Below, piece after piece: positions 1-64,000 of a stretch of DNA of 64,000 nt (positions are counted from its first letter, which is position 1; the number at the start of each line of letters is the position of its first letter). The DNA is from Emticicia aquatilis (GTDB taxonomy: Bacteria; Bacteroidota; Bacteroidia; Cytophagales; Spirosomataceae): assembly GCF_014644295.1 (NCBI RefSeq), contig NZ_BMKK01000002.1, forward strand, positions 372,001 through 436,000, given 5' to 3'. A model generated the notes under the pieces. It saw only the letters and a program-made list of their open reading frames with translations. It was not told where the DNA came from and made no database searches. Made by a program: the position numbers and the translations under genes.

Positions 1-698
1 AATTAGTTTCGCTACATATCATTAATAATAGTGACTGGGATTTACCATATTCGCTCACTTGTGGCTCTGAAAAAACTCACCGTGGGCTAATGGGGGGCTT
101 TCTGAATGCTCGTAGTTTTCAGAAATATCCAATTGATTTAGACCTAAAAGACTTCGACGATTGGGGTAATCTCTCTTTTCAAGCCTTTTATTATAATTTT
201 GGTTATTTCACCGAGCGACCAACTTTTGTAAAAAGAATGCGTTTGCGGGCCAATACTTTCTTCAATCATAAAAAATCAGCACCGATTTTGGCCAAAGATT
301 GTTTTTTATTTCAGTTAGATGCCGAAGATTTACCATTGGTAATCAATCCAGCCGAATTGAAAGAGAAAATGATGCAGCCAAAAACGGAAGAAATTCCGCT
401 CAAAACTGTTGAAAAACCTGCTCCAACTATTGATTTGCACATTGAGCAACTGACTACTAACTTTTTAAGTATGAACAATGCTCAAATGCTTGACCTGCAA
501 TTACGTACGTTTGAAACTAAATTCGAAAACGCCATTGCTACTGGTATGGACGAAATCGTTTTTATTCATGGTGTAGGCAATGGGATTTTAAAACAAGAAA
601 TTCAGAAGAAATTGGCTGGGCATAAAAATGTGGCTTGGTTTCAAGATGCACAAAAAGAAAAATTTGGCTACGGAGCCACACGCATTAAAATAAAGTGA
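1..698 (+). CDS. Smr/DUF2027 domain protein, 5' end cut by window edge
   Basis: The reading frame is open back to base 3 with no stop, so the gene starts outside the window and the ATG at 90 is internal. The visible part ends in a Smr domain: an Asp-Leu-His-Ile motif is followed about 45 residues later by Phe-Ile-His-Gly-Val-Gly-Asn-Gly, the signature of the small MutS-related fold, which binds or nicks branched nucleic acid in other proteins. The upstream part resembles the DUF2027 region joined to Smr in many Bacteroidota proteins, and a linker with several Pro/Thr/Lys residues separates the two. There is no signal peptide in the visible part; a cytoplasmic nucleic-acid role is inferred from the family. 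It ends 53 bp before the DUF4403 gene on the same strand. Confidence 0.85.
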   Translation, partial: LVSLHIINNSDWDLPYSLTCGSEKTHRGLMGGFLNARSFQKYPIDLDLKDFDDWGNLSFQAFYYNFGYFTERPTFVKRMRLRANTFFNHKKSAPILAKDCFLFQLDAEDLPLVINPAELKEKMMQPKTEEIPLKTVEKPAPTIDLHIEQLTTNFLSMNNAQMLDLQLRTFETKFENAIATGMDEIVFIHGVGNGILKQEIQKKLAGHKNVAWFQDAQKEKFGYGATRIKIK

Positions 699-751
699 TG
701 CTTTTTGAAGTTATTTGTCAAACTAAAAATAATCTATTATTAAATTAATCA

Positions 752-2167
752 ATGAAAAGTAATTTAGCGAGTCCCAAATTTATTGCTATTGCCTTTTTTA
801 CAACATTCTTTACGTCTTTTTATGCCATCGGGCAGAAATCAAACCCCGAAGCCCCAGTCGAAAATTATTTACAAGATACCGTACTCGTGCAGAAGATTCC
901 TTCAAATATTAGTATTCCATTCGATATTGCCATGAGCGACATCGAAAAACAAATCAATGCAACTGTTACGGGCCTAATCTATGAGGATAATAGTTATACC
1001 GATGATAACAATGATAATTTTAAGTGTAAGGTTTGGAAAAAGTCGAATATCCTAATCACGGCCGCCACAAACGACGTCTTTGATTTTACGGTTCCGATTA
1101 AAGTTTGGGCCGAAAAGGGTATCGGAGCGTTTGGTATCATGAAGTATATTCCATTAGAATTTGAGATGAATCTAAAATTCTCAACCCGATTCACTATCAA
1201 ACCCGACTGGTCTGTGCAAACCTTTACCACGCCCAATGGCTACGAATGGATAACAAAACCTAAGGTAAATGTAGGTTTTGATGTTCCACTCGATTTCATC
1301 GTCGGAAAAATCATAGATAATAACCACACTAAATTTGCCAAATCGCTTGATGATGCCGTAGCCAAAAACATGACTATAAAGCCTTACGTGATTCAAGCTT
1401 GGAATGCTGCCATGCAACCATATTTGGTGTCAGAAGAATATCATACGTGGGTGAAAATCACCCCTTTAGAGATTTCAATGGTACCATTAAGAACTGTCGG
1501 ACGGAATATCAAATCTGTAATTGGTATTAAAGCCTATACTGAAACCCTTACGGGAGACCGACCGTTTACGCCTTTTTCGGTTAGTTCTGTTCCCAATCTT
1601 AAAATTGTGACTGGAATCCCAAATGATTTTCAAGTTGGTTTAATGAGCGATGTGTTATTTACTGAAGCAGCTGCTCAGGCGAAAAAAATGTTTGTTGGCC
1701 AAACCTATGATTTTCAAGAGGGAAAATATAAAATAGAAATCACCGATATTGATATTTATGGTAGCAATGAGTTTTTGGTTATAAAGGCAGATATCAAAGG
1801 AAGCCTAAAAGGGGCGGTTTATATCAAAGGAATTCCTGTTTATGACCCAGTGAAGAAGAAAATCGTATTATCAAATTCGCAATTTGATATAAAAACTAAA
1901 AATATCTTAGCCAAAGCTGCCGCTTGGTTATTGGAAGGTAAATTGGTGAAAATGATTGAAGACGAGTATGGTTTACCAGTAGATGAGTTAATAACTTACG
2001 CAAAGCAGAATATCGAAACCGCTATGAATACCGAATTTAAGAAAGGAGTGAAGCTAAGTGGTAAGATAGATGCCGTTCAGCCTGATAAAGTATATCTAAC
2101 TCCTACAAGCATTGTGGCACTCGTAATGGCAAAAGGTAAAGTTGAGGTAAAAGTCGAAGGTTTATAA
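752..2167 (+). CDS. DUF4403 family protein, probably exported
   Basis: A 471-residue protein with a hydrophobic N-terminus (about residues 9-27) ending before Gln-Lys, consistent with a signal peptide for export to the periplasm or outer membrane. The body matches the DUF4403 pattern as I know it: repeated amphipathic beta segments, an early PSNISIPFDI-type segment and a long C-terminal lipid-binding-like part. The family's function is not established, so none is assigned. The start follows an A/T-rich leader, with ATG at 752 as the first codon after the preceding gene's stop. A strong terminator follows 33 bp after the stop, so the transcription unit ends here. Confidence 0.8.
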   Translation: MKSNLASPKFIAIAFFTTFFTSFYAIGQKSNPEAPVENYLQDTVLVQKIPSNISIPFDIAMSDIEKQINATVTGLIYEDNSYTDDNNDNFKCKVWKKSNILITAATNDVFDFTVPIKVWAEKGIGAFGIMKYIPLEFEMNLKFSTRFTIKPDWSVQTFTTPNGYEWITKPKVNVGFDVPLDFIVGKIIDNNHTKFAKSLDDAVAKNMTIKPYVIQAWNAAMQPYLVSEEYHTWVKITPLEISMVPLRTVGRNIKSVIGIKAYTETLTGDRPFTPFSVSSVPNLKIVTGIPNDFQVGLMSDVLFTEAAAQAKKMFVGQTYDFQEGKYKIEITDIDIYGSNEFLVIKADIKGSLKGAVYIKGIPVYDPVKKKIVLSNSQFDIKTKNILAKAAAWLLEGKLVKMIEDEYGLPVDELITYAKQNIETAMNTEFKKGVKLSGKIDAVQPDKVYLTPTSIVALVMAKGKVEVKVEGL

Positions 2168-2200
2168 ATAATCTTAGGCTAATATTCATAGTTATTCATA

Positions 2201-2238
2201 AAACCTGTAAGGTCTTTAAGGCCTTACAGGTTTTTTTT
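2201..2238 (+). terminator. Rho-independent terminator after the DUF4403 gene
   Basis: A 12-bp perfect inverted repeat (arms 2201-2212 and 2222-2233, AAACCTGTAAGG type) with a 9-nt loop runs into eight T. The same AACCTGTAAG arm recurs in the terminator near 28616-28650. The T tract runs straight into the -7 box of the RNase P RNA promoter. Confidence 0.9.
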
Positions 2239-2239
2239 A

Positions 2240-2247
2240 TACCTTTG
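2240..2247 (+). promoter_or_regulatory. -7 box of the RNase P RNA promoter
   Basis: TACCTTTG matches the Bacteroidota -7 consensus TAnnTTTG and lies about 12 nt before the first base of the RNase P RNA. No clean TTG -33 box is visible because that position falls inside the preceding terminator hairpin. Confidence 0.7.
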
Positions 2248-2258
2248 CATCAGAAAAA

Positions 2259-2704
2259 GTAAGCCGTCTTATCGCAGTTATCTTTCGGGGTGGCTGAGGA
2301 AAGTCCGAACAGCAAAGAGCATCATGCTACCTAACGGGTAGGGAGTAATCGGGCGACTGATTATTTACAGCCAGTGCAACAGAAAATAAACTACCGCAGC
2401 AATGCGGAAAAGGTGAAAAGGTAGGGTAAGAGCCTACCGCTCGGTTGGCAACAAACGAGGCACGGTAAACCTCATGAGCTGAAAGACCAAATAAACCGAC
2501 AGCCCCTCGGGGCTAAGGCTGCTCGTCTGAGTCGGAGGGTAGGTTGATAGAGGCAAGTAGTGATACTTGTTCGAGATAAATGATAAGAACCGTTATTAGT
2601 TATCGGTTATCGGTTATTTGTTATTAGTTTTGATTGTTAGTGATTAGACCTGTAACCAATAACCAATCAACTGATAACTGATTTCAGTACAGAATTCGGC
2701 TTAT
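2259..2704 (+). ncRNA. rnpB: RNase P RNA (class A)
   Basis: This is the catalytic RNA of RNase P, which removes 5' leaders from tRNA precursors. Diagnostic segments are visible in order: GAGGAAAGTCCGAACAGC near 2296, the P15-type GGTAAGAGCCTACCGC near 2425, GGCACGGTAAACCTC near 2460, and the 3' ACAGAATTCGGCTTA at 2690-2703. The ends pair (TAAGCCG at 2260-2266 with CGGCTTA at 2697-2703), which fixes both boundaries to within a few bases. The molecule is about 446 nt, longer than the usual 350-400 nt. The extra length is an A/T-rich arm at about 2585-2690, between the P18-like region and the final conserved ACAGAA, built of GTTATCGGTTATT-like units opposite AACCAATAACCAAT-like units. Confidence 0.96.
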
Positions 2705-2803
2705 AGGCTTATTTTTTCTTTTGCAAAACCTCAAAATCCGATAGAAAATTCCTCAAATCTTATATTTTTCTACAAACCACTCAATAAAATTTCTTCTAAA
2801 TAT

Positions 2804-2833
2804 TTGATTTTCAATGCAATAGTGATACCTTTG
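2804..2833 (+). promoter_or_regulatory. Promoter of rpsP-rimM-trmD with leader hairpin
   Basis: TTG at 2804-2806, a 19-nt spacer and TACCTTTG at 2826-2833 match the Bacteroidota housekeeping promoter exactly. The transcript should start near 2840, giving a leader of about 45 nt. The leader holds a small hairpin at 2849-2863 (GGGGA/TCCCC, 5-nt loop), a possible site for autogenous control by S16 (inferred). Confidence 0.85.
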
Positions 2834-2885
2834 CAGTCCAAATAAAACGGGGACGAGTTCCCCAACTTTAAATCAAAAAAAAGAA

Positions 2886-3434
2886 ATGGCAGTTAAAATC
2901 AGATTAGCAAGAAGAGGACGCAAGCAAGCACCAGTTTATGACATCGTAGTAGCTGACTCACGCTCACCTCGTGATGGTAAATTCATCGAGAAATTAGGTC
3001 AATACAACCCACAATCAACTCCAGCAGGAATCTCATTGAAAGATGATAGAGCTGTGTATTGGTTAATGGTTGGAGCTGAGCCAACAGATACTACAAGAAA
3101 AATCTTGTCTGTAAGAGGTGTTATGTTGAAAAAACACTTACAAGTAGGTGTTGCAAAAGGTGCTATCACGCAAGAAGTTGCTGATGCTCGTTTTGAGGCT
3201 TGGTCTAAAGAAAAAGAGGCAAAAAGAGAAGTTAAAATTGCTAAATTAACCGAAGGTAAAGATGCAGCTAAGAAAGCAGCATTTGAAGCAGAGAAGAAAA
3301 AACGTGCTGATATGGAAGCCGCTCAACAAAAAGCAATAGCTGAGGCAGAAGCTGAGGTTGCTGCTCAAGAAGCAGAGGCTACAGAAGAAGCTCCAGTAGC
3401 TGAAGCTACTGAGGAAACATCTGCAGAGGCATAA
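2886..3434 (+). CDS. rpsP: 30S ribosomal protein S16 with long C-terminal tail
   Basis: S16 is a primary assembly protein of the 30S subunit. The first 80 or so residues carry the family pattern ([20 protein letters not shown], then a conserved [16 protein letters not shown] segment). The protein has 182 residues against roughly 80-90 in E. coli; the extra 95 or so are an Ala/Glu/Lys-rich, low-complexity, probably helical and acidic tail. Long S16 tails are common in Bacteroidota, so this is a lineage feature rather than a fusion with a recognised domain. It heads the rpsP-rimM-trmD unit. The usual fourth partner rplS (L19) does not follow trmD here. Confidence 0.97.
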
Positions 3435-3459
3435 TTCTAACAATTTGCAGTCATTTATA

Positions 3460-3490
3460 AAAAATCCTCGCCCAACAGCGGGGATTTTTA
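3460..3490 (+). terminator. Hairpin with T tract between rpsP and rimM
   Basis: An 11-bp stem with one G-T pair (AAAATCCTCGC against GCGGGGATTTT), a 6-nt loop and a run of T lies between rpsP and rimM. It probably ends most rpsP messages and lowers rimM/trmD expression relative to S16, since no separate promoter for rimM is obvious. Confidence 0.75.
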
Positions 3491-3511
3491 TTTAAAACTA
3501 ATTTGCTCGAT

Positions 3512-4072
3512 ATGACAAAAGAAGATTGTTATTTAGTGGGTAAGCTAACCAAAACTCACGGACTCAAAGGAGAAATGGCTATTTGGTTAGATGTAGATTA
3601 TCCCGAAGAATATGAAGACTTAGAATCTATATTAGTTGAGATGAAAGGCGAGTTGATTCCTTACTTTGTTGAGGAAATCCAAATCAGAGCCAATAAGTCA
3701 ATCATTAAGTTTGAAGATATAGATACAATTGAAGCAGCTCAAAAACTCATCAATTGTGATTTGTATCTGCCAAATGATAATTTAGAAGAGTTAGACGATG
3801 ACCAATTCTATTATCATGAAATTATAGGTTTCAGTATTGTTGATGAAACGCAAGGTAAGCTCGGGACTATTACGGCCGTTTATACTGCCGAAGCACAAGA
3901 CCTAATTGCGATGAATTATCAAAATAAAGAAGTGCTAATTCCTGTAAGTGATGAAATCGTGAAGACGATTGACCGTGAAAAAAAAGAACTTTACACCGAT
4001 TTACCAGCGGGCCTAATTGAAGTCTATTTGGATGAAGATGGAACGCCCGACGATGCAGATGAGGAAGAATAA
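3512..4072 (+). CDS. rimM: Ribosome maturation factor RimM
   Basis: RimM binds S19 and helps mature the 30S head domain. The N-terminal beta-barrel is recognisable from the [14 protein letters not shown] segment, and the C-terminal half holds the PRC barrel ([13 protein letters not shown], followed by an [13 protein letters not shown] segment). An ATG at 3512 is used as the start; a TTG nine bases upstream would add only Met-Leu-Asp and looks less likely. The C-terminus is a run of acidic residues. It lies between rpsP and trmD, 11 bp before trmD, the conserved order of this ribosome/tRNA modification operon. Confidence 0.93.
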
Positions 4073-4083
4073 GAAGTTTTGAA

Positions 4084-4806
4084 ATGATGGAATCAGAAAA
4101 AAATATTGCCGCAGAAACGCAAAGTTCTGGACTGAGAATTGACATTATATCGTGTGTACCACGCTTATTGGATAGCTTCTTCGACCACTCAATTTTGAAG
4201 CGTGCCAAAGATGCTGGCCACGCCGAAGTAGTCATTCATGACCTCCGTGACTACTCGATTCAGAAGCAAAAACAGATTGACGATTATGCTTTTGGTGGAG
4301 GGGCTGGAATGGTACTCGGAATTGAAACAATTGCTCGATGTATTCGTAGTTTGCAAAGTATTAGAATATATGACGATATAATTTACATGACTCCCGATGG
4401 AGAACGCTTTCAGCAAAAAATGGCAAACCGCCTTTCGATGAGTAAAAATCTCATGATTCTCTGCGGACATTACAAAGGCATTGACGAGCGTGTAAGAGAG
4501 CATTTTATTACGAAAGAAATCTCGATAGGGGACTATGTTCTATCGGGAGGAGAGTTGCCAGCAGCCGTAGTGAGTGATGCTCTCATTCGCCTTATTCCTG
4601 GGGTTTTGAATGATGAAACATCAGCACTTACCGATTCTTTCCAAGATAATCTTTTGGCTCCGCCAGTATATACTCGACCAGCTGATTTTGAAGGTTGGAA
4701 AGTGCCAGAAGTTTTACTCTCTGGACACGAGAAGAAAATTAATGATTGGCGAATGGAGCAATCCATCAAACGCACCCAAGAGCGTCGACCAGATTTATTA
4801 CAGTAA
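4084..4806 (+). CDS. trmD: tRNA (guanine(37)-N1)-methyltransferase TrmD
   Basis: TrmD transfers a methyl group from S-adenosylmethionine to G37 next to the anticodon, preventing +1 frameshifting. The SPOUT-fold knot motifs are present: [10 protein letters not shown] near residue 63, [12 protein letters not shown] near 122 and [14 protein letters not shown] near 142. The length of 240 residues is normal. About 15 residues precede the usual RIDIISCVP start; two ATG codons stand in tandem at the chosen start. A terminator follows two bases after the stop, so this is the last gene of the rpsP unit. Confidence 0.97.
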
Positions 4807-4807
4807 C

Positions 4808-4838
4808 AAAAAGACTTGACTATAAGTCAAGTCTTTTT
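4808..4838 (+). terminator. Terminator of the rpsP-rimM-trmD operon
   Basis: A perfect hairpin AAAAAGACTTGACT / AGTCAAGTCTTTTT with a 3-nt loop begins immediately after the trmD stop. Confidence 0.92.
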
Positions 4839-4911
4839 GTTCTCTTTTCGTTTGGAAGTTTACTTAAGGATTAATTCAGCGGGTCATTTTTTATTCATAT
4901 ACAAAGTAATA

Positions 4912-5829
4912 CTATTTTGCTCTGCTTTTTAAGTCTTCTATTAATAATGCTGTTCTAAATTCTACTCCACTTTTAGTCAAGTGATATGGGGTATTAAACA
5001 TCATTGAGTCAGGCATCATGTACCTTTTTGCTGTACCTATAATATTTAGTTTTGAATGATTCAATTCATCTTCAATTTTCTTGATTTGATTGATTGAGTT
5101 TTTAAAACTTGATGCTTGATAGCACGGAAAAGAAACTAAGAGTACAGCTCCTTTTTTAGTTATTTCCTCATTGTATTTCTCAAAATATTTAATCACCTCA
5201 TAGTTAAAATCTCCACTGATAGTAGGAAATGGTATGAATCTTTCTGGCTTCTTGCCCCAGTGGGTATATGTATCCCCATACTTATTGAATGAATTAACAG
5301 AATATACATCACTTTCCTGAATATTTATGTACTCAGTTATTTTGTATTTACTTAAGGCATATTTTGGTAAAAAACTGACGATATTGAATAATTGCTGAAT
5401 GTCAAGATATTTTATGTTTGAAAAATCCACATCAAATATAATCCTCATTAATTCTTCCGAGCCCTCATCAAGGTTTCTATAATAATGTCCGTACTCAGGA
5501 ATCAAAACAACAATGTCGCCCTTTTTAATGTTTTCTACAGTATTATCAATCATGTATTTTATCCCAATCAAAGCATGAATTCCAGTATTAATAGGATTTA
5601 GACCTAATTTTGAGTAAACAGTTTGACTATTTAGTCCAAAGCATGTATTTGACCCCCCAACAAAAATAACACGAGGCGATTGGGTGTTTCTCAATAAAGA
5701 GTTTTTATTAATACTCGCCATTAATAATGATTTTGAAGCTCGTGGGGTTGTTGGCATTACTAAGCCACAGATAATAATGGTTGGTATTGGAAGTAAAAAA
5801 AGTAAAGTCTTAAATATAAATTTTTTCAT
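4912..5829 (-). CDS. SGNH-type membrane-anchored protein, partner of the MBOAT acyltransferase
   Basis: A protein of about 305 residues with one N-terminal membrane anchor (MKKFIFKTLLFLLPIP), then a Gly-Gly-Ser-Asn motif near residue 55 that matches the nucleophile block of SGNH/DltD/AlgJ-like proteins, and a C-terminal PYHLT segment corresponding to the catalytic His block. The ATG at 5829 is chosen because the frame upstream overlaps the MBOAT gene; this leaves a 7-nt gap, typical of a translationally coupled pair. Together the two genes resemble systems that move an acyl group across the membrane (MBOAT) and attach it to an extracellular glycan (SGNH). The substrate is unknown. In the final block an Asn (Phe-Asn-Thr-Pro-Tyr-His) stands where I would expect the catalytic Asp of DltD-like enzymes. 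Confidence 0.72.
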   Translation of the reverse strand: MKKFIFKTLLFLLPIPTIIICGLVMPTTPRASKSLLMASINKNSLLRNTQSPRVIFVGGSNTCFGLNSQTVYSKLGLNPINTGIHALIGIKYMIDNTVENIKKGDIVVLIPEYGHYYRNLDEGSEELMRIIFDVDFSNIKYLDIQQLFNIVSFLPKYALSKYKITEYINIQESDVYSVNSFNKYGDTYTHWGKKPERFIPFPTISGDFNYEVIKYFEKYNEEITKKGAVLLVSFPCYQASSFKNSINQIKKIEDELNHSKLNIIGTAKRYMMPDSMMFNTPYHLTKSGVEFRTALLIEDLKSRAK

Positions 5830-5836
5830 AATAGTC

Positions 5837-7297
5837 CTAAAATTGGAAATAAATAAATTGCTGTTCTTTACCCGTGGATAGGAGTATCGAAATGAATATT
5901 GCACTTATGATTATATAGTAAAAAATGTACCTTATTGAGCGTTTGTATTTAAGTGCAAATTTTTCAATAGCATAGAGGTCTTCTCTACCTGTCCATTCTA
6001 TTAGCATAAATAATACTATTAGTATTAATATAACGAGAACTTGTCTCATATCATCAAATTTTGGGGTGCTGAAAAGAGATGATGAAAATATATCTGAAAT
6101 ATAATTCAGTGCATGAGAGATATTTTCGGCTCTAAAAAATATCCAAGCGAAAATAGTTAAAGTAAAAGTCAACAACATTTGAGTTAACTCTGTAATTGTT
6201 GGAAGAGACCTGCCTTTGGCCACAATATCAATATTATTACGATTGGTTTGTAATACCACCGATGGTAATATAAAAAGAGCGTTCAATGCTCCCCATGTTA
6301 TAAAGGTCCAATTTGCTCCGTGCCAAAATCCACTCACAATAAAAATTATAAATGTATTTCTAATACGCATCCAATTGCCGCCTTTACTTCCTCCTAATGG
6401 AAAATACAAATAGTCCTTAAACCAAGAAGAAAGTGAAATATGCCAACGTCTCCAAAATTCTGCAATATCTCTTGAAAAATAAGGATAGGCAAAGTTTCGG
6501 AGGAGGTCTATTCCAAATAATCGAGCTGTGCCTAAAGCTATGTCTGAGTACCCCGAGAAATCTCCATAAATTTGAAAAGTGAAAAATATAGCACCGAGAA
6601 AGAGTGTGCTTCCATTCATATCTCCAGAATTATTGAATGCTTGATTAGCAAATATCGCACATTTATCTGCGATAACCACTTTCTTAAATAATCCCCAAAG
6701 TATTTGTCTTAATCCATCAACTGCTCTAAGATATTCAAACTTTCTTTCTTTTTTTATTTGTGGCAAGAGATGTGTTGCTCTTTCAATTGGCCCAGCAACT
6801 AAAAGTGGAAAAAAACTAACAAATACAGCATAATCTACAAAATTCTTTTCTGCCTGTATTCTTTGTTTATAGATATCAATAACATACGAAAGCCCATGAA
6901 AGGTGTAGAACGAAATACCAACTGGTAGTACCACCTTAATCATTAATGGGTTTATTTGCCATCCTAAATATGACATTGTATTGGCGAAGGATTCTGAGAA
7001 AAAATTAAAGTATTTAAAAATACCAAGAAAACCGAGGTTTACAACTATGCTTAACCAAAACCAAAATTTTCTTTCATTTTGATTAGTGGCGTATTGCATT
7101 TGTAAGGCTGTGAAGTAATCAAGTAAGGTTGAAAACATCAGTAGAAACATGAATCTCCAATCCCAGCACGCATAAAAAAAATAACTTGATATTAGTAATA
7201 GTAAATTTTGAAAACTCAGATTTTTATTTGTTACGAACCAATAAAGAACGAAGACAATAGGTAGGAATATTGCAAATTGTAACGAGTTAAATAGCAT
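5837..7297 (-). CDS. MBOAT family O-acyltransferase (AlgI/DltB-like)
   Basis: A 486-residue polytopic membrane protein with about 11 hydrophobic segments. The family signature is clear: YSDIALGTARLFGIDL near residue 250, RRWHISLSSWFKDYLYFPLGG near 288, and the conserved SGFWHGANWTFITWG around residue 328 with the proposed catalytic His. Members such as AlgI and DltB pass acetyl or alanyl groups through the inner membrane to modify alginate, teichoic acid or exopolysaccharide. The closest type is the AlgI-like group common in Gram-negative exopolysaccharide loci, but no glycosyltransferase genes lie nearby, so the substrate is unknown. It is cotranscribed with the SGNH gene downstream. Confidence 0.92.
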   Translation of the reverse strand: MLFNSLQFAIFLPIVFVLYWFVTNKNLSFQNLLLLISSYFFYACWDWRFMFLLMFSTLLDYFTALQMQYATNQNERKFWFWLSIVVNLGFLGIFKYFNFFSESFANTMSYLGWQINPLMIKVVLPVGISFYTFHGLSYVIDIYKQRIQAEKNFVDYAVFVSFFPLLVAGPIERATHLLPQIKKERKFEYLRAVDGLRQILWGLFKKVVIADKCAIFANQAFNNSGDMNGSTLFLGAIFFTFQIYGDFSGYSDIALGTARLFGIDLLRNFAYPYFSRDIAEFWRRWHISLSSWFKDYLYFPLGGSKGGNWMRIRNTFIIFIVSGFWHGANWTFITWGALNALFILPSVVLQTNRNNIDIVAKGRSLPTITELTQMLLTFTLTIFAWIFFRAENISHALNYISDIFSSSLFSTPKFDDMRQVLVILILIVLFMLIEWTGREDLYAIEKFALKYKRSIRYIFYYIIISAIFISILLSTGKEQQFIYFQF

Positions 7298-7361
7298 TAT
7301 GTTTGGTTATATGTATTAAATTATTTTTGTCTGAAGAGAATATTGTTTTAGGTATAAAAAT

Positions 7362-7369
7362 CAAATATA
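7362..7369 (-). promoter_or_regulatory. Possible -7 box upstream of the MBOAT gene
   Basis: TATATTTG on the minus strand, 65 nt before the MBOAT start codon, fits TAnnTTTG. No TTG lies at the expected distance upstream, so this is tentative. Confidence 0.35.
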
Positions 7370-7511
7370 CTAAGGTTATGTAGTACTTTTATATAGCTAA
7401 ATGATTTTATACTATTTTTTGATAAAATTTGAGAATAAATATGACTTTAAAAGTTAAATTTTGCTTTCATTGATTTTAGTGTGTAGAGGTAGCAGATTGT
7501 TATGAGTAGTT

Positions 7512-8441
7512 TCACATTTCTTTCAATTCCTTTCTAAGAATTTCAAAAAAAACGCTTGGCCTTTCGAGCCAACTGAAATGTCCGCTTTGTTCGATGTAAT
7601 AAAGTTTAGAATTTTTAGCTTTACTATCGAAAATTGATTGGTTACCATCGTTTACAAAATCTTGTCTGCCTTGTATTATTCTTATTGGTATTTCTAATTT
7701 TAAGGCATCGTTCGATATGTCCCATTTCCAATAATTTTTATTCAACCAATAAGCATAATTAAATGAATCATTATAATAAAATTCATTTTCATCGTTAGGT
7801 ACAGATTTTAAAAACGGAACTACCTTGCTCTTGTCAAAGAAGTAGGCTTTTAATATAATACTCTGTGTCCTAAACTCTCTGTCAGGGCCACTCAAAAGAG
7901 TATCTTTTTCAATTATCTGCAATTGCTCCATATCCGTTTCACTGAGCCTTATCGAAATGTTATCCCATGAATAACGTTGAAACTGATTATTGGTACCTAT
8001 AAACGCAAGCAATACTATTTTACGAACCATTGCGGGGTATTTTGATGCGTATAAAAGACCAAAATGAGTACCATAACTGTGCCCAATAATTGTCCATTTA
8101 TTGATTGCTAATTTTTTTCTTACTTGTTCAATATCAGAAACAATTTTTTCAGGACTTACCCAGCTACTGTCGGATTTTCTTTTTTGAGACCTCCCTGTTC
8201 CTTCATAGTCAATAAGTATGCACATATTATTATTCAATGAATCTGCAATGCCACGCATATAATAACTCGAAAACCCTGGTCCGCCTTGCAAGAAGACAAT
8301 TGCATCTCCTTTACCTTTGGTATAATAATGAAGATACCCGTGTTCGATTTTTACGGAGTCATGCTTATATTGAGCGAAAATTGAATAGTAAGGTATTGAA
8401 AGGATTAAAGCCGTGATTATACACTTTAGTACTTGATTCAT
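7512..8441 (-). CDS. Exported alpha/beta hydrolase, proline iminopeptidase-like
   Basis: A 309-residue protein with an N-terminal signal peptide (hydrophobic to about residue 22, then AQYKHD). It carries the alpha/beta-hydrolase triad: GHSYGTH nucleophile elbow near residue 120, an Asp in GRQDFVND near 264, and His in SGHFSWLERP near 290. The FLQGGPGFSS segment near residue 50 forms the oxyanion hole typical of the S33 proline iminopeptidase group, so an aminopeptidase or ester hydrolase in the periplasm is plausible; the substrate is not defined by sequence. It is a single gene on the minus strand, divergent from gyrA across a 332-bp A/T-rich gap. Confidence 0.82.
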   Translation of the reverse strand: MNQVLKCIITALILSIPYYSIFAQYKHDSVKIEHGYLHYYTKGKGDAIVFLQGGPGFSSYYMRGIADSLNNNMCILIDYEGTGRSQKRKSDSSWVSPEKIVSDIEQVRKKLAINKWTIIGHSYGTHFGLLYASKYPAMVRKIVLLAFIGTNNQFQRYSWDNISIRLSETDMEQLQIIEKDTLLSGPDREFRTQSIILKAYFFDKSKVVPFLKSVPNDENEFYYNDSFNYAYWLNKNYWKWDISNDALKLEIPIRIIQGRQDFVNDGNQSIFDSKAKNSKLYYIEQSGHFSWLERPSVFFEILRKELKEM

Positions 8442-8588
8442 TTTAAAACATAGTTATAAGTATAAAACTATTTATAATATTATTATCCTACAAATAAACC
8501 GATAAAATAAATATATGATTAATACAAAAGGTATTTAATAAATGTATTTAAAATAATAAAAAGTATAATTTTTAATATTTGTTTAAAT

Positions 8589-8621
8589 AATACATTAAAT
8601 ATAAAAAGTATTTAATGTATT
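8589..8621. repeat. 13-bp inverted repeat upstream of gyrA
   Basis: Arms 8589-8601 and 8609-8621 (AATACATTAAATA and its complement) are perfect and flank a 7-nt centre. The repeat sits about 45 bp upstream of the gyrA -33 box in the 332-bp gap between the hydrolase and gyrA, and contains one copy of the ATAAAAAGTATT motif. There is no T tract, so an operator-like site is more likely than a terminator. Confidence 0.6.
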
Positions 8622-8662
8622 TATAGTTACTATCTTTTTACCCTTTAAACCCTGCATTTTCC

Positions 8663-8693
8663 TTGCAAAATCAATAAAAAAATAGTAAATTTG
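8663..8693 (+). promoter_or_regulatory. Promoter of gyrA
   Basis: TTG at 8663-8665, a 20-nt spacer and TAAATTTG at 8686-8693 match the Bacteroidota promoter. The expected transcript starts near 8700, giving a leader of about 75 nt. Confidence 0.78.
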
Positions 8694-8773
8694 TATATCA
8701 TTCGACGAGAATAGTACAATAAAAACCTAAAAAAATCATATAATTATCTTCATTTAAGTAAAATTAAAGGCTA

Positions 8774-11449
8774 ATGGCTGAGGAAACAGAAAATTTAATT
8801 CCAGCGGACGACGATTCGCTATCTTCCAACAACGGCACAATTATCCCAATCAACATCGAAGACGAAATGCGTGGTGCATACATTGATTATTCAATGTCAG
8901 TTATCATTTCACGTGCTTTACCCGATGTTCGTGATGGACTAAAGCCTGTTCACCGTCGTGTGCTTTACGGTATGGCAGAGCTGGGAGTTTATCACAATCG
9001 TGCGTATAAAAAATCAGCCCGTATCGTAGGAGAGGTATTGGGTAAATTCCACCCACATGGCGACTCATCAGTTTATGGTACAATGGTGCGTATGGCTCAA
9101 CCTTGGTCGTTGCGTTATATGCTCGTTGATGGACAAGGTAACTTTGGCTCAATTGATGGCGACTCGCCAGCTGCCATGCGTTATACTGAGGCTCGTTTGA
9201 AGCGTATTGCCGAAGAACTTTTGGCCGACATCAACAAAGAAACCGTTGATTTTCAACCAAACTTTGATGATTCCCTCGAAGAACCATCAGTAATGCCTGC
9301 TAAGATTCCTAATCTATTACTCAATGGTTCGTCTGGTATTGCAGTAGGTATGGCCACTAATATGGCTCCGCATAACCTTTCGGAGGTAGTAGATGGTATT
9401 ACGGCGTACATTGATAATAACGAGATTACGGTCGAAGAATTAATGCAACACATCAAGGCTCCCGATTTCCCGACGGGTGGTGTGATTTATGGCTATAATG
9501 GCGTTAAATCGGCATTCGAAACAGGGCGTGGACGTATCGTAATTAGAGCTGTTGCTAATTTTGAAGTTTCAAAAACTGGCAAAGACCAAATCGTTGTTAC
9601 CGAAATTCCGTACATGGTTAATAAGGCCGCAATGATTGAGAAAACTGCTGCTTTGATTAACGATAAGAAAATCGAAGGAATCTCTGATATGCGTGACGAG
9701 TCTGACCGTGACGGTATGCGTATTGTATATGACCTCCGTAAAGACGCAGTGCCAAACGTAGTTTTGAATAACTTATTCAAATATACTGAGCTTCAATCTT
9801 CTTTTAGCATCAACAACGTAGCCTTATCTAAAGGTCGCCCGGTAACGGTTAACCTAAAAGATATGATTCGCTTCTACGTTGACCACCGTATGGAGATTGT
9901 CACACGTCGTACACAATACGACCTCCGTGAAGCACAAAAAAGAGCTCATATCTTAGTTGGTCTTTTAATTGCCCTTGATTACCTCGATGCTGTTATAGCA
10001 CTCATTCGTAAGTCGAAAGATGCCGATGAAGCAAAAGCAGGTTTGATGTCTGGCGATTTTATGACTGCCAAAGAAAAAGAAGAATTCTTACTTACTGGTG
10101 TTCAACGCTTACAAATCGTTGAGACGTATGATAACGATGCCGCTAACGGAATTATCCTTAGCGAGATTCAAGCAAAAGCTATCTTAGATATGCGTTTGCA
10201 ACGTCTCACCGGATTAGAGCGTGATAAAATCATTGCTGAATACAACGAAATTAAAGCTTTAATTGATGATTTAAGGTCAATATTGGCATCAGAAGAGCGT
10301 AAACGTAATATTATCAAAGATGAGTTAGCAGAATTGAAAGCTCGTTACGGTGATGCACGACGTTCTAAAATCGAAATGGCCGCGGGTGAATTCAGCATCG
10401 AAGATATGATTCCAGATGATGAAATGCTCGTTACGATTTCTCACCAGGGATACATCAAACGTACTCCATTGCAAGAATATCGCACACAAGGCCGTGGAGG
10501 TACTGGTTCTCGTGGTGTTAAAACTAAAGATGAAGATTATACCGAACATCTTTTTGCTGCAACCAATCATAATTATTTATTATTCTTTACACGCAAAGGG
10601 CGTTTATTCTGGATGCGTGTTTTTGAAGCACCTGAAGGAGCAAAAACTTCAAAAGGTAGAGCTATTCAAAACCTTATCAATATCGAAGCCGATGATAAAA
10701 TTCAAGCGGTTTTGAATGTAAAAACACTTTCTGATGAGGATTACATCAATAATAATTATATCGTAATGTGTACGGAAGACGGAACCGTGAAAAAGACTCT
10801 TTTGGAGGCTTACTCTCGTCCACGTCAAGGAGGTATCATTGCTATTAATATCGCCGAAGGCGATAACTTATTGGATGTAGCACTCACCAACGGCGATAAT
10901 AACATCGTAATTGCTGCTCGTAATGGTAAAGTAGTTCGTTTCCACGAATCAGGTACACGCCCGATGGGTCGTACTGCAACTGGTGTGCGTGGTATCAACC
11001 TCGAAGAAGGCGACCGAGTTATTGGTATGGTCTGTGTATCGAGAGAAGATACTCAACTCTTAGTTGTATCAGATAAAGGCTACGGAAAACGCTCTGACAT
11101 TGACGATTATAGAGTGACATCAAGAGGTGCTAAAGGTGTAAAAACGCTAAATATTACTGATAAAACTGGTGCTTTGGTGGCTATCAAAGAAGTAACTGAT
11201 GATGATGATTTGATGATTATCACCAAAAAAGGTGTTGCTATCCGCATTAAAGTATCAGATTTGCGTGTAATGGGCCGAAATACACAAGGCGTAAAACTAA
11301 TTCGCATGAGCGATTCTGACGATATTGCATCGGTAACTCGAATCATTCGTGAAGAGGAGGAAGACGTTGAAAATCCAACTGATGGAGCAGTAGATGAATC
11401 ATCAGCAACCGAAGTAACTGATTCGCCAGAAACTCCAACAGCAGAATAA
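8774..11449 (+). CDS. gyrA: DNA gyrase subunit A
   Basis: GyrA cuts and rejoins DNA in the gyrase A2B2 complex, introducing negative supercoils. The winged-helix and tower regions and a six-bladed C-terminal domain are present over 891 residues. The catalytic tyrosine is Tyr137 (AAMRYTEAR). A GyrA-box-like QGRGGTG near residue 574 identifies gyrase rather than topoisomerase IV ParC. The quinolone-determining loop reads [13 protein letters not shown]: Ser98 matches E. coli Ser83, but Gly102 stands where E. coli has Asp87. The C-terminal 30 or so residues are acidic and low-complexity. It is transcribed from its own promoter and is not paired with gyrB here. Confidence 0.97.
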
Positions 11450-11484
11450 TTAATCTAAAATAGAGTAGGAGAGAAGGGTTTTTC

Positions 11485-11578
11485 AATAAACAATTATCAG
11501 TGTTCTGATTTTTATCATAAATAACTACTCATCAGTATTTTATGCTAAAATCTAAGAAATACTTGATAATTGTTTATT
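11485..11578. repeat. 15-bp terminal inverted repeat element downstream of gyrA
   Basis: Arms 11485-11499 (AATAAACAATTATCA) and 11564-11578 are perfectly complementary and enclose 64 nt without an ORF. It could be a long-loop RNA hairpin at the gyrA 3' end or a small MITE-like element; a clear target duplication was not found. Confidence 0.45.
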
Positions 11579-11607
11579 TAACTTTATCAACTGATAATGT
11601 TAAACCT

Positions 11608-11636
11608 TTGTTAATTGCTCAGAAATTTTATATTTT
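11608..11636 (+). promoter_or_regulatory. Likely promoter of the TPR/coiled-coil gene
   Basis: TTG at 11608-11610, an 18-nt spacer and TATATTTT at 11629-11636, one base off TAnnTTTG. The distance to the start codon is about 63 nt. Confidence 0.6.
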
Positions 11637-11699
11637 CGACTAAATAATTGGTCTAAACCCTAAATTGAAAATAATTATCACCAAAACCGAATTTATCAA

Positions 11700-13157
11700 A
11701 TGAAAAAAATCATTTTAGCGTCTGTAATGACAGTATTTACAACAGGCGTTTATGCACAGGGTGCTATTGATGCCCAATTGAAAGAAGCCCAATGTAAGAC
11801 CGCTACTGATAATATAGCTAAAGCCGAAAAAGCAACACAAGACCCCAAGAAAGGAGTAAAATCAGCAACATGGGTAAAATTGGCTGAATCTCAAATCGAA
11901 ATGGCTATTGACTGTGGCAAAGACTCATCAGCTTCTGAAAAAGCATATAACACATATATGAAAGCCTTAGAAGTAGATAAAGCAGCAGGAGGGAAGGGTG
12001 TAAAGGATATTGAAACTGCCATGTCTGGTACAACTTCAAGATTATATACTTCATTAATGCAACAAGGTGCAGGTTTCTATAATTCTAAGAACTTCAAAAA
12101 CGCTCTTAAATTATTCAAATTGGCATCTGCAACAAGCCCTAAAGATACAATCGCAACATTATACGCAGGTATTGTAGCTCAGCAAGGACAAGAATTAGCC
12201 GATGCAAAAACGTATTTTGGCAAATTCATTGAGCAAGGAGGAAAAGACGTAGCAGTATTCTATGGTTTGTCTGAATTATACAGAAACGATAAAGAAAGTG
12301 CTAAAGCAGTAGAAATCTTGAAAAAAGGTATTGCTGTAAATCCTAAAGATAAAGATTTGCAAAGCTCGCTTATCAACGCTTACTTAGGTGGTGGCATGAT
12401 GAACGAAGCGATTGATATGATGAAGCAAAGAGTAGCAAGTACTCCAAATACTCCGGAGAATGCTAAAAACTTAGCTGAAGATTTCAAAAACTTAGGTACA
12501 TTATACGAAAATGGAGCAGGGGAGTTTGAAAAGAAAATCCGTCCACTTGAAAGCGAATTGAGTGTAGCTGCACGTGAAAAAGCTGAAGCAGAAAAAGATT
12601 TAGCCAATGTAGAAGGTAAAAAAGCAGCTCAAGAAGACGAATTAAAGCGTTTGAATGATAGATTGAAAAAAGAGCCTAAAAATGCCGCTTCAATCAAAGG
12701 TAGTATTGCTTCCGTAACTCAAATGATTGCATCTGCTAATTCTGAAGTAGAAGCTGCTAAACAAAAGATTGCAAAAGCAACTCAAGCAGCTCAAAATGGT
12801 AGCAAAAATGAGGCAGAATTGAAAGAATTGAAAGCAAAAGAAGCAGAATTGAAAGATTTAGCTGTTGCGAACTACAAAAAAGCTCTTGAAATCGACCCAG
12901 CTAACTTTGATGCTAACTACAACTTAGGTGTTTATTATTTCAATTCAGCGGTTGTAGCTAAAGGTGCAGTAGATAGAATGGATATGAAAACTTACAATGA
13001 GAAGGGCAAAGCTATCGAAGAACAAGTTTGTGCAACATTCAATCAATCAAAAGTTTACTTCGATAAATGCAAATCGTTGAAAGCAGATGACCAAGATACA
13101 AATGCTAATCTTGACAACTTGAAAGGGGTACTTGAGCAATGTGCTAAACGTAAATAA
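11700..13157 (+). CDS. Periplasmic TPR protein with central coiled coil
   Basis: A 485-residue protein with a signal peptide (about residues 1-20, ending TGVYAQG). Residues 120-260 form several tetratricopeptide repeats (for example KNALKLFKLASATSPKDTIA and AVEILKKGIAVNPKDKD), residues 275-395 are a Lys/Glu/Ala-rich coiled coil, and a further TPR follows near 400 (YKKALEIDPANFDANYNLG). Such proteins are scaffolds; no enzymatic motif is seen. The arrangement occurs in Bacteroidota envelope proteins of unknown role. It has its own promoter and terminator, so it is a single-gene unit. Confidence 0.8.
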   Translation: MKKIILASVMTVFTTGVYAQGAIDAQLKEAQCKTATDNIAKAEKATQDPKKGVKSATWVKLAESQIEMAIDCGKDSSASEKAYNTYMKALEVDKAAGGKGVKDIETAMSGTTSRLYTSLMQQGAGFYNSKNFKNALKLFKLASATSPKDTIATLYAGIVAQQGQELADAKTYFGKFIEQGGKDVAVFYGLSELYRNDKESAKAVEILKKGIAVNPKDKDLQSSLINAYLGGGMMNEAIDMMKQRVASTPNTPENAKNLAEDFKNLGTLYENGAGEFEKKIRPLESELSVAAREKAEAEKDLANVEGKKAAQEDELKRLNDRLKKEPKNAASIKGSIASVTQMIASANSEVEAAKQKIAKATQAAQNGSKNEAELKELKAKEAELKDLAVANYKKALEIDPANFDANYNLGVYYFNSAVVAKGAVDRMDMKTYNEKGKAIEEQVCATFNQSKVYFDKCKSLKADDQDTNANLDNLKGVLEQCAKRK

Positions 13158-13192
13158 TTGATTATCAGTTATTTGTCAATAATATTTTTAAG

Positions 13193-13230
13193 AAAAAGTC
13201 TGCTGAGAAAATTCTCAGCAGACTTTTTTT
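13193..13230 (+). terminator. Terminator of the TPR/coiled-coil gene
   Basis: A long perfect hairpin AAAAAGTCTGCTGAGAA / TTCTCAGCAGACTTTTT followed by T. Its base lies 40 bp before the dif-like site. Confidence 0.92.
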
Positions 13231-13270
13231 ATGGGAGAGAGTATATTAGAATGGAGTTATAAAAAGTATT

Positions 13271-13298
13271 ATTTAACATAATGTAAATTATAAAACTC
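13271..13298. other. dif-like XerC/XerD recombination site
   Basis: The 28-bp segment contains ATTTAACATAA (13271-13281), a perfect match to the XerD half-site of E. coli dif on the opposite strand, then a 6-bp centre TGTAAA and TTATAAAACTC, which keeps the TTAT core of the XerC arm but otherwise differs. The XerC arm is the more variable one across bacteria. The site lies in non-coding DNA just after a terminator, near the point where transcription of highly expressed genes converges. The identification is by pattern only. Confidence 0.6.
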
Positions 13299-13350
13299 GC
13301 ATTTATATATAGATTTATATCTATTAAGTATATATATTATAATAGTTACT

Positions 13351-13450
13351 GTATTCCTACTCACGCACTCAGCTCTCTCTTCACTATATTTCCTCTCGCC
13401 TTCACTACTCCATACTTCCTTTGACTATACTTACATCTCACCACTCTCGT
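13351..13450. other. C-rich, G-poor non-coding block
   Basis: In these 100 bases I count 38 C and 6 G on the plus strand, with no credible ORF on either strand. On the minus strand it reads as purine-rich units such as AGTGAAG and GAGAGG that look like decayed tandem repeats. It begins about 50 bp after the dif-like site. Confidence 0.6.
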
Positions 13451-13505
13451 ATAATTATTTCTGCGTAGAAATATATGTTTGGGCTTCCATTTGTCCTTTC
13501 ATATC

Positions 13506-13571
13506 CTTTCTGAGAATTGAATAAAAAATATTAACTGATACATTGTATATGAATATCGAATTCTCAGAAAG
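13506..13571. repeat. 13-bp inverted repeat with 40-nt loop
   Basis: CTTTCTGAGAATT at 13506-13518 is perfectly complementary to AATTCTCAGAAAG at 13559-13571. It lies in the 760-bp gap between the TPR gene and the membrane-protein gene and has no T tract. No ORF lies inside. Confidence 0.55.
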
Positions 13572-13848
13572 CTCAAAAATGGCTTTTTTGCTCGGTATGA
13601 AGGTTTTATAAATGTCATAAGCAAAAGTTACAAGACAATAAAACGATTTTGTTTATATTGAGTTTTTATTAAAATCTAAAATATCTTTATGAATAGCGTA
13701 CAAACTCGCAATAGATATTCTTAAATAAATTTAGTGAATTATAAAAAAGAAATTTATAAATAATTAACAGTCAATTAGTTATGAGAATATATGTGTGTTG
13801 ATAAGTGACTTGAAAAGTATTCAAAAGGTGCATTTTTGGAATATAAAA

Positions 13849-13887
13849 TCCACAAATGCAGAAAAATCCACGTGGAACATTTGTGGA
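13849..13887. promoter_or_regulatory. parS-like / nested palindromic site
   Basis: A 10-bp inverted repeat (TCCACAAATG at 13849-13858, CATTTGTGGA at 13878-13887) encloses the palindrome TCCACGTGGA (13867-13876). Bases 13864-13879 match the ParB site TGTTCCACGTGGAACA at 13 of 16 positions, with the right half perfect. The right arm also overlaps TTTTCCACA on the minus strand, one base from the DnaA box TTATCCACA. It could be a centromere of the parA/RHH cassette or a ParB site. Confidence 0.45.
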
Positions 13888-13917
13888 AAAGTTGTAAATT
13901 CTTGTGAATATCCACTT

Positions 13918-14412
13918 TTAAGGAATAGAGTCCCCTACCGAATAATTGTTAATTAGGTCTTCACAGAATAAATTATAGTAATTATCATCGACCTTTACAA
14001 TTAGCTTATTTTTCTTCAAATACTCGTCAAAACCCTTAGAAACTACTATTTTAGTGCCTTTTACCTTATTTAGAAACACAATTGAATCATAATAATTAAT
14101 ATATGTAGGCTTTGTAGTATCCTTCAGAGCCTTAATTTCTGCTTTTGTAACTACAATAGTATCTTTTTGTATGCTCGTTGGCATACTTTTATTCGATTCT
14201 TCAGTAAAAAAGTATTTATGTAATTGGTAGCCAGAGGCAGCGAAGATGATTGCGGTAAGAGCATAGTATCCAATTCTTCTGGATGAATCTTGTTTTGACT
14301 GAATACTATGCTCGTTATATATAGGATTGTCAGGAATCTCCTGTACAGTCTCTTTATTCAGAACTTGTTGCGGAAGTTCTAATTTTTGAAATTCAAATTT
14401 TGTCTTTTCCAA
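13918..14412 (-). CDS. Single-pass membrane protein of unknown function, TTG start
   Basis: I do not recognise this 164-residue protein. Residues 1-46 are polar and Gln/Glu-rich, residues about 47-68 are a membrane helix (IGYYALTAIIFAASGYQLH), and the rest is a Lys/Asp-rich soluble part, presumably periplasmic. No ATG lies in the frame between the upstream stop and the membrane segment, so the TTG at 14412 is the likely start. A full-consensus promoter lies about 85-115 bp upstream. It is the last gene in the minus-strand series parA, RHH gene, this gene, but its own promoter means it can be expressed separately. A role in partition is inferred only from position. Confidence 0.65.
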   Translation of the reverse strand: MEKTKFEFQKLELPQQVLNKETVQEIPDNPIYNEHSIQSKQDSSRRIGYYALTAIIFAASGYQLHKYFFTEESNKSMPTSIQKDTIVVTKAEIKALKDTTKPTYINYYDSIVFLNKVKGTKIVVSKGFDEYLKKNKLIVKVDDNYYNLFCEDLINNYSVGDSIP

Positions 14413-14496
14413 AAGGTCACAAAAGTTTTTGTATTCCTAAAATAATAGGATTCGGGACGGTTGATAAACTTTTTACGATTCTTCTTGGGTTCGACG

Positions 14497-14528
14497 CAAA
14501 TATAATTTATTGTGGAGTGAAAATCAAA
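14497..14528 (-). promoter_or_regulatory. Promoter of the membrane-protein gene
   Basis: On the minus strand TTTG (14528-14525), a 20-nt spacer and TATATTTG (14504-14497) match the Bacteroidota consensus. It overlaps the gap just past the RHH gene stop, so the downstream gene has a dedicated promoter and a leader of roughly 75 nt. Confidence 0.78.
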
Positions 14529-14531
14529 AGA

Positions 14532-14858
14532 TTAGCTCATAAATGCTTTGAGAGCTTTAGGTTTACGGCCAACCTTCTTACGCATCTTTACTTTCTCCGG
14601 GCGTTCTTTTATTTTTTTGTCTTCAAAAAATACTCCAAGAGCTTCTATGATAATATCTTTCTGAGACATCCCTTCCCAATATCCATAGTCTTTCATTTGT
14701 TCAACCAGTTCATTCGGACAGTCAAATGTTACTTTAGTTGATGGGCCAGAATCTTGAATCGAACTTAATATATTGTTTGCCTGAACTGCTGCTGCATTTT
14801 CGGCTGTTTTGCCAGTTGGAACTAAACTTTCAAAAGTGAAATTTTTATTTTTTGCCAT
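14532..14858 (-). CDS. Ribbon-helix-helix DNA-binding protein, likely ParB-type partner of ParA
   Basis: A 108-residue basic protein. Residues about 41-78 fit the ribbon-helix-helix fold: a short strand (TKVTFDCP), helix (NELVEQMKDYGYW), turn, helix (SQKDIIIEALGVFFED). The N-terminus is polar and probably flexible, and the C-terminus is a Lys/Arg-rich tail (KMRKKVGRKPKALKAF) suited to DNA contact. Small RHH proteins encoded directly after a short ParA are the centromere-binding partners in type Ib plasmid partition systems. The 62-bp gap to parA contains a perfect palindrome that could be its binding site. An antitoxin role is less likely because no toxin-sized neighbour is coupled to it. Confidence 0.75.
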   Translation of the reverse strand: MAKNKNFTFESLVPTGKTAENAAAVQANNILSSIQDSGPSTKVTFDCPNELVEQMKDYGYWEGMSQKDIIIEALGVFFEDKKIKERPEKVKMRKKVGRKPKALKAFMS

Positions 14859-14879
14859 TGTATTGAATTTTTACTTTAG

Positions 14880-14895
14880 AATACTCGTGAGTATT
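14880..14895. promoter_or_regulatory. Palindromic operator/centromere candidate between parA and the RHH gene
   Basis: AATACTC-GT-GAGTATT is a perfect 7-bp inverted repeat with a 2-bp centre, 22 bp upstream of the RHH start codon. Autoregulatory RHH proteins commonly bind such short dyads. Confidence 0.5.
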
Positions 14896-14920
14896 ATCAA
14901 ATATTTTGTTTGTGAGGATA

Positions 14921-15685
14921 TTATTGCTTTAGGCTACCCAAAATCTCTTTGGTTAAATTATAATAATCCATTGCACCATTACTGTCGGGCGAATAAGAAA
15001 ATATATCTAAGCCATTTGCTTGTGCTTCCGAAACCGCAATATTATCACGGATAGTTGTCTTGAAAAATTTATCACCCAATTGTTGTTTGGTTGCTTCAAT
15101 CAAATCATTACTTAGTTTTTTATTTATCTTAGGATTATATCGGGTAGCGAAAACACCACCTAAATGAGTATTTGGGCTAATCTGTTGTAGCTCCGAAGAA
15201 TAAATCAAGAAATTACGTAAACCTTCATAACTTAAAAACTCGGCTTGAAGTGGAACCAAGTACATATCGCAAGCAATAAGTGCAATACGAGTCATACCCG
15301 AAAGTGTGGGTGGACAGTCAATCATGATAAACTCATAATTCTTTTTGACTTTATCAATCAGTAACTTTAAATTAAATGGGAATACTGGCGAAGCTTTAAT
15401 GGTATCTTCTTTTGCATTCAATTCAGCCGAACTTGGAAGTAAATCACCAATCGCAGTCTGGATGACAACTGTGTCAAAAGATAATTCACCAGTCAGATAA
15501 TTGCCTACGTGATTTCTCCCTACTTGAGCCTCTTGTACTCCGAAGCAACGGGTCAAACTTGCCTGCCCATCGAGGTCAATGAACAATACCCTCGCTCCTG
15601 CAAATTTCTGAAACGCCGCTCCTAAGTTTTGAGTTGAAGTGGTTTTACCTACCCCGCCTTTGTTGTTAACTACGCTAATAATCAT
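14921..15685 (-). CDS. parA: ParA-family partition ATPase
   Basis: A 254-residue ParA/MinD-type ATPase with the deviant Walker A KGGVGKTTSTQNLG at residues 9-22, Walker A' FIDLDGQASLT near 36 and Walker B FIMIDCPPTLS near 119. It lacks an N-terminal DNA-binding domain, as in short type Ib ParA proteins. The start is taken at 15685 (MIISVVNNKGG) because the frame further upstream encodes only an A/T-derived hydrophobic stretch. ParA moves DNA cargo over the nucleoid using a partner that binds a centromere; here the partner is probably the RHH gene 62 bp downstream. No parB with a large HTH/CTPase domain lies adjacent, so this looks like a plasmid-type cassette in the chromosome. Confidence 0.88.
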   Translation of the reverse strand: MIISVVNNKGGVGKTTSTQNLGAAFQKFAGARVLFIDLDGQASLTRCFGVQEAQVGRNHVGNYLTGELSFDTVVIQTAIGDLLPSSAELNAKEDTIKASPVFPFNLKLLIDKVKKNYEFIMIDCPPTLSGMTRIALIACDMYLVPLQAEFLSYEGLRNFLIYSSELQQISPNTHLGGVFATRYNPKINKKLSNDLIEATKQQLGDKFFKTTIRDNIAVSEAQANGLDIFSYSPDSNGAMDYYNLTKEILGSLKQ

Positions 15686-15759
15686 TGGATATGAAAGAAT
15701 AATATTTACCCGCAATATATGGCAAATAAAATATATCAACAATATCAATGTAATTAATT

Positions 15760-15768
15760 TTATCCACA
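15760..15768 (+). promoter_or_regulatory. Perfect DnaA box
   Basis: TTATCCACA is an exact match to the DnaA box consensus, 75 bp upstream of the parA start, at the edge of the very A/T-rich block. A single box is not proof of an origin; in this composition it may be chance or may contribute to parA control. Confidence 0.4.
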
Positions 15769-15780
15769 GTATTTTAAAAT

Positions 15781-16080
15781 AAGAAAATATCAATCAAAAT
15801 ATAATTACATATAGTTTAATACTTTTAAATAATATGAATTTATATAAAGCTATAAATGTTCTATTTTAATGGTTATTTTAAATAGTATATTTTATTTATA
15901 ATGTAATAAAAAAAATATATAAATTAATAGTTTTTTTCTTTCATATATTATTGAAAATACAATATGTTTATTTGTAATTAAAATAATAAAAATTACAATA
16001 ATTAATAAAAGTATATATATATTAAAATGTTATGTAATAAATTAATTAATAAAAAGTATTATTAGTATAAAACTAAATAT
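15781..16080. other. Non-coding block of about 90% A+T
   Basis: By hand count 29 of 300 bases are G or C. There is no ORF. The stretch holds A and T runs and one copy of the ATAAAAAGTATT motif (16049-16060). It fills most of the gap between parA and the B12 lipoprotein gene. Such DNA is typical of nucleoid-protein binding, an origin unwinding element or foreign DNA; which applies is open. The remaining gap, 16080-16360, shows nothing I recognise. Confidence 0.6.
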
Positions 16081-16359
16081 ATGTCACAACAATATAAATC
16101 AGTATAAATAGTATAATAAAAACTTAAAGTTAGCTGTTTGAGTGCTTGTAAAAGAGGCGTTTTAAAGGGTTGAATTTTTATGAAATGATAAGATACCTTA
16201 CTTAGTATGTTGAAGTTATTTTAAGCGTGTTTTTAGTGGTAAAAATGAGGGCTACTTTGTTTGTAAATTGGATGGAAATATCTCGTATTGGCGGAAACTG
16301 TTGTTTGAGAGAAGAATTAGTCAGATGTAGACAAAAATATAGACAATTTGTGTAGTCAT

Positions 16360-16405
16360 AAAACAGAAAAAAGAAGAAAGTAGCCTTCCTCCTTTTTTCT
16401 GTTTT
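16360..16405 (-). terminator. Terminator of the B12 uptake operon
   Basis: A 14-bp perfect inverted repeat (AAAACAGAAAAAAG at 16360-16373, complement at 16392-16405) with an 18-nt loop lies 28 bp past the lipoprotein gene stop. The A/T-rich outer stem provides a U tract on the minus-strand transcript. Confidence 0.7.
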
Positions 16406-16433
16406 GTAAAAATCTGTAACTTAAAATTTGAGT

Positions 16434-17525
16434 TTATTTAAAATAGAATCCGCTTGGAGCTATCTCAGTTTTTACTGAATCGATTAGTGTTCCTGAAGCT
16501 TGATACCTGAAAATATATCCAGCCTGTTTGTAAGATGGAATCAAACTGGTAAAAATTTGTCCACTTTTAGAATCAAATCCAACTGAAGAAAATGTACGAT
16601 TGATAAAAGTTTTACTCGTACCAGTGGCTATATCGATTGCATTAATTTCTCCTTTAAGTTTATATCCGTCGGCTGAGTCATAAAAATTGTAAGTACAGTA
16701 AAGCGTTTTTTTATCCGAGCTTATACTTAAACTACTCGGAGATTTTTTATCATTGCTCCCTGCTTTAAGTTTTGTCTCAACTAATCTTGTGCTTGGATTA
16801 AACAACCTTAATTCTTTTTCTGCAACCATCCAGATTTTATTCGAGGCATCTAAAATAAAATTACTCGGATTCGCACCCACTTCAATCGTAGCTGATACTT
16901 CGTCTTTTTGTGTGTCAATCACCTTTATCGTTTTTTGACTGCCTACATTACCAACGTATGCGTTTGTCCCAATTACTACGATGCTCTCGGCTCCTTTATC
17001 AACTGGAATTTTTTTCGTGATTTTGTTGGTCGCTAAATCCAGCACAGCAACGAAGCCTTGCTTGTAAGAATAGTCAGGATTAAAAGTATCCCAGCAAGTG
17101 ATGTAAGCTTTGTTGTTTCCCGCTTTTACAACTTTTCTCGGATTATCAATTTCTCCTTTAATACTTGCTATGCTTTTAAATGTGTGTGCATCTACAATTT
17201 CAATGGCATCTTTTCCATCGGTTGAGTTATCTATTAATATAATCCCTTTTTCGTCCATTTCTGAGTAGTCTGTTACTCCCCCGGCAATTGAACGATTATT
17301 CTCCTTTAAAAATATATCAATCGAAGCCGTCTTGCTATTACGGCTCACTAAAGATAGTGTACCGTTGTTATCAAAGAAATTTCCAGAGTTAATTACAAAT
17401 ACGCCTTCGTCATAAGGTTGTGCCGGAATGCTTTCATTTTTGTCGCATGAGATAAGCGTTAAAGTCGTTAGTGAAATCAAACTTAGATTTCTGAATGTGC
17501 GTGTTGATAAAAAATTGTCTAACAT
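16434..17525 (-). CDS. BtuG-like surface lipoprotein, beta-propeller (YncE/DUF5074 type)
   Basis: A 363-residue lipoprotein: hydrophobic N-terminus then a lipobox Leu-Ile-Ser-Cys near residue 27, followed by Asp-Lys, which fits retention or surface display. The mature part consists of repeated propeller blades (for example GFVAVLDLATNKITKKIPVDKG and TIKVIDTQKDEVSATIEVG), as in YncE and DUF5074 proteins. In Bacteroides, BtuG is a propeller lipoprotein that captures cobalamin and caps the receptor BtuB. Here the gene directly follows a TonB receptor that lies behind a cobalamin riboswitch (61-bp gap), so a cobalamin-binding surface role is well supported by context, though the binding residues cannot be judged by eye. 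Confidence 0.8.
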   Translation of the reverse strand: MLDNFLSTRTFRNLSLISLTTLTLISCDKNESIPAQPYDEGVFVINSGNFFDNNGTLSLVSRNSKTASIDIFLKENNRSIAGGVTDYSEMDEKGIILIDNSTDGKDAIEIVDAHTFKSIASIKGEIDNPRKVVKAGNNKAYITCWDTFNPDYSYKQGFVAVLDLATNKITKKIPVDKGAESIVVIGTNAYVGNVGSQKTIKVIDTQKDEVSATIEVGANPSNFILDASNKIWMVAEKELRLFNPSTRLVETKLKAGSNDKKSPSSLSISSDKKTLYCTYNFYDSADGYKLKGEINAIDIATGTSKTFINRTFSSVGFDSKSGQIFTSLIPSYKQAGYIFRYQASGTLIDSVKTEIAPSGFYFK

Positions 17526-17586
17526 TTTCTTTGGGCGGACTTACCGCAATTTTCTGTGAATAATTATTTTATATGAAGTGTGTGAA

Positions 17587-19608
17587 TTACTGATGAAAAT
17601 TAAACACTGCCGCTAACTGGAAATTAATGCCAGGCATGGCGTTGCGTTTGACGTTGGGGTAAACTGTGTTTGTAAGATTATTAGCTTGAAAAATCAAGTT
17701 GGCATCTTGAGACATAATTTTGATTTTGTGTGTAAAAGTTGTGTTGATAATAAAGTATGGCGGAAAAGGCTGACCAGAGTGGTCGAAGGTAAAATAACGA
17801 GTAGAATTAAAGCTGCCTTGTAGGCTAATATTCCATAGTTTTTGACCGTAATAAATACTACCTGAAATTGCATGGCGAGGTACATAAATAAGTTGCTTAC
17901 CGATGAGGTCTTGGGAGTAAACATCGTACACTTTTTGTTGAGAAGCGTGAGTCAATGAATACGCTAAAATTAAGCCCGCAGAACGTTGTTGTTGGAAGTC
18001 ATTGTATTTCAATGATGAGTTTATTTCTAAACCTTTACTCAAGACCTGCTGGAGGTTTTCTACCCTATAGTTTTTTTCTGGGTTCCAGTACGTCCAGTTA
18101 TCAATTAGGTTATGAAAAGCATTTATCGAAATGGAAGATTTGTAGTACTGCCCATGTAATTGTTTGTAATCAAATCCAATCTCTTTATTGAAGCCGTTTT
18201 CTGGTTGAATAGTAGGATTGCCCAAAACTTTCCAATAACGTTCATTTAATGTAGGTAGTCGATAACTACGAGCAATATTACCCAAGAAATCTAATTGACT
18301 AATTTTATTCGTAAAAAGATTGAAATTCAATCCAAATGCGGGTGTAAATGGTGCTTTGTATCGACTTGAAAATGCTTGTCGAAGGTTTAAAGTTGTTATG
18401 AGCTTATTTGTTTTTCCATTAAAATCAAATCCTTTACGGATGAGTGCGTAGGCATCTCCCCTATTTTCATGGATAATAGCAGGCCCATAACCGTCAACTC
18501 TGGTGGCATAATGAACGAATTCGCCCCCAGTTCTGACGGTCGGACCATTCTGCTTTGCAGCTGTTTTATGGCTAATAAAGTCGTGTTCGGTACGAATGAT
18601 GTATCTATCAGTTGAGGCATGGCTTGGATTTTGGAAGTCACCTTTGCCGTAATCTAAAATATCTCTGATAAAACCCAACTTTACAGAAGTATTATCAAGC
18701 TGAGTGCCTGTGATAATACGATAGGCTTGTGTTTGAGTAATTTCTCTAAAATCAACGATATTTGGCTGAATAGTTAGTTTGTTATCGGTAAGCCAAGCAT
18801 TAAGGTAAATAAGTCTATATGACGATGGTTTATTCGTATTAAATCTAAAATATAAATCCTGCACGAATCCTTTTTGGGTCGTCTCAGAAGGCTCAATCGG
18901 ATATTCTCTTCCGTTCTTGTCGGTCCTAACGGCATCTACTGGAGAAATTTTACCATTGAAATTTCTGATGTTTCCGCCATAAAATAAGGTCTTTCCACTT
19001 AATGAACCCATTTTAAATGACTTATTGAAACGTGTACCAGCATTCAAATTTCCACTTCTAAAACTCCCATATTGTCCGCCAATAATAGCATTGATGCCTT
19101 TGTTATTCCAGTTAGGTACAGAGCTAAGCAATATACTTCCACCAACAGCATCGCTACCTACACAACTCGCCGACGAGCCATATTGAATAGCCATTTGGTC
19201 GAAGCCCATCAGTGGAATGGTAGATAAATCTGATAGTCCGACGGTCGGTGAATTGATATTCAAACCGTTCCATAAAACTGCCGTGTGGTTTGCTGAAGTG
19301 CCACGAAACGATATAGTTGTGAGCTGCCCAGAGCCGTAAGATTTGAGAGCAATTGGTGCTTGAAATTGTAAAAATTCGGAAAGGTTTTGATACTGAAATC
19401 GAGCCAAATTGATGGAGTCAATTTTCTGAACTTTAAGACCAGCCATGAACTTTTCGGGGGAAAATCCGAATACTTGAACTTCACTCAACTGCTGACAATC
19501 TTTACAATCTGTCGACAAATTTTGTTGTGAAAATGCTCCTACTGATATGCCCAGTCCCCAGCCTAAAAGCAACATTTTTTGAATGTTTTTTGGGCTGTAA
19601 CTAACCAT
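17587..19608 (-). CDS. btuB: TonB-dependent outer-membrane receptor for cobalamin (BtuB-like)
   Basis: About 673 residues from the chosen start. A signal peptide (MLLLGWGLGISVGAFSQQ) precedes a plug domain with ISFRGTSANHTAVLWNGLNINSP-type motifs and an FDQMAIQYGSSAS segment, then a long beta-barrel ending in an aromatic-rich strand (FQLAAVFNFHQ). Substrate assignment comes from the cobalamin riboswitch upstream and the BtuG-like gene downstream. The ATG at 19608 is preferred because an A-rich segment precedes it and the signal peptide then has a normal n-region; an ATG at 19650 is possible, and the longest frame begins at a TTG (19677). The receptor uses TonB/ExbBD energy to bring B12 into the periplasm. 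No BtuF/BtuCD genes are adjacent. Confidence 0.88.
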   Translation of the reverse strand: MVSYSPKNIQKMLLLGWGLGISVGAFSQQNLSTDCKDCQQLSEVQVFGFSPEKFMAGLKVQKIDSINLARFQYQNLSEFLQFQAPIALKSYGSGQLTTISFRGTSANHTAVLWNGLNINSPTVGLSDLSTIPLMGFDQMAIQYGSSASCVGSDAVGGSILLSSVPNWNNKGINAIIGGQYGSFRSGNLNAGTRFNKSFKMGSLSGKTLFYGGNIRNFNGKISPVDAVRTDKNGREYPIEPSETTQKGFVQDLYFRFNTNKPSSYRLIYLNAWLTDNKLTIQPNIVDFREITQTQAYRIITGTQLDNTSVKLGFIRDILDYGKGDFQNPSHASTDRYIIRTEHDFISHKTAAKQNGPTVRTGGEFVHYATRVDGYGPAIIHENRGDAYALIRKGFDFNGKTNKLITTLNLRQAFSSRYKAPFTPAFGLNFNLFTNKISQLDFLGNIARSYRLPTLNERYWKVLGNPTIQPENGFNKEIGFDYKQLHGQYYKSSISINAFHNLIDNWTYWNPEKNYRVENLQQVLSKGLEINSSLKYNDFQQQRSAGLILAYSLTHASQQKVYDVYSQDLIGKQLIYVPRHAISGSIYYGQKLWNISLQGSFNSTRYFTFDHSGQPFPPYFIINTTFTHKIKIMSQDANLIFQANNLTNTVYPNVKRNAMPGINFQLAAVFNFHQ

Positions 19609-19683
19609 TTTTTTGATACGCCGTAGTGCAGCGTTTGATGGATTTTGCATCAGAAAATGAATAAAAGTTTTGTGCAAAAAGCA

Positions 19684-19764
19684 TCAATCAAAGCCCAATA
19701 AAACAGCCAGCCGATGCTCTTCGACAAATAAAAAAACAAGGATTTTTATTATGATTCGCAGCAT
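19684..19764 (-). CDS. Possible 26-codon leader ORF between riboswitch and btuB
   Basis: An ATG at 19764 is preceded by GGAGG seven bases upstream, an unusually good Shine-Dalgarno site for a Bacteroidota gene. It opens 26 codons (MLRIIIKILVFLFVEEHRLAVL...), ending at TGA 19684, a few bases before the longest possible btuB frame. The SD sits in the loop of a 7-bp hairpin (19764-19784) directly after the aptamer. A regulatory leader peptide or translational coupling to btuB is inferred; it may not be a real product. Confidence 0.4.
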   Translation of the reverse strand: MLRIIIKILVFLFVEEHRLAVLLGFD

Positions 19765-19796
19765 TGCTTTTCCTCCGAAAGCAAATGATACACGTA

Positions 19797-20027
19797 AATT
19801 ACGGCAGGTCTCCTGACTCACCTCACTGATTGCAACACCTTCCCGCTCGATTTAGAAGCAGTGGTAAAGCTAAGTATGCCATAGACAAGGCAATCAGTTT
19901 TCAGAACCAAATGTTCTGAGGAGGTTTACAGTTGCGGGGACAGTTCTCGGTTAGAGCATTGCTGCTGGACGAGATTCCCTATTAAGCTAAAAGCACAAAA
20001 GAAGATTATGCCGATAGCACCGTAATT
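19797..20027 (-). promoter_or_regulatory. Cobalamin riboswitch
   Basis: Read on the minus strand, the segment carries the conserved GTCCCCGCAACTGTAAA core, a GAAGG segment and the 3' AGTCAGGAGACCTGCC box (plus-strand 19803-19818). The ends pair as P1: AATTACGG at 20027-20020 with CCGTAATT at 19804-19797. This class binds adenosyl- or other cobalamins and represses B12 uptake genes when the ligand is plentiful. A CCTCCTC segment (19924-19918) in the aptamer complements the GGAGG Shine-Dalgarno in the hairpin loop just downstream, which fits a loop-loop contact controlling translation. Confidence 0.95.
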
Positions 20028-20032
20028 CGTTA

Positions 20033-20040
20033 CAAAGGTA
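20033..20040 (-). promoter_or_regulatory. -7 box of the riboswitch-btuB transcript
   Basis: TACCTTTG on the minus strand, 5 nt before the P1 stem of the riboswitch, places the transcript start right at the aptamer's first bases. The -33 region has no perfect TTG. Confidence 0.7.
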
Positions 20041-20175
20041 AGGGAATAAATTTGAATTGAAAAAGAAGATAAAAATATGTTTGGTGGTGGAGGAAAAAAA
20101 ACAGCCAAAACAAACGATATGTGTTTTGGCTGTAAAGTTAATTTTTAATGAATCTCAATTTGGGAATAATATTTT

Positions 20176-20601
20176 TTAGTTGGTCTTAAATTCCTGGATT
20201 GTTCCGTCAGTAAACACAACCATGATGCGAGCAATGCTTCCGTGGCTGAAATTTGACAAAATGGCAGGATTCAGATTTTGTTGTACAGGATTTAGCTCGG
20301 GCGATTTTCTTTCATTCGATTCTCGTGGAGAATACTCAGGACGTTTAATGCTCGTAAGTGTCTGATTATTAGTAGGTTGGGGTGTTGTTTTAATAGCAAC
20401 ATCATCATCTTCTAAAAACCAGTTGAAGCCTAATTCTGGGTATCTACGGTACATTTTCTGTACAATTTCGAGACTTGGCTTGTTTCTATCCGATAAAATG
20501 TGTGAAATACTCGGACGAGGCACACCTATCTCGTCGGCAAACTTGGTTGATGTCAAATCTTTCTCACTTATAAAGCGTCTGATTTTTTCGTTGAGGTTCA
20601 T
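20176..20601 (-). CDS. XRE-family helix-turn-helix regulator
   Basis: A 141-residue protein with an N-terminal helix-turn-helix (residues about 5-60: KIRRFISEKDLTSTKFADEIGVPRPSISHILSDRNKPSLEIVQKM), the standard Cro/CI fold. The linker (65-110) is Pro/Asn/Thr-rich, and a short C-terminal segment (ARIMVVFTDGTIQEF) resembles a small beta unit found in Bacteroidota XRE proteins. The target is unknown. A -7 box TAACTTTG at 20626-20619 lies only about 18 nt from the ATG, implying a short leader. The 900-bp gap upstream holds an 11-bp palindrome and several TTGTAAA/TTTACAA elements that could be its operators. Confidence 0.85.
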   Translation of the reverse strand: MNLNEKIRRFISEKDLTSTKFADEIGVPRPSISHILSDRNKPSLEIVQKMYRRYPELGFNWFLEDDDVAIKTTPQPTNNQTLTSIKRPEYSPRESNERKSPELNPVQQNLNPAILSNFSHGSIARIMVVFTDGTIQEFKTN

Positions 20602-20742
20602 TTTGTTACAAAGTTAAATTATGAATTTTACATAATGAAACAGTATAAAATAGTAAATAGTTACAATTATAAACTGATTATGTTACAAATATAAATAGTT
20701 TAACAATGCAAACCAAATACTTTTGTAAATATATTTTTAGGA

Positions 20743-20776
20743 TTGTAAATAGCGATATGATTCGAGCTATTTACAA
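20743..20776. promoter_or_regulatory. 11-bp palindromic operator candidate
   Basis: TTGTAAATAGC (20743-20753) and GCTATTTACAA (20766-20776) are perfect inverted copies with a 12-nt spacer. Further half-like elements TTGTAAAT (20723-20730) and TTTACAA (near 20780) surround it. The site lies about 140 bp upstream of the XRE gene and 210 bp upstream of the small-RNA promoter. Confidence 0.5.
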
Positions 20777-20985
20777 GGTGTTTACAAAAATTAACTGTTT
20801 GATTGTCAGTTATTTATGTGCTTTATTGTATGTGTCGTTTATCTTTTTGTAAGTAGTATTATTGAACATCGTAATTTGTTTGGGCAGAGAGTGAAATAGA
20901 ATAGAAATGGCTCAGTTGGCTTATTCAATAGGTATATAGAGTTTTTATCGAATTTATAACATAAGTAAATTTTTTGACAAATGTT

Positions 20986-21015
20986 TTGCAGAATAAAATA
21001 TTTCTGTTATATTTG
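20986..21015 (+). promoter_or_regulatory. Consensus promoter without a downstream ORF
   Basis: TTG at 20986-20988 (within TTTTG), a 19-nt spacer and TATATTTG at 21008-21015 match the Bacteroidota promoter perfectly. The first ORF downstream starts only at 21501, beyond a terminator. Confidence 0.78.
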
Positions 21016-21020
21016 TAAAC

Positions 21021-21206
21021 AGAAACTCAAACATGATAACAAGTGCTTTTCTATATAAATTAAAAAATTATCGACTTACGTTGCTTTTCTAATTAACAAG
21101 AATTTTAAGAAAATTTTAAGTAAAAGGTTTACATTGAGGGTAGCAATACCACAATTTGGGATTCAATCGTCATAAACTCCTGTCTTTCTGAGGTGGGAGT
21201 TTTTTA
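21021..21206 (+). ncRNA. Candidate small RNA of about 180 nt (possibly 6S/Flavo-1-like)
   Basis: A consensus promoter at 20986-21015 and a rho-independent terminator at 21174-21206 bracket about 180 nt with no ORF. The 5' end has AAACTC, which could pair with GAGTTT at the 3' end to close the molecule. An internal GGTA-GCAA-TACC hairpin (near 21140) has a GNRA tetraloop. Size, end pairing and an independent unit are in the range of 6S RNA or the Flavo-1 motif described from Bacteroidota, but I cannot verify a family match by eye. Confidence 0.55.
21174..21206 (+). terminator. Terminator of the candidate small RNA
   Basis: AAACTCC at 21174-21180 pairs with GGGAGTTT at 21195-21202, followed by a T-rich tail. 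It lies some 300 bp before the CLC start and therefore ends a transcript that began upstream. Confidence 0.72.
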
Positions 21207-21412
21207 TTTTACTAACGCTCCAATTGCTAAATGATAAGACATTTTGTCGGTCTTTTTATTTTTTCTATCTAATTTTGAGTTTATCAGTGGCTTATGAGAG
21301 TTGGATATTTACCTTCGGATTCGCACAAAATAATTTCTGAGAGATTCTGAGATTCTTGATTTAGGCATGAAATTATTCAAACCGTCAAAAAATATTTTTT
21401 AAAAAAAACTGT

Positions 21413-21446
21413 CGCATTCGCCATTTTTATAACTTAACGCATTCGC
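21413..21446. repeat. Direct repeat CGCATTCGC upstream of the CLC gene
   Basis: Two identical 9-mers at 21413-21421 and 21438-21446, 25 bp apart, lie 55-90 bp before the start codon, with a related GGATTCGC near 21318. This fits a regulator site; no riboswitch is recognisable between 21206 and 21500. Confidence 0.4.
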
Positions 21447-21500
21447 AACAAAAAATTTCATTATAAATAAACATCTCCCCTACGCACAAGAGAAAACACC

Positions 21501-22799
21501 ATGAGTAGAAACAAAAATGTATTTTTTATTGAACAACTGGATATAGCTAAACATCAGTTAAGAGGTCTTCTGTTGGTTACGCCCATGGCAATTATATCTG
21601 GGCTTGTGGTTGCATTTTTCCTTTGGTTGCTTGATGCAGTTACACATATTAGGTGGAGCAATAGTTGGTTGATTTATCTTTTGCCCTTTGCAGGGGTAAT
21701 CATTGTGATGCTTTACAAGCACTTTGGTAAAGGCACAGAAGCTGGAAATAATCTGATAATAGAAGAGATTCACGAAAGTACCGATAAAGGAGTTTCTATT
21801 CGCATGACTCCGTTAATAATTTCTACAACTGTACTTACACATTTGTTTGGAGGTTCGGCTGGCCGTGAAGGAACGGCAGTACAGATTGGAGGTAGTATCG
21901 CTTCTTATTTGTCAAGGCTATTGAAACTTAAAAAAGTAGATAATAGAATATTGCTCATGAGTGGCATAGCAGCGGGCTTTGGGGCTGTATTTGGAACTCC
22001 AATCGCAGGAGCAATATTTGCAATGGAAGTGCTAACAGTTGGGAGAATAAAATATGATGCTTTATTGCCTTGCTTGTATGCTTCAACTCTCGCTGATTTG
22101 GTCTGCTCTGCTTGTGGGATAACTCACACGCATTATCATATCATCTATCAGGATGCTCACACATTAATTGGGTCTCTGGGTCTAAACCTAAATTTGAGTT
22201 TGTTGGTGAAAGCTTTAGCAGCTGGAATTGCATTTGGATTGGCAGCTTTGTTGTTCATTAGACTTTCAGAGTTAATAAAATCAACTGCCAGCAAATACAT
22301 CAAACAAAGTTTATTAATTCCGGTAGTTGGTGGAGGATTAGTTTTGTTGATAAGCTATATGCTAAACACTGATGATTATCTGGGGCTTGGAGTGAATACT
22401 CAAAACGGAACAGGAATAAGTATTGTATCTGCTTTTGAAAGTAAAGTAGATTCTTTTAGCTGGCTATGGAAATTACTTCTTACTGCTATAACATTAAGTA
22501 TGGGTTTTAAAGGTGGAGAAGTGACACCATTGTTTTTTATTGGTGCAACACTGGGTAATTCAGTAGCGGTTTTATTGGGTGCTCCAATCGACTTATTTGC
22601 GGGATTAGGATTCATTGCTGTTTTTGCTGCTGCTACTAACACGCCAATGGCAAGTATTATTTTGGGAGTAGAATTATTTGGTGGAGAATATCTATTATAC
22701 TATGCTATTTCGTGCGTTTTAGCGTATTATTTTAGTGGTCATAAGGGAATTTATCATACACAACGTGTGGAGGTCTCTAAAGGGCTTAAAAACAACTAA
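21501..22799 (+). CDS. CLC-family anion transporter, CLC-F (fluoride/proton antiporter) type
   Basis: A 432-residue polytopic membrane protein of the CLC fold. The second selectivity motif reads GGSAGREGT with gating Glu123, and the first region reads [14 protein letters not shown] in place of the GSGIP motif of chloride transporters. GREGT and GNNLI are the features I associate with the CLC-F branch that exports fluoride in exchange for protons. The third motif region is [12 protein letters not shown]. Chloride specificity cannot be excluded without alignment. The gene stands alone between the small-RNA terminator and a bidirectional terminator shared with dapD. It is probably regulated through the repeats upstream, since no fluoride riboswitch is visible. 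Confidence 0.82.
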
Positions 22800-22857
22800 A
22801 ATAAAGATTTTGAGGAGGTTCTTTCAAATGTGTTTAACAAGTGGAGGATTTATTCAC

Positions 22858-22896
22858 AAAAACGCCCATTCAAGAAACCTGAATGGGCGTTTTTTA
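22858..22896. terminator. Bidirectional terminator between the CLC gene and dapD
   Basis: An 11-bp perfect stem ACGCCCATTCA / TGAATGGGCGT, with A runs on one side and T runs on the other, separates two convergent genes. Confidence 0.9.
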
Positions 22897-22920
22897 TAAA
22901 CTGAAGTATTTATTTGCTGA

Positions 22921-23727
22921 TTAAACAGACACATTGTTTTCTCTCAAAGCTTCATTTAACGAAGTTTTAAGGTCTGTACTTGCTTTTCTTTGGCCGATAA
23001 TCAATGCACACGGAACACCAAACTCTCCAGCTGGATATTTTTTAGGCAGCATTCCAGGAATTACAACCGAATTTTCAGGTACATAACCAATATATTCTGT
23101 TCCTGTATTTACGTCGATAATCTTAGAGCTACCTGTTATTGTCACACCAGCACCTAAAACTGCTCTTTTTCCAACTCTGGCACCTTCTACAACAATACAT
23201 CTTGAACCAATAAATGCTCCATCTTCAATAATAACCGGAGAAGCTTGTGGTGGTTCTAACACTCCACCGATACCTACGCCGCCACTTAGGTGAACGTCTT
23301 TACCGATTTGGGCACAGCTTCCAACGGTTGCCCATGTATCTACCATAGTACCACTATCTACGTATGCTCCAATATTTACATAAGAAGGCATCATGATAAC
23401 GCCTTTTGCTAAAAAAGCTCCATAACGAGCAACAGCTGGAGGTACAACACGAACTCCTAAGGCATCATAACCAGTTTTAAGCTTCATTTTATCGTGGTAT
23501 TCAAATATACCAACCTCTTGTACTGACATTTGTTGCATTGGGAAGTAGAGGATGATTGCTTTCTTTACCCAATCATTAGTAACCCAGCCGTCTGAAGTAG
23601 GTTCTGCTACTCTTAATTCTCCTTTATCAACTAAATCTACAATTTGTTTTATTGTTTCTTGCGTATTTTGTTCTTTTAATAACTCACGGTTATCCCATGC
23701 TTGTTCGATAATTTCCTTTAGATTCAT
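22921..23727 (-). CDS. dapD: 2,3,4,5-tetrahydropyridine-2,6-dicarboxylate N-succinyltransferase
   Basis: DapD adds succinyl from succinyl-CoA to tetrahydrodipicolinate in the succinylase branch of lysine and meso-diaminopimelate synthesis, feeding peptidoglycan. The 268-residue protein has a helical N-terminal domain and a left-handed beta-helix with hexapeptide repeats (GAYVDSGTMVDTWATVGSCAQIGKDVHLSGGVGIGG, residues about 122-157), as expected for the trimeric enzyme. The start is the ATG at 23727. A consensus promoter lies about 190-220 bp upstream, which gives a long leader without obvious RNA motifs. Confidence 0.96.
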   Translation of the reverse strand: MNLKEIIEQAWDNRELLKEQNTQETIKQIVDLVDKGELRVAEPTSDGWVTNDWVKKAIILYFPMQQMSVQEVGIFEYHDKMKLKTGYDALGVRVVPPAVARYGAFLAKGVIMMPSYVNIGAYVDSGTMVDTWATVGSCAQIGKDVHLSGGVGIGGVLEPPQASPVIIEDGAFIGSRCIVVEGARVGKRAVLGAGVTITGSSKIIDVNTGTEYIGYVPENSVVIPGMLPKKYPAGEFGVPCALIIGQRKASTDLKTSLNEALRENNVSV

Positions 23728-23914
23728 TGTTTAAATAATATGTAAATTAATTGTTTACTTTTGTTGGCTTAAATTGCTTATAATAAGACTTTTATGATTA
23801 TATTTTAAGGTTTTTTTAAGGATTCGTTTTGTTTTAATTCATTGTACTTTTCTAAGAAGAATAATATTTGGTGTTTACATATTTGATAATATTTCCTCTA
23901 TTATTAACAGTAAT

Positions 23915-23945
23915 CAAAGATAGGAATGATAGAGGTAAAAACCAA
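23915..23945 (-). promoter_or_regulatory. Promoter of dapD
   Basis: On the minus strand TTG (23945-23943), a 20-nt spacer and TATCTTTG (23922-23915) match the consensus. A second TATCTTTG lies at 24047-24040 without a matching -33 box. Apart from a small hairpin at 23973-23986, I see nothing else in 23728-24100. Confidence 0.68.
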
Positions 23946-24100
23946 GTCTATTGTATAAAGAAATTATTTATGAGGAGGACTCTCCTACTTACGTATTAAA
24001 TAATAGAATCACCAAACTCATATCTAATGCCTAAATATACAAAGATACGGTTAGTTTTTATACATAAATCTAAATTCTATTATAAAAATATCTAATAATT

Positions 24101-24178
24101 TTAGTAAATATCACTAAAAGATAATTTTTAATTTAGTTAGTATTACTAATTAAATTAGTATATTATTTTTTTTTAGTA
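24101..24178. repeat. 18-bp-phased TTAGTA array upstream of gap
   Basis: TTAGTA occurs at 24101, 24137, 24155 and 24173: three consecutive steps of exactly 18 bp after one double step of 36. Some copies form dyads with ACTAA: TTAGTA-T-TACTAA at 24137-24149 and TTTTAGT/ACTAAAA at 24099-24105 and 24113-24119. The array ends about 90 bp before the gap start codon, so it may be a multi-site operator. Confidence 0.55.
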
Positions 24179-24270
24179 ATTATAATTCCTGTAAGTTTTA
24201 TATATTTCTTTATTCTTTCCCATAATTTTATTAACTTGCAGCGTATTACTTAAACCAAAATTTTACGTAA

Positions 24271-25284
24271 ATGTCAAAAGTTAAAGTAGCAATTAATGGA
24301 TTCGGACGTATCGGTAAATTAGCGTATCGTCAAATTTATAACATGGAAGGAATTGATGTAGTCGCAATCAATGACTTAACAAGCCCTTCAACACTTGCAC
24401 ACCTTTTAAAGTATGATAGTGCTCAAGGCAGATTTAACGCTACGGTTACATCTACTGAAAATAGTATTATAGTAAATGGTGATGAAATCAGAATCTACGC
24501 TCAACGTAATCCTGCGGATATTCCATGGGCTGAGCATGATGTTGATGTAGTTTTAGAATGTACAGGTTTTTTTACTGATAAAGATAAAGCTGCTGCACAC
24601 TTAACTGCAGGAGCAAAAAGAGTAATTATCAGTGCACCTGCAACTGGTGATTTGAAAACAATCGTCTATAATGTTAACCACAATATTTTAGATGGTAGCG
24701 AAACTATCATTAGCTGTGCCAGCTGTACAACCAACTGCTTAGCACCAATGGCTAAAGTTTTGAACGATAGTTTTGGAATTATTGCTGGTAGTATGACAAC
24801 AGTTCACGCTTATACAAATGACCAAAATACATTGGATGCTCCACATGCTAAAGGTGATTTGAGAAGAGCGAGAGCGGCGGCGGCTAACATTATACCAAAT
24901 AGTACTGGTGCTGCAAAAGCAATTGGTTTAGTATTACCAGAATTGAAAGGTAAATTAGATGGTGGTGCTCAACGTGTACCTACTATCACTGGTAGTTTGA
25001 CAGAATTAACTTGTATTTTAGAAAAAACTGTAACTCTTGATGAAGTAAATGCCGCAATGCAAGCTGCTGCAACTGAAAGTTTTGGTTATAATACAGACGA
25101 AATCGTAAGTTCTGACATCATTGGAACAACTTTTGGTAGCTTATTTGACGCTACTCAAACTAAAGTTGTAACAGTTGGTGATAAACAACTTGTGAAAACT
25201 GTAAGTTGGTATGACAACGAAATGAGTTATGTAAGTCAACTTGTAAGAACTGTAAAGTATTTTGCAACTTTGATTTCTAAATAA
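24271..25284 (+). CDS. gap: Glyceraldehyde-3-phosphate dehydrogenase, type I
   Basis: The glycolytic enzyme converts glyceraldehyde-3-phosphate, phosphate and NAD+ to 1,3-bisphosphoglycerate. The Rossmann motif [13 protein letters not shown] lies at residues 8-20, and the catalytic cysteine is Cys152 in [12 protein letters not shown]. The His-containing [11 protein letters not shown] segment near 177 and the C-terminal [13 protein letters not shown] are also present. The length of 337 residues is normal. It is transcribed alone. The leader contains the phased TTAGTA array but no clean TAnnTTTG box near the start, so gap may use a modified promoter or an activator. Confidence 0.97.
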
Positions 25285-25294
25285 TATTTCAATC

Positions 25295-25320
25295 AAAAAG
25301 GGGCTTAAAAGCCCCTTTTT
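25295..25320. terminator. Bidirectional terminator between gap and trmB
   Basis: AAAAAGGGGCTT / AAGCCCCTTTTT forms a symmetrical hairpin between two convergent stop codons. Confidence 0.93.
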
Positions 25321-25325
25321 GATAT

Positions 25326-25985
25326 TTATTTTCTATTTTTCGATGCTAAATAATTGATTTTATAGCCCTGAGCTACAAATAAACGCTCGTAATGAGTTTC
25401 GATTCCATAATGCTCAACCAATAGTGGCGAGGTATATAAATCAGTAGTTTGTCTTAAAACTTCAAACCCTGCAGCTGGAATGGTATCCAGCGAATATTCA
25501 AATAATGGGTAATTATCAGTTTTAAAGAAAAAATCTCCATCATTTTTTAGAATTTTCTTGTAAAGTCCTAAATATCGACTGTTTGTAAGCCTTTTTCGTT
25601 CTTCTTTATCTCTTGGTTGTGGGTCTGGATGAATCAACCAAATCTCATCAACTTCGTTATCTTCAAAAAACTCTTCTAAAAATGCCATTGAAGTCCTCAA
25701 AAAAGCAACATTGGTTAATCCCCAATCATTAGCACGTTTACTTCCACGAGCAATTCGGTCGCCTTTTATATCAATTCCAATAAAATTTTTATCTGGAAAT
25801 TCCTTTGCTAAACCTGTAGTATATTCGCCTTTACCACAAGCCAGTTCAAGAACAATCGGATTTGAATTTTTGAAGTATTTTTCTCTCCACTGTCCTTTTA
25901 TAGTCGTATAGAGTTCTTTTCCTCTTTCGACAACATTTTCAGATTCAGCATTATACTGGAATCTTGGTAGTTTTCTTCTTGCCAC
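25326..25985 (-). CDS. trmB: tRNA (guanine(46)-N7)-methyltransferase TrmB
   Basis: TrmB methylates G46 in the variable loop of tRNA using S-adenosylmethionine. The SAM-binding segment LELACGKGEYTTGLA lies near residue 46, followed by FIGIDIKGDRIARGSKRA and the family's HPDPQPRDKEERKRL near 122, then a C-terminal ETHYERLF motif. The length of 219 residues is usual. It is encoded convergently with gap and sits downstream of folC across an A/T-rich 140-bp gap, so it probably has its own promoter. Confidence 0.94.
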   Translation of the reverse strand: MARRKLPRFQYNAESENVVERGKELYTTIKGQWREKYFKNSNPIVLELACGKGEYTTGLAKEFPDKNFIGIDIKGDRIARGSKRANDWGLTNVAFLRTSMAFLEEFFEDNEVDEIWLIHPDPQPRDKEERKRLTNSRYLGLYKKILKNDGDFFFKTDNYPLFEYSLDTIPAAGFEVLRQTTDLYTSPLLVEHYGIETHYERLFVAQGYKINYLASKNRK

Positions 25986-26057
25986 TCTCCTACTTTATTT
26001 ATAAATTATTGATTATCAATCACTTAATAACTACACACTCTCTATTAATACTATATT

Positions 26058-26069
26058 ATAAAAAGTATT
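26058..26069 (+). repeat. Copy of the intergenic motif ATAAAAAGTATT
   Basis: This 12-mer occurs exactly at 8601-8612, 13259-13270, 16049-16060 and here, always in intergenic DNA and always in this orientation, with a near copy at 8556-8567. Here it lies between folC and trmB within an A/T-rich region flanked by a 9-bp inverted repeat (26047-26055 and 26111-26119). Confidence 0.5.
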
Positions 26070-26126
26070 GTATGTATTATTATTTTGTAAAATATAGAAA
26101 TATTATTATGTATAGTATTTATTAGA

Positions 26127-27431
26127 CTATAAGTTATCTAACTCAGCAACCACAAAAGTACTGCCACCAATATAAATTAAATCATCTCTTTGAGCCTTTT
26201 CTTGAATAAATTTCAAAGAATCATTCACGCTGAGAATTGAATATCCTGATATTCCGTGCGACTCAGCTATTTTTATCAAATTCTCAGAGGCCAGTGAACG
26301 AGGTGTATTTGCTTGACAGAAACAATAAGTACCATCTTTAGGGAATAATTCCAGAATTTCGTCAACGTTCTTGTCCGTTACAAAACCAAGTATAAAGTAT
26401 TTCTGCTTGATATTTAACTTCTTGATTTGGTCAAGTACAATTTTCAAACCATGTTCATTGTGTCCAGTATCACAAATAGTCAACGGTTTTTCCGATAAAA
26501 TCTGCCATCTACCTTTCAGGGAAGTTAAAGTAACAACTTTAGAAATTCCATTAATGATTGCCTCATCAGAAATACTATAAGACAAACTTCGTAAAATCAT
26601 TACAGATTGAACAACTCCCGCAATATTTTTTAATTGATAAGGACCAATTAATTGTGAATTTAAGTCTTTGAAAATAAGCCTCGGAGAATCAATTTCAATA
26701 TTGAAAACATCAACTATTAAATTAGTTGAATTAGTTTCCTTTTCAACAACACTAAAATTTTCAGATGCAAAGTAAATTTCGGAATTCGTAGATTTTGCTT
26801 TATCAATAAATACCGGCTTTGTTTCATCATTGTACTCAGAAATAACAACTGGAATATTCTCCTTAATAATACCTGCTTTTTCTGAAGCAATTTTTGGAAG
26901 TGTATCGCCAAGTATATTTACATGGTCAAAACCAATGTTTGTGATGACACTTAAAATCGGTGTGATAATATTTGTTGAATCTAATCGTCCACCCAAACCA
27001 ACTTCTATGACAGCAATATCAACATTTTCATTTGCAAAGAAATCAAATGCAATGGCTACACTTAATTCAAAAAAAGAAGGTTTTAGTTCTTCAATAAAAC
27101 TTTTATGTTCTTTTACGAATGTAACAACATTCGCTTTTTCAATAGATTTGCCATTAATCCTGAATCTTTCAGTGTAATCTTTCAAATGTGGCGATGTATA
27201 AAGGCCTGTTTTATAGCCAGCACTTTGAAGTATAGCAGCTAAATAATGAGAAGTACTACCTTTCCCATTTGTACCAGCAACATGAATTGATTTAAACTTT
27301 AGATGTGGATTTCCTAAATATTCACTTAATTTTAGAATATTGGTCAGACTTCCCTTAAAGGCTTTCTCTCCATCACGATGGAAAACTGGAAGTAAAGAAT
27401 ATAAATAATCTATTGTTTCTTCGTAAGTCAT
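26127..27431 (-). CDS. folC: Bifunctional folylpolyglutamate / dihydrofolate synthase
   Basis: FolC adds glutamate to dihydropteroate and then extends the glutamate tail of folates in the cytoplasm. The Mur-ligase-type P-loop GTNGKGSTSHYLAAIL lies near residue 53, with TSPHLKDYTERFRING near 79 and EVGLGGRLDSTN near 142. The C-terminal domain holds the CDTGHNEHG motif near 318. The length of 434 residues is normal. The start at 27431 lies about 90 bp after the TonB-like gene's terminator hairpin, implying separate transcription. Confidence 0.95.
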   Translation of the reverse strand: MTYEETIDYLYSLLPVFHRDGEKAFKGSLTNILKLSEYLGNPHLKFKSIHVAGTNGKGSTSHYLAAILQSAGYKTGLYTSPHLKDYTERFRINGKSIEKANVVTFVKEHKSFIEELKPSFFELSVAIAFDFFANENVDIAVIEVGLGGRLDSTNIITPILSVITNIGFDHVNILGDTLPKIASEKAGIIKENIPVVISEYNDETKPVFIDKAKSTNSEIYFASENFSVVEKETNSTNLIVDVFNIEIDSPRLIFKDLNSQLIGPYQLKNIAGVVQSVMILRSLSYSISDEAIINGISKVVTLTSLKGRWQILSEKPLTICDTGHNEHGLKIVLDQIKKLNIKQKYFILGFVTDKNVDEILELFPKDGTYCFCQANTPRSLASENLIKIAESHGISGYSILSVNDSLKFIQEKAQRDDLIYIGGSTFVVAELDNL

Positions 27432-27519
27432 TCTTTAAAAATACTTTATGCAAAGCTACTAAGATAGTAGCAAAAGAGAAAAGGATTTTAACTGAATAGT
27501 AGAATAAGTTGAGGCAAAT

Positions 27520-27548
27520 AAAAAAGGACACCTTTGAAGGTGCCCTTA
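27520..27548 (-). terminator. Terminator of the TonB-like gene
   Basis: On the minus strand AAGGGCACCTT / AAGGTGTCCTT pairs imperfectly around a short loop and is followed by a T-rich run, 20 bp after the TonB-like stop. Confidence 0.75.
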
Positions 27549-27567
27549 AATCTTGCAATTTTGAATA

Positions 27568-28578
27568 TCAATTTCCAGATTGAATATTGATTGTAATCGT
27601 ACCTGTTGCTCTCGGAGGTGGAGTTCCTTCGGGAGAAAGTACAGAACTCAATTTTTGTTGAATATAATTTTTATAGAAATTTTGAACCGATGGACTAACA
27701 GTTGAAGAAACAACGCTTATACCAACTACATCGCCAGAATCATCAACAGTAACTTTGAAAACAATTTTACCAGTTTCAGAAGAACCATCATCTGGCAGAG
27801 AAAGCTTTCTTTTATTCCATCCGCTCAGACCGCCAATAGAAGCACCAGAACCTCCTCCTTTGCCAGGTTTGCCCATCATACTTTTACCATCGAGTGTTCC
27901 TCTTGGGTCACCTTTATCACCCACTTCACCTTTTTTGCCATCACCATTATTATTTCCACCAACACCATCTCTTGTTCCGATTGTACCATTTGACGAGCTA
28001 TTTGATTTTGCTCCACTTCCAGAACCTGTACCGCCTTTTTTCATAATTGACCCTTCTTCAACCGAACGCTTTACTGGTTCAGGTTTTGGAGGCTCAACTT
28101 TTGCAGGTGCTGGTTTTGCCTTTGTTTCAACTGGAGTAGGTTTTACTACTGGTTTAGTTTCAACTTTTTTTACTGGCTTGTTATTTTCTTTTTCAGTGAC
28201 AGGGCTTTTTTCATCATCGGCTGTAATGACTGGTTTTGCTGGAGCCTCTTTTACCTTTACTTTTTCAACCTTCTCAACTGGTGGTGGGGTAACTATAGGT
28301 TTTGTTTTTAAAGGTTTAGCTTCTGCCTCATCTTTTTCTGATGGTTTTACATCATAATTATTGGGAGATATATTGGCTTTATTGGTTGTTTGGATATCAC
28401 CACTACCGACTAAATCAACACCATAGTTTAGTTCAACACCTTCAGCTTCTTCGGGAGGTGAATACATTAACTTTAAAAAAAATAATAATCCTAAAAATAA
28501 AGCATAAACGACCAAACTCAATAAAAAAGCGGTTGTTTGATGTTGCTTATTTTCGTTATCGAGTGATGCTGATTGCAT
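27568..28578 (-). CDS. TonB-like energy-transducing protein
   Basis: A 336-residue protein built like TonB: a short cytoplasmic N-terminus, one membrane anchor (residues about 18-38), a long Pro/Lys/Glu-rich spacer (about 70-175), a Gly/Ser/Asp-rich low-complexity section (about 180-255), and a C-terminal TonB-type domain (GKIVFKVTVDDSGDVVGISVVSS, residues 268-336). TonB proteins pass proton-motive energy from ExbBD to outer-membrane receptors such as the B12 receptor in this window. ExbBD are not adjacent. It follows the HU/SPOR gene on the same strand after a terminator, so it forms its own unit. Confidence 0.83.
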   Translation of the reverse strand: MQSASLDNENKQHQTTAFLLSLVVYALFLGLLFFLKLMYSPPEEAEGVELNYGVDLVGSGDIQTTNKANISPNNYDVKPSEKDEAEAKPLKTKPIVTPPPVEKVEKVKVKEAPAKPVITADDEKSPVTEKENNKPVKKVETKPVVKPTPVETKAKPAPAKVEPPKPEPVKRSVEEGSIMKKGGTGSGSGAKSNSSSNGTIGTRDGVGGNNNGDGKKGEVGDKGDPRGTLDGKSMMGKPGKGGGSGASIGGLSGWNKRKLSLPDDGSSETGKIVFKVTVDDSGDVVGISVVSSTVSPSVQNFYKNYIQQKLSSVLSPEGTPPPRATGTITINIQSGN

Positions 28579-28615
28579 AGAAAAATGTTTAATAAATTAG
28601 GAATAATATACTTAT

Positions 28616-28650
28616 AAAAAAACCTGTAAGTGTTTTGCTTACAGGTTTTT
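28616..28650 (-). terminator. Terminator of the HU/SPOR gene
   Basis: A 13-bp hairpin AAAAACCTGTAAG / CTTACAGGTTTTT with a 7-nt loop. It shares the AACCTGTAAG arm with the terminator at 2201-2238, so this sequence is a reused terminator cassette in the genome. Confidence 0.92.
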
Positions 28651-28667
28651 AAAATAAATTGATTAGA

Positions 28668-29780
28668 TTAGTTCGCTTTTATAATTGCAGGTTTTTCTCC
28701 GATTAACTTTGTGTGTTTCTCAGAAAGCTGAGTTGCTTCGGCATAAGACCCAGCCTCGGCTGCAACCACCTTCGATAATTCACCAACTTTAATAACTTTT
28801 GGAGTAAAGCCATTCTTGATAAGAATTGACTGCAACTTTTCTACGTTTTCTAAACTTTTAAAAACACCTGAAACAATCAAATAACGCTTTTCGGCTGTAT
28901 TTATTGTTGCGGTAGCAGCTTCAACAACTGGTGTTACCGCTGGTTTTTCTATTTCTTTTTTAGACTCTACTTTTTTTGGAGCCGTTTCGATAACCGATGT
29001 TGTAGGTTGAACAGGAAGTGTTTTAAGTTCTGTTGTAGCTACTGGTTGGTTATCAAAATTAGGTTTGATAATATCAGTTTCGGCCGTTGGAGTTTTTACT
29101 GAAACTTTTTGAACGACTTCTTCCTTTTTAGGAATATAATCTAATGGGTTGAAACTACTTTTAGCAGTCTCATTACTACTTTTAGGGCCTGAAAAAAGCA
29201 CCACAAATAAACCAGTCGACAAAAGTAAAATTGGAATTGAATAAAGTGCGTATGTCCAACCAGTAGATTTTCTTACAGCTGTACTTGAATAAGATGATTT
29301 ATGAACTAATAATTCATCATCATCTTCTTCAAAAGTCTGGCTGTAAGTATATTTCTCTTTCGCAATTTGGCGAGGAAATAGACTATCAAAACCAAAACTT
29401 TCGCTGTAAAAGTTATTTTTTCTATCTGGTTCGAAAACTAAACTGTTTTCTTCGTTAAGCACAAAATTTCCAACTTTATCAAAACTAAAAGATTTTTCAG
29501 TTGCTAATGAATCTTTTATATCTGTTACAAAAGATTGAATTTTTCGTTTAGCTTCATCAATAGTTACACTTTCTCTACGTGAGATATGAGTAGCCAATAA
29601 TCCATCATCCTGTTTTAAAATTTCATTGAAAGCTATTCTTTTTTGTGGTGGCATCAATGAGCCACTGATTTCATTAAAACTTGAGGGCAAATAATTTGCA
29701 ATGAAAGCCCCAAAGTTTGGTACGGTCACGTAGTCGTGTTCGTAAAGTAAGGTGCGTATATGGTCAGCAACTGGTCTCAT
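28668..29780 (-). CDS. HU-CCDC81 and SPOR domain membrane protein
   Basis: A 370-residue protein with three parts. Residues 1-135 match the HU-CCDC81 pattern of Bacteroidota (VADHIRTLLYEHDYVTVPNFGAFIANY, then FDKVGNFVLNEENSLVFEPD). A membrane helix follows at about 180-200 (YALYSIPILLLSTGLFVVLF). The C-terminus (about 295-370) is a SPOR domain (YLIVSGVFKSLENVEKLQSILIKNGF), which binds denuded peptidoglycan at division sites in other bacteria. A linking role between a DNA-binding-like cytoplasmic domain and the cell wall is inferred, not shown. It is the third gene of a minus-strand series with the TPR and outer-membrane genes upstream. Confidence 0.85.
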   Translation of the reverse strand: MRPVADHIRTLLYEHDYVTVPNFGAFIANYLPSSFNEISGSLMPPQKRIAFNEILKQDDGLLATHISRRESVTIDEAKRKIQSFVTDIKDSLATEKSFSFDKVGNFVLNEENSLVFEPDRKNNFYSESFGFDSLFPRQIAKEKYTYSQTFEEDDDELLVHKSSYSSTAVRKSTGWTYALYSIPILLLSTGLFVVLFSGPKSSNETAKSSFNPLDYIPKKEEVVQKVSVKTPTAETDIIKPNFDNQPVATTELKTLPVQPTTSVIETAPKKVESKKEIEKPAVTPVVEAATATINTAEKRYLIVSGVFKSLENVEKLQSILIKNGFTPKVIKVGELSKVVAAEAGSYAEATQLSEKHTKLIGEKPAIIKAN

Positions 29781-29820
29781 AAGAGATATTATAAAATTTG
29801 GAGTCCTTTGTAATGCTAAG

Positions 29821-31530
29821 TTAAAACGAAAAATTGACTCCTACAAGAAAATTCAAACCTTGTTGCGGATAATATAGATAGCGTTCGTATTTTTTCCCTA
29901 AAATGTTATTCAATTTGACAAATGCAGTGAATTGTTTCCCAAACAGATAGTCGAACTCGGTATTCATATCAAATATTGCTTTGTTTGTTACGATTGCATT
30001 TGTTGTAGGATTTTTGGCAAAAGTTTTACCGATGTATGCTAAATCTAAGTTGGCAATCAATCTATCAGATACGATTAAAGTATTTCCCCATTTAACAGTT
30101 ACGAGCGGACGATGAAATGGTTTTTCGTAGGCTCTTTTTTGATAATGGTTTATTTCTGTACGCAAATATGTACGCCAGATTTGGGCTGGTTGGTAGTTTA
30201 ATTGCACGTTTACGTTAACGTATTGAGTTTTAAGACTATCATACAAAACAGTAAATTTTGCAGTATCACCTAACATTTCGGTGGCTTTTGGTGAATAATT
30301 ATTGAAATAGTAAAGGTTTTTGTAATAACCCATTGAGCCTCTGAAATTGAAACTAAAACCAGAACCAATATCTCCTTTTCCACCAACATAATATTCTTGA
30401 AGTTTTTCGGTATTCAACAATTTGGTTTGTTGTTTTAGATATGGATTTTCGTTTAAGAAACTTCCAAGTGTATTTCTAATAATATCTCCGTCGTAACCTG
30501 CAAATACATAAATCAAATTTGGCAATTTGTAAGTGAGTTCAACAGTCGGAAAACCTTTGGTACGGTTAATTTTCTTTACCTCATCAAATTCATTGACTGC
30601 TTTATAACCAATACTTGCACCAAAACGATTAAGGTTTACTTTAAATGAAGGTTCAACTCTAAATAAATTTCTCTTGTCAACTTCACCATCGCTACGCTGT
30701 GCCATATTTGCATCTGCATCAACTAATGCGATGAATTTATCTTCAATGATAGGAAAATAGGCATTAAAAGTAGTTGTCCAGTCAGTTTCTTGAGCCGAAT
30801 AATTATCTTTTAATGAGCGGATGTTTGTTTTCAAGGCATAATCCACTCTCGGATTAGGAGCGATATTCTCAAAACCTACGTTAAAATTGAGAGTGTTTAA
30901 AATTTGTTTGATTTCTTTTCGGTCGAATTCTACTCTCGGACGTTTATAGCCATAAAAATAATATTGGTCTCGATTATAAGATAAACCTCCATTTACTTGA
31001 AATTTCTCAGCTAAATATTTGCCAGTCAATTCGGCTTTGTCATACATATTTGCCGAATTTTTATCATCAACTGGCCCACGAGTAGTTGAATTGTGCATGG
31101 CATGAACGCCAAAAATCATCTTGCTATCTTGAGCCGAATTGACATATAATTCTCCGAAAATTCTTCCAAAGTTACCCGCACCCAAACTGATGTAATTATT
31201 ATATTTTTCCTCCTCTTCTTTCTTTTTTCCACCATCAGGAGAAACCACGGTTGGGTTAAATTTTACTTCTTCGATACCCTTTAGTTTTCTATCAAAGAAA
31301 GAATATTTCATCTGACGGTCTTCAGGATTCGTTTTAACTGGTGGTATTTTTTCAAAGACTCGATTGGCTGGCGGCAACTCAACTTTGCGGTCTTTTGTAA
31401 TTACAATGTCGTCATCGAGCTGTGCGAAAACACTCGCTGAACTTGATAAAATTATGCCGAGAGCTAAGATTATTTTTTGAGAAAATAAATTATCTTTAGC
31501 TGAAATATTATTTAATTTGATAAAATTCAT
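29821..31530 (-). CDS. Outer-membrane beta-barrel protein without a plug (TonB-receptor-like)
   Basis: A 569-residue exported protein: signal peptide to about residue 36 (ASVFAQ), a polar Pro/Lys-rich stretch with a KKKEEEEK cluster, then from about residue 110 alternating hydrophobic and aromatic strands typical of an outer-membrane barrel, ending in Phe-Ser-Phe. I see no TonB plug domain. The family is often called TonB-dependent receptor by similarity, but the missing plug argues for a structural or transport barrel. It lies 74 bp after the 1012-residue TPR gene and 40 bp before the HU/SPOR gene, so a shared transcript and an outer-membrane complex with the TPR protein are plausible. Confidence 0.75.
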   Translation of the reverse strand: MNFIKLNNISAKDNLFSQKIILALGIILSSSASVFAQLDDDIVITKDRKVELPPANRVFEKIPPVKTNPEDRQMKYSFFDRKLKGIEEVKFNPTVVSPDGGKKKEEEEKYNNYISLGAGNFGRIFGELYVNSAQDSKMIFGVHAMHNSTTRGPVDDKNSANMYDKAELTGKYLAEKFQVNGGLSYNRDQYYFYGYKRPRVEFDRKEIKQILNTLNFNVGFENIAPNPRVDYALKTNIRSLKDNYSAQETDWTTTFNAYFPIIEDKFIALVDADANMAQRSDGEVDKRNLFRVEPSFKVNLNRFGASIGYKAVNEFDEVKKINRTKGFPTVELTYKLPNLIYVFAGYDGDIIRNTLGSFLNENPYLKQQTKLLNTEKLQEYYVGGKGDIGSGFSFNFRGSMGYYKNLYYFNNYSPKATEMLGDTAKFTVLYDSLKTQYVNVNVQLNYQPAQIWRTYLRTEINHYQKRAYEKPFHRPLVTVKWGNTLIVSDRLIANLDLAYIGKTFAKNPTTNAIVTNKAIFDMNTEFDYLFGKQFTAFVKLNNILGKKYERYLYYPQQGLNFLVGVNFSF

Positions 31531-31604
31531 GATTTTAAGTTTTTTTTAAGTTCAACCACTTAACTCTTTGGTTATAAGTATTTAGCGAAAGTTAAACTAA
31601 CAGC

Positions 31605-34600
31605 TTATTCTTTATTTTCTATATCTTTTAATTTCTTCTTAGCTGCATCAACTGTTTCTGGAGTATCTGAGTTTTCGATTACTGATTTGAGGGTTGCCTT
31701 GGCCATAAAGTAATCATTCATCCCAACATAATTATCAGAAATTAACAAGAAACTCTTTTCGTACCAATAGACAAATTCAGAAAAATCTTGAGCTAATTCT
31801 TGTAAGATTTTAATTGACTCCTTGTATTTCTTTGCTTTATACTGCATCTCTCCGATGAAGTATTTTGCTTCGGCTCCGTTGTTATCTTTTGCCATCGCAA
31901 TGGTTTTCTTAAACTCTTCCTCTGCTTTTACAAAATCGTTCTTTTGCATGTAAGCTTTACCTAAAAGTAATTGAGCTTTATTGGTCGCACCCATTACAAT
32001 ACTTCCACCATTATTAATAATTTCTTTACTGAATACAATAACCGAATCTTGATTTCCAGTAATGTAGTAAGAGTCAGCTAAACCTTGCCATGCTGAAACA
32101 ATATCACGTTTGTTTTGTGAAGCAAATAGCACAGTTCGGAAATTAGTGATTGCATTGCGATAGCTTTTGTTTGAAACCTCAATGGCTGCCGCTCTTAATG
32201 CAGATTTCGTTACGAAAGTAGTACGATTATCAGTAATAACCTGACTGTAGTATTTCAAAGCATTTGTTTTATCATTTGAAATATAGTATGAATCAGCTAT
32301 ATAGTACTTGGCTTCAAAACTATTACTGCTATTTGGATAATTTCTGATGTATTTTTGGAGTGCGGCAATCGCTTTATCGTATTTTTCATTCAAATAAAGA
32401 TTTTTAGCCGATTCATATTCAAGATTTTCGACTGAGCCATTGGCTGGGTTAACTTTCTTGTATTCATCAACAACCGCAGAAAAGTCTTCGGGGCGACCTA
32501 CAGAATTTAAACTTTCTTGCAAACCAAGCAAAGCATTATCTGCTTCATCTGAGTTACCATAACGTTGTAGAATCAATTTATAATCAATAATAGAAGCCTC
32601 AAAATTCTTCATATTTGAGTAAGCCAATGCTCTTTTCGATAATGCTTTTGGCATTAAAGCACTTTTTGGTCTTTCTCGAATCATTTTACTTAAAATCGTG
32701 ATGGCACTTTGATTATTACCCTTGTCAAGTTCTAAAACACCGCTTTGATAAAGAGCATCATCTACCAAACGAGAATTAGGGTATTGAGCCGAAATTCTAT
32801 CAAATAGTTGCTGGGCTTCTTGATTTTTACCTAAGAAAGTTAGCGTAAGTGCCTTTTGATACATGGCGTAATCTTTCTCAGTTTTGTTTTCTTTGATGGC
32901 TTGGTCGTAATACGTAATGGCATCGTTGTAGTTTTTGGTTGCCAAATAACAGTCTCCGATTCTAACAAGAGCATCTTCAAAATTCTGACGAGTACTTTCT
33001 TCTCTTTTTCCTTTCAAAAACTCCTTGAAATAGTTACTCGCCTGCTTGTAATCTTTGTTGTTATAATTGAGATAAGCCAATCCATATCGACTTTTTTGTT
33101 TTAAACTTTCGTTACTTGTATTCAAAACATCTTTATACAAGGCCTCAGCTTCAGGTGATTTCGCAGCGTATGATGCCTCAGCTTTCCAAAACATTGCATT
33201 ATTTTTTAATTCAGCATCAATTGGTTGTGACAGTGATTTATCAAAATATTGAATTGCACGAGCGTAACGTTCGGCATTAAAATCTAAAACACCTTGATTG
33301 TAGCAAAGACGTTGATACGCCAAATTAATTTTACTCGTGCGTTTCTTTAATCCTTCAATGTAAGAGATTGCTTGAGAATAATTATTCGAATCAAACAAAA
33401 CATCACTCAATATTTCGTTTACCTCATCTTCATATTTGCCATTCGGATAATTTTTAAGATAATCTTGAAGTTCGTTAATCCCTTGCTGATTATTACCTAA
33501 ATCAATAGCCACTTTCGCAAAATTAAATTGAGCTTCTTCTTTGATAACTTTATCAAAATTGGCAGTTTTTGCACGGTCGAAAGCAGCTAATGCCGCATTT
33601 AAGTCATTAACTTTTAAAGAAGAAATTCCTAAATAATAAGCCGCTTGCTGTCCAATTTCAGTATTTTGAGCGGCAATTTTCTTGAAATTTTCTACTGCTT
33701 TATCAAAAACATTGGTTTTGTATAAACTGTAAGCGTGGCGGAATGTTACTTGATTTGAAACTGCCCCACGTTTAAAGTTTCTGAACTTATCATAATACTT
33801 TGCCGCCTTAACAAAATCATCTTTGAAATAACAAACTTCGGCAGTAACCAAGCATATATCATCAATCTTTTTCCCATTCGGTTTTTCGATAATAGGTTCA
33901 GTATAAGCCAAAAGTTCATCGTTTTTCTTTTGAACGTATAAGATATTGGCAATCCAATTCGGGATTTCAATTCTATAAGGGTTTACATTCTCAACTCTTT
34001 TCAAATCATTCAATGCAGCATCATAATTTTCATTTTTATAATTTATCACGCCAGCATAATAAGATGAATGCGATTGATAATCAGAAGCAACGGCCTTAAC
34101 TTCATTGAAAATTGGCAAAGCTCTTTGAAAATTATTGGTCTGATAATAAGATACTGCCAATTTATATTTCATTTCGAGCGATTGTTGGCTATCGCTGGCA
34201 CCTGCGGTTGCTTTTTCCAGATAAACAATTGCTTTATTATAATCGCCTTGGTCGTAGAAGTATTTTCCTAAATCATTATAGATAACCTTGGCTTTTGGAT
34301 GGTCGGAATGATTGACCACAAAACGCTCAATTTCAATATCAGCATCAGTGGCTTTTGCATATAAGCCAGATAATGCTGAGTAGTATTCGGCGTTGGTCAG
34401 ATTAAACTCATTTTCCTTTAGCGTTTTTTCTGTCGATTGTATGTAATGTTTAAATTCTTCTCGGGAAGCTGTATATGCTTTTTTCTGGAAAAGTTCAATC
34501 CCTTTGTTGTAGTGAGATTCGGGGTCGGTATAAGCAATCGTATTTTGAGCGTACGAAGAATGACTTACTTGCAATAAAGTACCGACAAGCAAAGCGGAAA

Positions 34601-34643
34601 TATTCCTAACGGAAAACCGCCCTATGGCAAAAAATTGATTCAT
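31605..34643 (-). CDS. Large periplasmic tetratricopeptide-repeat protein
   Basis: A 1012-residue protein with a signal peptide (about residues 1-32, ending SSYAQ) and more than twenty tetratricopeptide repeats filling the rest (for example FQRALPIFNEVKAVASDYQSH and YDKAIAALQKYIRNYPNSSNS). Such proteins are scaffolds for envelope complexes; no catalytic site is seen. The next gene, 74 bp downstream, encodes an outer-membrane barrel, and I recall this pair being conserved in Cytophagales, so they may act together. The start is followed by a normal signal peptide. The gene is divergent from the M61 peptidase gene. Confidence 0.83.
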   Translation of the reverse strand: MNQFFAIGRFSVRNISALLVGTLLQVSHSSYAQNTIAYTDPESHYNKGIELFQKKAYTASREEFKHYIQSTEKTLKENEFNLTNAEYYSALSGLYAKATDADIEIERFVVNHSDHPKAKVIYNDLGKYFYDQGDYNKAIVYLEKATAGASDSQQSLEMKYKLAVSYYQTNNFQRALPIFNEVKAVASDYQSHSSYYAGVINYKNENYDAALNDLKRVENVNPYRIEIPNWIANILYVQKKNDELLAYTEPIIEKPNGKKIDDICLVTAEVCYFKDDFVKAAKYYDKFRNFKRGAVSNQVTFRHAYSLYKTNVFDKAVENFKKIAAQNTEIGQQAAYYLGISSLKVNDLNAALAAFDRAKTANFDKVIKEEAQFNFAKVAIDLGNNQQGINELQDYLKNYPNGKYEDEVNEILSDVLFDSNNYSQAISYIEGLKKRTSKINLAYQRLCYNQGVLDFNAERYARAIQYFDKSLSQPIDAELKNNAMFWKAEASYAAKSPEAEALYKDVLNTSNESLKQKSRYGLAYLNYNNKDYKQASNYFKEFLKGKREESTRQNFEDALVRIGDCYLATKNYNDAITYYDQAIKENKTEKDYAMYQKALTLTFLGKNQEAQQLFDRISAQYPNSRLVDDALYQSGVLELDKGNNQSAITILSKMIRERPKSALMPKALSKRALAYSNMKNFEASIIDYKLILQRYGNSDEADNALLGLQESLNSVGRPEDFSAVVDEYKKVNPANGSVENLEYESAKNLYLNEKYDKAIAALQKYIRNYPNSSNSFEAKYYIADSYYISNDKTNALKYYSQVITDNRTTFVTKSALRAAAIEVSNKSYRNAITNFRTVLFASQNKRDIVSAWQGLADSYYITGNQDSVIVFSKEIINNGGSIVMGATNKAQLLLGKAYMQKNDFVKAEEEFKKTIAMAKDNNGAEAKYFIGEMQYKAKKYKESIKILQELAQDFSEFVYWYEKSFLLISDNYVGMNDYFMAKATLKSVIENSDTPETVDAAKKKLKDIENKE

Positions 34644-34710
34644 GGAATTAAGGATAGTAAAACAAAAACCAAGTTAGGTAAAAATATTAAATCAAACAGA
34701 GTGCCAATTT

Positions 34711-34718
34711 TATATTTG
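34711..34718 (+). promoter_or_regulatory. Possible -7 box of the M61 peptidase gene
   Basis: TATATTTG lies about 90 nt before the chosen start codon. No TTG occurs at the expected -33 distance. Confidence 0.4.
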
Positions 34719-34810
34719 AGAGAAAAATGAAGTAATTTTATGCAAAAAACGATATTTTTATAAAAAAATTGTTTATTAAGTTTCAACAACAAACAAATCC
34801 TTATTTTTTG

Positions 34811-36649
34811 ATGAAAAATACACTTTTTAAATGTCTCCCTTTGTTTTTGTTTTTACTTGGGGTCAATTACCTCAATGCCAAAACACTTTCTGAACCTGAA
34901 GAAAACGGCATTCCTAAAACCAACATCACCTATGAGTTGTCAATGTCAGAGCCTTGGACTCACTACTTTGAAGTAAGTATGACTCTGAGCGAAATTGATA
35001 AAATTGATGCTTTAAGTAAGAAAGATTACGTTGATTTTAAAATGCCGGTTTGGACTCCAGGCTCTTATCTTGTAAGAGAGTATGCCAAAAACGTTGAATC
35101 AGTTTCGGTATCTGATGGTAAGAAAGATTTGAGGTTTGATAAAATTAGCAAAAACACTTGGCGTGTATATGGCAAAAACTCAAAAATTAAGATTAGCTAC
35201 AAAGTTTACGCATTTGAGTTGAGTGTTCGCAATAGTTTTTTAGATGATTCGCATGGTTACCTCAATGGTGCAAGTATGTTTTTGTATGTTCCAGAATTAA
35301 AAATGTCTCCTTCAACCTTGACAATCAAACCCTACAAAAACTGGAATACGATTTCAACAGGACTTAAAAAAGTATCGGATAAGGATTTCGTTTATTACTC
35401 ACCAGATTTTGATATTTTGGTTGATAGTCCAATCGAAATTGGCACACATAAAGTATTGAATTTCAAAACTTTAGGTATTCCTCACGCAATCGCACTTTAT
35501 AGCAACGCTCCGCTTTTAGCAGATGAAAAACTAACCGTTGAAACTTTCAAAAAAGTTACAGAAGCTGCTGCAAGTGTTGTTGGCGAGCATCCTTGTGAAG
35601 ATTATACTTTTATCATTCATCAGTTACCAGGCATCGGCGGCGGACTCGAACACCTAAATTCAACTACTTGTCAAACTTCGCCAAGTGCCTACATGAATGA
35701 AGGCACCATGAAAAACTCAATGAGTTTGATTGCTCACGAATATTTTCATTTATGGAATGTCAAACGTATTCGTCCGATTGCACTCGGGCCATTCGACTAT
35801 GATAATGAAAATTATACTCACATGCTGTGGGTTTCGGAAGGTATCACCTCATTTTATGAAGATAACATTTTGTTGCGTGCTGGAATTTACACACCTGATG
35901 ATTATATCAAACGTGAGCAAATTGCCATAAGTAGTATCGAGAATCAAGCTGGAAATACAGTTCAGCCAGTTGCAGAATCAAGCTGGGATGCTTGGATAAA
36001 ATATTATCGTCCAAACGAAAATTCAAGAAATAGTACAATTTCATACTATGATAAGGGTGGCGTATTGGGTGCTTTGTTAAACCTGTATATTATCGGTGAA
36101 ACTAAAGGTCAAAAATCATTGGATGATGTGTTCCGTTATTTATGGAACGAGTTTTACAAAAAACAAAAAAGAGGTTTCAAAGATGAAGAATTCCAAAAAG
36201 CTTGTGAATTAATTGCAGGAAAAAATATGGATACATTCTTCAACAAGTACGTTTGGAAAGCCGATGCGATAGACTATAATGAGTTCTATAAATATGTTGG
36301 AATGACTTTAAACAAAGAAGTTGACTCAACTACACCATTTTTGGGAGTAACAATGAGCAATGGAAAAATTTCAACAGTTCAACGTGGGACATCTGCTTAT
36401 GATGGCGGACTCAATGTAAATGATGAGATTTTAGAAATCAATGGAGTTAAAACAATGAACCCTGCTGGAGCAATCTCTGACAAAAATGTAGGCGATAAAG
36501 TTTTGGTTAAGGTAAAGCGTTTTGGCCAAGAATTTACTTATGATATTATTCTAAAAGCAAATCCAGCCATCAAGTTTAAACTTGAAAAAGTACAAAATCC
36601 AACAGCGGAGCAAGAAGCCCTTTATAAAAAATGGTTATTCATCAAATAA
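34811..36649 (+). CDS. M61 family metallopeptidase with PDZ domain (glycyl aminopeptidase type)
   Basis: About 612 residues from the ATG at 34811, chosen because it opens a clean signal peptide (MKNTLFKCLPLFLFLLGVNYLNA); a TTG 42 bases upstream gives an unlikely longer N-terminus. The zinc site is HEYFHLWNVKRIRP, with a downstream Glu in WVSEGITSFYEDN. A beta-rich N-terminal domain precedes the catalytic domain and a PDZ domain lies near the C-terminus (FLGVTMSNGKISTVQRGTSAYDGGLNVNDEILEING). M61 members cleave N-terminal Gly or Ala. The signal peptide places it in the periplasm. It is transcribed alone and ends at a bidirectional terminator. Confidence 0.9.
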   Translation: MKNTLFKCLPLFLFLLGVNYLNAKTLSEPEENGIPKTNITYELSMSEPWTHYFEVSMTLSEIDKIDALSKKDYVDFKMPVWTPGSYLVREYAKNVESVSVSDGKKDLRFDKISKNTWRVYGKNSKIKISYKVYAFELSVRNSFLDDSHGYLNGASMFLYVPELKMSPSTLTIKPYKNWNTISTGLKKVSDKDFVYYSPDFDILVDSPIEIGTHKVLNFKTLGIPHAIALYSNAPLLADEKLTVETFKKVTEAAASVVGEHPCEDYTFIIHQLPGIGGGLEHLNSTTCQTSPSAYMNEGTMKNSMSLIAHEYFHLWNVKRIRPIALGPFDYDNENYTHMLWVSEGITSFYEDNILLRAGIYTPDDYIKREQIAISSIENQAGNTVQPVAESSWDAWIKYYRPNENSRNSTISYYDKGGVLGALLNLYIIGETKGQKSLDDVFRYLWNEFYKKQKRGFKDEEFQKACELIAGKNMDTFFNKYVWKADAIDYNEFYKYVGMTLNKEVDSTTPFLGVTMSNGKISTVQRGTSAYDGGLNVNDEILEINGVKTMNPAGAISDKNVGDKVLVKVKRFGQEFTYDIILKANPAIKFKLEKVQNPTAEQEALYKKWLFIK

Positions 36650-36661
36650 TCTCTTGCTAAC

Positions 36662-36692
36662 AAAAAAGCTCGCTTACAAGCGAGCTTTTTTG
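36662..36692. terminator. Bidirectional terminator between the M61 gene and a small gene
   Basis: AAAAAAGCTCGC / GCGAGCTTTTTT hairpin between two convergent genes; its end abuts the small gene's stop. Confidence 0.92.
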
Positions 36693-36935
36693 TTAATCTA
36701 TTGAATCTAAAATCAATTCAAAATCCTCTGACATTTCTTTGAATCTATTAACTACTCTTTCCATAAACGTATCACCCAGCATTTCTTCGATTTCATCTTC
36801 TCCCGATACATCATATTCACTAACTTTGTATGTCTGTTCGTACATACCCGCTTCAAACTTTATGATAAACTTATTGTTCCAAGCATAAAGTGACGCTTTG
36901 CAGAAATTATTTGGTATTTCTTTTATAAATTTCAT
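36693..36935 (-). CDS. Small conserved-looking protein of unknown function
   Basis: An 80-residue protein I cannot name. It has no signal peptide or membrane segment. The first half looks like a beta-rich unit (SLYAWNNKFIIKFEAGMYEQTYKVSEYD) and the second is an acidic helix ending in a run of Asp/Glu and hydrophobic residues. It is supported as real by a clean start, a shared terminator directly after its stop, and the lack of any other gene in the segment. The overall look (small acidic cytoplasmic protein) is common in Cytophagales genomes. Confidence 0.65.
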   Translation of the reverse strand: MKFIKEIPNNFCKASLYAWNNKFIIKFEAGMYEQTYKVSEYDVSGEDEIEEMLGDTFMERVVNRFKEMSEDFELILDSID

Positions 36936-37032
36936 TTTCGAATAATTTGTTGATTGAAGTGCAATGTTACGAAAGTATTTTCAATTCAAAAAACAAATTC
37001 AAAATTTTAATCATACAAACTATAATTAAACA

Positions 37033-38067
37033 ATGAACAATACTTTTAATACTTTTAGATTTATTTATATTTTTTTACCTATTATTATAATTTTAGGTTG
37101 TGGAAGGGCGAAAAAAGATACCGAATTATTTTTTATACAAGGTAACGTGGCGTATAAGAAAGGTAATTTTGAAGAAGCAATCAAATTTTATAGTGAAGCC
37201 ATCGAAAAAACGCCAAAATTTGCGGATGCGTACAATAATCGTGGCCGAGTAAAACTCGAAATGGATAATCTGGAAGGTGCTATTCAAGATTTTGAGAAAG
37301 CGGTTTCGATTGATGATAAATTCTACATGGCAAAATTCAATTTAGCTGAAGCTTACTCAAATACTGATAAATTGGAAGAGTCATTGAGTTTATTAAAACA
37401 GATTTCTAATCAATATAAAGATTCATCGTTCTATTATGTAACTCTCAGTAATGTATTGATTCAAAAAAATAATTTTGCTGAAGCCAATTCTAATCTTGCT
37501 GTTGCATTAAAGCTTAATCAACAAAATGATAAAGCCTATACAAACTTGGGTTACATTCAATACACCGATAAAAACTATGATGTAGCTAAGTTAAACTTTG
37601 AGAAAGCTATCAGTCTAAATCCAAAGCAAGATTTTGCAATAAACAATTTGAGTTTGATAGCTGCCCAAAAGGAAGACTACGCAAAAGCATTAGAATTAGT
37701 TGAGAAAGCGATTGAAATAAATAAAAATGAGATATATCAAAATAATAAAGCCTACTATCTTATAAATTTAGGTAAACTGGAAGAAGGAAAAAAGTTATTG
37801 GATTTGGTACTTGAAAAAAACAAAAACAGTGCTTGGGCATATAGAAATTTAGGTGTGTATTTTCTAAAAGCAAAAAACTTTGCGAATGCCAATGAAAACT
37901 TTTTAAAATCTGATAAAATTGACCCAACTGTTGAACTATTGAATTACTATCTCGGCTTGACACAACAAAGCCTTGGAAATAATTCCAAGGCTTGTGAATA
38001 TTGGTCAGTAGGTCAGAAACTCAATGAAGCAAAGTCGATTGAAATGTTAAGTAAAGTCTGTAAATAA
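37033..38067 (+). CDS. TPR lipoprotein
   Basis: A 344-residue protein with a lipoprotein signal (hydrophobic to residue 21, then Leu-Gly-Cys-Gly). The rest is a chain of about eight tetratricopeptide repeats, the first reading AYKKGNFEEAIKFYSEAIEKTPKFADAYNNRGRVKLE. It is anchored in a membrane facing the periplasm or surface and probably serves as a protein-interaction platform. Its last 21 bases overlap the 3' end of menD on the other strand, so the two messages are complementary at their ends, and no terminator lies between them. Confidence 0.85.
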   Translation: MNNTFNTFRFIYIFLPIIIILGCGRAKKDTELFFIQGNVAYKKGNFEEAIKFYSEAIEKTPKFADAYNNRGRVKLEMDNLEGAIQDFEKAVSIDDKFYMAKFNLAEAYSNTDKLEESLSLLKQISNQYKDSSFYYVTLSNVLIQKNNFAEANSNLAVALKLNQQNDKAYTNLGYIQYTDKNYDVAKLNFEKAISLNPKQDFAINNLSLIAAQKEDYAKALELVEKAIEINKNEIYQNNKAYYLINLGKLEEGKKLLDLVLEKNKNSAWAYRNLGVYFLKAKNFANANENFLKSDKIDPTVELLNYYLGLTQQSLGNNSKACEYWSVGQKLNEAKSIEMLSKVCK

Positions 38068-39768
38068 TTTTTTGTATTCAGCAAAAACTTCAGCATTTCT
38101 AGAACCATCCACTTCCACTTCAATCACAACTGGTCGGTTTGTTTTTTGGTGAAGCAAGTTTAACGCACTTTCGAGACTTGCTTCATCATTAACTTTAAAG
38201 TATTCAACATCATTTTCTTTGCAAAAATACTCAGCCGTACTGTTTTGTTTAGTTTCAAAATAATCACCTACTTCTAGTTGCTTACTTGGCCCATCAATGA
38301 TTCTAAAAATGTTTCCGCCATGATTATTTATTAATATAACTCTCAGATTATCAGGCAAATACGTGTTCCAAAAGGCATTTCTATCATAGAAAAATGACAT
38401 ATCTCCTATCAAACAAGTGACAATCTTATCAGTTTTCAAAGCACTTCCAACCGCCGAACTCATTGAACCATCAATGCCACTTGTGCCTCGATTAGCAAAA
38501 ACTTCTATATTTTTACCCTTTTCTAAGCCTATGAGATTTGAATATCGCACTACCATACTGTTGGCAAGATGAAATATCGAATTCTCAGGCAGTTTATCAA
38601 CTACATTTCTAATCACTTTAAATTCGCAATAATCCGAATTATTCAAAAAGCTATTCAACTTTTGCTTAGCCTTTTTACTTACTTCATTCCAAAACTCAAA
38701 ATATTCGTTATCAACTTCTTCATCGCCTTCTCTAAAATTTAAAAAATCTAAATCTTCAAAAAGTTGCCCAAAGAAATATTCAGGAGATACTTCTACTTTA
38801 TGAGTTAAGGTTTGAAATGGGTCAATCAAATCAGGATTTTCTTGAATATGAAAATGATACGTTGGCCTATTATTTCTTATGAAAATTTTCAAATTTTTAG
38901 AAATTACCGACTTCCCACAAGTAATAAGTAAATCTGGTTTTAGTTTTCGTTTAAAACTTTCGTTTTTTGATGATAAAAATACATCAGCCAATATTGGGTC
39001 AATATTATTTACGTTTGAAATAATATCTGCGACTACCGGCACGCATAACTCCTCTGAAAATTTTTCTAAAATTTTATTCAACTCAGAACTTTGTCGATGC
39101 CCAACTACAATCAATTTATTTTCAGAGTTTTGCCAAATTTCTTTAAAATCAATCCAAAATTGATTCGGTAGTTTTTTTTCTATCGCAGCATTTTGAATAA
39201 TTCTGACATTTCTGTCAAATGAAATTACTTCCTCTGCTGTTGGGTAAAACGGTTCTCGAATTGGTACATTTATATGTACAGGACCTTTAGGATGAACTTG
39301 TGTTAAATTAATAGCCTCATTCATTACTCGCTCAATCTGCCATACTGCGTCAGGATTTGAATAGTCAGATGGTAACTCAAAACTTTTCTTTACATGCTTA
39401 CCATAAATTTCTCTCTGAAAAATTGTTTGTCCATCGTATTGATGAATCCACTCAGCAGGTCGGTCAGCTGTAAGAATAATCATCGGAATTTCTTGAAAAT
39501 AAGCTTCGGCAATGGCAGGTGCAAAATTATAAGCGGCCGTCCCCGAGGTACAAACCAAGGCAACTGTTTCACCAGTTGCTTGTGCCATACCCATTCCTAT
39601 AAATCCTGCCGAACGTTCATCACTGATACTGAGCGTTTCAATATCTGGATGGCGAACCATCGAAATCGTTAGTGCCGCACTCCGTGAGCCAGGACAAAGA
39701 ATGGCTGTCTTCACATTTTTCCTCGAAAATATCTCCGCAATATTATGAATAGGTTGTAAAATTGCCAT
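38047..39768 (-). CDS. menD: 2-succinyl-5-enolpyruvyl-6-hydroxy-3-cyclohexene-1-carboxylate synthase
   Basis: MenD is a thiamine-diphosphate enzyme joining isochorismate and 2-oxoglutarate in menaquinone synthesis, the respiratory quinone of Bacteroidota. ThDP-binding and active-site segments are visible: CPGSRSAAL near residue 27, SDERSAGFIGMGMAQATG near 50, TADRPAEW near 99 and GDMSFFYDRNAFW near 456. The start is taken at the ATG 39768; the longer frame begins at a TTG three codons upstream. The length of about 573 residues is normal. Other men genes are not in the window. Its 3' end overlaps the TPR lipoprotein gene by 21 bp. Confidence 0.95.
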   Translation of the reverse strand: MAILQPIHNIAEIFSRKNVKTAILCPGSRSAALTISMVRHPDIETLSISDERSAGFIGMGMAQATGETVALVCTSGTAAYNFAPAIAEAYFQEIPMIILTADRPAEWIHQYDGQTIFQREIYGKHVKKSFELPSDYSNPDAVWQIERVMNEAINLTQVHPKGPVHINVPIREPFYPTAEEVISFDRNVRIIQNAAIEKKLPNQFWIDFKEIWQNSENKLIVVGHRQSSELNKILEKFSEELCVPVVADIISNVNNIDPILADVFLSSKNESFKRKLKPDLLITCGKSVISKNLKIFIRNNRPTYHFHIQENPDLIDPFQTLTHKVEVSPEYFFGQLFEDLDFLNFREGDEEVDNEYFEFWNEVSKKAKQKLNSFLNNSDYCEFKVIRNVVDKLPENSIFHLANSMVVRYSNLIGLEKGKNIEVFANRGTSGIDGSMSSAVGSALKTDKIVTCLIGDMSFFYDRNAFWNTYLPDNLRVILINNHGGNIFRIIDGPSKQLEVGDYFETKQNSTAEYFCKENDVEYFKVNDEASLESALNLLHQKTNRPVVIEVEVDGSRNAEVFAEYKKLFTDFT

Positions 39769-39797
39769 TTTCAACAATAAATTATATGAAAAGAAAC

Positions 39798-39829
39798 AAA
39801 AAAAGGCACGATAAACGCACCTTTTTTTT
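39798..39829 (-). terminator. Terminator of rpoD
   Basis: A-rich and T-rich arms around a GGCAC/GCACC core form a hairpin (AAAAAAAGG against CCTTTTTTT) between rpoD and menD, about 50 bp after the rpoD stop. Confidence 0.7.
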
Positions 39830-39878
39830 AATTATTTTAACTTTGAATTTCTGAACGGAATTCAATTATTCAAGATTT

Positions 39879-40742
39879 TTATCCTAAGTAAGCCTTCAAT
39901 GCTTTGCTTCTTGAAGTCTGACGTAAACGACGAATCGCTTTCTCTTTAATCTGACGCACACGCTCACGAGTAAGGTTGAATTTCTCACCAATTTCTTCGA
40001 GTGTCATGGCTTGCTCACCATTCAAACCAAAATAATAAGTAATTACCTCAGCTTCACGTTGTGTCAAAGTTGATAATGCTCTCATTACTTCTCTACGAAG
40101 TGAATCATCAATCAATCCTTGGTCAGGCTTAACTTCGCTATCGTTTTCGAGAACATCCAACAAGCTATTTTCTTCTCCTTGTACGAATGGAGCATCAACC
40201 GACACATGGCGACCTGATATTTTTAAAGTATCAATAACCTCGGCAGCAGTAATCTCCAATACCTCTGCCAACTCCTCAGGTGAAGGCTCTCTCTCAAACT
40301 TCTGCTCTAAATCAGAGAAAGTTTTTGAGATTTTATTTAACGAACCAACACGGTTTAATGGAAGACGAACAATACGTGACTGCTCGGCCAAAGCTTGTAA
40401 GATTGACTGACGAATCCACCATACGGCATAAGAGATAAACTTAAAACCACGAGTTTCATCAAATCTTTGTGCGGCCTTAATCAAACCTAAGTTTCCTTCA
40501 TTAATTAAGTCACCCAACGACAAACCTTGATTTTGATATTGTTTCGCAACCGAAACCACAAAACGTAAGTTTGCTTTTGTTAAGCGTTCTAACGAATACT
40601 GGTCTCCATCTCTAATCTTCTGTGCAAGAATAACTTCCTCATCGGGAGTTAGCAAATCTACTTTACCAATTTCTTGGAGGTACTTATCGAGAGATTGGCT
40701 CTCACGATTGGTAATTTGCTTACTAATTTTTAGCTGACGCAT
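39879..40742 (-). CDS. rpoD: Primary RNA polymerase sigma factor (short RpoD/SigA)
   Basis: The 287-residue sigma-70 has regions 1.2 through 4.2: [21 protein letters not shown], the core-binding [47 protein letters not shown], the -7-recognising [17 protein letters not shown], and region 4 ([29 protein letters not shown]). Region 1.1 is missing, giving a short factor as usual for the Bacteroidota primary sigma, which reads the TTG/TAnnTTTG promoters used throughout this window. The leader contains a GGGC-AAAC-GCCC hairpin close to the start. Confidence 0.96.
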
Positions 40743-40943
40743 ATCTTATTTTTAACGGGCAAACGCCCAACAGATTTCTATTATAACGTAAAAAACTTAA
40801 ATACCTTGACTTATAGAACAAATAAAATTTGTTAAATGTTCATCTGTGAATTAGTTACTGGTTATCAGAAAATTTGTTACTGGCTTAATAAAGAACTTTT
40901 TTCAAATAACAAATAACAAATAATTAATCAACCAATACCTAAA

Positions 40944-43073
40944 TTACTTTTTCTCTGGTCTTGGTAAAAGGGCTTTTCTTGACAAACGGAATTTTCCAGT
41001 TTTCGGGTCAATTTCAAGTAATTTAACTTGTAATTCTTCACCAATTTCTAAAACTCCATCCATACTTGGTAATCTTTCCCATGAAATTTCAGAGATATGG
41101 AGTAAACCTTCTTTACCCGGCATAAACTCTACGAAAGCACCGAATGGTTGAATTGATTTTACTTTTGCATCATAAACTTCACCAACTTCTGGTGTAGCTA
41201 CAATTCCATAAACTCTTTTCTTGGCTTTGTCCATGCTCTCACCATTCGACGAGAAGATTGAAACATATCCTTTGCCATCTTTTTCTTCGATAGTGATTGT
41301 TGCACCAGACTCACGTTGAATCTCTTGAACAATCTTACCGCCTGGTCCGATTACAGCTCCAATAAATTCTTTATCAATAACGATAGTAAAGGCACGTGGT
41401 GTATGAGGTTTCAATTCTGGACGAGACACAGCAATCGATTCCTTCATTTTTCCAAGTATGTGGATACGTCCTTGTTTGGCTTGCATCAATGCTTGTTCCA
41501 ATACCTCAAATGACAATCCACCAATTTTAATATCCATTTGGCAAGCCGTAATACCATCTTCAGTACCGGTTACCTTAAAGTCCATGTCACCTAAGTGGTC
41601 TTCATCACCCAAGATGTCAGATAATACCGCCCATTTTCCAGTTGCATTATCGGTAATTAAACCCATTGCAATACCCGAAATCGGAGCTTTAATTGGCACA
41701 CCTGCATCCATCAATGCCAAACAACCTGCACAAACAGTTGCCATTGATGACGAACCGTTTGATTCGAGAATATCAGACACCACACGAATTGTATATGGAT
41801 TTTCTGAATCTGGAGGAAGGATTTTCTTTAACGAACGTTGAGCTAAGTTACCGTGACCAATTTCACGACGGCCAGCACCACGGTTAGGTTTGATTTCACC
41901 AGTTGAGAAACCAGGAAAATTATAGTGCAAGAAAAACTTACTGTATCCAGAAAGCATTACTTGGTCAACAATCATCTCATCGAGTTTTGTACCAAGCGTT
42001 GCAGTTGTCAAAGATTGCGTTTCACCTCTTGTAAATAAGGCAGCACCATGAGCTGATGGTAAGAAATCTACTTCGCAAACTATCGGGCGAATCTCGTCAA
42101 GTTTACGACCGTCAAGTCTCTTACGCTCATCAAGTACCATATTTCTTGAAGCATAATATTGAATATCACCGAAGTAAGGTTTGATGAACTGCTTTTTCTC
42201 AGCCAATTCTTCTTCCGAAAGAGAAGCGATAAATTCATCAAGGATTGCTCCAAATTTCTCTTTTCTTACTTCTTTCTTATTATTACCTTCTAAACATACC
42301 GCATAAACTTTGTCATAAAGTTCTTTGTTCATGCGTTCACGTAGTTCCTCATCATGAGTTTCATGACAATAAACACGTTTTTCAGTTTTACCAACCTCAA
42401 CGCCAAATTCTTTCTGGGCATTTACTTGTACGATAATCGCTTCATGAGCAACCTTGATTGCTTCAATCATTTCTTCTTCAGTACAAAGGTCAGCTTCACC
42501 TTCAACCATGATGATGTTATCAACCGTACCGGCAACGATTAAATCTAATGAAGCAGATTTAATTTGAGTAGTTGTTGGGTTAACAATGTATTCACCATTG
42601 ATTTTGGCAACACGAACTTCTGAGATTGGGCCATTAAATGGAATATCAGAAACTGCAATTGCACTTGATGCAGCCAAAGCCGCTAAAGCATCTGGTTGAA
42701 CTTCAGCATCTGCCGAAATCAAAGTTACAATAACTTGAACTTCTGCATGATAATCTTCAGGGAAGATTGGACGTAAAGCACGGTCAATCAAGCGACTGAT
42801 TAGGATTTCATTGTCAGAAAGTCTTCCTTCACGACGTTGGAAACTTCCAGGAATTTTACCAGCTGAACCAAATTTTTCTTGATAATCAACCGAAAGGGGT
42901 AAGAAGTCGGTTCCTTCTTTGTGTTCTTGTGCAGCAACAACAGTAGCTAAAAGCATGGTGTTACCACTTCTTACTACAACCGAACCATCGGCCTGACGAG
43001 CCAATTTTCCAGTTTCAATGGTAATCACTTTGCCATCGGGCATTTCGATGGTCTTAGTGTGAATGTTAAACAT
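40944..43073 (-). CDS. pnp: Polynucleotide phosphorylase
   Basis: PNPase degrades RNA 3' to 5' using phosphate. The 709-residue protein has two RNase PH-like domains ([34 protein letters not shown] near residue 70, [27 protein letters not shown] near 392), followed by a KH domain ([28 protein letters not shown] near 575) and an S1 domain ([34 protein letters not shown] near 630). It follows rpsO on the same strand, the conserved rpsO-pnp order. A hairpin between the two genes limits read-through. Confidence 0.97.
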
Positions 43074-43186
43074 TTCTTAGTTTAAGATTAAAGCCACGTA
43101 TCCGCTTTCGACGTGGTAGTTTGTTATCCGAATTCCGCGGGGATAAAATTGATATATAACGATGTAGTATCTTCAAAAAACAAAAA

Positions 43187-43220
43187 ATCAGGGAATGCTC
43201 GAATGAGAATTCCCTGATAT
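43187..43220 (-). terminator. rpsO terminator / rpsO-pnp hairpin
   Basis: The 9-bp inverted repeat TCAGGGAAT / ATTCCCTGA, followed on the minus strand by a T run, stands between rpsO and pnp. Confidence 0.8.
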
Positions 43221-43226
43221 GTATTA

Positions 43227-43502
43227 TTACTTACGAATTCCTAATTCGGCAATAATTGCTCTGTAACGAGTGATATCTGTTTTGTACAAATAATCGAGCA
43301 ATCTACGACGCTTACCTACCAATTTCAACAAACCAGCTCTTGTAGAGTAATCGTGCTTGTGAGATTTCAAGTGTTCTGTAAGGTGAGCAATACGAAAAGT
43401 AAATAATGCAATTTGCGACTCAGCTGAACCAGTATCAGTCGCTTTTTTTTGGAAGCCTTTTGCAGCAAAGATTTCTTCCTTTTTTTCCGTAGTTAAATAC
43501 AT
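43227..43502 (-). CDS. rpsO: 30S ribosomal protein S15
   Basis: S15 binds 16S rRNA early in 30S assembly. The 91 residues show the family pattern: [53 protein letters not shown]. The length is normal for the family. It is encoded directly upstream of pnp. A -7 box (TACCTTTG) lies about 40 nt upstream. Confidence 0.97.
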
Positions 43503-43541
43503 TTGATGTTAACTTAGATTAATAAATATGAAAAACAAACG

Positions 43542-43549
43542 CAAAGGTA
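43542..43549 (-). promoter_or_regulatory. -7 box of rpsO
   Basis: TACCTTTG on the minus strand, about 40 nt before the rpsO ATG. No TTG stands at 19-20 nt upstream, so the -33 element is weak. Confidence 0.6.
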
Positions 43550-43681
43550 AGAATTAATTTTCAATAAATAATGAAAATAAGCAATAAAAGATTTGTCAAA
43601 TAATCGTAAAATAGCACTTTTTGTAGCTGAGAAAATATATTCAAAATAAGTGTGTGTTGGATTAGCTTAAAAGTTGGTCAA

Positions 43682-43717
43682 CAAAAAAGCCTTTCTCAAT
43701 CGGAAAGGCTTTTCAAA
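43682..43717 (-). terminator. Terminator of the tRNA-Leu gene
   Basis: AAAAGCCTTTC / GAAAGGCTTTT hairpin with a T run on the minus strand, about 50 bp after the tRNA 3' end. Confidence 0.85.
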
Positions 43718-43767
43718 TAACAAATGTTCAACTTAAACTTAAAAATTTTTCAAGTGTGAACTTGATG

Positions 43768-43851
43768 TGACGAAGAAGAGATTCGAACTCTCACAGGCTT
43801 TCGCCCACTACCACCTCAAAGTAGCGTGTCTACCAGTTTCACCACCTCGCC
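43768..43851 (-). tRNA. tRNA-Leu (GAG)
   Basis: On the minus strand GGCGAGG (acceptor) at the 5' end pairs with CTTCGTC at the 3' end with discriminator A. The anticodon loop is TTGAGGT, so the anticodon is GAG, and a long variable arm is present as expected for tRNA-Leu (84 nt). CCA is not encoded. Confidence 0.95.
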
Positions 43852-43876
43852 ATTGATAGACATACAATCTATGTCA

Positions 43877-43908
43877 CAAAACTAAAAAAGGATATAGATT
43901 TTTCCAAA
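43877..43908 (-). promoter_or_regulatory. Promoter of tRNA-Leu
   Basis: TTTG (43908-43905), a 20-nt spacer and TAGTTTTG (43884-43877) on the minus strand match the consensus and lie 26 nt upstream of the mature tRNA. Confidence 0.75.
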
Positions 43909-43930
43909 TTTTTATTTTGCTTTGTACTTT

Positions 43931-43960
43931 AAAAGTAAAAGCCTCGTTCGGAGGCTTTTG
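43931..43960 (-). terminator. Terminator of the tRNA-Lys pair
   Basis: AAAAGCCTC / GAGGCTTTT with a short loop lies directly after the 3' end of the downstream tRNA-Lys on the minus strand. Confidence 0.82.
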
Positions 43961-44033
43961 TGATCCCGCTGGGACTCGAACCCAGGACCCATACATTAAA
44001 AGTGTATTGCTCTACCAACTGAGCTACGGAATC
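43961..44033 (-). tRNA. tRNA-Lys (TTT), second copy
   Basis: 73 nt on the minus strand, GATTCCG acceptor pairing with CGGGATC, anticodon loop CTTTTAA (anticodon TTT), discriminator A. Identical to the copy at 44118-44190. Confidence 0.96.
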
Positions 44034-44117
44034 ATCAAACTTTCGGCAAAAGCCGCTGTTTGTATATATGTAAATGTGTCCTCTGACACGAAGAAGAACT
44101 ATCACTGATAGCCCTTG

Positions 44118-44190
44118 TGATCCCGCTGGGACTCGAACCCAGGACCCATACATTAAAAGTGTATTGCTCTACCAACTGAGCTACGGAATC
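44118..44190 (-). tRNA. tRNA-Lys (TTT), first copy
   Basis: Identical 73-nt sequence to the downstream copy, 84 bp away. The spacer holds small hairpins (GTGTC/GACAC and CGGC/GCCG) that may serve processing. The two copies are probably made as one precursor, since the only terminator found follows the downstream copy. Confidence 0.96.
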
Positions 44191-44227
44191 GTTATATTTT
44201 TGATTTAAACTTTAACAATTAAACAGA

Positions 44228-44258
44228 TTTGAAAGTGAAATGTTTTGTATTAACTTTG
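44228..44258 (+). promoter_or_regulatory. Promoter that fixes the start of the BatE-like gene
   Basis: TTTG at 44228-44231, a 19-nt spacer and TAACTTTG at 44251-44258 match the consensus. It lies inside the longest reading frame (from 44229), so transcription starts near 44265 and the real start codon must be downstream, at 44316. Confidence 0.75.
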
Positions 44259-44315
44259 TCTTTCTGTGCCGTTGTTCTTAAATCGTGGTGCAAAATTAGT
44301 ACTTTTAACAATACG

Positions 44316-45053
44316 ATGCAAACATACTTTTTGAAATTTCTGAAAATATTTTTTTTCTTTTTTTTAATATTCACGCAAGTACTTGATACTCAGGGACAAA
44401 CAAGTTTAAATAAAAAAGCAGATTCTTTATTTATTCAAAAAAAATTTGATGAGGCAAAGAGCATTTATGAGAAAATCATTGAAAACTCACAAAATGTCAA
44501 TCCAAAAATTTATTTAAAACTTGCAAATATTTCAGAAACGAAGGGAGAGTTTGTAAAAGAATTGTACTACTTGAATCTATATTTTTTCAAACAGCCAAAC
44601 GAAAAGGTTTTTGAAAAAATGTATATCGTGGCAACTGAGAATGGTTTTAGTGGCTACGAAAAAAATGATTTGAACTATTTTCTATTTTATTACAGACAAT
44701 ATTCTAATTACGTCTGGGCGGGTTTTCTGCTTTTAGGTATTTATATTTTCACGGTTTTGGTACTAAAGAAAAAAAACAATCAGTTCTCCCCTATCAGACA
44801 CAAGGTGATTTTCATTGTCTATTTGGTTTTCTTAGCCAGTTTGATTAACCTTCCCAATAATTATAAATCTGTGATTATAAAAAACGAAAAAGTATATCTA
44901 CGAGATTACCCTTCGGCTGCTTCTCAGATTATTGGTAGTATAAGTGAAGGTAATAGACTAAATGTAATAAAAACCGATGATATTTGGTATCAGGTTTTAT
45001 GGGAAGGTAAGTTTTGTTACTTAAAGGAAAGCGATATTTGGGTAGTAAAATAG
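44316..45053 (+). CDS. BatE-like TPR protein with SH3 domain
   Basis: About 245 residues from the ATG at 44316, chosen because of the promoter just upstream and because this start gives a normal signal peptide (MQTYFLKFLKIFFFFFLIFTQ). A TPR unit follows (ADSLFIQKKFDEAKSIYEKIIENSQ), then two membrane helices (about 135-155 and 170-188 in this numbering), and a bacterial SH3-type domain at the C-terminus (VYLRDYPSAASQIIGSISEGNRLNVIKTDDIWYQV). This order (signal, TPR, two helices, SH3) is that of BatE in Bacteroidota, usually encoded with BatA-D; none of those is adjacent here. Confidence 0.78.
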   Translation: MQTYFLKFLKIFFFFFLIFTQVLDTQGQTSLNKKADSLFIQKKFDEAKSIYEKIIENSQNVNPKIYLKLANISETKGEFVKELYYLNLYFFKQPNEKVFEKMYIVATENGFSGYEKNDLNYFLFYYRQYSNYVWAGFLLLGIYIFTVLVLKKKNNQFSPIRHKVIFIVYLVFLASLINLPNNYKSVIIKNEKVYLRDYPSAASQIIGSISEGNRLNVIKTDDIWYQVLWEGKFCYLKESDIWVVK

Positions 45054-45089
45054 CCCACCGACTTTGTCAATGGGCTAATTGTATCAGAA

Positions 45090-45920
45090 TCAATGAATTT
45101 CGCTGATTTGCTTCAGTGGAGAATTCTTCTCTTTGGCAAGTGTTGTATAAACTAATTTATCAACCAAACGTGGGAATAATTTATTCAACCAAACAGTTAG
45201 CTTCCCTTCATTCGTAAGGATTATTGAACGCTTACGCTTATTGATAGCTTTTACAATGTGCATAGCACATTCCTCCGACGACATCATCTTTTCTTCATCT
45301 CGAACTGTTTCTTGGCTCACTTGTCCGTGAGCATCAATCGCAGCAAATCTAATATTTGATGAAGTAAAACCAGGGCAAGCAGTAAGCACGTTTACGCCCG
45401 TGTGTAGCAATTCGGTACGCAATGCCTCCAAAAATCCATTAACCGCAAATTTGGATGCTGAGTATCCACTACGAACGGGTAAGCCTCTATAACCTGCGAT
45501 AGACGAAATGCCAACAATAGTACCTTTTGCTTTTTTGATATACGGAAGTGCAGCTTGGGTTAAGTAAACAGTTCCAAAGAAATTGATGTCCATTACCTTA
45601 CGAATTGTGGCATCAATATCGGCATCTTCAAACATCGAACGCATCGTTATTCCTGCATTGTTGATTAGAATGTCGATTTTACCATAATGGTAAATTGCTT
45701 CGGCTACTATTCTTTTATTGTCGTACTCTAAACTTGAATCGGCCACTAAATAATGGTTTTCGATTCCTTGCATTGAAAGTTCGTGGCTGGTTTGTTCTAA
45801 TTTGTCGATATTTCGACCAGTAATAATCAATTTACAACTCTCTTTACCAAGTTCAAAGGCAAGAGCTTTACCAATACCTGACGAACCACCTGTAATGATT
45901 ACAACTTTATCTTTTAGCAT
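45090..45920 (-). CDS. Short-chain dehydrogenase/reductase
   Basis: A classical SDR of 276 residues: cofactor motif TGGSSGIGKALA at residues 10-21, NNAG near 90, catalytic Ser in ISSIAG near 140 and Tyr-Lys in YSASK near 153. An Arg after the second strand (TGRNIDKL) suggests NADP(H) preference. The C-terminal extension (SIILTNEGKLTVWLNKLFPRLVDKLV) is hydrophobic and may contact a membrane, as in lipid-modifying SDRs. The substrate is not determined. It has no operon partner. Confidence 0.88.
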   Translation of the reverse strand: MLKDKVVIITGGSSGIGKALAFELGKESCKLIITGRNIDKLEQTSHELSMQGIENHYLVADSSLEYDNKRIVAEAIYHYGKIDILINNAGITMRSMFEDADIDATIRKVMDINFFGTVYLTQAALPYIKKAKGTIVGISSIAGYRGLPVRSGYSASKFAVNGFLEALRTELLHTGVNVLTACPGFTSSNIRFAAIDAHGQVSQETVRDEEKMMSSEECAMHIVKAINKRKRSIILTNEGKLTVWLNKLFPRLVDKLVYTTLAKEKNSPLKQISEIH

Positions 45921-46044
45921 GGAAAAAAATATTTAAAAAAATAAATTATCACCAATGATTGGCACAACTATATTTATATTAAAATGCTTTTTTACTTGAA
46001 ATTGTTCCCGCTTAAGATTAAAAACAATATGCCTCAGATTAAAA

Positions 46045-48246
46045 TTAGCGAACCAGATGTATAACTCCTTTGTAAACTTCGTCGGAAAAGGTTAGTGCGT
46101 AGAAATAATCGCCCGAAGATTCGTTATCACCTGTCCAAATAAAATTACGTTCATAAGTTAAAAAGATAGACTTTCCCCATCTATTTACAATCTCAAATTT
46201 TTTAAATTGTCGCTTACAATTATCTTCAGGAATTGCCCCTAAGCTGAAATAATCATTTTTACCATCGCCATCTGGTGTAAATGTATTGAATGGCTGAATT
46301 GGATTATCAATAACTACGTTATCTTTCAAAATCAATTTTACACTTACAGAATCTTGTAGTTGTAAACAGTTATTGTCTTTCGTGGCAAAATTAACAATAA
46401 ACTCTCTTGACTCCTTTCCTCCCAACATAAAGCAGGTTGGTTTCCAAGTAAATAAACTACTAACTTTACCTCTACCTTCTTTGTTTTCAAATGACATCAA
46501 GACATTCTTAAATTCAAATCCCTTGGGTGTGCCAGTAAGTGTTAGTTGCTCGTTATCAATATCTTGTGAATTAACGTTGAATGTGAATTCATTATTGATA
46601 TTTGGATTCAAAATATATTCGGCGGTATTATTTGTAAGCGTAGTCAGAACCGTGGGGGAGTTATTTTGTTTACCTTTCACCTCAACTGGTACCGAATAAA
46701 GCGTTTGAGTACTAACGCCACAGCGTTGGTCTTTCACGATAAAATCTAAAAGCAATTGTTTTTGTTTGAGGGCTTCACAGTTCGGAATAAACTGTAAAAT
46801 TGAATTAACACTGCCTAAGCCCTGTTTGGTCGGAAAACTAAAACCATAATTACCCAAACTAAAATTCCTACCAGTTCCACTGAGTTGAAGCGTATCATTG
46901 TCTATATCATTTCCAAAGACCGTAAATTTAAGTGTATCTCCGTAGGTAACAACAGGATTTGCTAAAAGCGAAGTAGTGAGGTTGGGTTTTGTATTTTGGT
47001 TTTCTTCAAACTGAACTCTCATTCGGAATCCACGATTTTGTGGAACTGGGCAGCCATTATCACTAATGTTTATGAAAAATTCTGCTGGTACATTATTTTT
47101 TGTAATGATACACTCATCTAAACAGAAAGAAGTTTTTAGCGTATCTTTAGAAGTAATTTCAACATTGGCAGTTGAAGGTAAAATAATTTTTTTAGTATCA
47201 ATATTCACTCCCTTGGCCGAAAGTGTGACTTTTTGCTTGAGGTCAGGGTCGGTGTATAAAATATCAAAACAACGTTTTTCTCCTTTTTTGAGTGTAATTA
47301 CATCGGTATCTTTGAAAAACTTCTTACTACTCTGATTGGCCACCAAAACAACAGGTGGAGAATTAAAAATACAATCAATAACTTTCAGTTGAAAATCACG
47401 TTTCATACGACCAATTCTTTTGCCTTTACGAAACTCTTCAACCATCACCGAAAAAACATAAAGCCCCAATTTATTGGGTTTTACATTCAAAACGCCTGTT
47501 TGTGCATCAACCCTTAAAGGTATTTCTCCAGGAATTACATTGTCTATACTTATACCCGTTACCCAAGATGCCTCTTTGTAATTATTGCTTGGTGAATTTG
47601 TAGGATTAGAAACTTGTGGAGAAGAATTTCCAATCCACGGTACAACCAATGAGTAAACAAGGCTGTCGCCATCGGCATCGGTAGCACTAAAATCCATCTC
47701 GAAATTCTGATTAATACACACATAATCAGCAATAATATCTCTAAAATGCGGTGTCGTATTGGGGATTGTTACAGGTGCAAACTCGGTATAAAACACCATT
47801 CCGACATTACTCGGATTCTGAATATTGGTAATAATTGTATTTCTGCAACAACGTTCCCACACAATCATGTAGCCTTCGGGGTCAGAAAATTTATCAGCAG
47901 AAAGGTCAATCGCACTACTGTATTTCATCAAGAGTGTTGATAAATCACCTTTTTGGCACGATGGGTCAACGTATTTTATTGGCTGGCGATAAACTTGCGG
48001 ACAGTTTACATCTCCCATAAACATTAAATCACGCTTCCGATAAACTTGCAGACGAATTGACAAATCCTCAGCTGCGGTGCGGCCATTGATAGCATCAAAA
48101 TATAAACTTAATGTAACCTGATGAGTACCATTTCCAGCAACAGGGTTTTTGAGAGGCACAACTTCAATCTCACCACCAACAATGTGAGAAGCAAAACTTA
48201 AGACAGTGATGAGTTGAAAAAAAACAAAAAGGATAAGTCTTTTCAT
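46045..48246 (-). CDS. Large secreted protein with type B T9SS sorting domain (gliding-motility-associated C-terminus)
   Basis: A 733-residue protein with a signal peptide (MKRLILFVFFQLITVLSFASH). The body has repeated Ig/cadherin-like beta units (DTLQLSGTGRNFSLGNYGFSFPTKQG and a similar second unit), with an early HIVGGEIEVVPL segment. The C-terminus is the type B sorting domain (PFNTFTPDGDGKNDYFSLG, then FEIVNRWGKSIF and a GDYFYALTF end), which directs export by the type IX secretion system. This fits a cell-surface protein of a T9SS-bearing Bacteroidota. Ligand and role are unknown. Confidence 0.9.
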   Translation of the reverse strand: MKRLILFVFFQLITVLSFASHIVGGEIEVVPLKNPVAGNGTHQVTLSLYFDAINGRTAAEDLSIRLQVYRKRDLMFMGDVNCPQVYRQPIKYVDPSCQKGDLSTLLMKYSSAIDLSADKFSDPEGYMIVWERCCRNTIITNIQNPSNVGMVFYTEFAPVTIPNTTPHFRDIIADYVCINQNFEMDFSATDADGDSLVYSLVVPWIGNSSPQVSNPTNSPSNNYKEASWVTGISIDNVIPGEIPLRVDAQTGVLNVKPNKLGLYVFSVMVEEFRKGKRIGRMKRDFQLKVIDCIFNSPPVVLVANQSSKKFFKDTDVITLKKGEKRCFDILYTDPDLKQKVTLSAKGVNIDTKKIILPSTANVEITSKDTLKTSFCLDECIITKNNVPAEFFINISDNGCPVPQNRGFRMRVQFEENQNTKPNLTTSLLANPVVTYGDTLKFTVFGNDIDNDTLQLSGTGRNFSLGNYGFSFPTKQGLGSVNSILQFIPNCEALKQKQLLLDFIVKDQRCGVSTQTLYSVPVEVKGKQNNSPTVLTTLTNNTAEYILNPNINNEFTFNVNSQDIDNEQLTLTGTPKGFEFKNVLMSFENKEGRGKVSSLFTWKPTCFMLGGKESREFIVNFATKDNNCLQLQDSVSVKLILKDNVVIDNPIQPFNTFTPDGDGKNDYFSLGAIPEDNCKRQFKKFEIVNRWGKSIFLTYERNFIWTGDNESSGDYFYALTFSDEVYKGVIHLVR

Positions 48247-48308
48247 AGCAAATAAGTTTCATAGGGAATTTCATTTATATAGACGAAAATTGCGGGACAA
48301 AGGTTGGA

Positions 48309-48340
48309 TTTTGAACTTCAAGCTAAGTTAAATACTTTTG
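48309..48340 (+). promoter_or_regulatory. Promoter of the RlmD-like gene
   Basis: TTTTG (TTG at 48311-48313), a 19-nt spacer and TACTTTTG at 48333-48340 match the consensus; the ATG lies about 55 nt downstream. Confidence 0.78.
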
Positions 48341-48396
48341 TGAATTAAAACTAAAGAGAAAACGTAAAATATACGATTTCAAAAGAAAAATAGATA

Positions 48397-49818
48397 ATGG
48401 GAAAAGTTAAGACATTTGTAATTGAGTCGATTGTAGTTGAGAGCTTTGCCGCCGAAGGTAAATGTATTGCAAAACACAATGGTCAGGTAATATTTATTGA
48501 GGGAAGCAATGTTCATCCAGGCGATAAAGTAAAGCTTTTTGTAAACAACAGAAAGAAAAACTATGCCGAAGCAAATGTTCTTGAAATATTGGAATACTCG
48601 CCAGATAGAATTGAGCCATTTTGTAAACACTTTGGCGTTTGTGGCGGATGTAAGTGGCAACATGTACCATATGAAAAACAATTAGAACTAAAATTTACTC
48701 AGGTAAGTGACCAGCTCAAACGAATTGGAAAGCTCGATTTGCCAGCCATAAAACCAATTTTAGGTTCAGCAAAAACACAATTTTATAGAAATAAGTTAGA
48801 ATATACTTTCTCGAACAGTAGATGGTTTACGAGAGATGAAATCAATACCGATGAAGCTATGAGCAAAAACGCTTTGGGTTTTCACGTTCCAAAACGTTTT
48901 GAGAAAGTATTACCGATTGAAAAATGCTATCATCAAGCCGACCCATCGAATGATATTAGGCTTACGCTACGTGACTTCGCTAATGCTAATAATTATACCT
49001 ACTATGACCACATCGCCCACGAAGGTTTTCTGAGAAACATCATGATTAGAACCTCAACAACGGGTGATTTGATGGTGATGGTGCAATTTGCTCAAGACAA
49101 TAAAGAGGATATCAAAGCAACGATGGAACATTTGCACACTTCTTTTCCGCAAATAACTTCGTTGAATTATATCCTTAATCAAAAACGCAACGATACATTC
49201 TTTGACTTGGAGGTTCATACCTATTATGGCAAACCTTATATTGAAGAGCGTATGGAAGATTTAACATTCAGAATTGGGGTAAAATCTTTTTACCAAACTA
49301 ATTCTGAGCAGGCCTATGAATTATATAAGATTACAAGAGAGTTAGCTGATTTAACTGGTAATGAGTTGGTTTATGACCTATATACAGGTACAGGAACGAT
49401 TGCAAATTTTGTGGCAAAAAAAGCGAAAAAGGTAATCGGGATTGAATATGTACCTGAGGCAATTGAAGATGCAAAAATTAACTCTGATGTAAACGAATTA
49501 CACAATACAACCTTCTATGCTGGCGATATGCGTAAGTTTTTAACAAATGAGTTTATTGCACAGCATGGCAAACCTGATGTTGTGATTACGGACCCTCCAC
49601 GTGCAGGTATGGACGAACCAGTAGTAAGAACTTTAATGGAAGCTGCTCCGAAACGAATCGTATATGTGAGTTGTAACCCAGCTACACAAGCTCGTGACTT
49701 GGCAATATTGAGTGAAAAGTATGATATTTCGGTAGTGCAACCAGTTGATATGTTCCCACATACACACCATGTAGAAAATGTGGTTAGATTAGATTTGAAG
49801 AATACCCCTAACCCCTAA
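48397..49818 (+). CDS. rlmD: 23S rRNA (uracil-C5)-methyltransferase, RlmD/RumA-like
   Basis: A 473-residue TrmA/RumA-family enzyme that makes m5U in 23S rRNA. It has an N-terminal TRAM domain (AEGKCIAKHNGQVIFIEG), a [4Fe-4S] cluster motif CKHFGVCGGCKWQH near residue 76 with a fourth Cys near IEKCYHQ, a SAM-binding DLYTGTGTIANFVA near 327, and the nucleophile in VSCNP near 426. Whether it methylates U1939 only or also U747 cannot be told. The last codons (Asn-Pro-stop) lie in one arm of a 24-bp inverted repeat shared with trhO. Confidence 0.9.
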   Translation: MGKVKTFVIESIVVESFAAEGKCIAKHNGQVIFIEGSNVHPGDKVKLFVNNRKKNYAEANVLEILEYSPDRIEPFCKHFGVCGGCKWQHVPYEKQLELKFTQVSDQLKRIGKLDLPAIKPILGSAKTQFYRNKLEYTFSNSRWFTRDEINTDEAMSKNALGFHVPKRFEKVLPIEKCYHQADPSNDIRLTLRDFANANNYTYYDHIAHEGFLRNIMIRTSTTGDLMVMVQFAQDNKEDIKATMEHLHTSFPQITSLNYILNQKRNDTFFDLEVHTYYGKPYIEERMEDLTFRIGVKSFYQTNSEQAYELYKITRELADLTGNELVYDLYTGTGTIANFVAKKAKKVIGIEYVPEAIEDAKINSDVNELHNTTFYAGDMRKFLTNEFIAQHGKPDVVITDPPRAGMDEPVVRTLMEAAPKRIVYVSCNPATQARDLAILSEKYDISVVQPVDMFPHTHHVENVVRLDLKNTPNP

Positions 49819-49918
49819 AGGGGAATTTTACAAAAAAAGCTTCAACTTCCCATCAGGAAAAGTTGAAGCCTTTTTTGTAATTACCGAAAACAGGAAATTC
49901 CCCTTTAGGGGTTAGGGG
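49805..49918. repeat. 24-bp inverted repeat flanking a terminator between rlmD and trhO
   Basis: Arms 49805-49828 (starts CCCCTAACCCCTAAAGGGG) and 49895-49918 are perfectly complementary. Each arm includes the stop codon of a converging gene: both proteins end Asn-Pro at the AACCCCTAA sequence. Inside lies a terminator hairpin. The CCCCTAACCCCTAAAGGGG unit resembles a repeat I have seen dispersed in Bacteroidota genomes. Confidence 0.75.
49833..49878. terminator. Bidirectional terminator of rlmD and trhO
   Basis: AAAAAAGCTTCAACTT pairs with AAGTTGAAGCCTTTTTT (one mismatch) around a loop of about 12 nt, in the centre of the 24-bp inverted repeat. Confidence 0.85.
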
Positions 49919-50946
49919 TTCAACCCTAATTCCTCAACAATATGCAAGGTTTTGGTGTTTTTTCGAGTTCTGAAGGCAATTTCTGGTTTGTACCCAACAG
50001 TGGTTTTGGCATAATAGCCTGTTCCATCGTATGGGCGTTTTCGTGGGTTTTCTTTGCACGCAACTGAGCAAGCTCCTTCCATTTCATGACCACATTTTTC
50101 GCAAATAGGCAAATGTTCATTACAATCAGGGTTTGCACAATTGACCATACGGTCTGACTCTGTTCCGCAAATATGACACTTTGAAATAATTACAGGATTA
50201 ACACTATTGACATCCGTAGTCAAACGATTATCAAATACGTAGCATTTTCCATCGAAATCTTCTCCACCTTCTTCTAAACCATATTTGATGATTCCTCCAT
50301 GTAATTGATAAACATCAGTAAACCCTTGTGAAAGCAGATACGCACTTGCTTTTTCGCACTTAATTCCACCCGTACAATAGGTTACAATTTTCTTGTCTTT
50401 CAAGTGAGCAATTTCATTCACATGGTCTGGTAGCTCACGAAGATTTTCCATATCAAAAGTTACCGCACCTTTAAATTTCCCAACTGAATGCTCATAATTT
50501 GAACGCATATCAACCAAAACCACATTAGGGTCGCTTTTGATTAATTCCTTGAAATCGGCGGGTTCGAGGTGTTTACCAGTTTGCTCTAAAGGATTAACTG
50601 GCAGTTCTGAATGAACTATCTCTTTCTTGATTCTAACATAAAGTTTAGTGAAAGCATGTTTTTCAACTTTCTCAACTTTAAAATCAACTTTAGCAAACCT
50701 TGGGTCAGATTTTACCCAAGCCATGTATTTTTCAGTATCTTCTGCCAGACCAGAAACTGTACCATTCAAGCCTTCTGGAGCAATAATTATTCTACCCAGC
50801 AGATTATTTTCTAAGCAAAATTGATGATGAATGTCTCGATACTCCACTACATTTTCGATGGGCGAATAAATATAATAAAGCAGAACTTGATAATTAGTAG
50901 ATGTACTTACTGGATTCTCAGTAATTGAATTTGTATGTTTTTCCAT
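49912..50946 (-). CDS. trhO: tRNA uridine(34) hydroxylase TrhO (rhodanese family)
   Basis: The 344-residue protein matches the TrhO (formerly YceA) pattern: an N-terminal acylphosphatase-like domain (LLGRIIIAPEGLNGTVSG), then a rhodanese domain with the active-site loop YCTGGIKCEKASAYL near residue 190, and a C-terminal zinc-finger-like region with Cys-x2-Cys clusters (CHICGTESDRMVNCANPDCN, then CEKCGHEMEGACS). It uses oxygen to hydroxylate U34 of certain tRNAs in the cytoplasm. Its C-terminal Asn-Pro-stop lies in the 24-bp inverted repeat shared with rlmD. Confidence 0.94.
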   Translation of the reverse strand: MEKHTNSITENPVSTSTNYQVLLYYIYSPIENVVEYRDIHHQFCLENNLLGRIIIAPEGLNGTVSGLAEDTEKYMAWVKSDPRFAKVDFKVEKVEKHAFTKLYVRIKKEIVHSELPVNPLEQTGKHLEPADFKELIKSDPNVVLVDMRSNYEHSVGKFKGAVTFDMENLRELPDHVNEIAHLKDKKIVTYCTGGIKCEKASAYLLSQGFTDVYQLHGGIIKYGLEEGGEDFDGKCYVFDNRLTTDVNSVNPVIISKCHICGTESDRMVNCANPDCNEHLPICEKCGHEMEGACSVACKENPRKRPYDGTGYYAKTTVGYKPEIAFRTRKNTKTLHIVEELGLNP

Positions 50947-51084
50947 TGATTTTCAATCTTTCAAGGTGTAAACTTGATTTGAATTGCTGCAAAATTACGA
51001 AACATATTTTTTTTATTCTATGATTTTTATCAGATAAAGCCTTAATTTGTAAATTATATTTAAGCTAACTCTCATAAAGTAACA

Positions 51085-51726
51085 ATGCACATTGCGATTA
51101 CGGGCAATATAGGTGCCGGCAAAACTACCTTAGCTACTAAACTGGCAAATCATTATGGTTGGGAAGTATTATACGAAGCGGTTGATGGAAATCCATACTT
51201 ACCTCCCTTCTACGAAGACATGGAAAAATGGGCATTTCACTTGCAGATTTTCTTTCTCAATAGTCGATTTGAGCAAGTTTTGAAGATAAAAAAACTAACT
51301 GAAGAAAAAACAATTATTCAAGATAGGTCGATTTACGAAGATGCGTATATTTTTGCCCGCAATCTTTATGAGTCTGGTAAATTTAATGAAACAGATTATC
51401 AGACCTATAAAAGTATGTTCAATACAATCACACAGGCAATTACGCACCCAGATTTGATGATTTACTTGAGAGCTGACTTACCCAAGCTACAACGTCAAAT
51501 TAGTAAGCGAGGACGTGATTTTGAGAAAAATATTGACCCTAATTATTTGATAAGTTTGAATAAACTATACGAAGACTTTGCCAACCTTTATACTCACGGA
51601 AAGCTACTGGTGATAGATGTAAATAACCTCGACTATGCCGAACGCAACGAAGATTTTGAGCATATCATAGAAATCATCGACCGCAATATTAGTATGGGTA
51701 CGCAACTCGAAATACAAAATATATAA
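51085..51726 (+). CDS. Deoxynucleoside kinase
   Basis: A 213-residue kinase of the dNK/dCK family. The P-loop GNIGAGKTTLA lies at residues 7-17, the substrate-binding QDRSIYEDAYIFA near 90, and the LID-like RGRDFEKNIDPNYL near 137. It phosphorylates deoxynucleosides for salvage in the cytoplasm; which bases it prefers cannot be read from sequence. It forms a single-gene unit with a hairpin terminator after the stop, convergent with the lptF/G gene. Confidence 0.9.
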   Translation: MHIAITGNIGAGKTTLATKLANHYGWEVLYEAVDGNPYLPPFYEDMEKWAFHLQIFFLNSRFEQVLKIKKLTEEKTIIQDRSIYEDAYIFARNLYESGKFNETDYQTYKSMFNTITQAITHPDLMIYLRADLPKLQRQISKRGRDFEKNIDPNYLISLNKLYEDFANLYTHGKLLVIDVNNLDYAERNEDFEHIIEIIDRNISMGTQLEIQNI

Positions 51727-51734
51727 AACAAACG

Positions 51735-51764
51735 AGCCATGAAATTAGAATTCATGGCTCATTT
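51735..51764. terminator. Terminator between the dNK gene and the LptF/G gene
   Basis: GAGCCATGAA / TTCATGGCTC hairpin with a 6-nt loop between two convergent genes; T content in the tail is modest. Confidence 0.75.
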
Positions 51765-51766
51765 GA

Positions 51767-53251
51767 TTATGAGATAACTGCATTTTTAGGTTTAAAGAAT
51801 TTCCTGTTTTTCCAATAAGTTTTTAATCTATCGAAATAGACATCATAAATATCGCTCTCAAACAAACGTGCATCATTGGTTGCTTTAGAAAGGAAACAAA
51901 CACCAAAAATGAGTAGTACAGCATCAGGCATCCAAACTCCTAAAAGCACAGGCCAAATATCTTCTTTGGCATATTTATCGCCAAGTTGCATCAAAACGTA
52001 CATCAAAATAAAAAATGTAATTGAAAGCAACACTGGCATACCAAACCCACCTTTTTTGATGATTGAACCAAGTGATGAGCCAATCAAAAACATCACAAAA
52101 CACGCAAAAGCCATTGTAAACTTATGCCATTTTTCAACTTGGGCTTTTATTCCATCTCTTTTTTTACTCTTTACAATGTCAACAGTTGTAGTAAACTGGT
52201 CACGCAGGTTTTTCGCTTGTGAAATAGCCGTTTCAAATGTTTCGTCAAGGCGGTATGAATTCTCACCAAGTTTTAGTTTTTCGTTGACCCATTTTCCACC
52301 AACAATTGGCTTTTTTTCACGAGCAGCTTTTGAAGTATCAATTGGGTATTTCTTAAACTGAAAATTGTAAAGTTGAGTAGCGGTAGTAATTTGTGATTTC
52401 AAAGTTTTGTCAATATCCATCGCCACCGAATCGGCCTGATTATTCAGTTGAGTGATATTTTTCATGTACTCATGGTATTTAAACTGAGACTCATCGGTGC
52501 GACGCATTCCGAAAGACTCTAAAGAAAATACCATCTTGTTTTGCTTGAAGCTATTTTTTACGAATTGAGTTTCGTTATAATTTCCATCATTGGCTTTATA
52601 ATCAACGTAGTTAGTTCCATTGTACAATTCAAACACTAAATAAGTATTATCATACATTGTGTACATCCTTCCCGAATCAGCCAAAGTAACATTTACATTA
52701 CCATTATTGCTTGCATGATTATAAATCGTAACTCCTTTGAGCGTTTTTCCATCAGGAAACTTCTTTAACACTTTTATACTATACCCAGGTATTTCTTTAT
52801 AAAAAATCCCTTCTTTAACATTTAAAGTCACTTTGGTAGTTTTTACGTCATATAGCAAGCTGTATCCTTTAAGATTAGCCCAAGGATTTACGGTATTGTT
52901 AAACCACAATGAAAAGATACTAACACCAAATGCAAAAATCATTGCAGGAAGAAGCACACGTGATATAGGTACACCAGCCGATTTGATAGCCGTCAGCTCG
53001 CTGTACTCACCTAAATTCCCGAAACACATTAACGAAGCCAGCAATACCGAAAGTGGTAATGCAATAGGAACTGTTATGAGAGAGAAGTAAACAAAAAGTT
53101 TTCCGAATACATCGTATCCTAAATCTTTACCAACAAAATCATTGAAGTAAAGCATTAGGAAACGCATCAAAAAAATAAAAACTACCACACAGGTAGTTAA
53201 TATGAATGGCCCGATAAAAGACCTAATTACTAAAATATCAATTTTCTTCAT
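51767..53251 (-). CDS. LptF/LptG-family permease (YjgP/YjgQ)
   Basis: A 494-residue protein with the family's layout: three N-terminal membrane segments (first at about residues 15-35, then around 55-75 and 100-120 with SVLLASLMCFGNLGEYSELTAIKSAGVP), a long periplasmic domain (about 120-380) and three C-terminal segments. The LptB2FG complex extracts lipopolysaccharide from the inner membrane and passes it to the transport bridge. Whether this copy is LptF or LptG cannot be decided here; Bacteroidota often carry the two at separate loci. It is transcribed alone on the minus strand, with the START-like gene upstream. Confidence 0.88.
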   Translation of the reverse strand: MKKIDILVIRSFIGPFILTTCVVVFIFLMRFLMLYFNDFVGKDLGYDVFGKLFVYFSLITVPIALPLSVLLASLMCFGNLGEYSELTAIKSAGVPISRVLLPAMIFAFGVSIFSLWFNNTVNPWANLKGYSLLYDVKTTKVTLNVKEGIFYKEIPGYSIKVLKKFPDGKTLKGVTIYNHASNNGNVNVTLADSGRMYTMYDNTYLVFELYNGTNYVDYKANDGNYNETQFVKNSFKQNKMVFSLESFGMRRTDESQFKYHEYMKNITQLNNQADSVAMDIDKTLKSQITTATQLYNFQFKKYPIDTSKAAREKKPIVGGKWVNEKLKLGENSYRLDETFETAISQAKNLRDQFTTTVDIVKSKKRDGIKAQVEKWHKFTMAFACFVMFLIGSSLGSIIKKGGFGMPVLLSITFFILMYVLMQLGDKYAKEDIWPVLLGVWMPDAVLLIFGVCFLSKATNDARLFESDIYDVYFDRLKTYWKNRKFFKPKNAVIS

Positions 53252-53338
53252 TCAAAGACGTAATGATTCTGCGGCACAAAATTCCGACAGGAAATCCATT
53301 TTCACAAGTCCATTAAGTTTATTTAACAAAAATAATAC

Positions 53339-53722
53339 TCACCCTCCCACTATTTCCTTTAGTTTGTAAATCATATCATCCCAGATGTCTTCCAATTCCG
53401 ACTCATCAGTATTATCTGAATTATCAGTAATCTTCAAGAAAGTTGCATTGGTTAATTCACTTTGGTCTAATCTAAACTCAACAAAATTGCCTCTTTGGTC
53501 GTCTTTCAAAAAATCAAATTTTACGAGTTTGTTTACCCTTTGCACTGACATACGAGCTGGGTGACTTTCGTTATCCCACACAAAATCAAAATTAGAATCG
53601 CTCGTATATTTCACTTTTGCAGCAAACCATTGCTGTAAACCAGCAGGCGTACTAAAGTACGGATACAAAACTTTTGGTGATGCCTTAAATTCGTATTCTC
53701 GAGAAAATTTGAATTTGTCCAT
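53339..53722 (-). CDS. START-like (SRPBCC) domain protein
   Basis: A 127-residue protein with the START/SRPBCC-type beginning (FSREYEFKASPKVLYPYFSTPAGLQQWFAAKVKY), an antiparallel sheet and an acidic C-terminal helix (ELEDIWDDMIYKLKEIVGG). Proteins of this size are found in Bacteroidota next to membrane genes; they bind hydrophobic ligands or act as small scaffolds. There is no signal peptide. It precedes the lptF/G gene on the same strand with a gap of about 90 bp, so cotranscription is possible but unproven. Confidence 0.82.
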   Translation of the reverse strand: MDKFKFSREYEFKASPKVLYPYFSTPAGLQQWFAAKVKYTSDSNFDFVWDNESHPARMSVQRVNKLVKFDFLKDDQRGNFVEFRLDQSELTNATFLKITDNSDNTDESELEDIWDDMIYKLKEIVGG

Positions 53723-53840
53723 AATTCTTAAAAATTTAGAAAATATAACCTAAACCGAACTCGATTTAGCCTTATTAGATAACTATTCCAAGAATTTCTA
53801 TAAATTTTTGTGAAATTTTGGATTACTTAAATTACTTTTT

Positions 53841-53871
53841 TTGCAATGTAAGAAAACTTTGTGTAATTTTG
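53841..53871 (+). promoter_or_regulatory. Promoter of tRNA-Met
   Basis: TTG at 53841-53843 (in a T run), a 20-nt spacer and TAATTTTG at 53864-53871 match the consensus; the mature tRNA begins 53 nt downstream. Confidence 0.78.
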
Positions 53872-53923
53872 CAACATATTCTTCGGGACAACAATAAAAG
53901 TCTCTAAAAATATTAAAAAATAC

Positions 53924-53997
53924 TGCGGGATAGCTCAGATGGTTAGAGCGTAGGATTCATAACCCTAAGGTCGGCGGTTCGATCCCGCTTCCCGCAA
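53924..53997 (+). tRNA. tRNA-Met (CAT)
   Basis: 74 nt with acceptor TGCGGGA/TCCCGCA and discriminator A, D-stem GCTC/GAGC, anticodon loop TTCATAA (anticodon CAT) and T-loop TTCGATC. The U1-A72 pair argues against the classical initiator tRNA, and a tRNA-Ile with modified CAT is possible but less likely. The anticodon stem has an A-C pair next to the loop. CCA is not encoded. Confidence 0.92.
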
Positions 53998-54002
53998 CAC
54001 CT

Positions 54003-54034
54003 AAAGAGTCTCAATTTTGAGACTCTTTTTTTAT
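54003..54034 (+). terminator. Terminator of tRNA-Met
   Basis: AAAGAGTCTCA / TGAGACTCTTT with a 4-nt loop and a run of T directly after the tRNA. Confidence 0.92.
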
Positions 54035-54100
54035 GCCTTTTTGATTGAAAAATCATCAAAAGTCTGTAATCAAAGACATTTAGCTGACAAAAAATCACTA

Positions 54101-55108
54101 TTAGTGTAATATCTCAAAAATCAGTTTTTTCAAAATATCGCTCTCATTTTCTTCGCCCGCTTCTACTCCTTTAGATTTTAGGTCAGCAATTTTAATACAA
54201 TGTATCACAAAAGCTAATTTTGACAAAGAATAATTTCGTGCAGCCGCTAAATAATCTTTTGCAAAGAAACTATTGACTTTTAGTAAAGAAGAAACGCCTG
54301 ATTCTGATTTATCGTTTGAGCCATGAATTAACAAAACTTTGCTGAAAAAATTATATAAAATTATTAATACCGGCTGAATCGGATTGTCCTTAGGATTATT
54401 ACCAAAATATATAATAATTTGATTCGCCTTCACCACATCTCGTTGAGTTAATGCCTTTTGCAGTTCAAAAACATTGTATTCCTTACTTATTCCAACATAT
54501 TTCTGAATAACATCAGCATCAATTCCTTCACCTAATTTTACGTTTAAAATCACTTTTTCTAACTCGCCAGTCAAACGTTTTAGGTCATTACCAATATGTT
54601 CAATCAATAATTGAATGGCCTTCATGCTAATCTTAACCCCACGCCCGTGGCAATACGAAGCCACAAATTCAGGTAACTGATTATCATAAAGCTTTTTAAA
54701 ATTTTGTAAAACACCATTTTTTGCAAAAGCTTTTACCCATGTTTTGCGTTCGTCTTGTGCGTTTGAAAAACTTAATACCAAAATCGTTGAAGGCAAAGGA
54801 TTGAGAGCATAATCTTCAATTAGTTTTTGATTTTCTTTCAAATCAATCCCTTGAATCTGATTAGCGTCTTTTACAATGATGAGTTGTCTCTCTGCCATCA
54901 TCGGAAACCGACGTGCGTAATTCAACAATGCTCCAACACTTAAATCTTTACCAAAAAGTACAAATTCATTAAAACCTTTTTCATGAACGGGAATGGCTAA
55001 ACTTTGAACTTTTTCGACAATCTGCTCAATATGAAACTGCTCTTCGCCGTGTAAAAAATATAACGGCTTTATAGAATCTTTCTTGATTGATTTTAAAATT
55101 TCTGACAT
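54101..55108 (-). CDS. holA: DNA polymerase III subunit delta
   Basis: The delta subunit opens the beta clamp within the clamp loader. The 335-residue protein has the family's first domain (YFLHGEEQFHIEQIVEKVQ, then RRFPMMAERQLIIVKDANQ) and a C-terminal helical collar region; a classical Walker A is absent, as expected for delta. The final helical portion (SLSKLAFVIHCIKIADLKSKG) resembles the family end. It is encoded 17 bp after the ACP phosphodiesterase gene in the minus-strand direction, so cotranscription with that gene is likely. Confidence 0.9.
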   Translation of the reverse strand: MSEILKSIKKDSIKPLYFLHGEEQFHIEQIVEKVQSLAIPVHEKGFNEFVLFGKDLSVGALLNYARRFPMMAERQLIIVKDANQIQGIDLKENQKLIEDYALNPLPSTILVLSFSNAQDERKTWVKAFAKNGVLQNFKKLYDNQLPEFVASYCHGRGVKISMKAIQLLIEHIGNDLKRLTGELEKVILNVKLGEGIDADVIQKYVGISKEYNVFELQKALTQRDVVKANQIIIYFGNNPKDNPIQPVLIILYNFFSKVLLIHGSNDKSESGVSSLLKVNSFFAKDYLAAARNYSLSKLAFVIHCIKIADLKSKGVEAGEENESDILKKLIFEILH

Positions 55109-55125
55109 CTAAATATACTATATAA

Positions 55126-55737
55126 TTAAATAATATTGTAACCTTTTTCTTCTAAAAATTGATTACATTTCATCATCATTTCGGGGAAAAACAATGCAAA
55201 ATTTTCGCCAAATAATTCGTAATGAATCTTCAAGTCTTCGGTTGCTTTTTCCATATTTGAATCGTAAACTGTTCGTTTTGAGATACCAGTCAAAGCCCGT
55301 TCGATTCCCCAAAATTCTCCATAATTTTTTAGCCAATCGTGTGTTATCATTGATTCAATCATGGGTTTCATTCTATCGGGCATAATTTCCCAGTGATTTT
55401 GAAATGAAACGTGAACTCTTTTTCTAAAATCATCAAAAGGTTCGTTTGAATATTTTGTCCAATGAGTGGCCAAGTAGTGGTCAAAAAAAATATCAATCAA
55501 AACTGCGGCATACTTATGATACTTCGCATATAATACTGATTTACAAGCACTTACCGCCGAATGAGTATCTGTAAAACTATCAATTAATCGGTGTAATAAT
55601 ATTCCATCTTTTACTTCTTGACTAAAACCAGCATTCCGTGGATGCTCGATTCTTCCTACGACAAAATCTTCTAAAAGATTACCAACCATTAGCTCTTCGT
55701 TTTTGCCAGAAAGAAATAAATGTGCCAAAAAATTCAT
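55126..55737 (-). CDS. Acyl carrier protein phosphodiesterase (AcpH-like)
   Basis: About 203 residues from the ATG at 55737 (MNFLAHLFLSG), the usual beginning of this family; the longer frame adds 11 residues without family character. Residues typical of AcpH are present: a His in HLFLS, GNLLEDFV near 20, HRLIDSFTDTH near 47 and FFDHYLATHW near 75, all likely metal ligands. The enzyme removes the phosphopantetheine arm from holo-ACP. It lies just upstream of holA on the same strand. Confidence 0.88.
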   Translation of the reverse strand: MNFLAHLFLSGKNEELMVGNLLEDFVVGRIEHPRNAGFSQEVKDGILLHRLIDSFTDTHSAVSACKSVLYAKYHKYAAVLIDIFFDHYLATHWTKYSNEPFDDFRKRVHVSFQNHWEIMPDRMKPMIESMITHDWLKNYGEFWGIERALTGISKRTVYDSNMEKATEDLKIHYELFGENFALFFPEMMMKCNQFLEEKGYNII

Positions 55738-55813
55738 TAAAATAATTGAATATGCGTACGTTTGCGACAAAGTTAGAAAAATAACATCTATAAACTATCA
55801 AAAAAATTGATTG

Positions 55814-56326
55814 ATGAAAATCGAAGCAAACAAAGTCGTAAAAATAGTCTATGAATTAGAAATTGGCGACGGAAGTAATAAAGAAATGCTCGAAATTGTG
55901 CAAGATGATGAGCCGATGGTGTTCATTCAAGGTATGAGTGGCTTACCAGAAGCTTTTGAAGCACAATTAGATGGATTACAGGCTGGTGATGAATTTAAAT
56001 TTTCGGTGGATGCAGCTGATGGCTATGGCGAGCCTGACCCAGAAGCAGTTATTGATTTCCCGATTGAAAACTTTAAGATTGAGGACGGAAAAGTGCCAGA
56101 AGGAATGCTTGAGATTGGAAATATGATTCCATTCTCAAATGACGAAGGAAATCGAATGAACGGAAGAATTGTAGAAATTACTGACGAATTTGTTATCCTT
56201 GACTTTAATCACCCATTGGCTGGTCAAAATATGCACTTTAAGGGCAAGGTTTTGGGCGTAAGAGATGCAACAAAAGATGAAATAGCTCACGGCCATGTAC
56301 ATGGCGAAGGCGGCGTTGTGCATTAA
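55814..56326 (+). CDS. FKBP-type peptidyl-prolyl isomerase, SlyD-like
   Basis: A 170-residue cytoplasmic FKBP with the SlyD-type order: an N-terminal isomerase strand pair (MKIEANKVVKIVYELEIGDG), an inserted chaperone flap (DAADGYGEPDPEAVIDFPIENFKI), the second FKBP half (NHPLAGQNMHFKGKVLGV) and a His-rich tail (HGHVHGEGGVVH) suited to bind nickel or zinc. An ATG at 55814 directly after a TTG is taken as start. It is transcribed alone. Confidence 0.92.
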   Translation: MKIEANKVVKIVYELEIGDGSNKEMLEIVQDDEPMVFIQGMSGLPEAFEAQLDGLQAGDEFKFSVDAADGYGEPDPEAVIDFPIENFKIEDGKVPEGMLEIGNMIPFSNDEGNRMNGRIVEITDEFVILDFNHPLAGQNMHFKGKVLGVRDATKDEIAHGHVHGEGGVVH

Positions 56327-56399
56327 TTAGTGGATTAGGAAATTGGTTATCGAAAGTTGGTGTTTTTCACTAATTACTCAATAACCAATTTCCCAGTAA

Positions 56400-56870
56400 C
56401 TAAATCCCAAATTGAATAACCTCAACTCCGAATTTTCTTAAAAAATCAACTCCTTCATCGCTCGGAATCCCTTTATATTGAGCATAAGATTTTGCATAGA
56501 ATACTTTCTTGATTTTCATCGAATAAATCACCCTTGCACAAGCAATACATGGCGATAATGTTACGTAGAGTGTTGTACCTTCAATATTCGCTCCATTTTT
56601 AGAAGCGTACAAAATGGCATTTTGCTCGGCATGAAGAGCCAATGAACAACTACCTTTTGAATCTCGTGGACACCCATGTTCTGGAAACTCTTCATCGCAA
56701 TTGTGTGTACCTGCGGGTGGACCGTTATAACCAATCGAAATAATTCGTGTATCTTTTGTAAGTACAGCCCCAACTTGAGCCTTGACACAATGCGAACGTA
56801 ATGCAAGATTCTGTGCCAATTCCATAAAAATTTCATCAAAATCTGGGCGTTGTTTTACAACTTTTTCCAT
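56400..56870 (-). CDS. dCMP/cytidine deaminase-like enzyme
   Basis: The 156-residue protein has the zinc-dependent deaminase signature: HAEQNAILYA near residue 80 and PCIACARVIYSMKIKKVFY near 107, the pattern of ComEB/dCMP deaminase. Deamination of dCMP to dUMP supplies the thymidylate pathway. A Cys-rich segment in the first part (GTHNCDEEFPEHGCP) likely binds a second zinc, as in that family. It is a single gene on the minus strand. Confidence 0.92.
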   Translation of the reverse strand: MEKVVKQRPDFDEIFMELAQNLALRSHCVKAQVGAVLTKDTRIISIGYNGPPAGTHNCDEEFPEHGCPRDSKGSCSLALHAEQNAILYASKNGANIEGTTLYVTLSPCIACARVIYSMKIKKVFYAKSYAQYKGIPSDEGVDFLRKFGVEVIQFGI

Positions 56871-56945
56871 AAAATGGTCGTTACTTTGTAAAAATTATAA
56901 CAAAAATCACCTTTTTGATATCTTAAAAAATCAAAACGCTAAATT

Positions 56946-57560
56946 ATGAAATCTTACTCAAACGGTTGTGTGTCTTTAAGTTTTCTTTTTATCTTATTTT
57001 GTTTAACCTCAACTTCAGTATTTGCTAAAACATCAAATGACAGCATCGTAAAACCACAAGTTAGAAGTAGTCCAATCGTTATAGCGAATCTTAAAACCAC
57101 CGAAAATAACTACGTAAAATGCACTTATGGACAACCTTTAAAGAAAGGACGTGAGATTTTTGGAAATTTAGTACCATACGGAAAGCTTTGGAGAACAGGG
57201 GCAAATGAAGCTACTGAAATAACTTTTACCACGAATATACAAATTGGAGAAACTCAACTACCAGCAGGTACTTACACCCTCTTTACGGTTCCAAACAAAG
57301 AAAAATGGACAATTATCTTTAACTCAGAATTGGGTCAGTGGGGTGATTTTAGTTACGATTCAAACAAAAATGTGTTAAATTTTGAGGCTAATGTTAGCAC
57401 TAATACAGACATCTATGAAGGATTCACAATTCAATTTGAGGATATTACAAATGGTTTTAATATGCTTTTACTATGGGACAACGTAAAAGTAACAGTGCCA
57501 ATTCAAAAAATTGGAGAACTTGCCAAAGAAAGTAAAAAGAAGAAAAAGAGAAGAAATTAG
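56946..57560 (+). CDS. DUF2911 family protein, exported
   Basis: A 204-residue protein with a signal peptide (about residues 1-27, ending SVFAKT). The core matches DUF2911: KGREIFGNLVPYGKLWRTGANEATEITFTTNIQIG near residue 68 and LPAGTYTLFTVPNKEKWTIIFN near 105. The domain is found in Bacteroidota envelope proteins of unknown role. The C-terminus is Lys-rich (KESKKKKKRRN). It is convergent with the M43 gene and overlaps it by 4 bp. Confidence 0.85.
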   Translation: MKSYSNGCVSLSFLFILFCLTSTSVFAKTSNDSIVKPQVRSSPIVIANLKTTENNYVKCTYGQPLKKGREIFGNLVPYGKLWRTGANEATEITFTTNIQIGETQLPAGTYTLFTVPNKEKWTIIFNSELGQWGDFSYDSNKNVLNFEANVSTNTDIYEGFTIQFEDITNGFNMLLLWDNVKVTVPIQKIGELAKESKKKKKRRN

Positions 57561-58834
57561 TAAAGCACTAATTTCTTCTGAACAACTTGCTGCTTGGAAG
57601 TTACACTGACGATATAAACTCCAGGCGGCAAATCTTTATTTTTTAGTGTTACTATTGTACTCGGTAAATCAAGATACGTTTCATTATAAACTTTACGTCC
57701 GAAAATATCTCTAACAATTAAGTTAAAATCCTGAAAATCAGGCAATAAGACCTGAAATTGAAGATTAGTACGAGGCAATGGGTTTTCTACATTAACTTGC
57801 AAAGACGTTGAAGGTGGCAATTGGAATTTTGCATAATTCAACACTCGTTTACGTCTTTTACTGAGGTCAAGTGCCGCTCTCATTCTTTCTTTCTGACCCT
57901 GAGTAAAGATATTCATACAAGAATCTGGTGAATAATCCATGTAATTCTCAATCATATTTCGTGTACGGGTGCCTGAACAAGTGGAGAACACATCTCTACA
58001 AAAAGCTGAACTATTAGCTGCGGCAGCCGCTGGCGTATCAGCTACGTAATCAGTACCACAACGTTCGTCACCCCAAGTATGATAAAGTCCCATCCAATGG
58101 CCAATTTCGTGCGTCACGGTTCTACCAAAGCTATAAATACCAGATTTGTTTGTACCTATTTTTTTTCCAAATACTGTGTAATCAATAAATACCCCATCTA
58201 CTCTTTCATCTGAATCAACATCAAGGCCATCAATAGATTCTGCAAAAGGGAATTCACCATAACCGATGTATCCCGAACTAAAAGCAGCTACCCAAATATT
58301 CAAGTATTTATTACTGTCCCAATACCCAAGATTCGATAGCGACATTCTATCATTATCATTCACAATATTATAAGTACTTCGTGAAGAATAATGTCTTGTG
58401 ATGCCAGAAGATGGGTTTCCAGATGGGTCGATGCTTGCCAAGAAGAACTCAATCTCAACATCAGCACCCACAGGATTTGTGTTGAAGCCTAAAGTACCTT
58501 CTTTTTTTCGATAATCTTCATTCAAGACCTTAATCTGAGAGTAAATCTGTTCATCTGAAATATTACTTCCAGCAATTAATCCGTTCACTTGGTTATGAAT
58601 CACATGAACCACAACTGGAATTCGGATTATATCTGATGCAACCCTAAAATTTTTCTGAATATTTATCTGATTTTCCAAAACCTGCTCGTATCTCATTTTT
58701 CTAAATTGATACTGAGTATTCGTAGTTTTGGCAACCGAATCACAGAATTCATTGGCACAAGAACGTACCTTCTGAGCCATCGAATTGATGCTTATTAGAG
58801 CAAAAATAGCCGAGATGTATATATTTCTTTTCAT
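57557..58834 (-). CDS. Secreted M43-type metalloprotease with T9SS type A sorting domain
   Basis: A 425-residue protein: signal peptide (MKRNIYISAIFALISINSMAQ), propeptide, then a zinc protease with HEIGHWMGLYHTWGD near residue 240 and ENYMDYSPDSCMNIFT near 292 (Met-turn), as in pappalysin-like M43 enzymes. Many Cys residues in the catalytic part suggest disulfides. The last 80 or so residues (NPLPRTNLQFQVLLPDFQDFNLIVRDIFGRKVYN, ending in a KKLVLY-like tail) form a type A C-terminal sorting domain, so the enzyme should leave the cell through the type IX system. The 3' end overlaps the convergent DUF2911 gene by 4 bp. Confidence 0.92.
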   Translation of the reverse strand: MKRNIYISAIFALISINSMAQKVRSCANEFCDSVAKTTNTQYQFRKMRYEQVLENQINIQKNFRVASDIIRIPVVVHVIHNQVNGLIAGSNISDEQIYSQIKVLNEDYRKKEGTLGFNTNPVGADVEIEFFLASIDPSGNPSSGITRHYSSRSTYNIVNDNDRMSLSNLGYWDSNKYLNIWVAAFSSGYIGYGEFPFAESIDGLDVDSDERVDGVFIDYTVFGKKIGTNKSGIYSFGRTVTHEIGHWMGLYHTWGDERCGTDYVADTPAAAAANSSAFCRDVFSTCSGTRTRNMIENYMDYSPDSCMNIFTQGQKERMRAALDLSKRRKRVLNYAKFQLPPSTSLQVNVENPLPRTNLQFQVLLPDFQDFNLIVRDIFGRKVYNETYLDLPSTIVTLKNKDLPPGVYIVSVTSKQQVVQKKLVLY

Positions 58835-58886
58835 ATCTATAAAGACGATTCTACAAATAGATTTGGTTGCAAAACCTATGAGTAGT

Positions 58887-59837
58887 TTAGTTACTCTCTG
58901 CTTTTTCGTAAGCTCTTAAAATATCTCGTACTAACTTATGACGCACAACGTCTCTGTCATCTAATTCGATGAATCCAATGCCTTTAATATCTTTCAAAAT
59001 ATATAAAGCATCAGCCAAGCCTGACTTTTGTTTAGAGGGAAGGTCAATCTGAGTTTTATCACCAGTTATAATTGCTTTAGAGAGCGGCCCCATACGAGTC
59101 AAAAACATTTTGATTTGCATAGGTGTGGTATTTTGGGCTTCATCAAGCAAAATAAAGGCATTATTGAGCGTTCTACCACGCATATAAGCCAAGGGAGCAA
59201 TCTCAATCGTACGATTTTCGATATAAAACTTTAGTTTTTCTGATTGAATCATATCTTCGAGGGCATCGTAGATTGGCCTCAAATACGGGTCGATTTTCTC
59301 TTTTAAATCGCCTGGCAAAAAACCAAGGTTTTCACCAGCTTCAACGGCAGGTCGGGTAATGATTATTTTCTTTACTTGCTTTTCTTTCAAAGCTTTTACG
59401 GCCAATGCCACAGCTGTATAGGTCTTACCAGTACCGGCAGGACCAGTTGCAAACATTATATCAAAGTTTTTTGATGCCTCGACCATCTTCTTTTGGTTGG
59501 CAGTTTTTGCTTTGATGGCATTCCCTTTTGTACCTACTAAAATAAGTTCATCGTCAGGGGTTTCATGAGTAGCAGCCTCTGCATCTGCTTTGATATAACT
59601 CTTTACTTGGTCGATTGATATGCGTCCGTATTTTTGCAAATGCTCAATCATCGCCTCCAATACATCTGAGATTCTATTAATCTCTTCGGTATTTCCCTTT
59701 ATCAAAATCTGATTTCCACGAGAAATAATCTTGCTCAATGGAAATGCACTTGCAACCTCTTTGATATTAATGTTTTCTACTCCAAGAAAATCGGTCAATG
59801 AGATTTCTTCGTCTAATGTGAATACTTTATCTGTCAA
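58887..59837 (-). CDS. PhoH family protein (PhoH-like ATPase)
   Basis: A 316-residue ATPase of the PhoH family. Walker A is GPAGTGKTYTAVALAVKAL near residue 134 and Walker B FILLDEAQNT near 226, followed by KMFLTRMGPLSKAIITGDKTQIDLP near 241. A small N-terminal KH-like section precedes it (residues 1-100). PhoH proteins are linked to RNA metabolism and the phosphate-starvation response; the exact substrate is not settled. It is a single gene on the minus strand, divergent from dnaB. Confidence 0.93.
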   Translation of the reverse strand: MTDKVFTLDEEISLTDFLGVENINIKEVASAFPLSKIISRGNQILIKGNTEEINRISDVLEAMIEHLQKYGRISIDQVKSYIKADAEAATHETPDDELILVGTKGNAIKAKTANQKKMVEASKNFDIMFATGPAGTGKTYTAVALAVKALKEKQVKKIIITRPAVEAGENLGFLPGDLKEKIDPYLRPIYDALEDMIQSEKLKFYIENRTIEIAPLAYMRGRTLNNAFILLDEAQNTTPMQIKMFLTRMGPLSKAIITGDKTQIDLPSKQKSGLADALYILKDIKGIGFIELDDRDVVRHKLVRDILRAYEKAESN

Positions 59838-60107
59838 AATAAAAAATATATTGTTTAAATGTGGATGAGGTTTAATCAGCTAAACCCCACAATTAATAAC
59901 TAAATATCCAAAAAGCCTCAATTGTTTGGTCTATTTGGTTTCCCAAAGTTCAAAAATTATTCACAAATTTGTTTATTTTTCCACAAAAAAATCATTAAAC
60001 TTAGATTAATAATTGATTATCAGCCATTTACAAAAGTATTGATATAATATTAAAAGATATAGGGTATTTCAAAACCCCTTTTTTATGCTTAACATTGTAT
60101 TAATATT

Positions 60108-62756
60108 ATGGAAAAAAGTTATCAAAATAGCAATACTGGCGATAGAAATAGCCAAAGAGGTTTTGGAAAAAATCTATTCTTAGAAAGTTTCCGAAATGAA
60201 ACTGGCAAACTACCTCCTCAAGCAGTTGAACTTGAAGAGGCGGTTTTGGGTGCATTAATGATTGAGAAAGATGCACTTACCTCGGTTGTTGATATTCTTC
60301 AACCATCAAGTTTCTACAAAGAATCTCATCAGAGAATATATAACGCAATTCTTCAATTATTTGGTAAATCAGAGCCAATAGATATGCTCACCGTAACTAC
60401 TCAGTTGAGGAGTAACGGTGAGCTTGAGTTTATTGGTGGTGCTTCTTACTTAGTAAAATTGACGAATAAAGTAAATTCGGCAGCAAATATTGAATATCAT
60501 GCTCGTATTATTACTCAATCTGCTATCAAGCGTGATATGATTAAGATTGCGGGAGACATTTTGAAAGATGCTTATGAAGATACTACCGACGTATTTACGC
60601 TTTTAGATAAAATCGAACAAAATTTCTTTGAAATTTCTGAGCGTAATATTCGTAAAAACTACGCCGATGCAAGCACAATCATGCGTGCAACCATTGAAGA
60701 ATTGGAGAAAAAGAAAAATAATAAAGATGGCCTCACTGGTGTAGCCAGTGGCTTTACTGCTCTTGACCGCATCACGAGTGGTTGGCAAAATACTGAATTA
60801 ACCATCATTGCAGCAAGGCCAGCGATGGGGAAATGTTTAGGAAAAGGCACTAAAGTTTTGATGTTTGACGGTTCTCTGAAAAATGTTGAAGATATTGAAA
60901 CAGGTGAACTTCTAATGGGTGACGATTCTACTCCAAGAACAGTTCTTTCGATAGCACGAGGTCAAGAAAAAATGTATTGGATTCGCCAAAACAAAGGCAT
61001 TGACTATCGTGTAAATGAAAGCCATATCCTGTCACTTAAAAGAAGTAGGAACGAAGGAAAACACAAAAAAGGAGAAATACTGAATATAACTGTAAAAGAG
61101 TTTCTTGAAAAATCAGACAAATTCAAAAGCAATTATAAAGGATATAAAGTTGCAGTTGAATTTGATGAAAAAAGTCTTGAAATTGAACCCTATTTCTTAG
61201 GTCTCTGGCTTGGAGATGGACATTCTTACAGTTCAAGAATAACAAATGTTGATACTGAAGTTGTTGGATATTTAGACCAATATGCTCAAAAATTAAATCT
61301 TGAACTGGTTACGTATCAGCAAGAAGGAAAAACTAATAATTATGCAATTACAAAAGGGTTTAAAGGACAGCAAGACTACTTTAGTATTCAGAATGAACTT
61401 AGAGAACTGAATTTGCTACAAAACAAGCATATTCCTCAACATTATTTAATTAATTCTACAGAAAACCGTTTAAACCTTTTAGCTGGATTGTTAGATAGTG
61501 ATGGTAATTATGATGCTAAATTTAATTGTTTTGAGATTACTCAAAAAAATGAAGAATTAGCCAAGCAAATAAAATTCTTGTGTGATAGTTTAGGTTTTAG
61601 AACTTCTATTAAAGAAAAAAAGACAACAATAAAGTCCCTAAATTTTGAAGGCAAAGCGTTTAGAGTAAGGATTTTTGGAAACTTAGACTCAATTCCAACG
61701 AAGATTGAGCGTAAACAAGCTCGACCACTAAAAGCAAAAGCAGATTGGAGAGTTACAGGAATAAAAGTTGAGTTTGACAAAGTTGATAATTATTATGGGT
61801 TTGAAATTGATGGAAATCGTCTTTTTTTACTCGAAGATATGACAGTCACTCACAATACCGCCTTTGTAGTCTCTGCTATGCGTAATGCTGCTGTTGAGTG
61901 GGGAGTTCCTGTGGCTTTATTTTCATTAGAGATGTCAGCAACTCAGTTAATGCTTCGTTTGATTTCGGCAGAAGCTGAAATTGACAGTAATAAACTACGT
62001 AAAGGCAAACTCGAAAACCATGAGTGGGTTCAGTTGCACCAAAAAATAAAGAATTTATCTTCAGCACCAATTTATATTGATGACACCCCTGCCCTTTCTA
62101 TATTGGAAATGCGTGCTAAGTGTCGTCGTTTGAAAGCACAGTTTGATATTGGATTGGTTATCATTGACTACTTACAATTGATGACTGCCGAAAGTGGCGG
62201 TGGTGGAAAAGGAAATCGTGAACAGGAAATTGCTGCGATTTCAAGAGCCATGAAAAACCTTGCCAAAGAAATTAATGTACCAGTAATTGCACTTTCGCAG
62301 TTAAGTCGTGCAGTAGAAACTCGTGGAGGAGACAAGCGTCCGCAGCTTTCAGATTTACGTGAATCGGGGTCTATTGAGCAGGATGCAGACATGGTTATGT
62401 TCTTGTATCGTCCAGAATACTATAAAATTACTCAAGACGAACAAGGTAATTCAACCGAAGGAGTTGGTGAGGTAATTATTGCCAAAAACCGTAGTGGAGA
62501 TGTGGATACTGTGAAACTCAAATTTATTGGTAAATACACTAAGTTTACAGATTTAGATGGCTTCTATACACCACTTCCAGGTCAGGATAATTTTGGTGAT
62601 TTCAATATGCCAAAACCAATCAATACAACTGGGGCCTTAGATAATTTCGAAAGAAGTGCACCACCAAGTTCAAATACAGGAGGGGGGACAGTCACGCTTG
62701 GAAGCAAAGCAAATCAACCAAGAAATCTGGATGCCGAGACCGATTTCCCGTTCTAA
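60108..62756 (+). CDS. dnaB: Replicative DNA helicase DnaB with an intein in the Walker A loop
   Basis: DnaB unwinds DNA at the replication fork. The host protein (about 541 residues after splicing) has the N-terminal domain (PPQAVELEEAVLGALMIEKDAL), the linker and a RecA-type C-terminal domain (GLVIIDYLQLM, IALSQLSRAVE). The P-loop ARPAMGK is broken after Lys242 and continues with Thr584 (TAFVVSAMRNAA), the two parts together giving the normal Walker A. Between them lies a 341-residue intein. After removal the protein matches standard DnaB, so the insertion must splice for the cell to live unless another dnaB exists. The start at 60108 is the first ATG after an A/T-rich leader. Confidence 0.97.
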   Translation: MEKSYQNSNTGDRNSQRGFGKNLFLESFRNETGKLPPQAVELEEAVLGALMIEKDALTSVVDILQPSSFYKESHQRIYNAILQLFGKSEPIDMLTVTTQLRSNGELEFIGGASYLVKLTNKVNSAANIEYHARIITQSAIKRDMIKIAGDILKDAYEDTTDVFTLLDKIEQNFFEISERNIRKNYADASTIMRATIEELEKKKNNKDGLTGVASGFTALDRITSGWQNTELTIIAARPAMGKCLGKGTKVLMFDGSLKNVEDIETGELLMGDDSTPRTVLSIARGQEKMYWIRQNKGIDYRVNESHILSLKRSRNEGKHKKGEILNITVKEFLEKSDKFKSNYKGYKVAVEFDEKSLEIEPYFLGLWLGDGHSYSSRITNVDTEVVGYLDQYAQKLNLELVTYQQEGKTNNYAITKGFKGQQDYFSIQNELRELNLLQNKHIPQHYLINSTENRLNLLAGLLDSDGNYDAKFNCFEITQKNEELAKQIKFLCDSLGFRTSIKEKKTTIKSLNFEGKAFRVRIFGNLDSIPTKIERKQARPLKAKADWRVTGIKVEFDKVDNYYGFEIDGNRLFLLEDMTVTHNTAFVVSAMRNAAVEWGVPVALFSLEMSATQLMLRLISAEAEIDSNKLRKGKLENHEWVQLHQKIKNLSSAPIYIDDTPALSILEMRAKCRRLKAQFDIGLVIIDYLQLMTAESGGGGKGNREQEIAAISRAMKNLAKEINVPVIALSQLSRAVETRGGDKRPQLSDLRESGSIEQDADMVMFLYRPEYYKITQDEQGNSTEGVGEVIIAKNRSGDVDTVKLKFIGKYTKFTDLDGFYTPLPGQDNFGDFNMPKPINTTGALDNFERSAPPSSNTGGGTVTLGSKANQPRNLDAETDFPF
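60834..61856 (+). mobile_element. Intein with LAGLIDADG-type homing endonuclease domain inside DnaB
   Basis: Codons 243-583 of dnaB. The element begins with Cys (CLGKGTKVLMFDG) and ends with a Val-Thr-His-Asn junction before Thr, the class 1 splice ends. Block B is RVNESHILSL with its His; block F is YYGFEIDGNRLFLLEDM. Between the splice halves lie two homing-endonuclease motifs, YFLGLWLGDG and LNLLAGLLDSDGNYD, both with the catalytic Asp. The endonuclease therefore looks intact and the element potentially still able to spread into intein-free dnaB genes. Confidence 0.95.
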
Positions 62757-62787
62757 AAAAATTAACAGCAAAATTCATTTAACTATA

Positions 62788-63570
62788 ATGATTGGTGTTT
62801 TTGACTCAGGTATAGGTGGACTAACATTACTGCACGAAATAATTAGGCAATTGCCCAATGAGCAATATTGCTATTATGCAGATACTGAAAATGTACCATA
62901 CAGCACCAAAAGTGAAGAACAAATCAAAGAATTTGTAGAGAGAGCAGTTAATTATTTTCTTCAACGCAATGTAAAAGCCATCGTTTTGGCGTGCAATACA
63001 GCTACCAACGTTTGTGTTGAAGATTTACGAAGTCGATTGAATATTCCAATTATTGCCATTCAGCCTGCTGTTAAGGTTGCGGTTGATAACGATACTGTTG
63101 AGTTTAATTCACAACGCAAAAACATTTTGGTCTGTGCAACTCCGATAACGCTACGCTCAGCAAGATTCCAAAGATTGGTTGATTCACTGAATGCTGATGG
63201 AATTGTAGAAAGAATGGCATTGCCTGAACTTGTAAAACTTGCTGAGAAAGAAGAGTTTGGGAAAGAGGCCGAACTGTACATCGAACAAACACTGGCTCAA
63301 ATAGATATAAAAAGTTTCGGCTCAATTGTTCTTGGATGTACTCATTTTACATACTTTGAGCCGATATTTTATCAATTAGCTCCCCAATTAAGTATTTTTG
63401 ATGGAAATGAGGGTACAGCTCGGCATCTCAAAAACATTTTGGGCAAACTAAATCTACTTGCACAGAAAGGTGAAAAACCATTTTCGGTTGAGTATATCGA
63501 ATCTGGGAAACCTACCAAAAATTTAGCTCGATTTGAAAGGTATATTGCCCGAATTGAGCAATTAACATAA
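62788..63570 (+). CDS. murI: Glutamate racemase
   Basis: MurI supplies D-glutamate for peptidoglycan. The 260-residue protein starts at ATG 62788 (MIGVFDSGIGGLTLL); the longer frame upstream runs into the dnaB 3' end and has no family character. Both catalytic cysteines are visible: VLACNTATN near residue 73 and LGCTHF near 183. It lies 31 bp after dnaB on the same strand, so cotranscription is likely. It overlaps the convergent GNAT gene by 9 bp. Confidence 0.95.
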   Translation: MIGVFDSGIGGLTLLHEIIRQLPNEQYCYYADTENVPYSTKSEEQIKEFVERAVNYFLQRNVKAIVLACNTATNVCVEDLRSRLNIPIIAIQPAVKVAVDNDTVEFNSQRKNILVCATPITLRSARFQRLVDSLNADGIVERMALPELVKLAEKEEFGKEAELYIEQTLAQIDIKSFGSIVLGCTHFTYFEPIFYQLAPQLSIFDGNEGTARHLKNILGKLNLLAQKGEKPFSVEYIESGKPTKNLARFERYIARIEQLT

Positions 63571-64000
63571 TACCTTTCTCATCACAAAATCATTCATCCA
63601 ATACGTTCCAATTGGAATATCTTCTTCTTTAATTATCTCAAAACCTACTTTTTCGTAGAAAAAACGTGCTTTGTTGTAACGATTTACATTCAAATCTAAG
63701 TTTTCAGCCCCTAAGTTCTTAACTGTTTGCTCAACTTCATTTATTAGCTTTCTTCCGTATCCACCGCCCTGAAAGTCAGGATTTAAGTATAGTTTATTCA
63801 ATTTAAATGTATTTACAGTATCAGTTTTGACCGAAAATGAAGCAAATGCCAAAACATCATCACCTAAAAATTGTAAAATAAAAGTTTGACCTTCATCCAT
63901 TTGATTTGCTAATGCATCTTCACTATAAATTTCATCAAACATAAATTTTGGTTGTTCTTTTCCTAAGATGGGTTCGTAAGTAACAAACCAAGTTTTATTA
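63562..64000 (-). CDS. GNAT-family N-acetyltransferase, 5' end cut by window edge
   Basis: The frame is open to the right edge of the window with no start codon confirmed, so the gene begins outside; the ATG at 63942 is internal because upstream codons continue the family's TYEPILGKEQPKFMFDEIYS pattern. The acetyl-CoA-binding stretch LNKLYLNPDFQGGGYGRKLINEVEQ is the standard GNAT motif A, and LNVNRYNKARFFYEKVGF is motif B. The substrate is unknown. Confidence 0.9.
   Translation of the reverse strand, partial: NKTWFVTYEPILGKEQPKFMFDEIYSEDALANQMDEGQTFILQFLGDDVLAFASFSVKTDTVNTFKLNKLYLNPDFQGGGYGRKLINEVEQTVKNLGAENLDLNVNRYNKARFFYEKVGFEIIKEEDIPIGTYWMNDFVMRKVLC

What the first reader, a model, noticed from the sequence alone, without database searches (positions are those of the whole stretch)
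13271..13298. dif-like Xer site at a convergence of highly expressed genes: candidate replication terminus
The 11-bp XerD arm matches E. coli dif perfectly (minus-strand TTATGTTAAAT), followed by a 6-bp centre and a TTAT-containing second arm. Left of it rpsP and gyrA point right; right of it rpoD, pnp and rpsO point left. Two hand-counted samples of the plus strand inside minus-strand genes support a skew change: 4921-5100 has 26 G / 27 C, 38081-38250 has 23 G / 38 C. All three point to a terminus near 13 kb.
Basis: partly seen in the sequence, partly recalled or inferred. Interest (0 to 1): 0.7.

Follow-up and report, generated by a model that had tools for sequence, protein, structure and literature searches.

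The report
Chromosome-terminus dif site beside gyrA
This 28-base sequence is very probably the site where the bacterium's Xer enzymes separate fused chromosomes at the end of replication, and in its wider bacterial class the same kind of site is often found just after the DNA gyrase gene gyrA.

Summary
The 28-mer at 13271-13298 is real and almost certainly the chromosomal dif site. The core motif occurs once in the 6.75-Mb draft genome and in 146 of 197 sampled genomes of the class. Own genome has XerD, a XerC-like recombinase and an FtsK gamma domain. E. coli-type KOPS (GGGNAGGG) point at the site: 11 of 12 within 200 kb either side, orientation switching between window 11,991 and 14,670; also 21 of 25, 12 of 16 and 13 of 15 in three other genomes. 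In one closed relative the GC-skew switch brackets dif, with origin marks nearly opposite.

Beyond the finding: dif lies 0-20 kb downstream of gyrA in 69 of 115 genomes (32 of 45 families), none within 20 kb upstream; about 0.7 expected by chance. The gyrA-TPR side is conserved, the XerC-arm side is not. My paper searches showed no report of this linkage. Against: the linkage may be neutral, one closed relative has dif far from the antipode, raw skew in own contig gives no clear switch, and nothing was tested at the bench.

The parts
13271..13298 (-). chromosomal dif site (28 bp); XerC-XerD order reads 5'->3' on the minus strand
   Evidence: core motif once in the genome, conserved in relatives and class; KOPS converge here
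13271..13281 (-). XerD-binding arm (TTATGTTAAAT on minus strand), facing gyrA
   Evidence: sequence; 11 of 11 with E. coli dif (recalled)
13282..13287 (.). 6-bp central region TGTAAA
   Evidence: mostly TATAAA or TGTAAA in close relatives
13288..13298 (-). XerC-binding arm; its outer 7 bases, outside the searched pattern, differ between genomes
   Evidence: site lists
13191..13230 (+). strong terminator-like hairpin after the TPR gene; 40 bp separate it from dif
   Evidence: 18-bp stem, z -6.8; not listed by the consensus terminator scan
11700..13157 (+). TPR-repeat protein gene; conserved XerD-side neighbour of dif
   Evidence: Pfam TPR; homologue left of dif in 38 of 87 loci not chosen by neighbour
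8774..11449 (+). gyrA, transcribed toward dif
   Evidence: Pfam; class-wide linkage to dif
11991..11998 (+). KOPS-type octamer GGGAAGGG pointing to dif
14670..14677 (-). KOPS-type octamer GGGAAGGG pointing to dif from the other side
2336..2343 (+). KOPS-type octamer GGGTAGGG pointing to dif
62087..62094 (-). KOPS-type octamer GGGCAGGG pointing to dif

Best explanation
The 28-mer is this chromosome's dif site, in the replication-terminus region. Inferred from the E. coli model: a crossover between sister chromosomes gives a dimer; FtsK at the septum, guided by KOPS, pumps DNA from both sides until it reaches the two dif copies; its gamma domain activates XerD on the ATTTAACATAA arm; XerD and XerC exchange strands within the 6-bp centre and resolve the dimer. 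Shown here by sequence: the site, its conservation, the presence of XerD, a XerC-like recombinase and FtsK-gamma genes, KOPS converging on the site, and a strand-corrected skew change close by. Not shown: binding, cleavage or recombination. The site lies just behind a terminator-like hairpin after the gyrA and TPR genes, an arrangement recurrent in the class.
For: Core motif once in 6.75 Mb and in 146 of 197 class genomes; exact motif in 37 of 58 relatives. GGGNAGGG toward the site: 11 of 12 in own 400 kb, switch bracketed at window 11,991-14,670; 21 of 25 in G003, 12 of 16 in G006, 13 of 15 in G157, another family; base composition alone predicts ratios of only 1.1-1.4. G003, one contig of 5,177,490 bp: sampled skew positive to 2.62 Mb (one sample -0.001), negative from 2.86 Mb, dif at 2.707 Mb; six DnaA-like boxes at 5,164,440-5,164,991 and an exact parS pair at 5,168,785/837, so the antipode (2.58 Mb) is about 2.5% of the genome from dif; its two rRNA operons diverge from there. 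XerD model 353.2 bits, over its cut-off; XerC model 306.7, that protein's best hit but under the 335.15 cut-off; four of 13 tyrosine recombinases of own genome were scanned. FtsK gamma domain in 15 of 15 genomes searched, own included.
Against: In G031 (one contig, patchy skew) dif at 278 kb is about 1.2 Mb from the point opposite its parS-like pair. In own contig the best third-position cut is at window 33-36 kb, not at dif, and a two-segment fit of raw skew lands at window 204 kb. Own genome is a 36-contig draft, so its antipode cannot be measured. G006 KOPS alone is weak (p 0.038; origin assumed at 1.956 Mb from two of five one-mismatch parS-like places); its sample at 1.85 Mb has the wrong skew sign for that origin, and its terminus bracket also holds dnaA. 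GGNAGGGG ranks above GGGNAGGG among 56 arrangements. In G157 the best KOPS breakpoint (793.0-823.5 kb) lies 6.5 kb or more before its site.
Confidence: 0.95

Rival explanations
1. Chance match in an AT-rich intergenic stretch.
For: About 0.35 exact matches expected in the genome by my arithmetic; relaxed matches are not enriched.
Against: Conserved site at the same gene junction in 8 of 8 same-genus loci fetched, core motif in 146 of 197 class genomes, KOPS switch within 2.7 kb.
Confidence: 0.01
2. A Xer attachment site left by, or serving, an integrated Xer-dependent element rather than the host's dif.
For: Such elements are reported in Bacteroidetes (PMC3091885, passages read); a dif-like site is on 6 viral contigs.
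Against: Only one core site in own genome, so no flanking pair; ordinary chromosomal genes on both sides among those scanned; KOPS converge here.
Confidence: 0.03
3. For the linkage only: gyrA stays beside dif by neutral hitchhiking, because few rearrangement breakpoints are tolerated in the short gap and the essential genes.
For: The left gap is often under 150 bp; gyrA is essential (general knowledge); dif should stay at the terminus.
Against: In 9 of 20 fetched linked loci the first right-hand ORF starts within about 135 bp of the start of dif, yet right neighbours are not shared (right-slot means 0.1, left 10.9 and 15.1; that sample was chosen for linkage and oriented by dif., not chosen by neighbour: 38 of 87 left against 5 of 80 right).
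Confidence: 0.55

Closest known systems
XerCD/dif chromosome dimer resolution (E. coli dif)
   Same: 11-6-11 layout, identical XerD arm, 20 of 28 positions, terminus position, KOPS convergence, XerD and FtsK-gamma genes
   Different: XerC arm and centre differ; position beside the gyrA and TPR genes; no activity test
dif sites predicted for 19 of 19 single-chromosome Bacteroidetes strains (Kono 2011, PMC3025954; passages and part 1 of the Discussion read)
   Same: same kind of site near the skew shift; XerC arm said to be more variable than XerD arm in all phyla
   Different: the parts read name no gyrA neighbourhood and no Bacteroidetes KOPS
gyrA position survey (PMC8359277; passages read)
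   Same: the six Bacteroidetes rows seen have gyrA at 33-47% of the chromosome from oriC, i.e. toward the terminus; most proteobacterial rows seen are at 22-48%
   Different: no link to dif in the passages read

Membership tests
XerCD/dif site | 28 bp, two 11-bp arms around a 6-bp centre, conserved XerD arm | tested here: met
   the arms could not be compared fairly because its pattern fixed most positions
XerCD/dif site | one copy per chromosome | tested here: met
   one core match in own draft genome
XerCD/dif site | lies near the skew switch, roughly opposite the origin | tested here: met
   own strand-corrected skew cuts lie on both sides of it, raw skew unclear; met in G003; not met in G031
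XerCD/dif site | KOPS converge on it | tested here: met
XerCD/dif site | genome encodes XerC, XerD and FtsK with gamma domain | tested here: met
   the XerC-like protein is under the XerC model's cut-off
XerCD/dif site | XerC/XerD bind and recombine it; deletion gives unresolved dimers | not testable with these tools
   needs the bench

The most novel reading that the evidence does not exclude
Across the class, dif is anchored to the 3' end of the gyrA and TPR genes by function or by a one-sided ratchet: Xer-dependent elements insert at dif, keep the host XerD arm with gyrA and supply a new XerC arm, so that only the XerC-side flank turns over. This would explain the conserved left side, the shuffled right side, the variable XerC arm (also known from other phyla) and the excess of degenerate dif copies on the right (6 same-orientation against 1.7 expected; left 0 against 1.0).
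Probability: 0.25. Interest if true: 0.68.

Novelty: new member of a known kind. Interest (0 to 1): 0.5.

Why it matters
[quoted passage not shown] This site, with E. coli-type KOPS converging on it, gives a concrete substrate to test. The gyrA-dif linkage gives a simple aid for finding the terminus in draft genomes of the class, and raises the testable question why one side of dif is conserved and the other fluid.

Tried and rejected
Raw GC skew as decisive evidence: rejected, dominated by gene strand. dnaA as a mark of the origin: rejected. It lies about 223 kb from dif in own genome and 0.69 Mb from dif in G003, far from the DnaA-box/parS cluster. parB as an origin mark: not near parS in G003. 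An unguided search for dif-directed 6- to 8-mers gave no clean winner; it dropped words with fewer than 20 counts in either genome, which leaves out rare octamers such as KOPS. GGGNAGGG, recalled from E. coli, was tested by name in the same call and then more closely. B. subtilis SRS (GAGAAGGG): too few sites, 3:2 and 1:1. ParA as a class-wide neighbour: rejected, found right of dif in 15 of 148 loci, 8 of them own genus. Own parS-like sites lie on other contigs and are one-mismatch only. Comparing the two arms: rejected, its pattern fixed most positions. The pair of dif-like sites in G119 looked like a Xer module, but the genome is listed with 5% contamination and one arm resembles E. coli dif, so it may be foreign. 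The family count (46) held one genome without a family label; the recount is 45.

Full report
Observation. The 28-mer is at the stated coordinates, the arm match is exact and both base counts are right. Gene directions hold: S16 and gyrA right, sigma-70 and pnp left. The motif by itself could be chance; about 0.35 exact matches are expected by my arithmetic. Conservation decides.

Conservation. Exact ATTTAACATAA-N6-TTAT occurs in 37 of 58 relatives, own genome included. Several family sites read ATTTAACATAATATAAATTATATAACAT, so bases beyond the searched pattern are shared too. In the class, the core motif occurs in 146 of 197 genomes; by my reading of the table the reversed control matches in 3.

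Terminus. Over 400 kb of own contig the raw cumulative skew peaks at window 22,847, but a two-segment fit of raw skew lands at window 204 kb, so raw skew is not decisive. With gene strand removed, the 12 best third-position GC-skew cuts all fall at window 3-39 kb, on both sides of dif (gain 62-65; 54.2 at dif; maximum of 100 permutations 18.8); third-position AT skew is weaker (best 25.0, at dif 21.0). In G003, one contig, 20 samples show positive skew up to 2.62 Mb except one of -0.001, and negative skew from 2.86 Mb on; dif is at 2,706,927. Six DnaA-like boxes and an exact parS pair at 5.164-5.169 Mb and two rRNA operons diverging from there mark the origin nearly opposite. G006 broadly fits, but its bracket also holds dnaA and one sample has the wrong sign. 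G031 does not fit: dif at 278 kb, parS-like pair at 4.157 Mb, patchy skew.

KOPS. GGGNAGGG (E. coli, recalled) was tested by name. Own 400 kb: 12 sites, 11 toward dif, and the best-fitting orientation switch lies between the sites at window 11,991 and 14,670, with dif between them. G003: 21 of 25. Among all 56 arrangements of six G, one A and one N, pooled over own and G003, it ranks second after GGNAGGGG. G006: 12 of 16. G157, a different family with almost no skew: 13 of 15; its best breakpoint lies 6.5 kb or more before the site. Together 57 of 68.

Machinery. XerD scores 353.2 bits (cut-off 329.6). The XerC-like protein scores 306.7 on the XerC model, its best hit, but under the cut-off of 335.15. 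FtsK gamma is found in 15 of 15 genomes.

Neighbourhood. 113 bp separate the TPR gene from dif; a strong terminator-like hairpin lies between. Of 148 dif loci, 63 of the 127 with at least 1,200 bp on the left have TPR or gyrA there, same direction. In genome-contig loci not chosen by neighbour, the largest homologous gene cluster within 2 kb is 38 of 87 loci on the left (TPR), then 30 (gyrA) and 16 (a transporter-like protein, by eye); on the right it is 5 of 80. Right neighbours of linked loci from many families are hardly shared (that sample was chosen for linkage).

Class-wide linkage. gyrA was found in 184 of 197 genomes; the printed list was cut, and the 149 genomes with a listed place were used. 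115 have both core dif and a listed gyrA place; 82 on one contig. In 69 of 115 dif lies 0-20 kb downstream of gyrA (50 within 3 kb), in 32 of 45 families; none lies within 20 kb upstream; 64 of 69 have the same orientation; about 0.7 expected under uniform placement, which ignores that the genomes are related. 13 of the 82 lie further away; the 33 on different contigs cannot be judged. Five more genomes are linked through the exact motif only, one of them flipped. G157 is not linked: its gyrA is about 140 kb from dif. I also took 20 genomes from the printed gyrA list that lacked the exact motif and had room downstream: 14 have a site with 1 mismatch and one with 2 within about 8 kb downstream of gyrA, 14 of these 15 in the same orientation; 5 shuffles of each stretch never gave fewer than 2 mismatches. 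The six Bacteroidetes rows of PMC8359277 that I saw put gyrA toward the terminus, and most proteobacterial rows seen lie at 22-48% too. None of my paper searches showed a report of the dif-gyrA linkage; these were full-text searches of open papers, and for most hits I saw only the listing.

Mechanism and limits. The dif function is inferred from the E. coli system. Why gyrA stays is open: neutral hitchhiking (about 0.55) or a one-sided process. Degenerate dif copies (up to 3 mismatches) lie to the right in 8 cases (6 same orientation, 2 opposite; 1.7 expected per strand) and to the left in none (1.0 expected per strand) over 152 loci. That hints at Xer-dependent insertion on the XerC side, but the numbers are small.

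Noticed in passing
G000:C2:161352-162734 (about 209 kb left of the window); G003, G006, G031: dnaA is far from the origin marks and in own genome and G003 nearer dif: about 223 kb and 0.69 Mb from dif; no DnaA-like boxes in the 20-kb G003 dnaA sample.
   Followed up: partly
window 14921-15793 (-): A ParA-family ATPase gene lies on the XerC-arm side of dif in own genome and in 15 of 148 dif loci, 8 of them own genus; two small ORFs downstream of it match no Pfam or NCBIfam family.
   Followed up: partly
G126, G171, G222, G083, G153: In 5 of 69 linked genomes dif is flipped relative to gyrA but still within 3 kb of it.
   Followed up: no
L253-L258: Six viral contigs carry a dif-like site; one 5.5-kb contig encodes a portal protein (10 proteins scanned). 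They may be Xer-dependent phages or host flanks.
   Followed up: partly
L350 (G119:C236:93000-101584): Two direct dif-like sites 4.4 kb apart flank an AAA ATPase gene and a subtilase gene; possibly a Xer module, possibly a contaminant contig.
   Followed up: partly
window 13340-13446 and 13495-13600: Right of dif: a stretch of 107 bases with 6 G and 38 C on the + strand, then an imperfect hairpin, z -3.3.
   Followed up: no
L143, L146, L150 and 13 other loci: In 16 of 87 loci, Algoriphagus and Belliella among them, the left neighbour of dif is a transporter-like gene (by eye) pointing away instead of gyrA-TPR.
   Followed up: no
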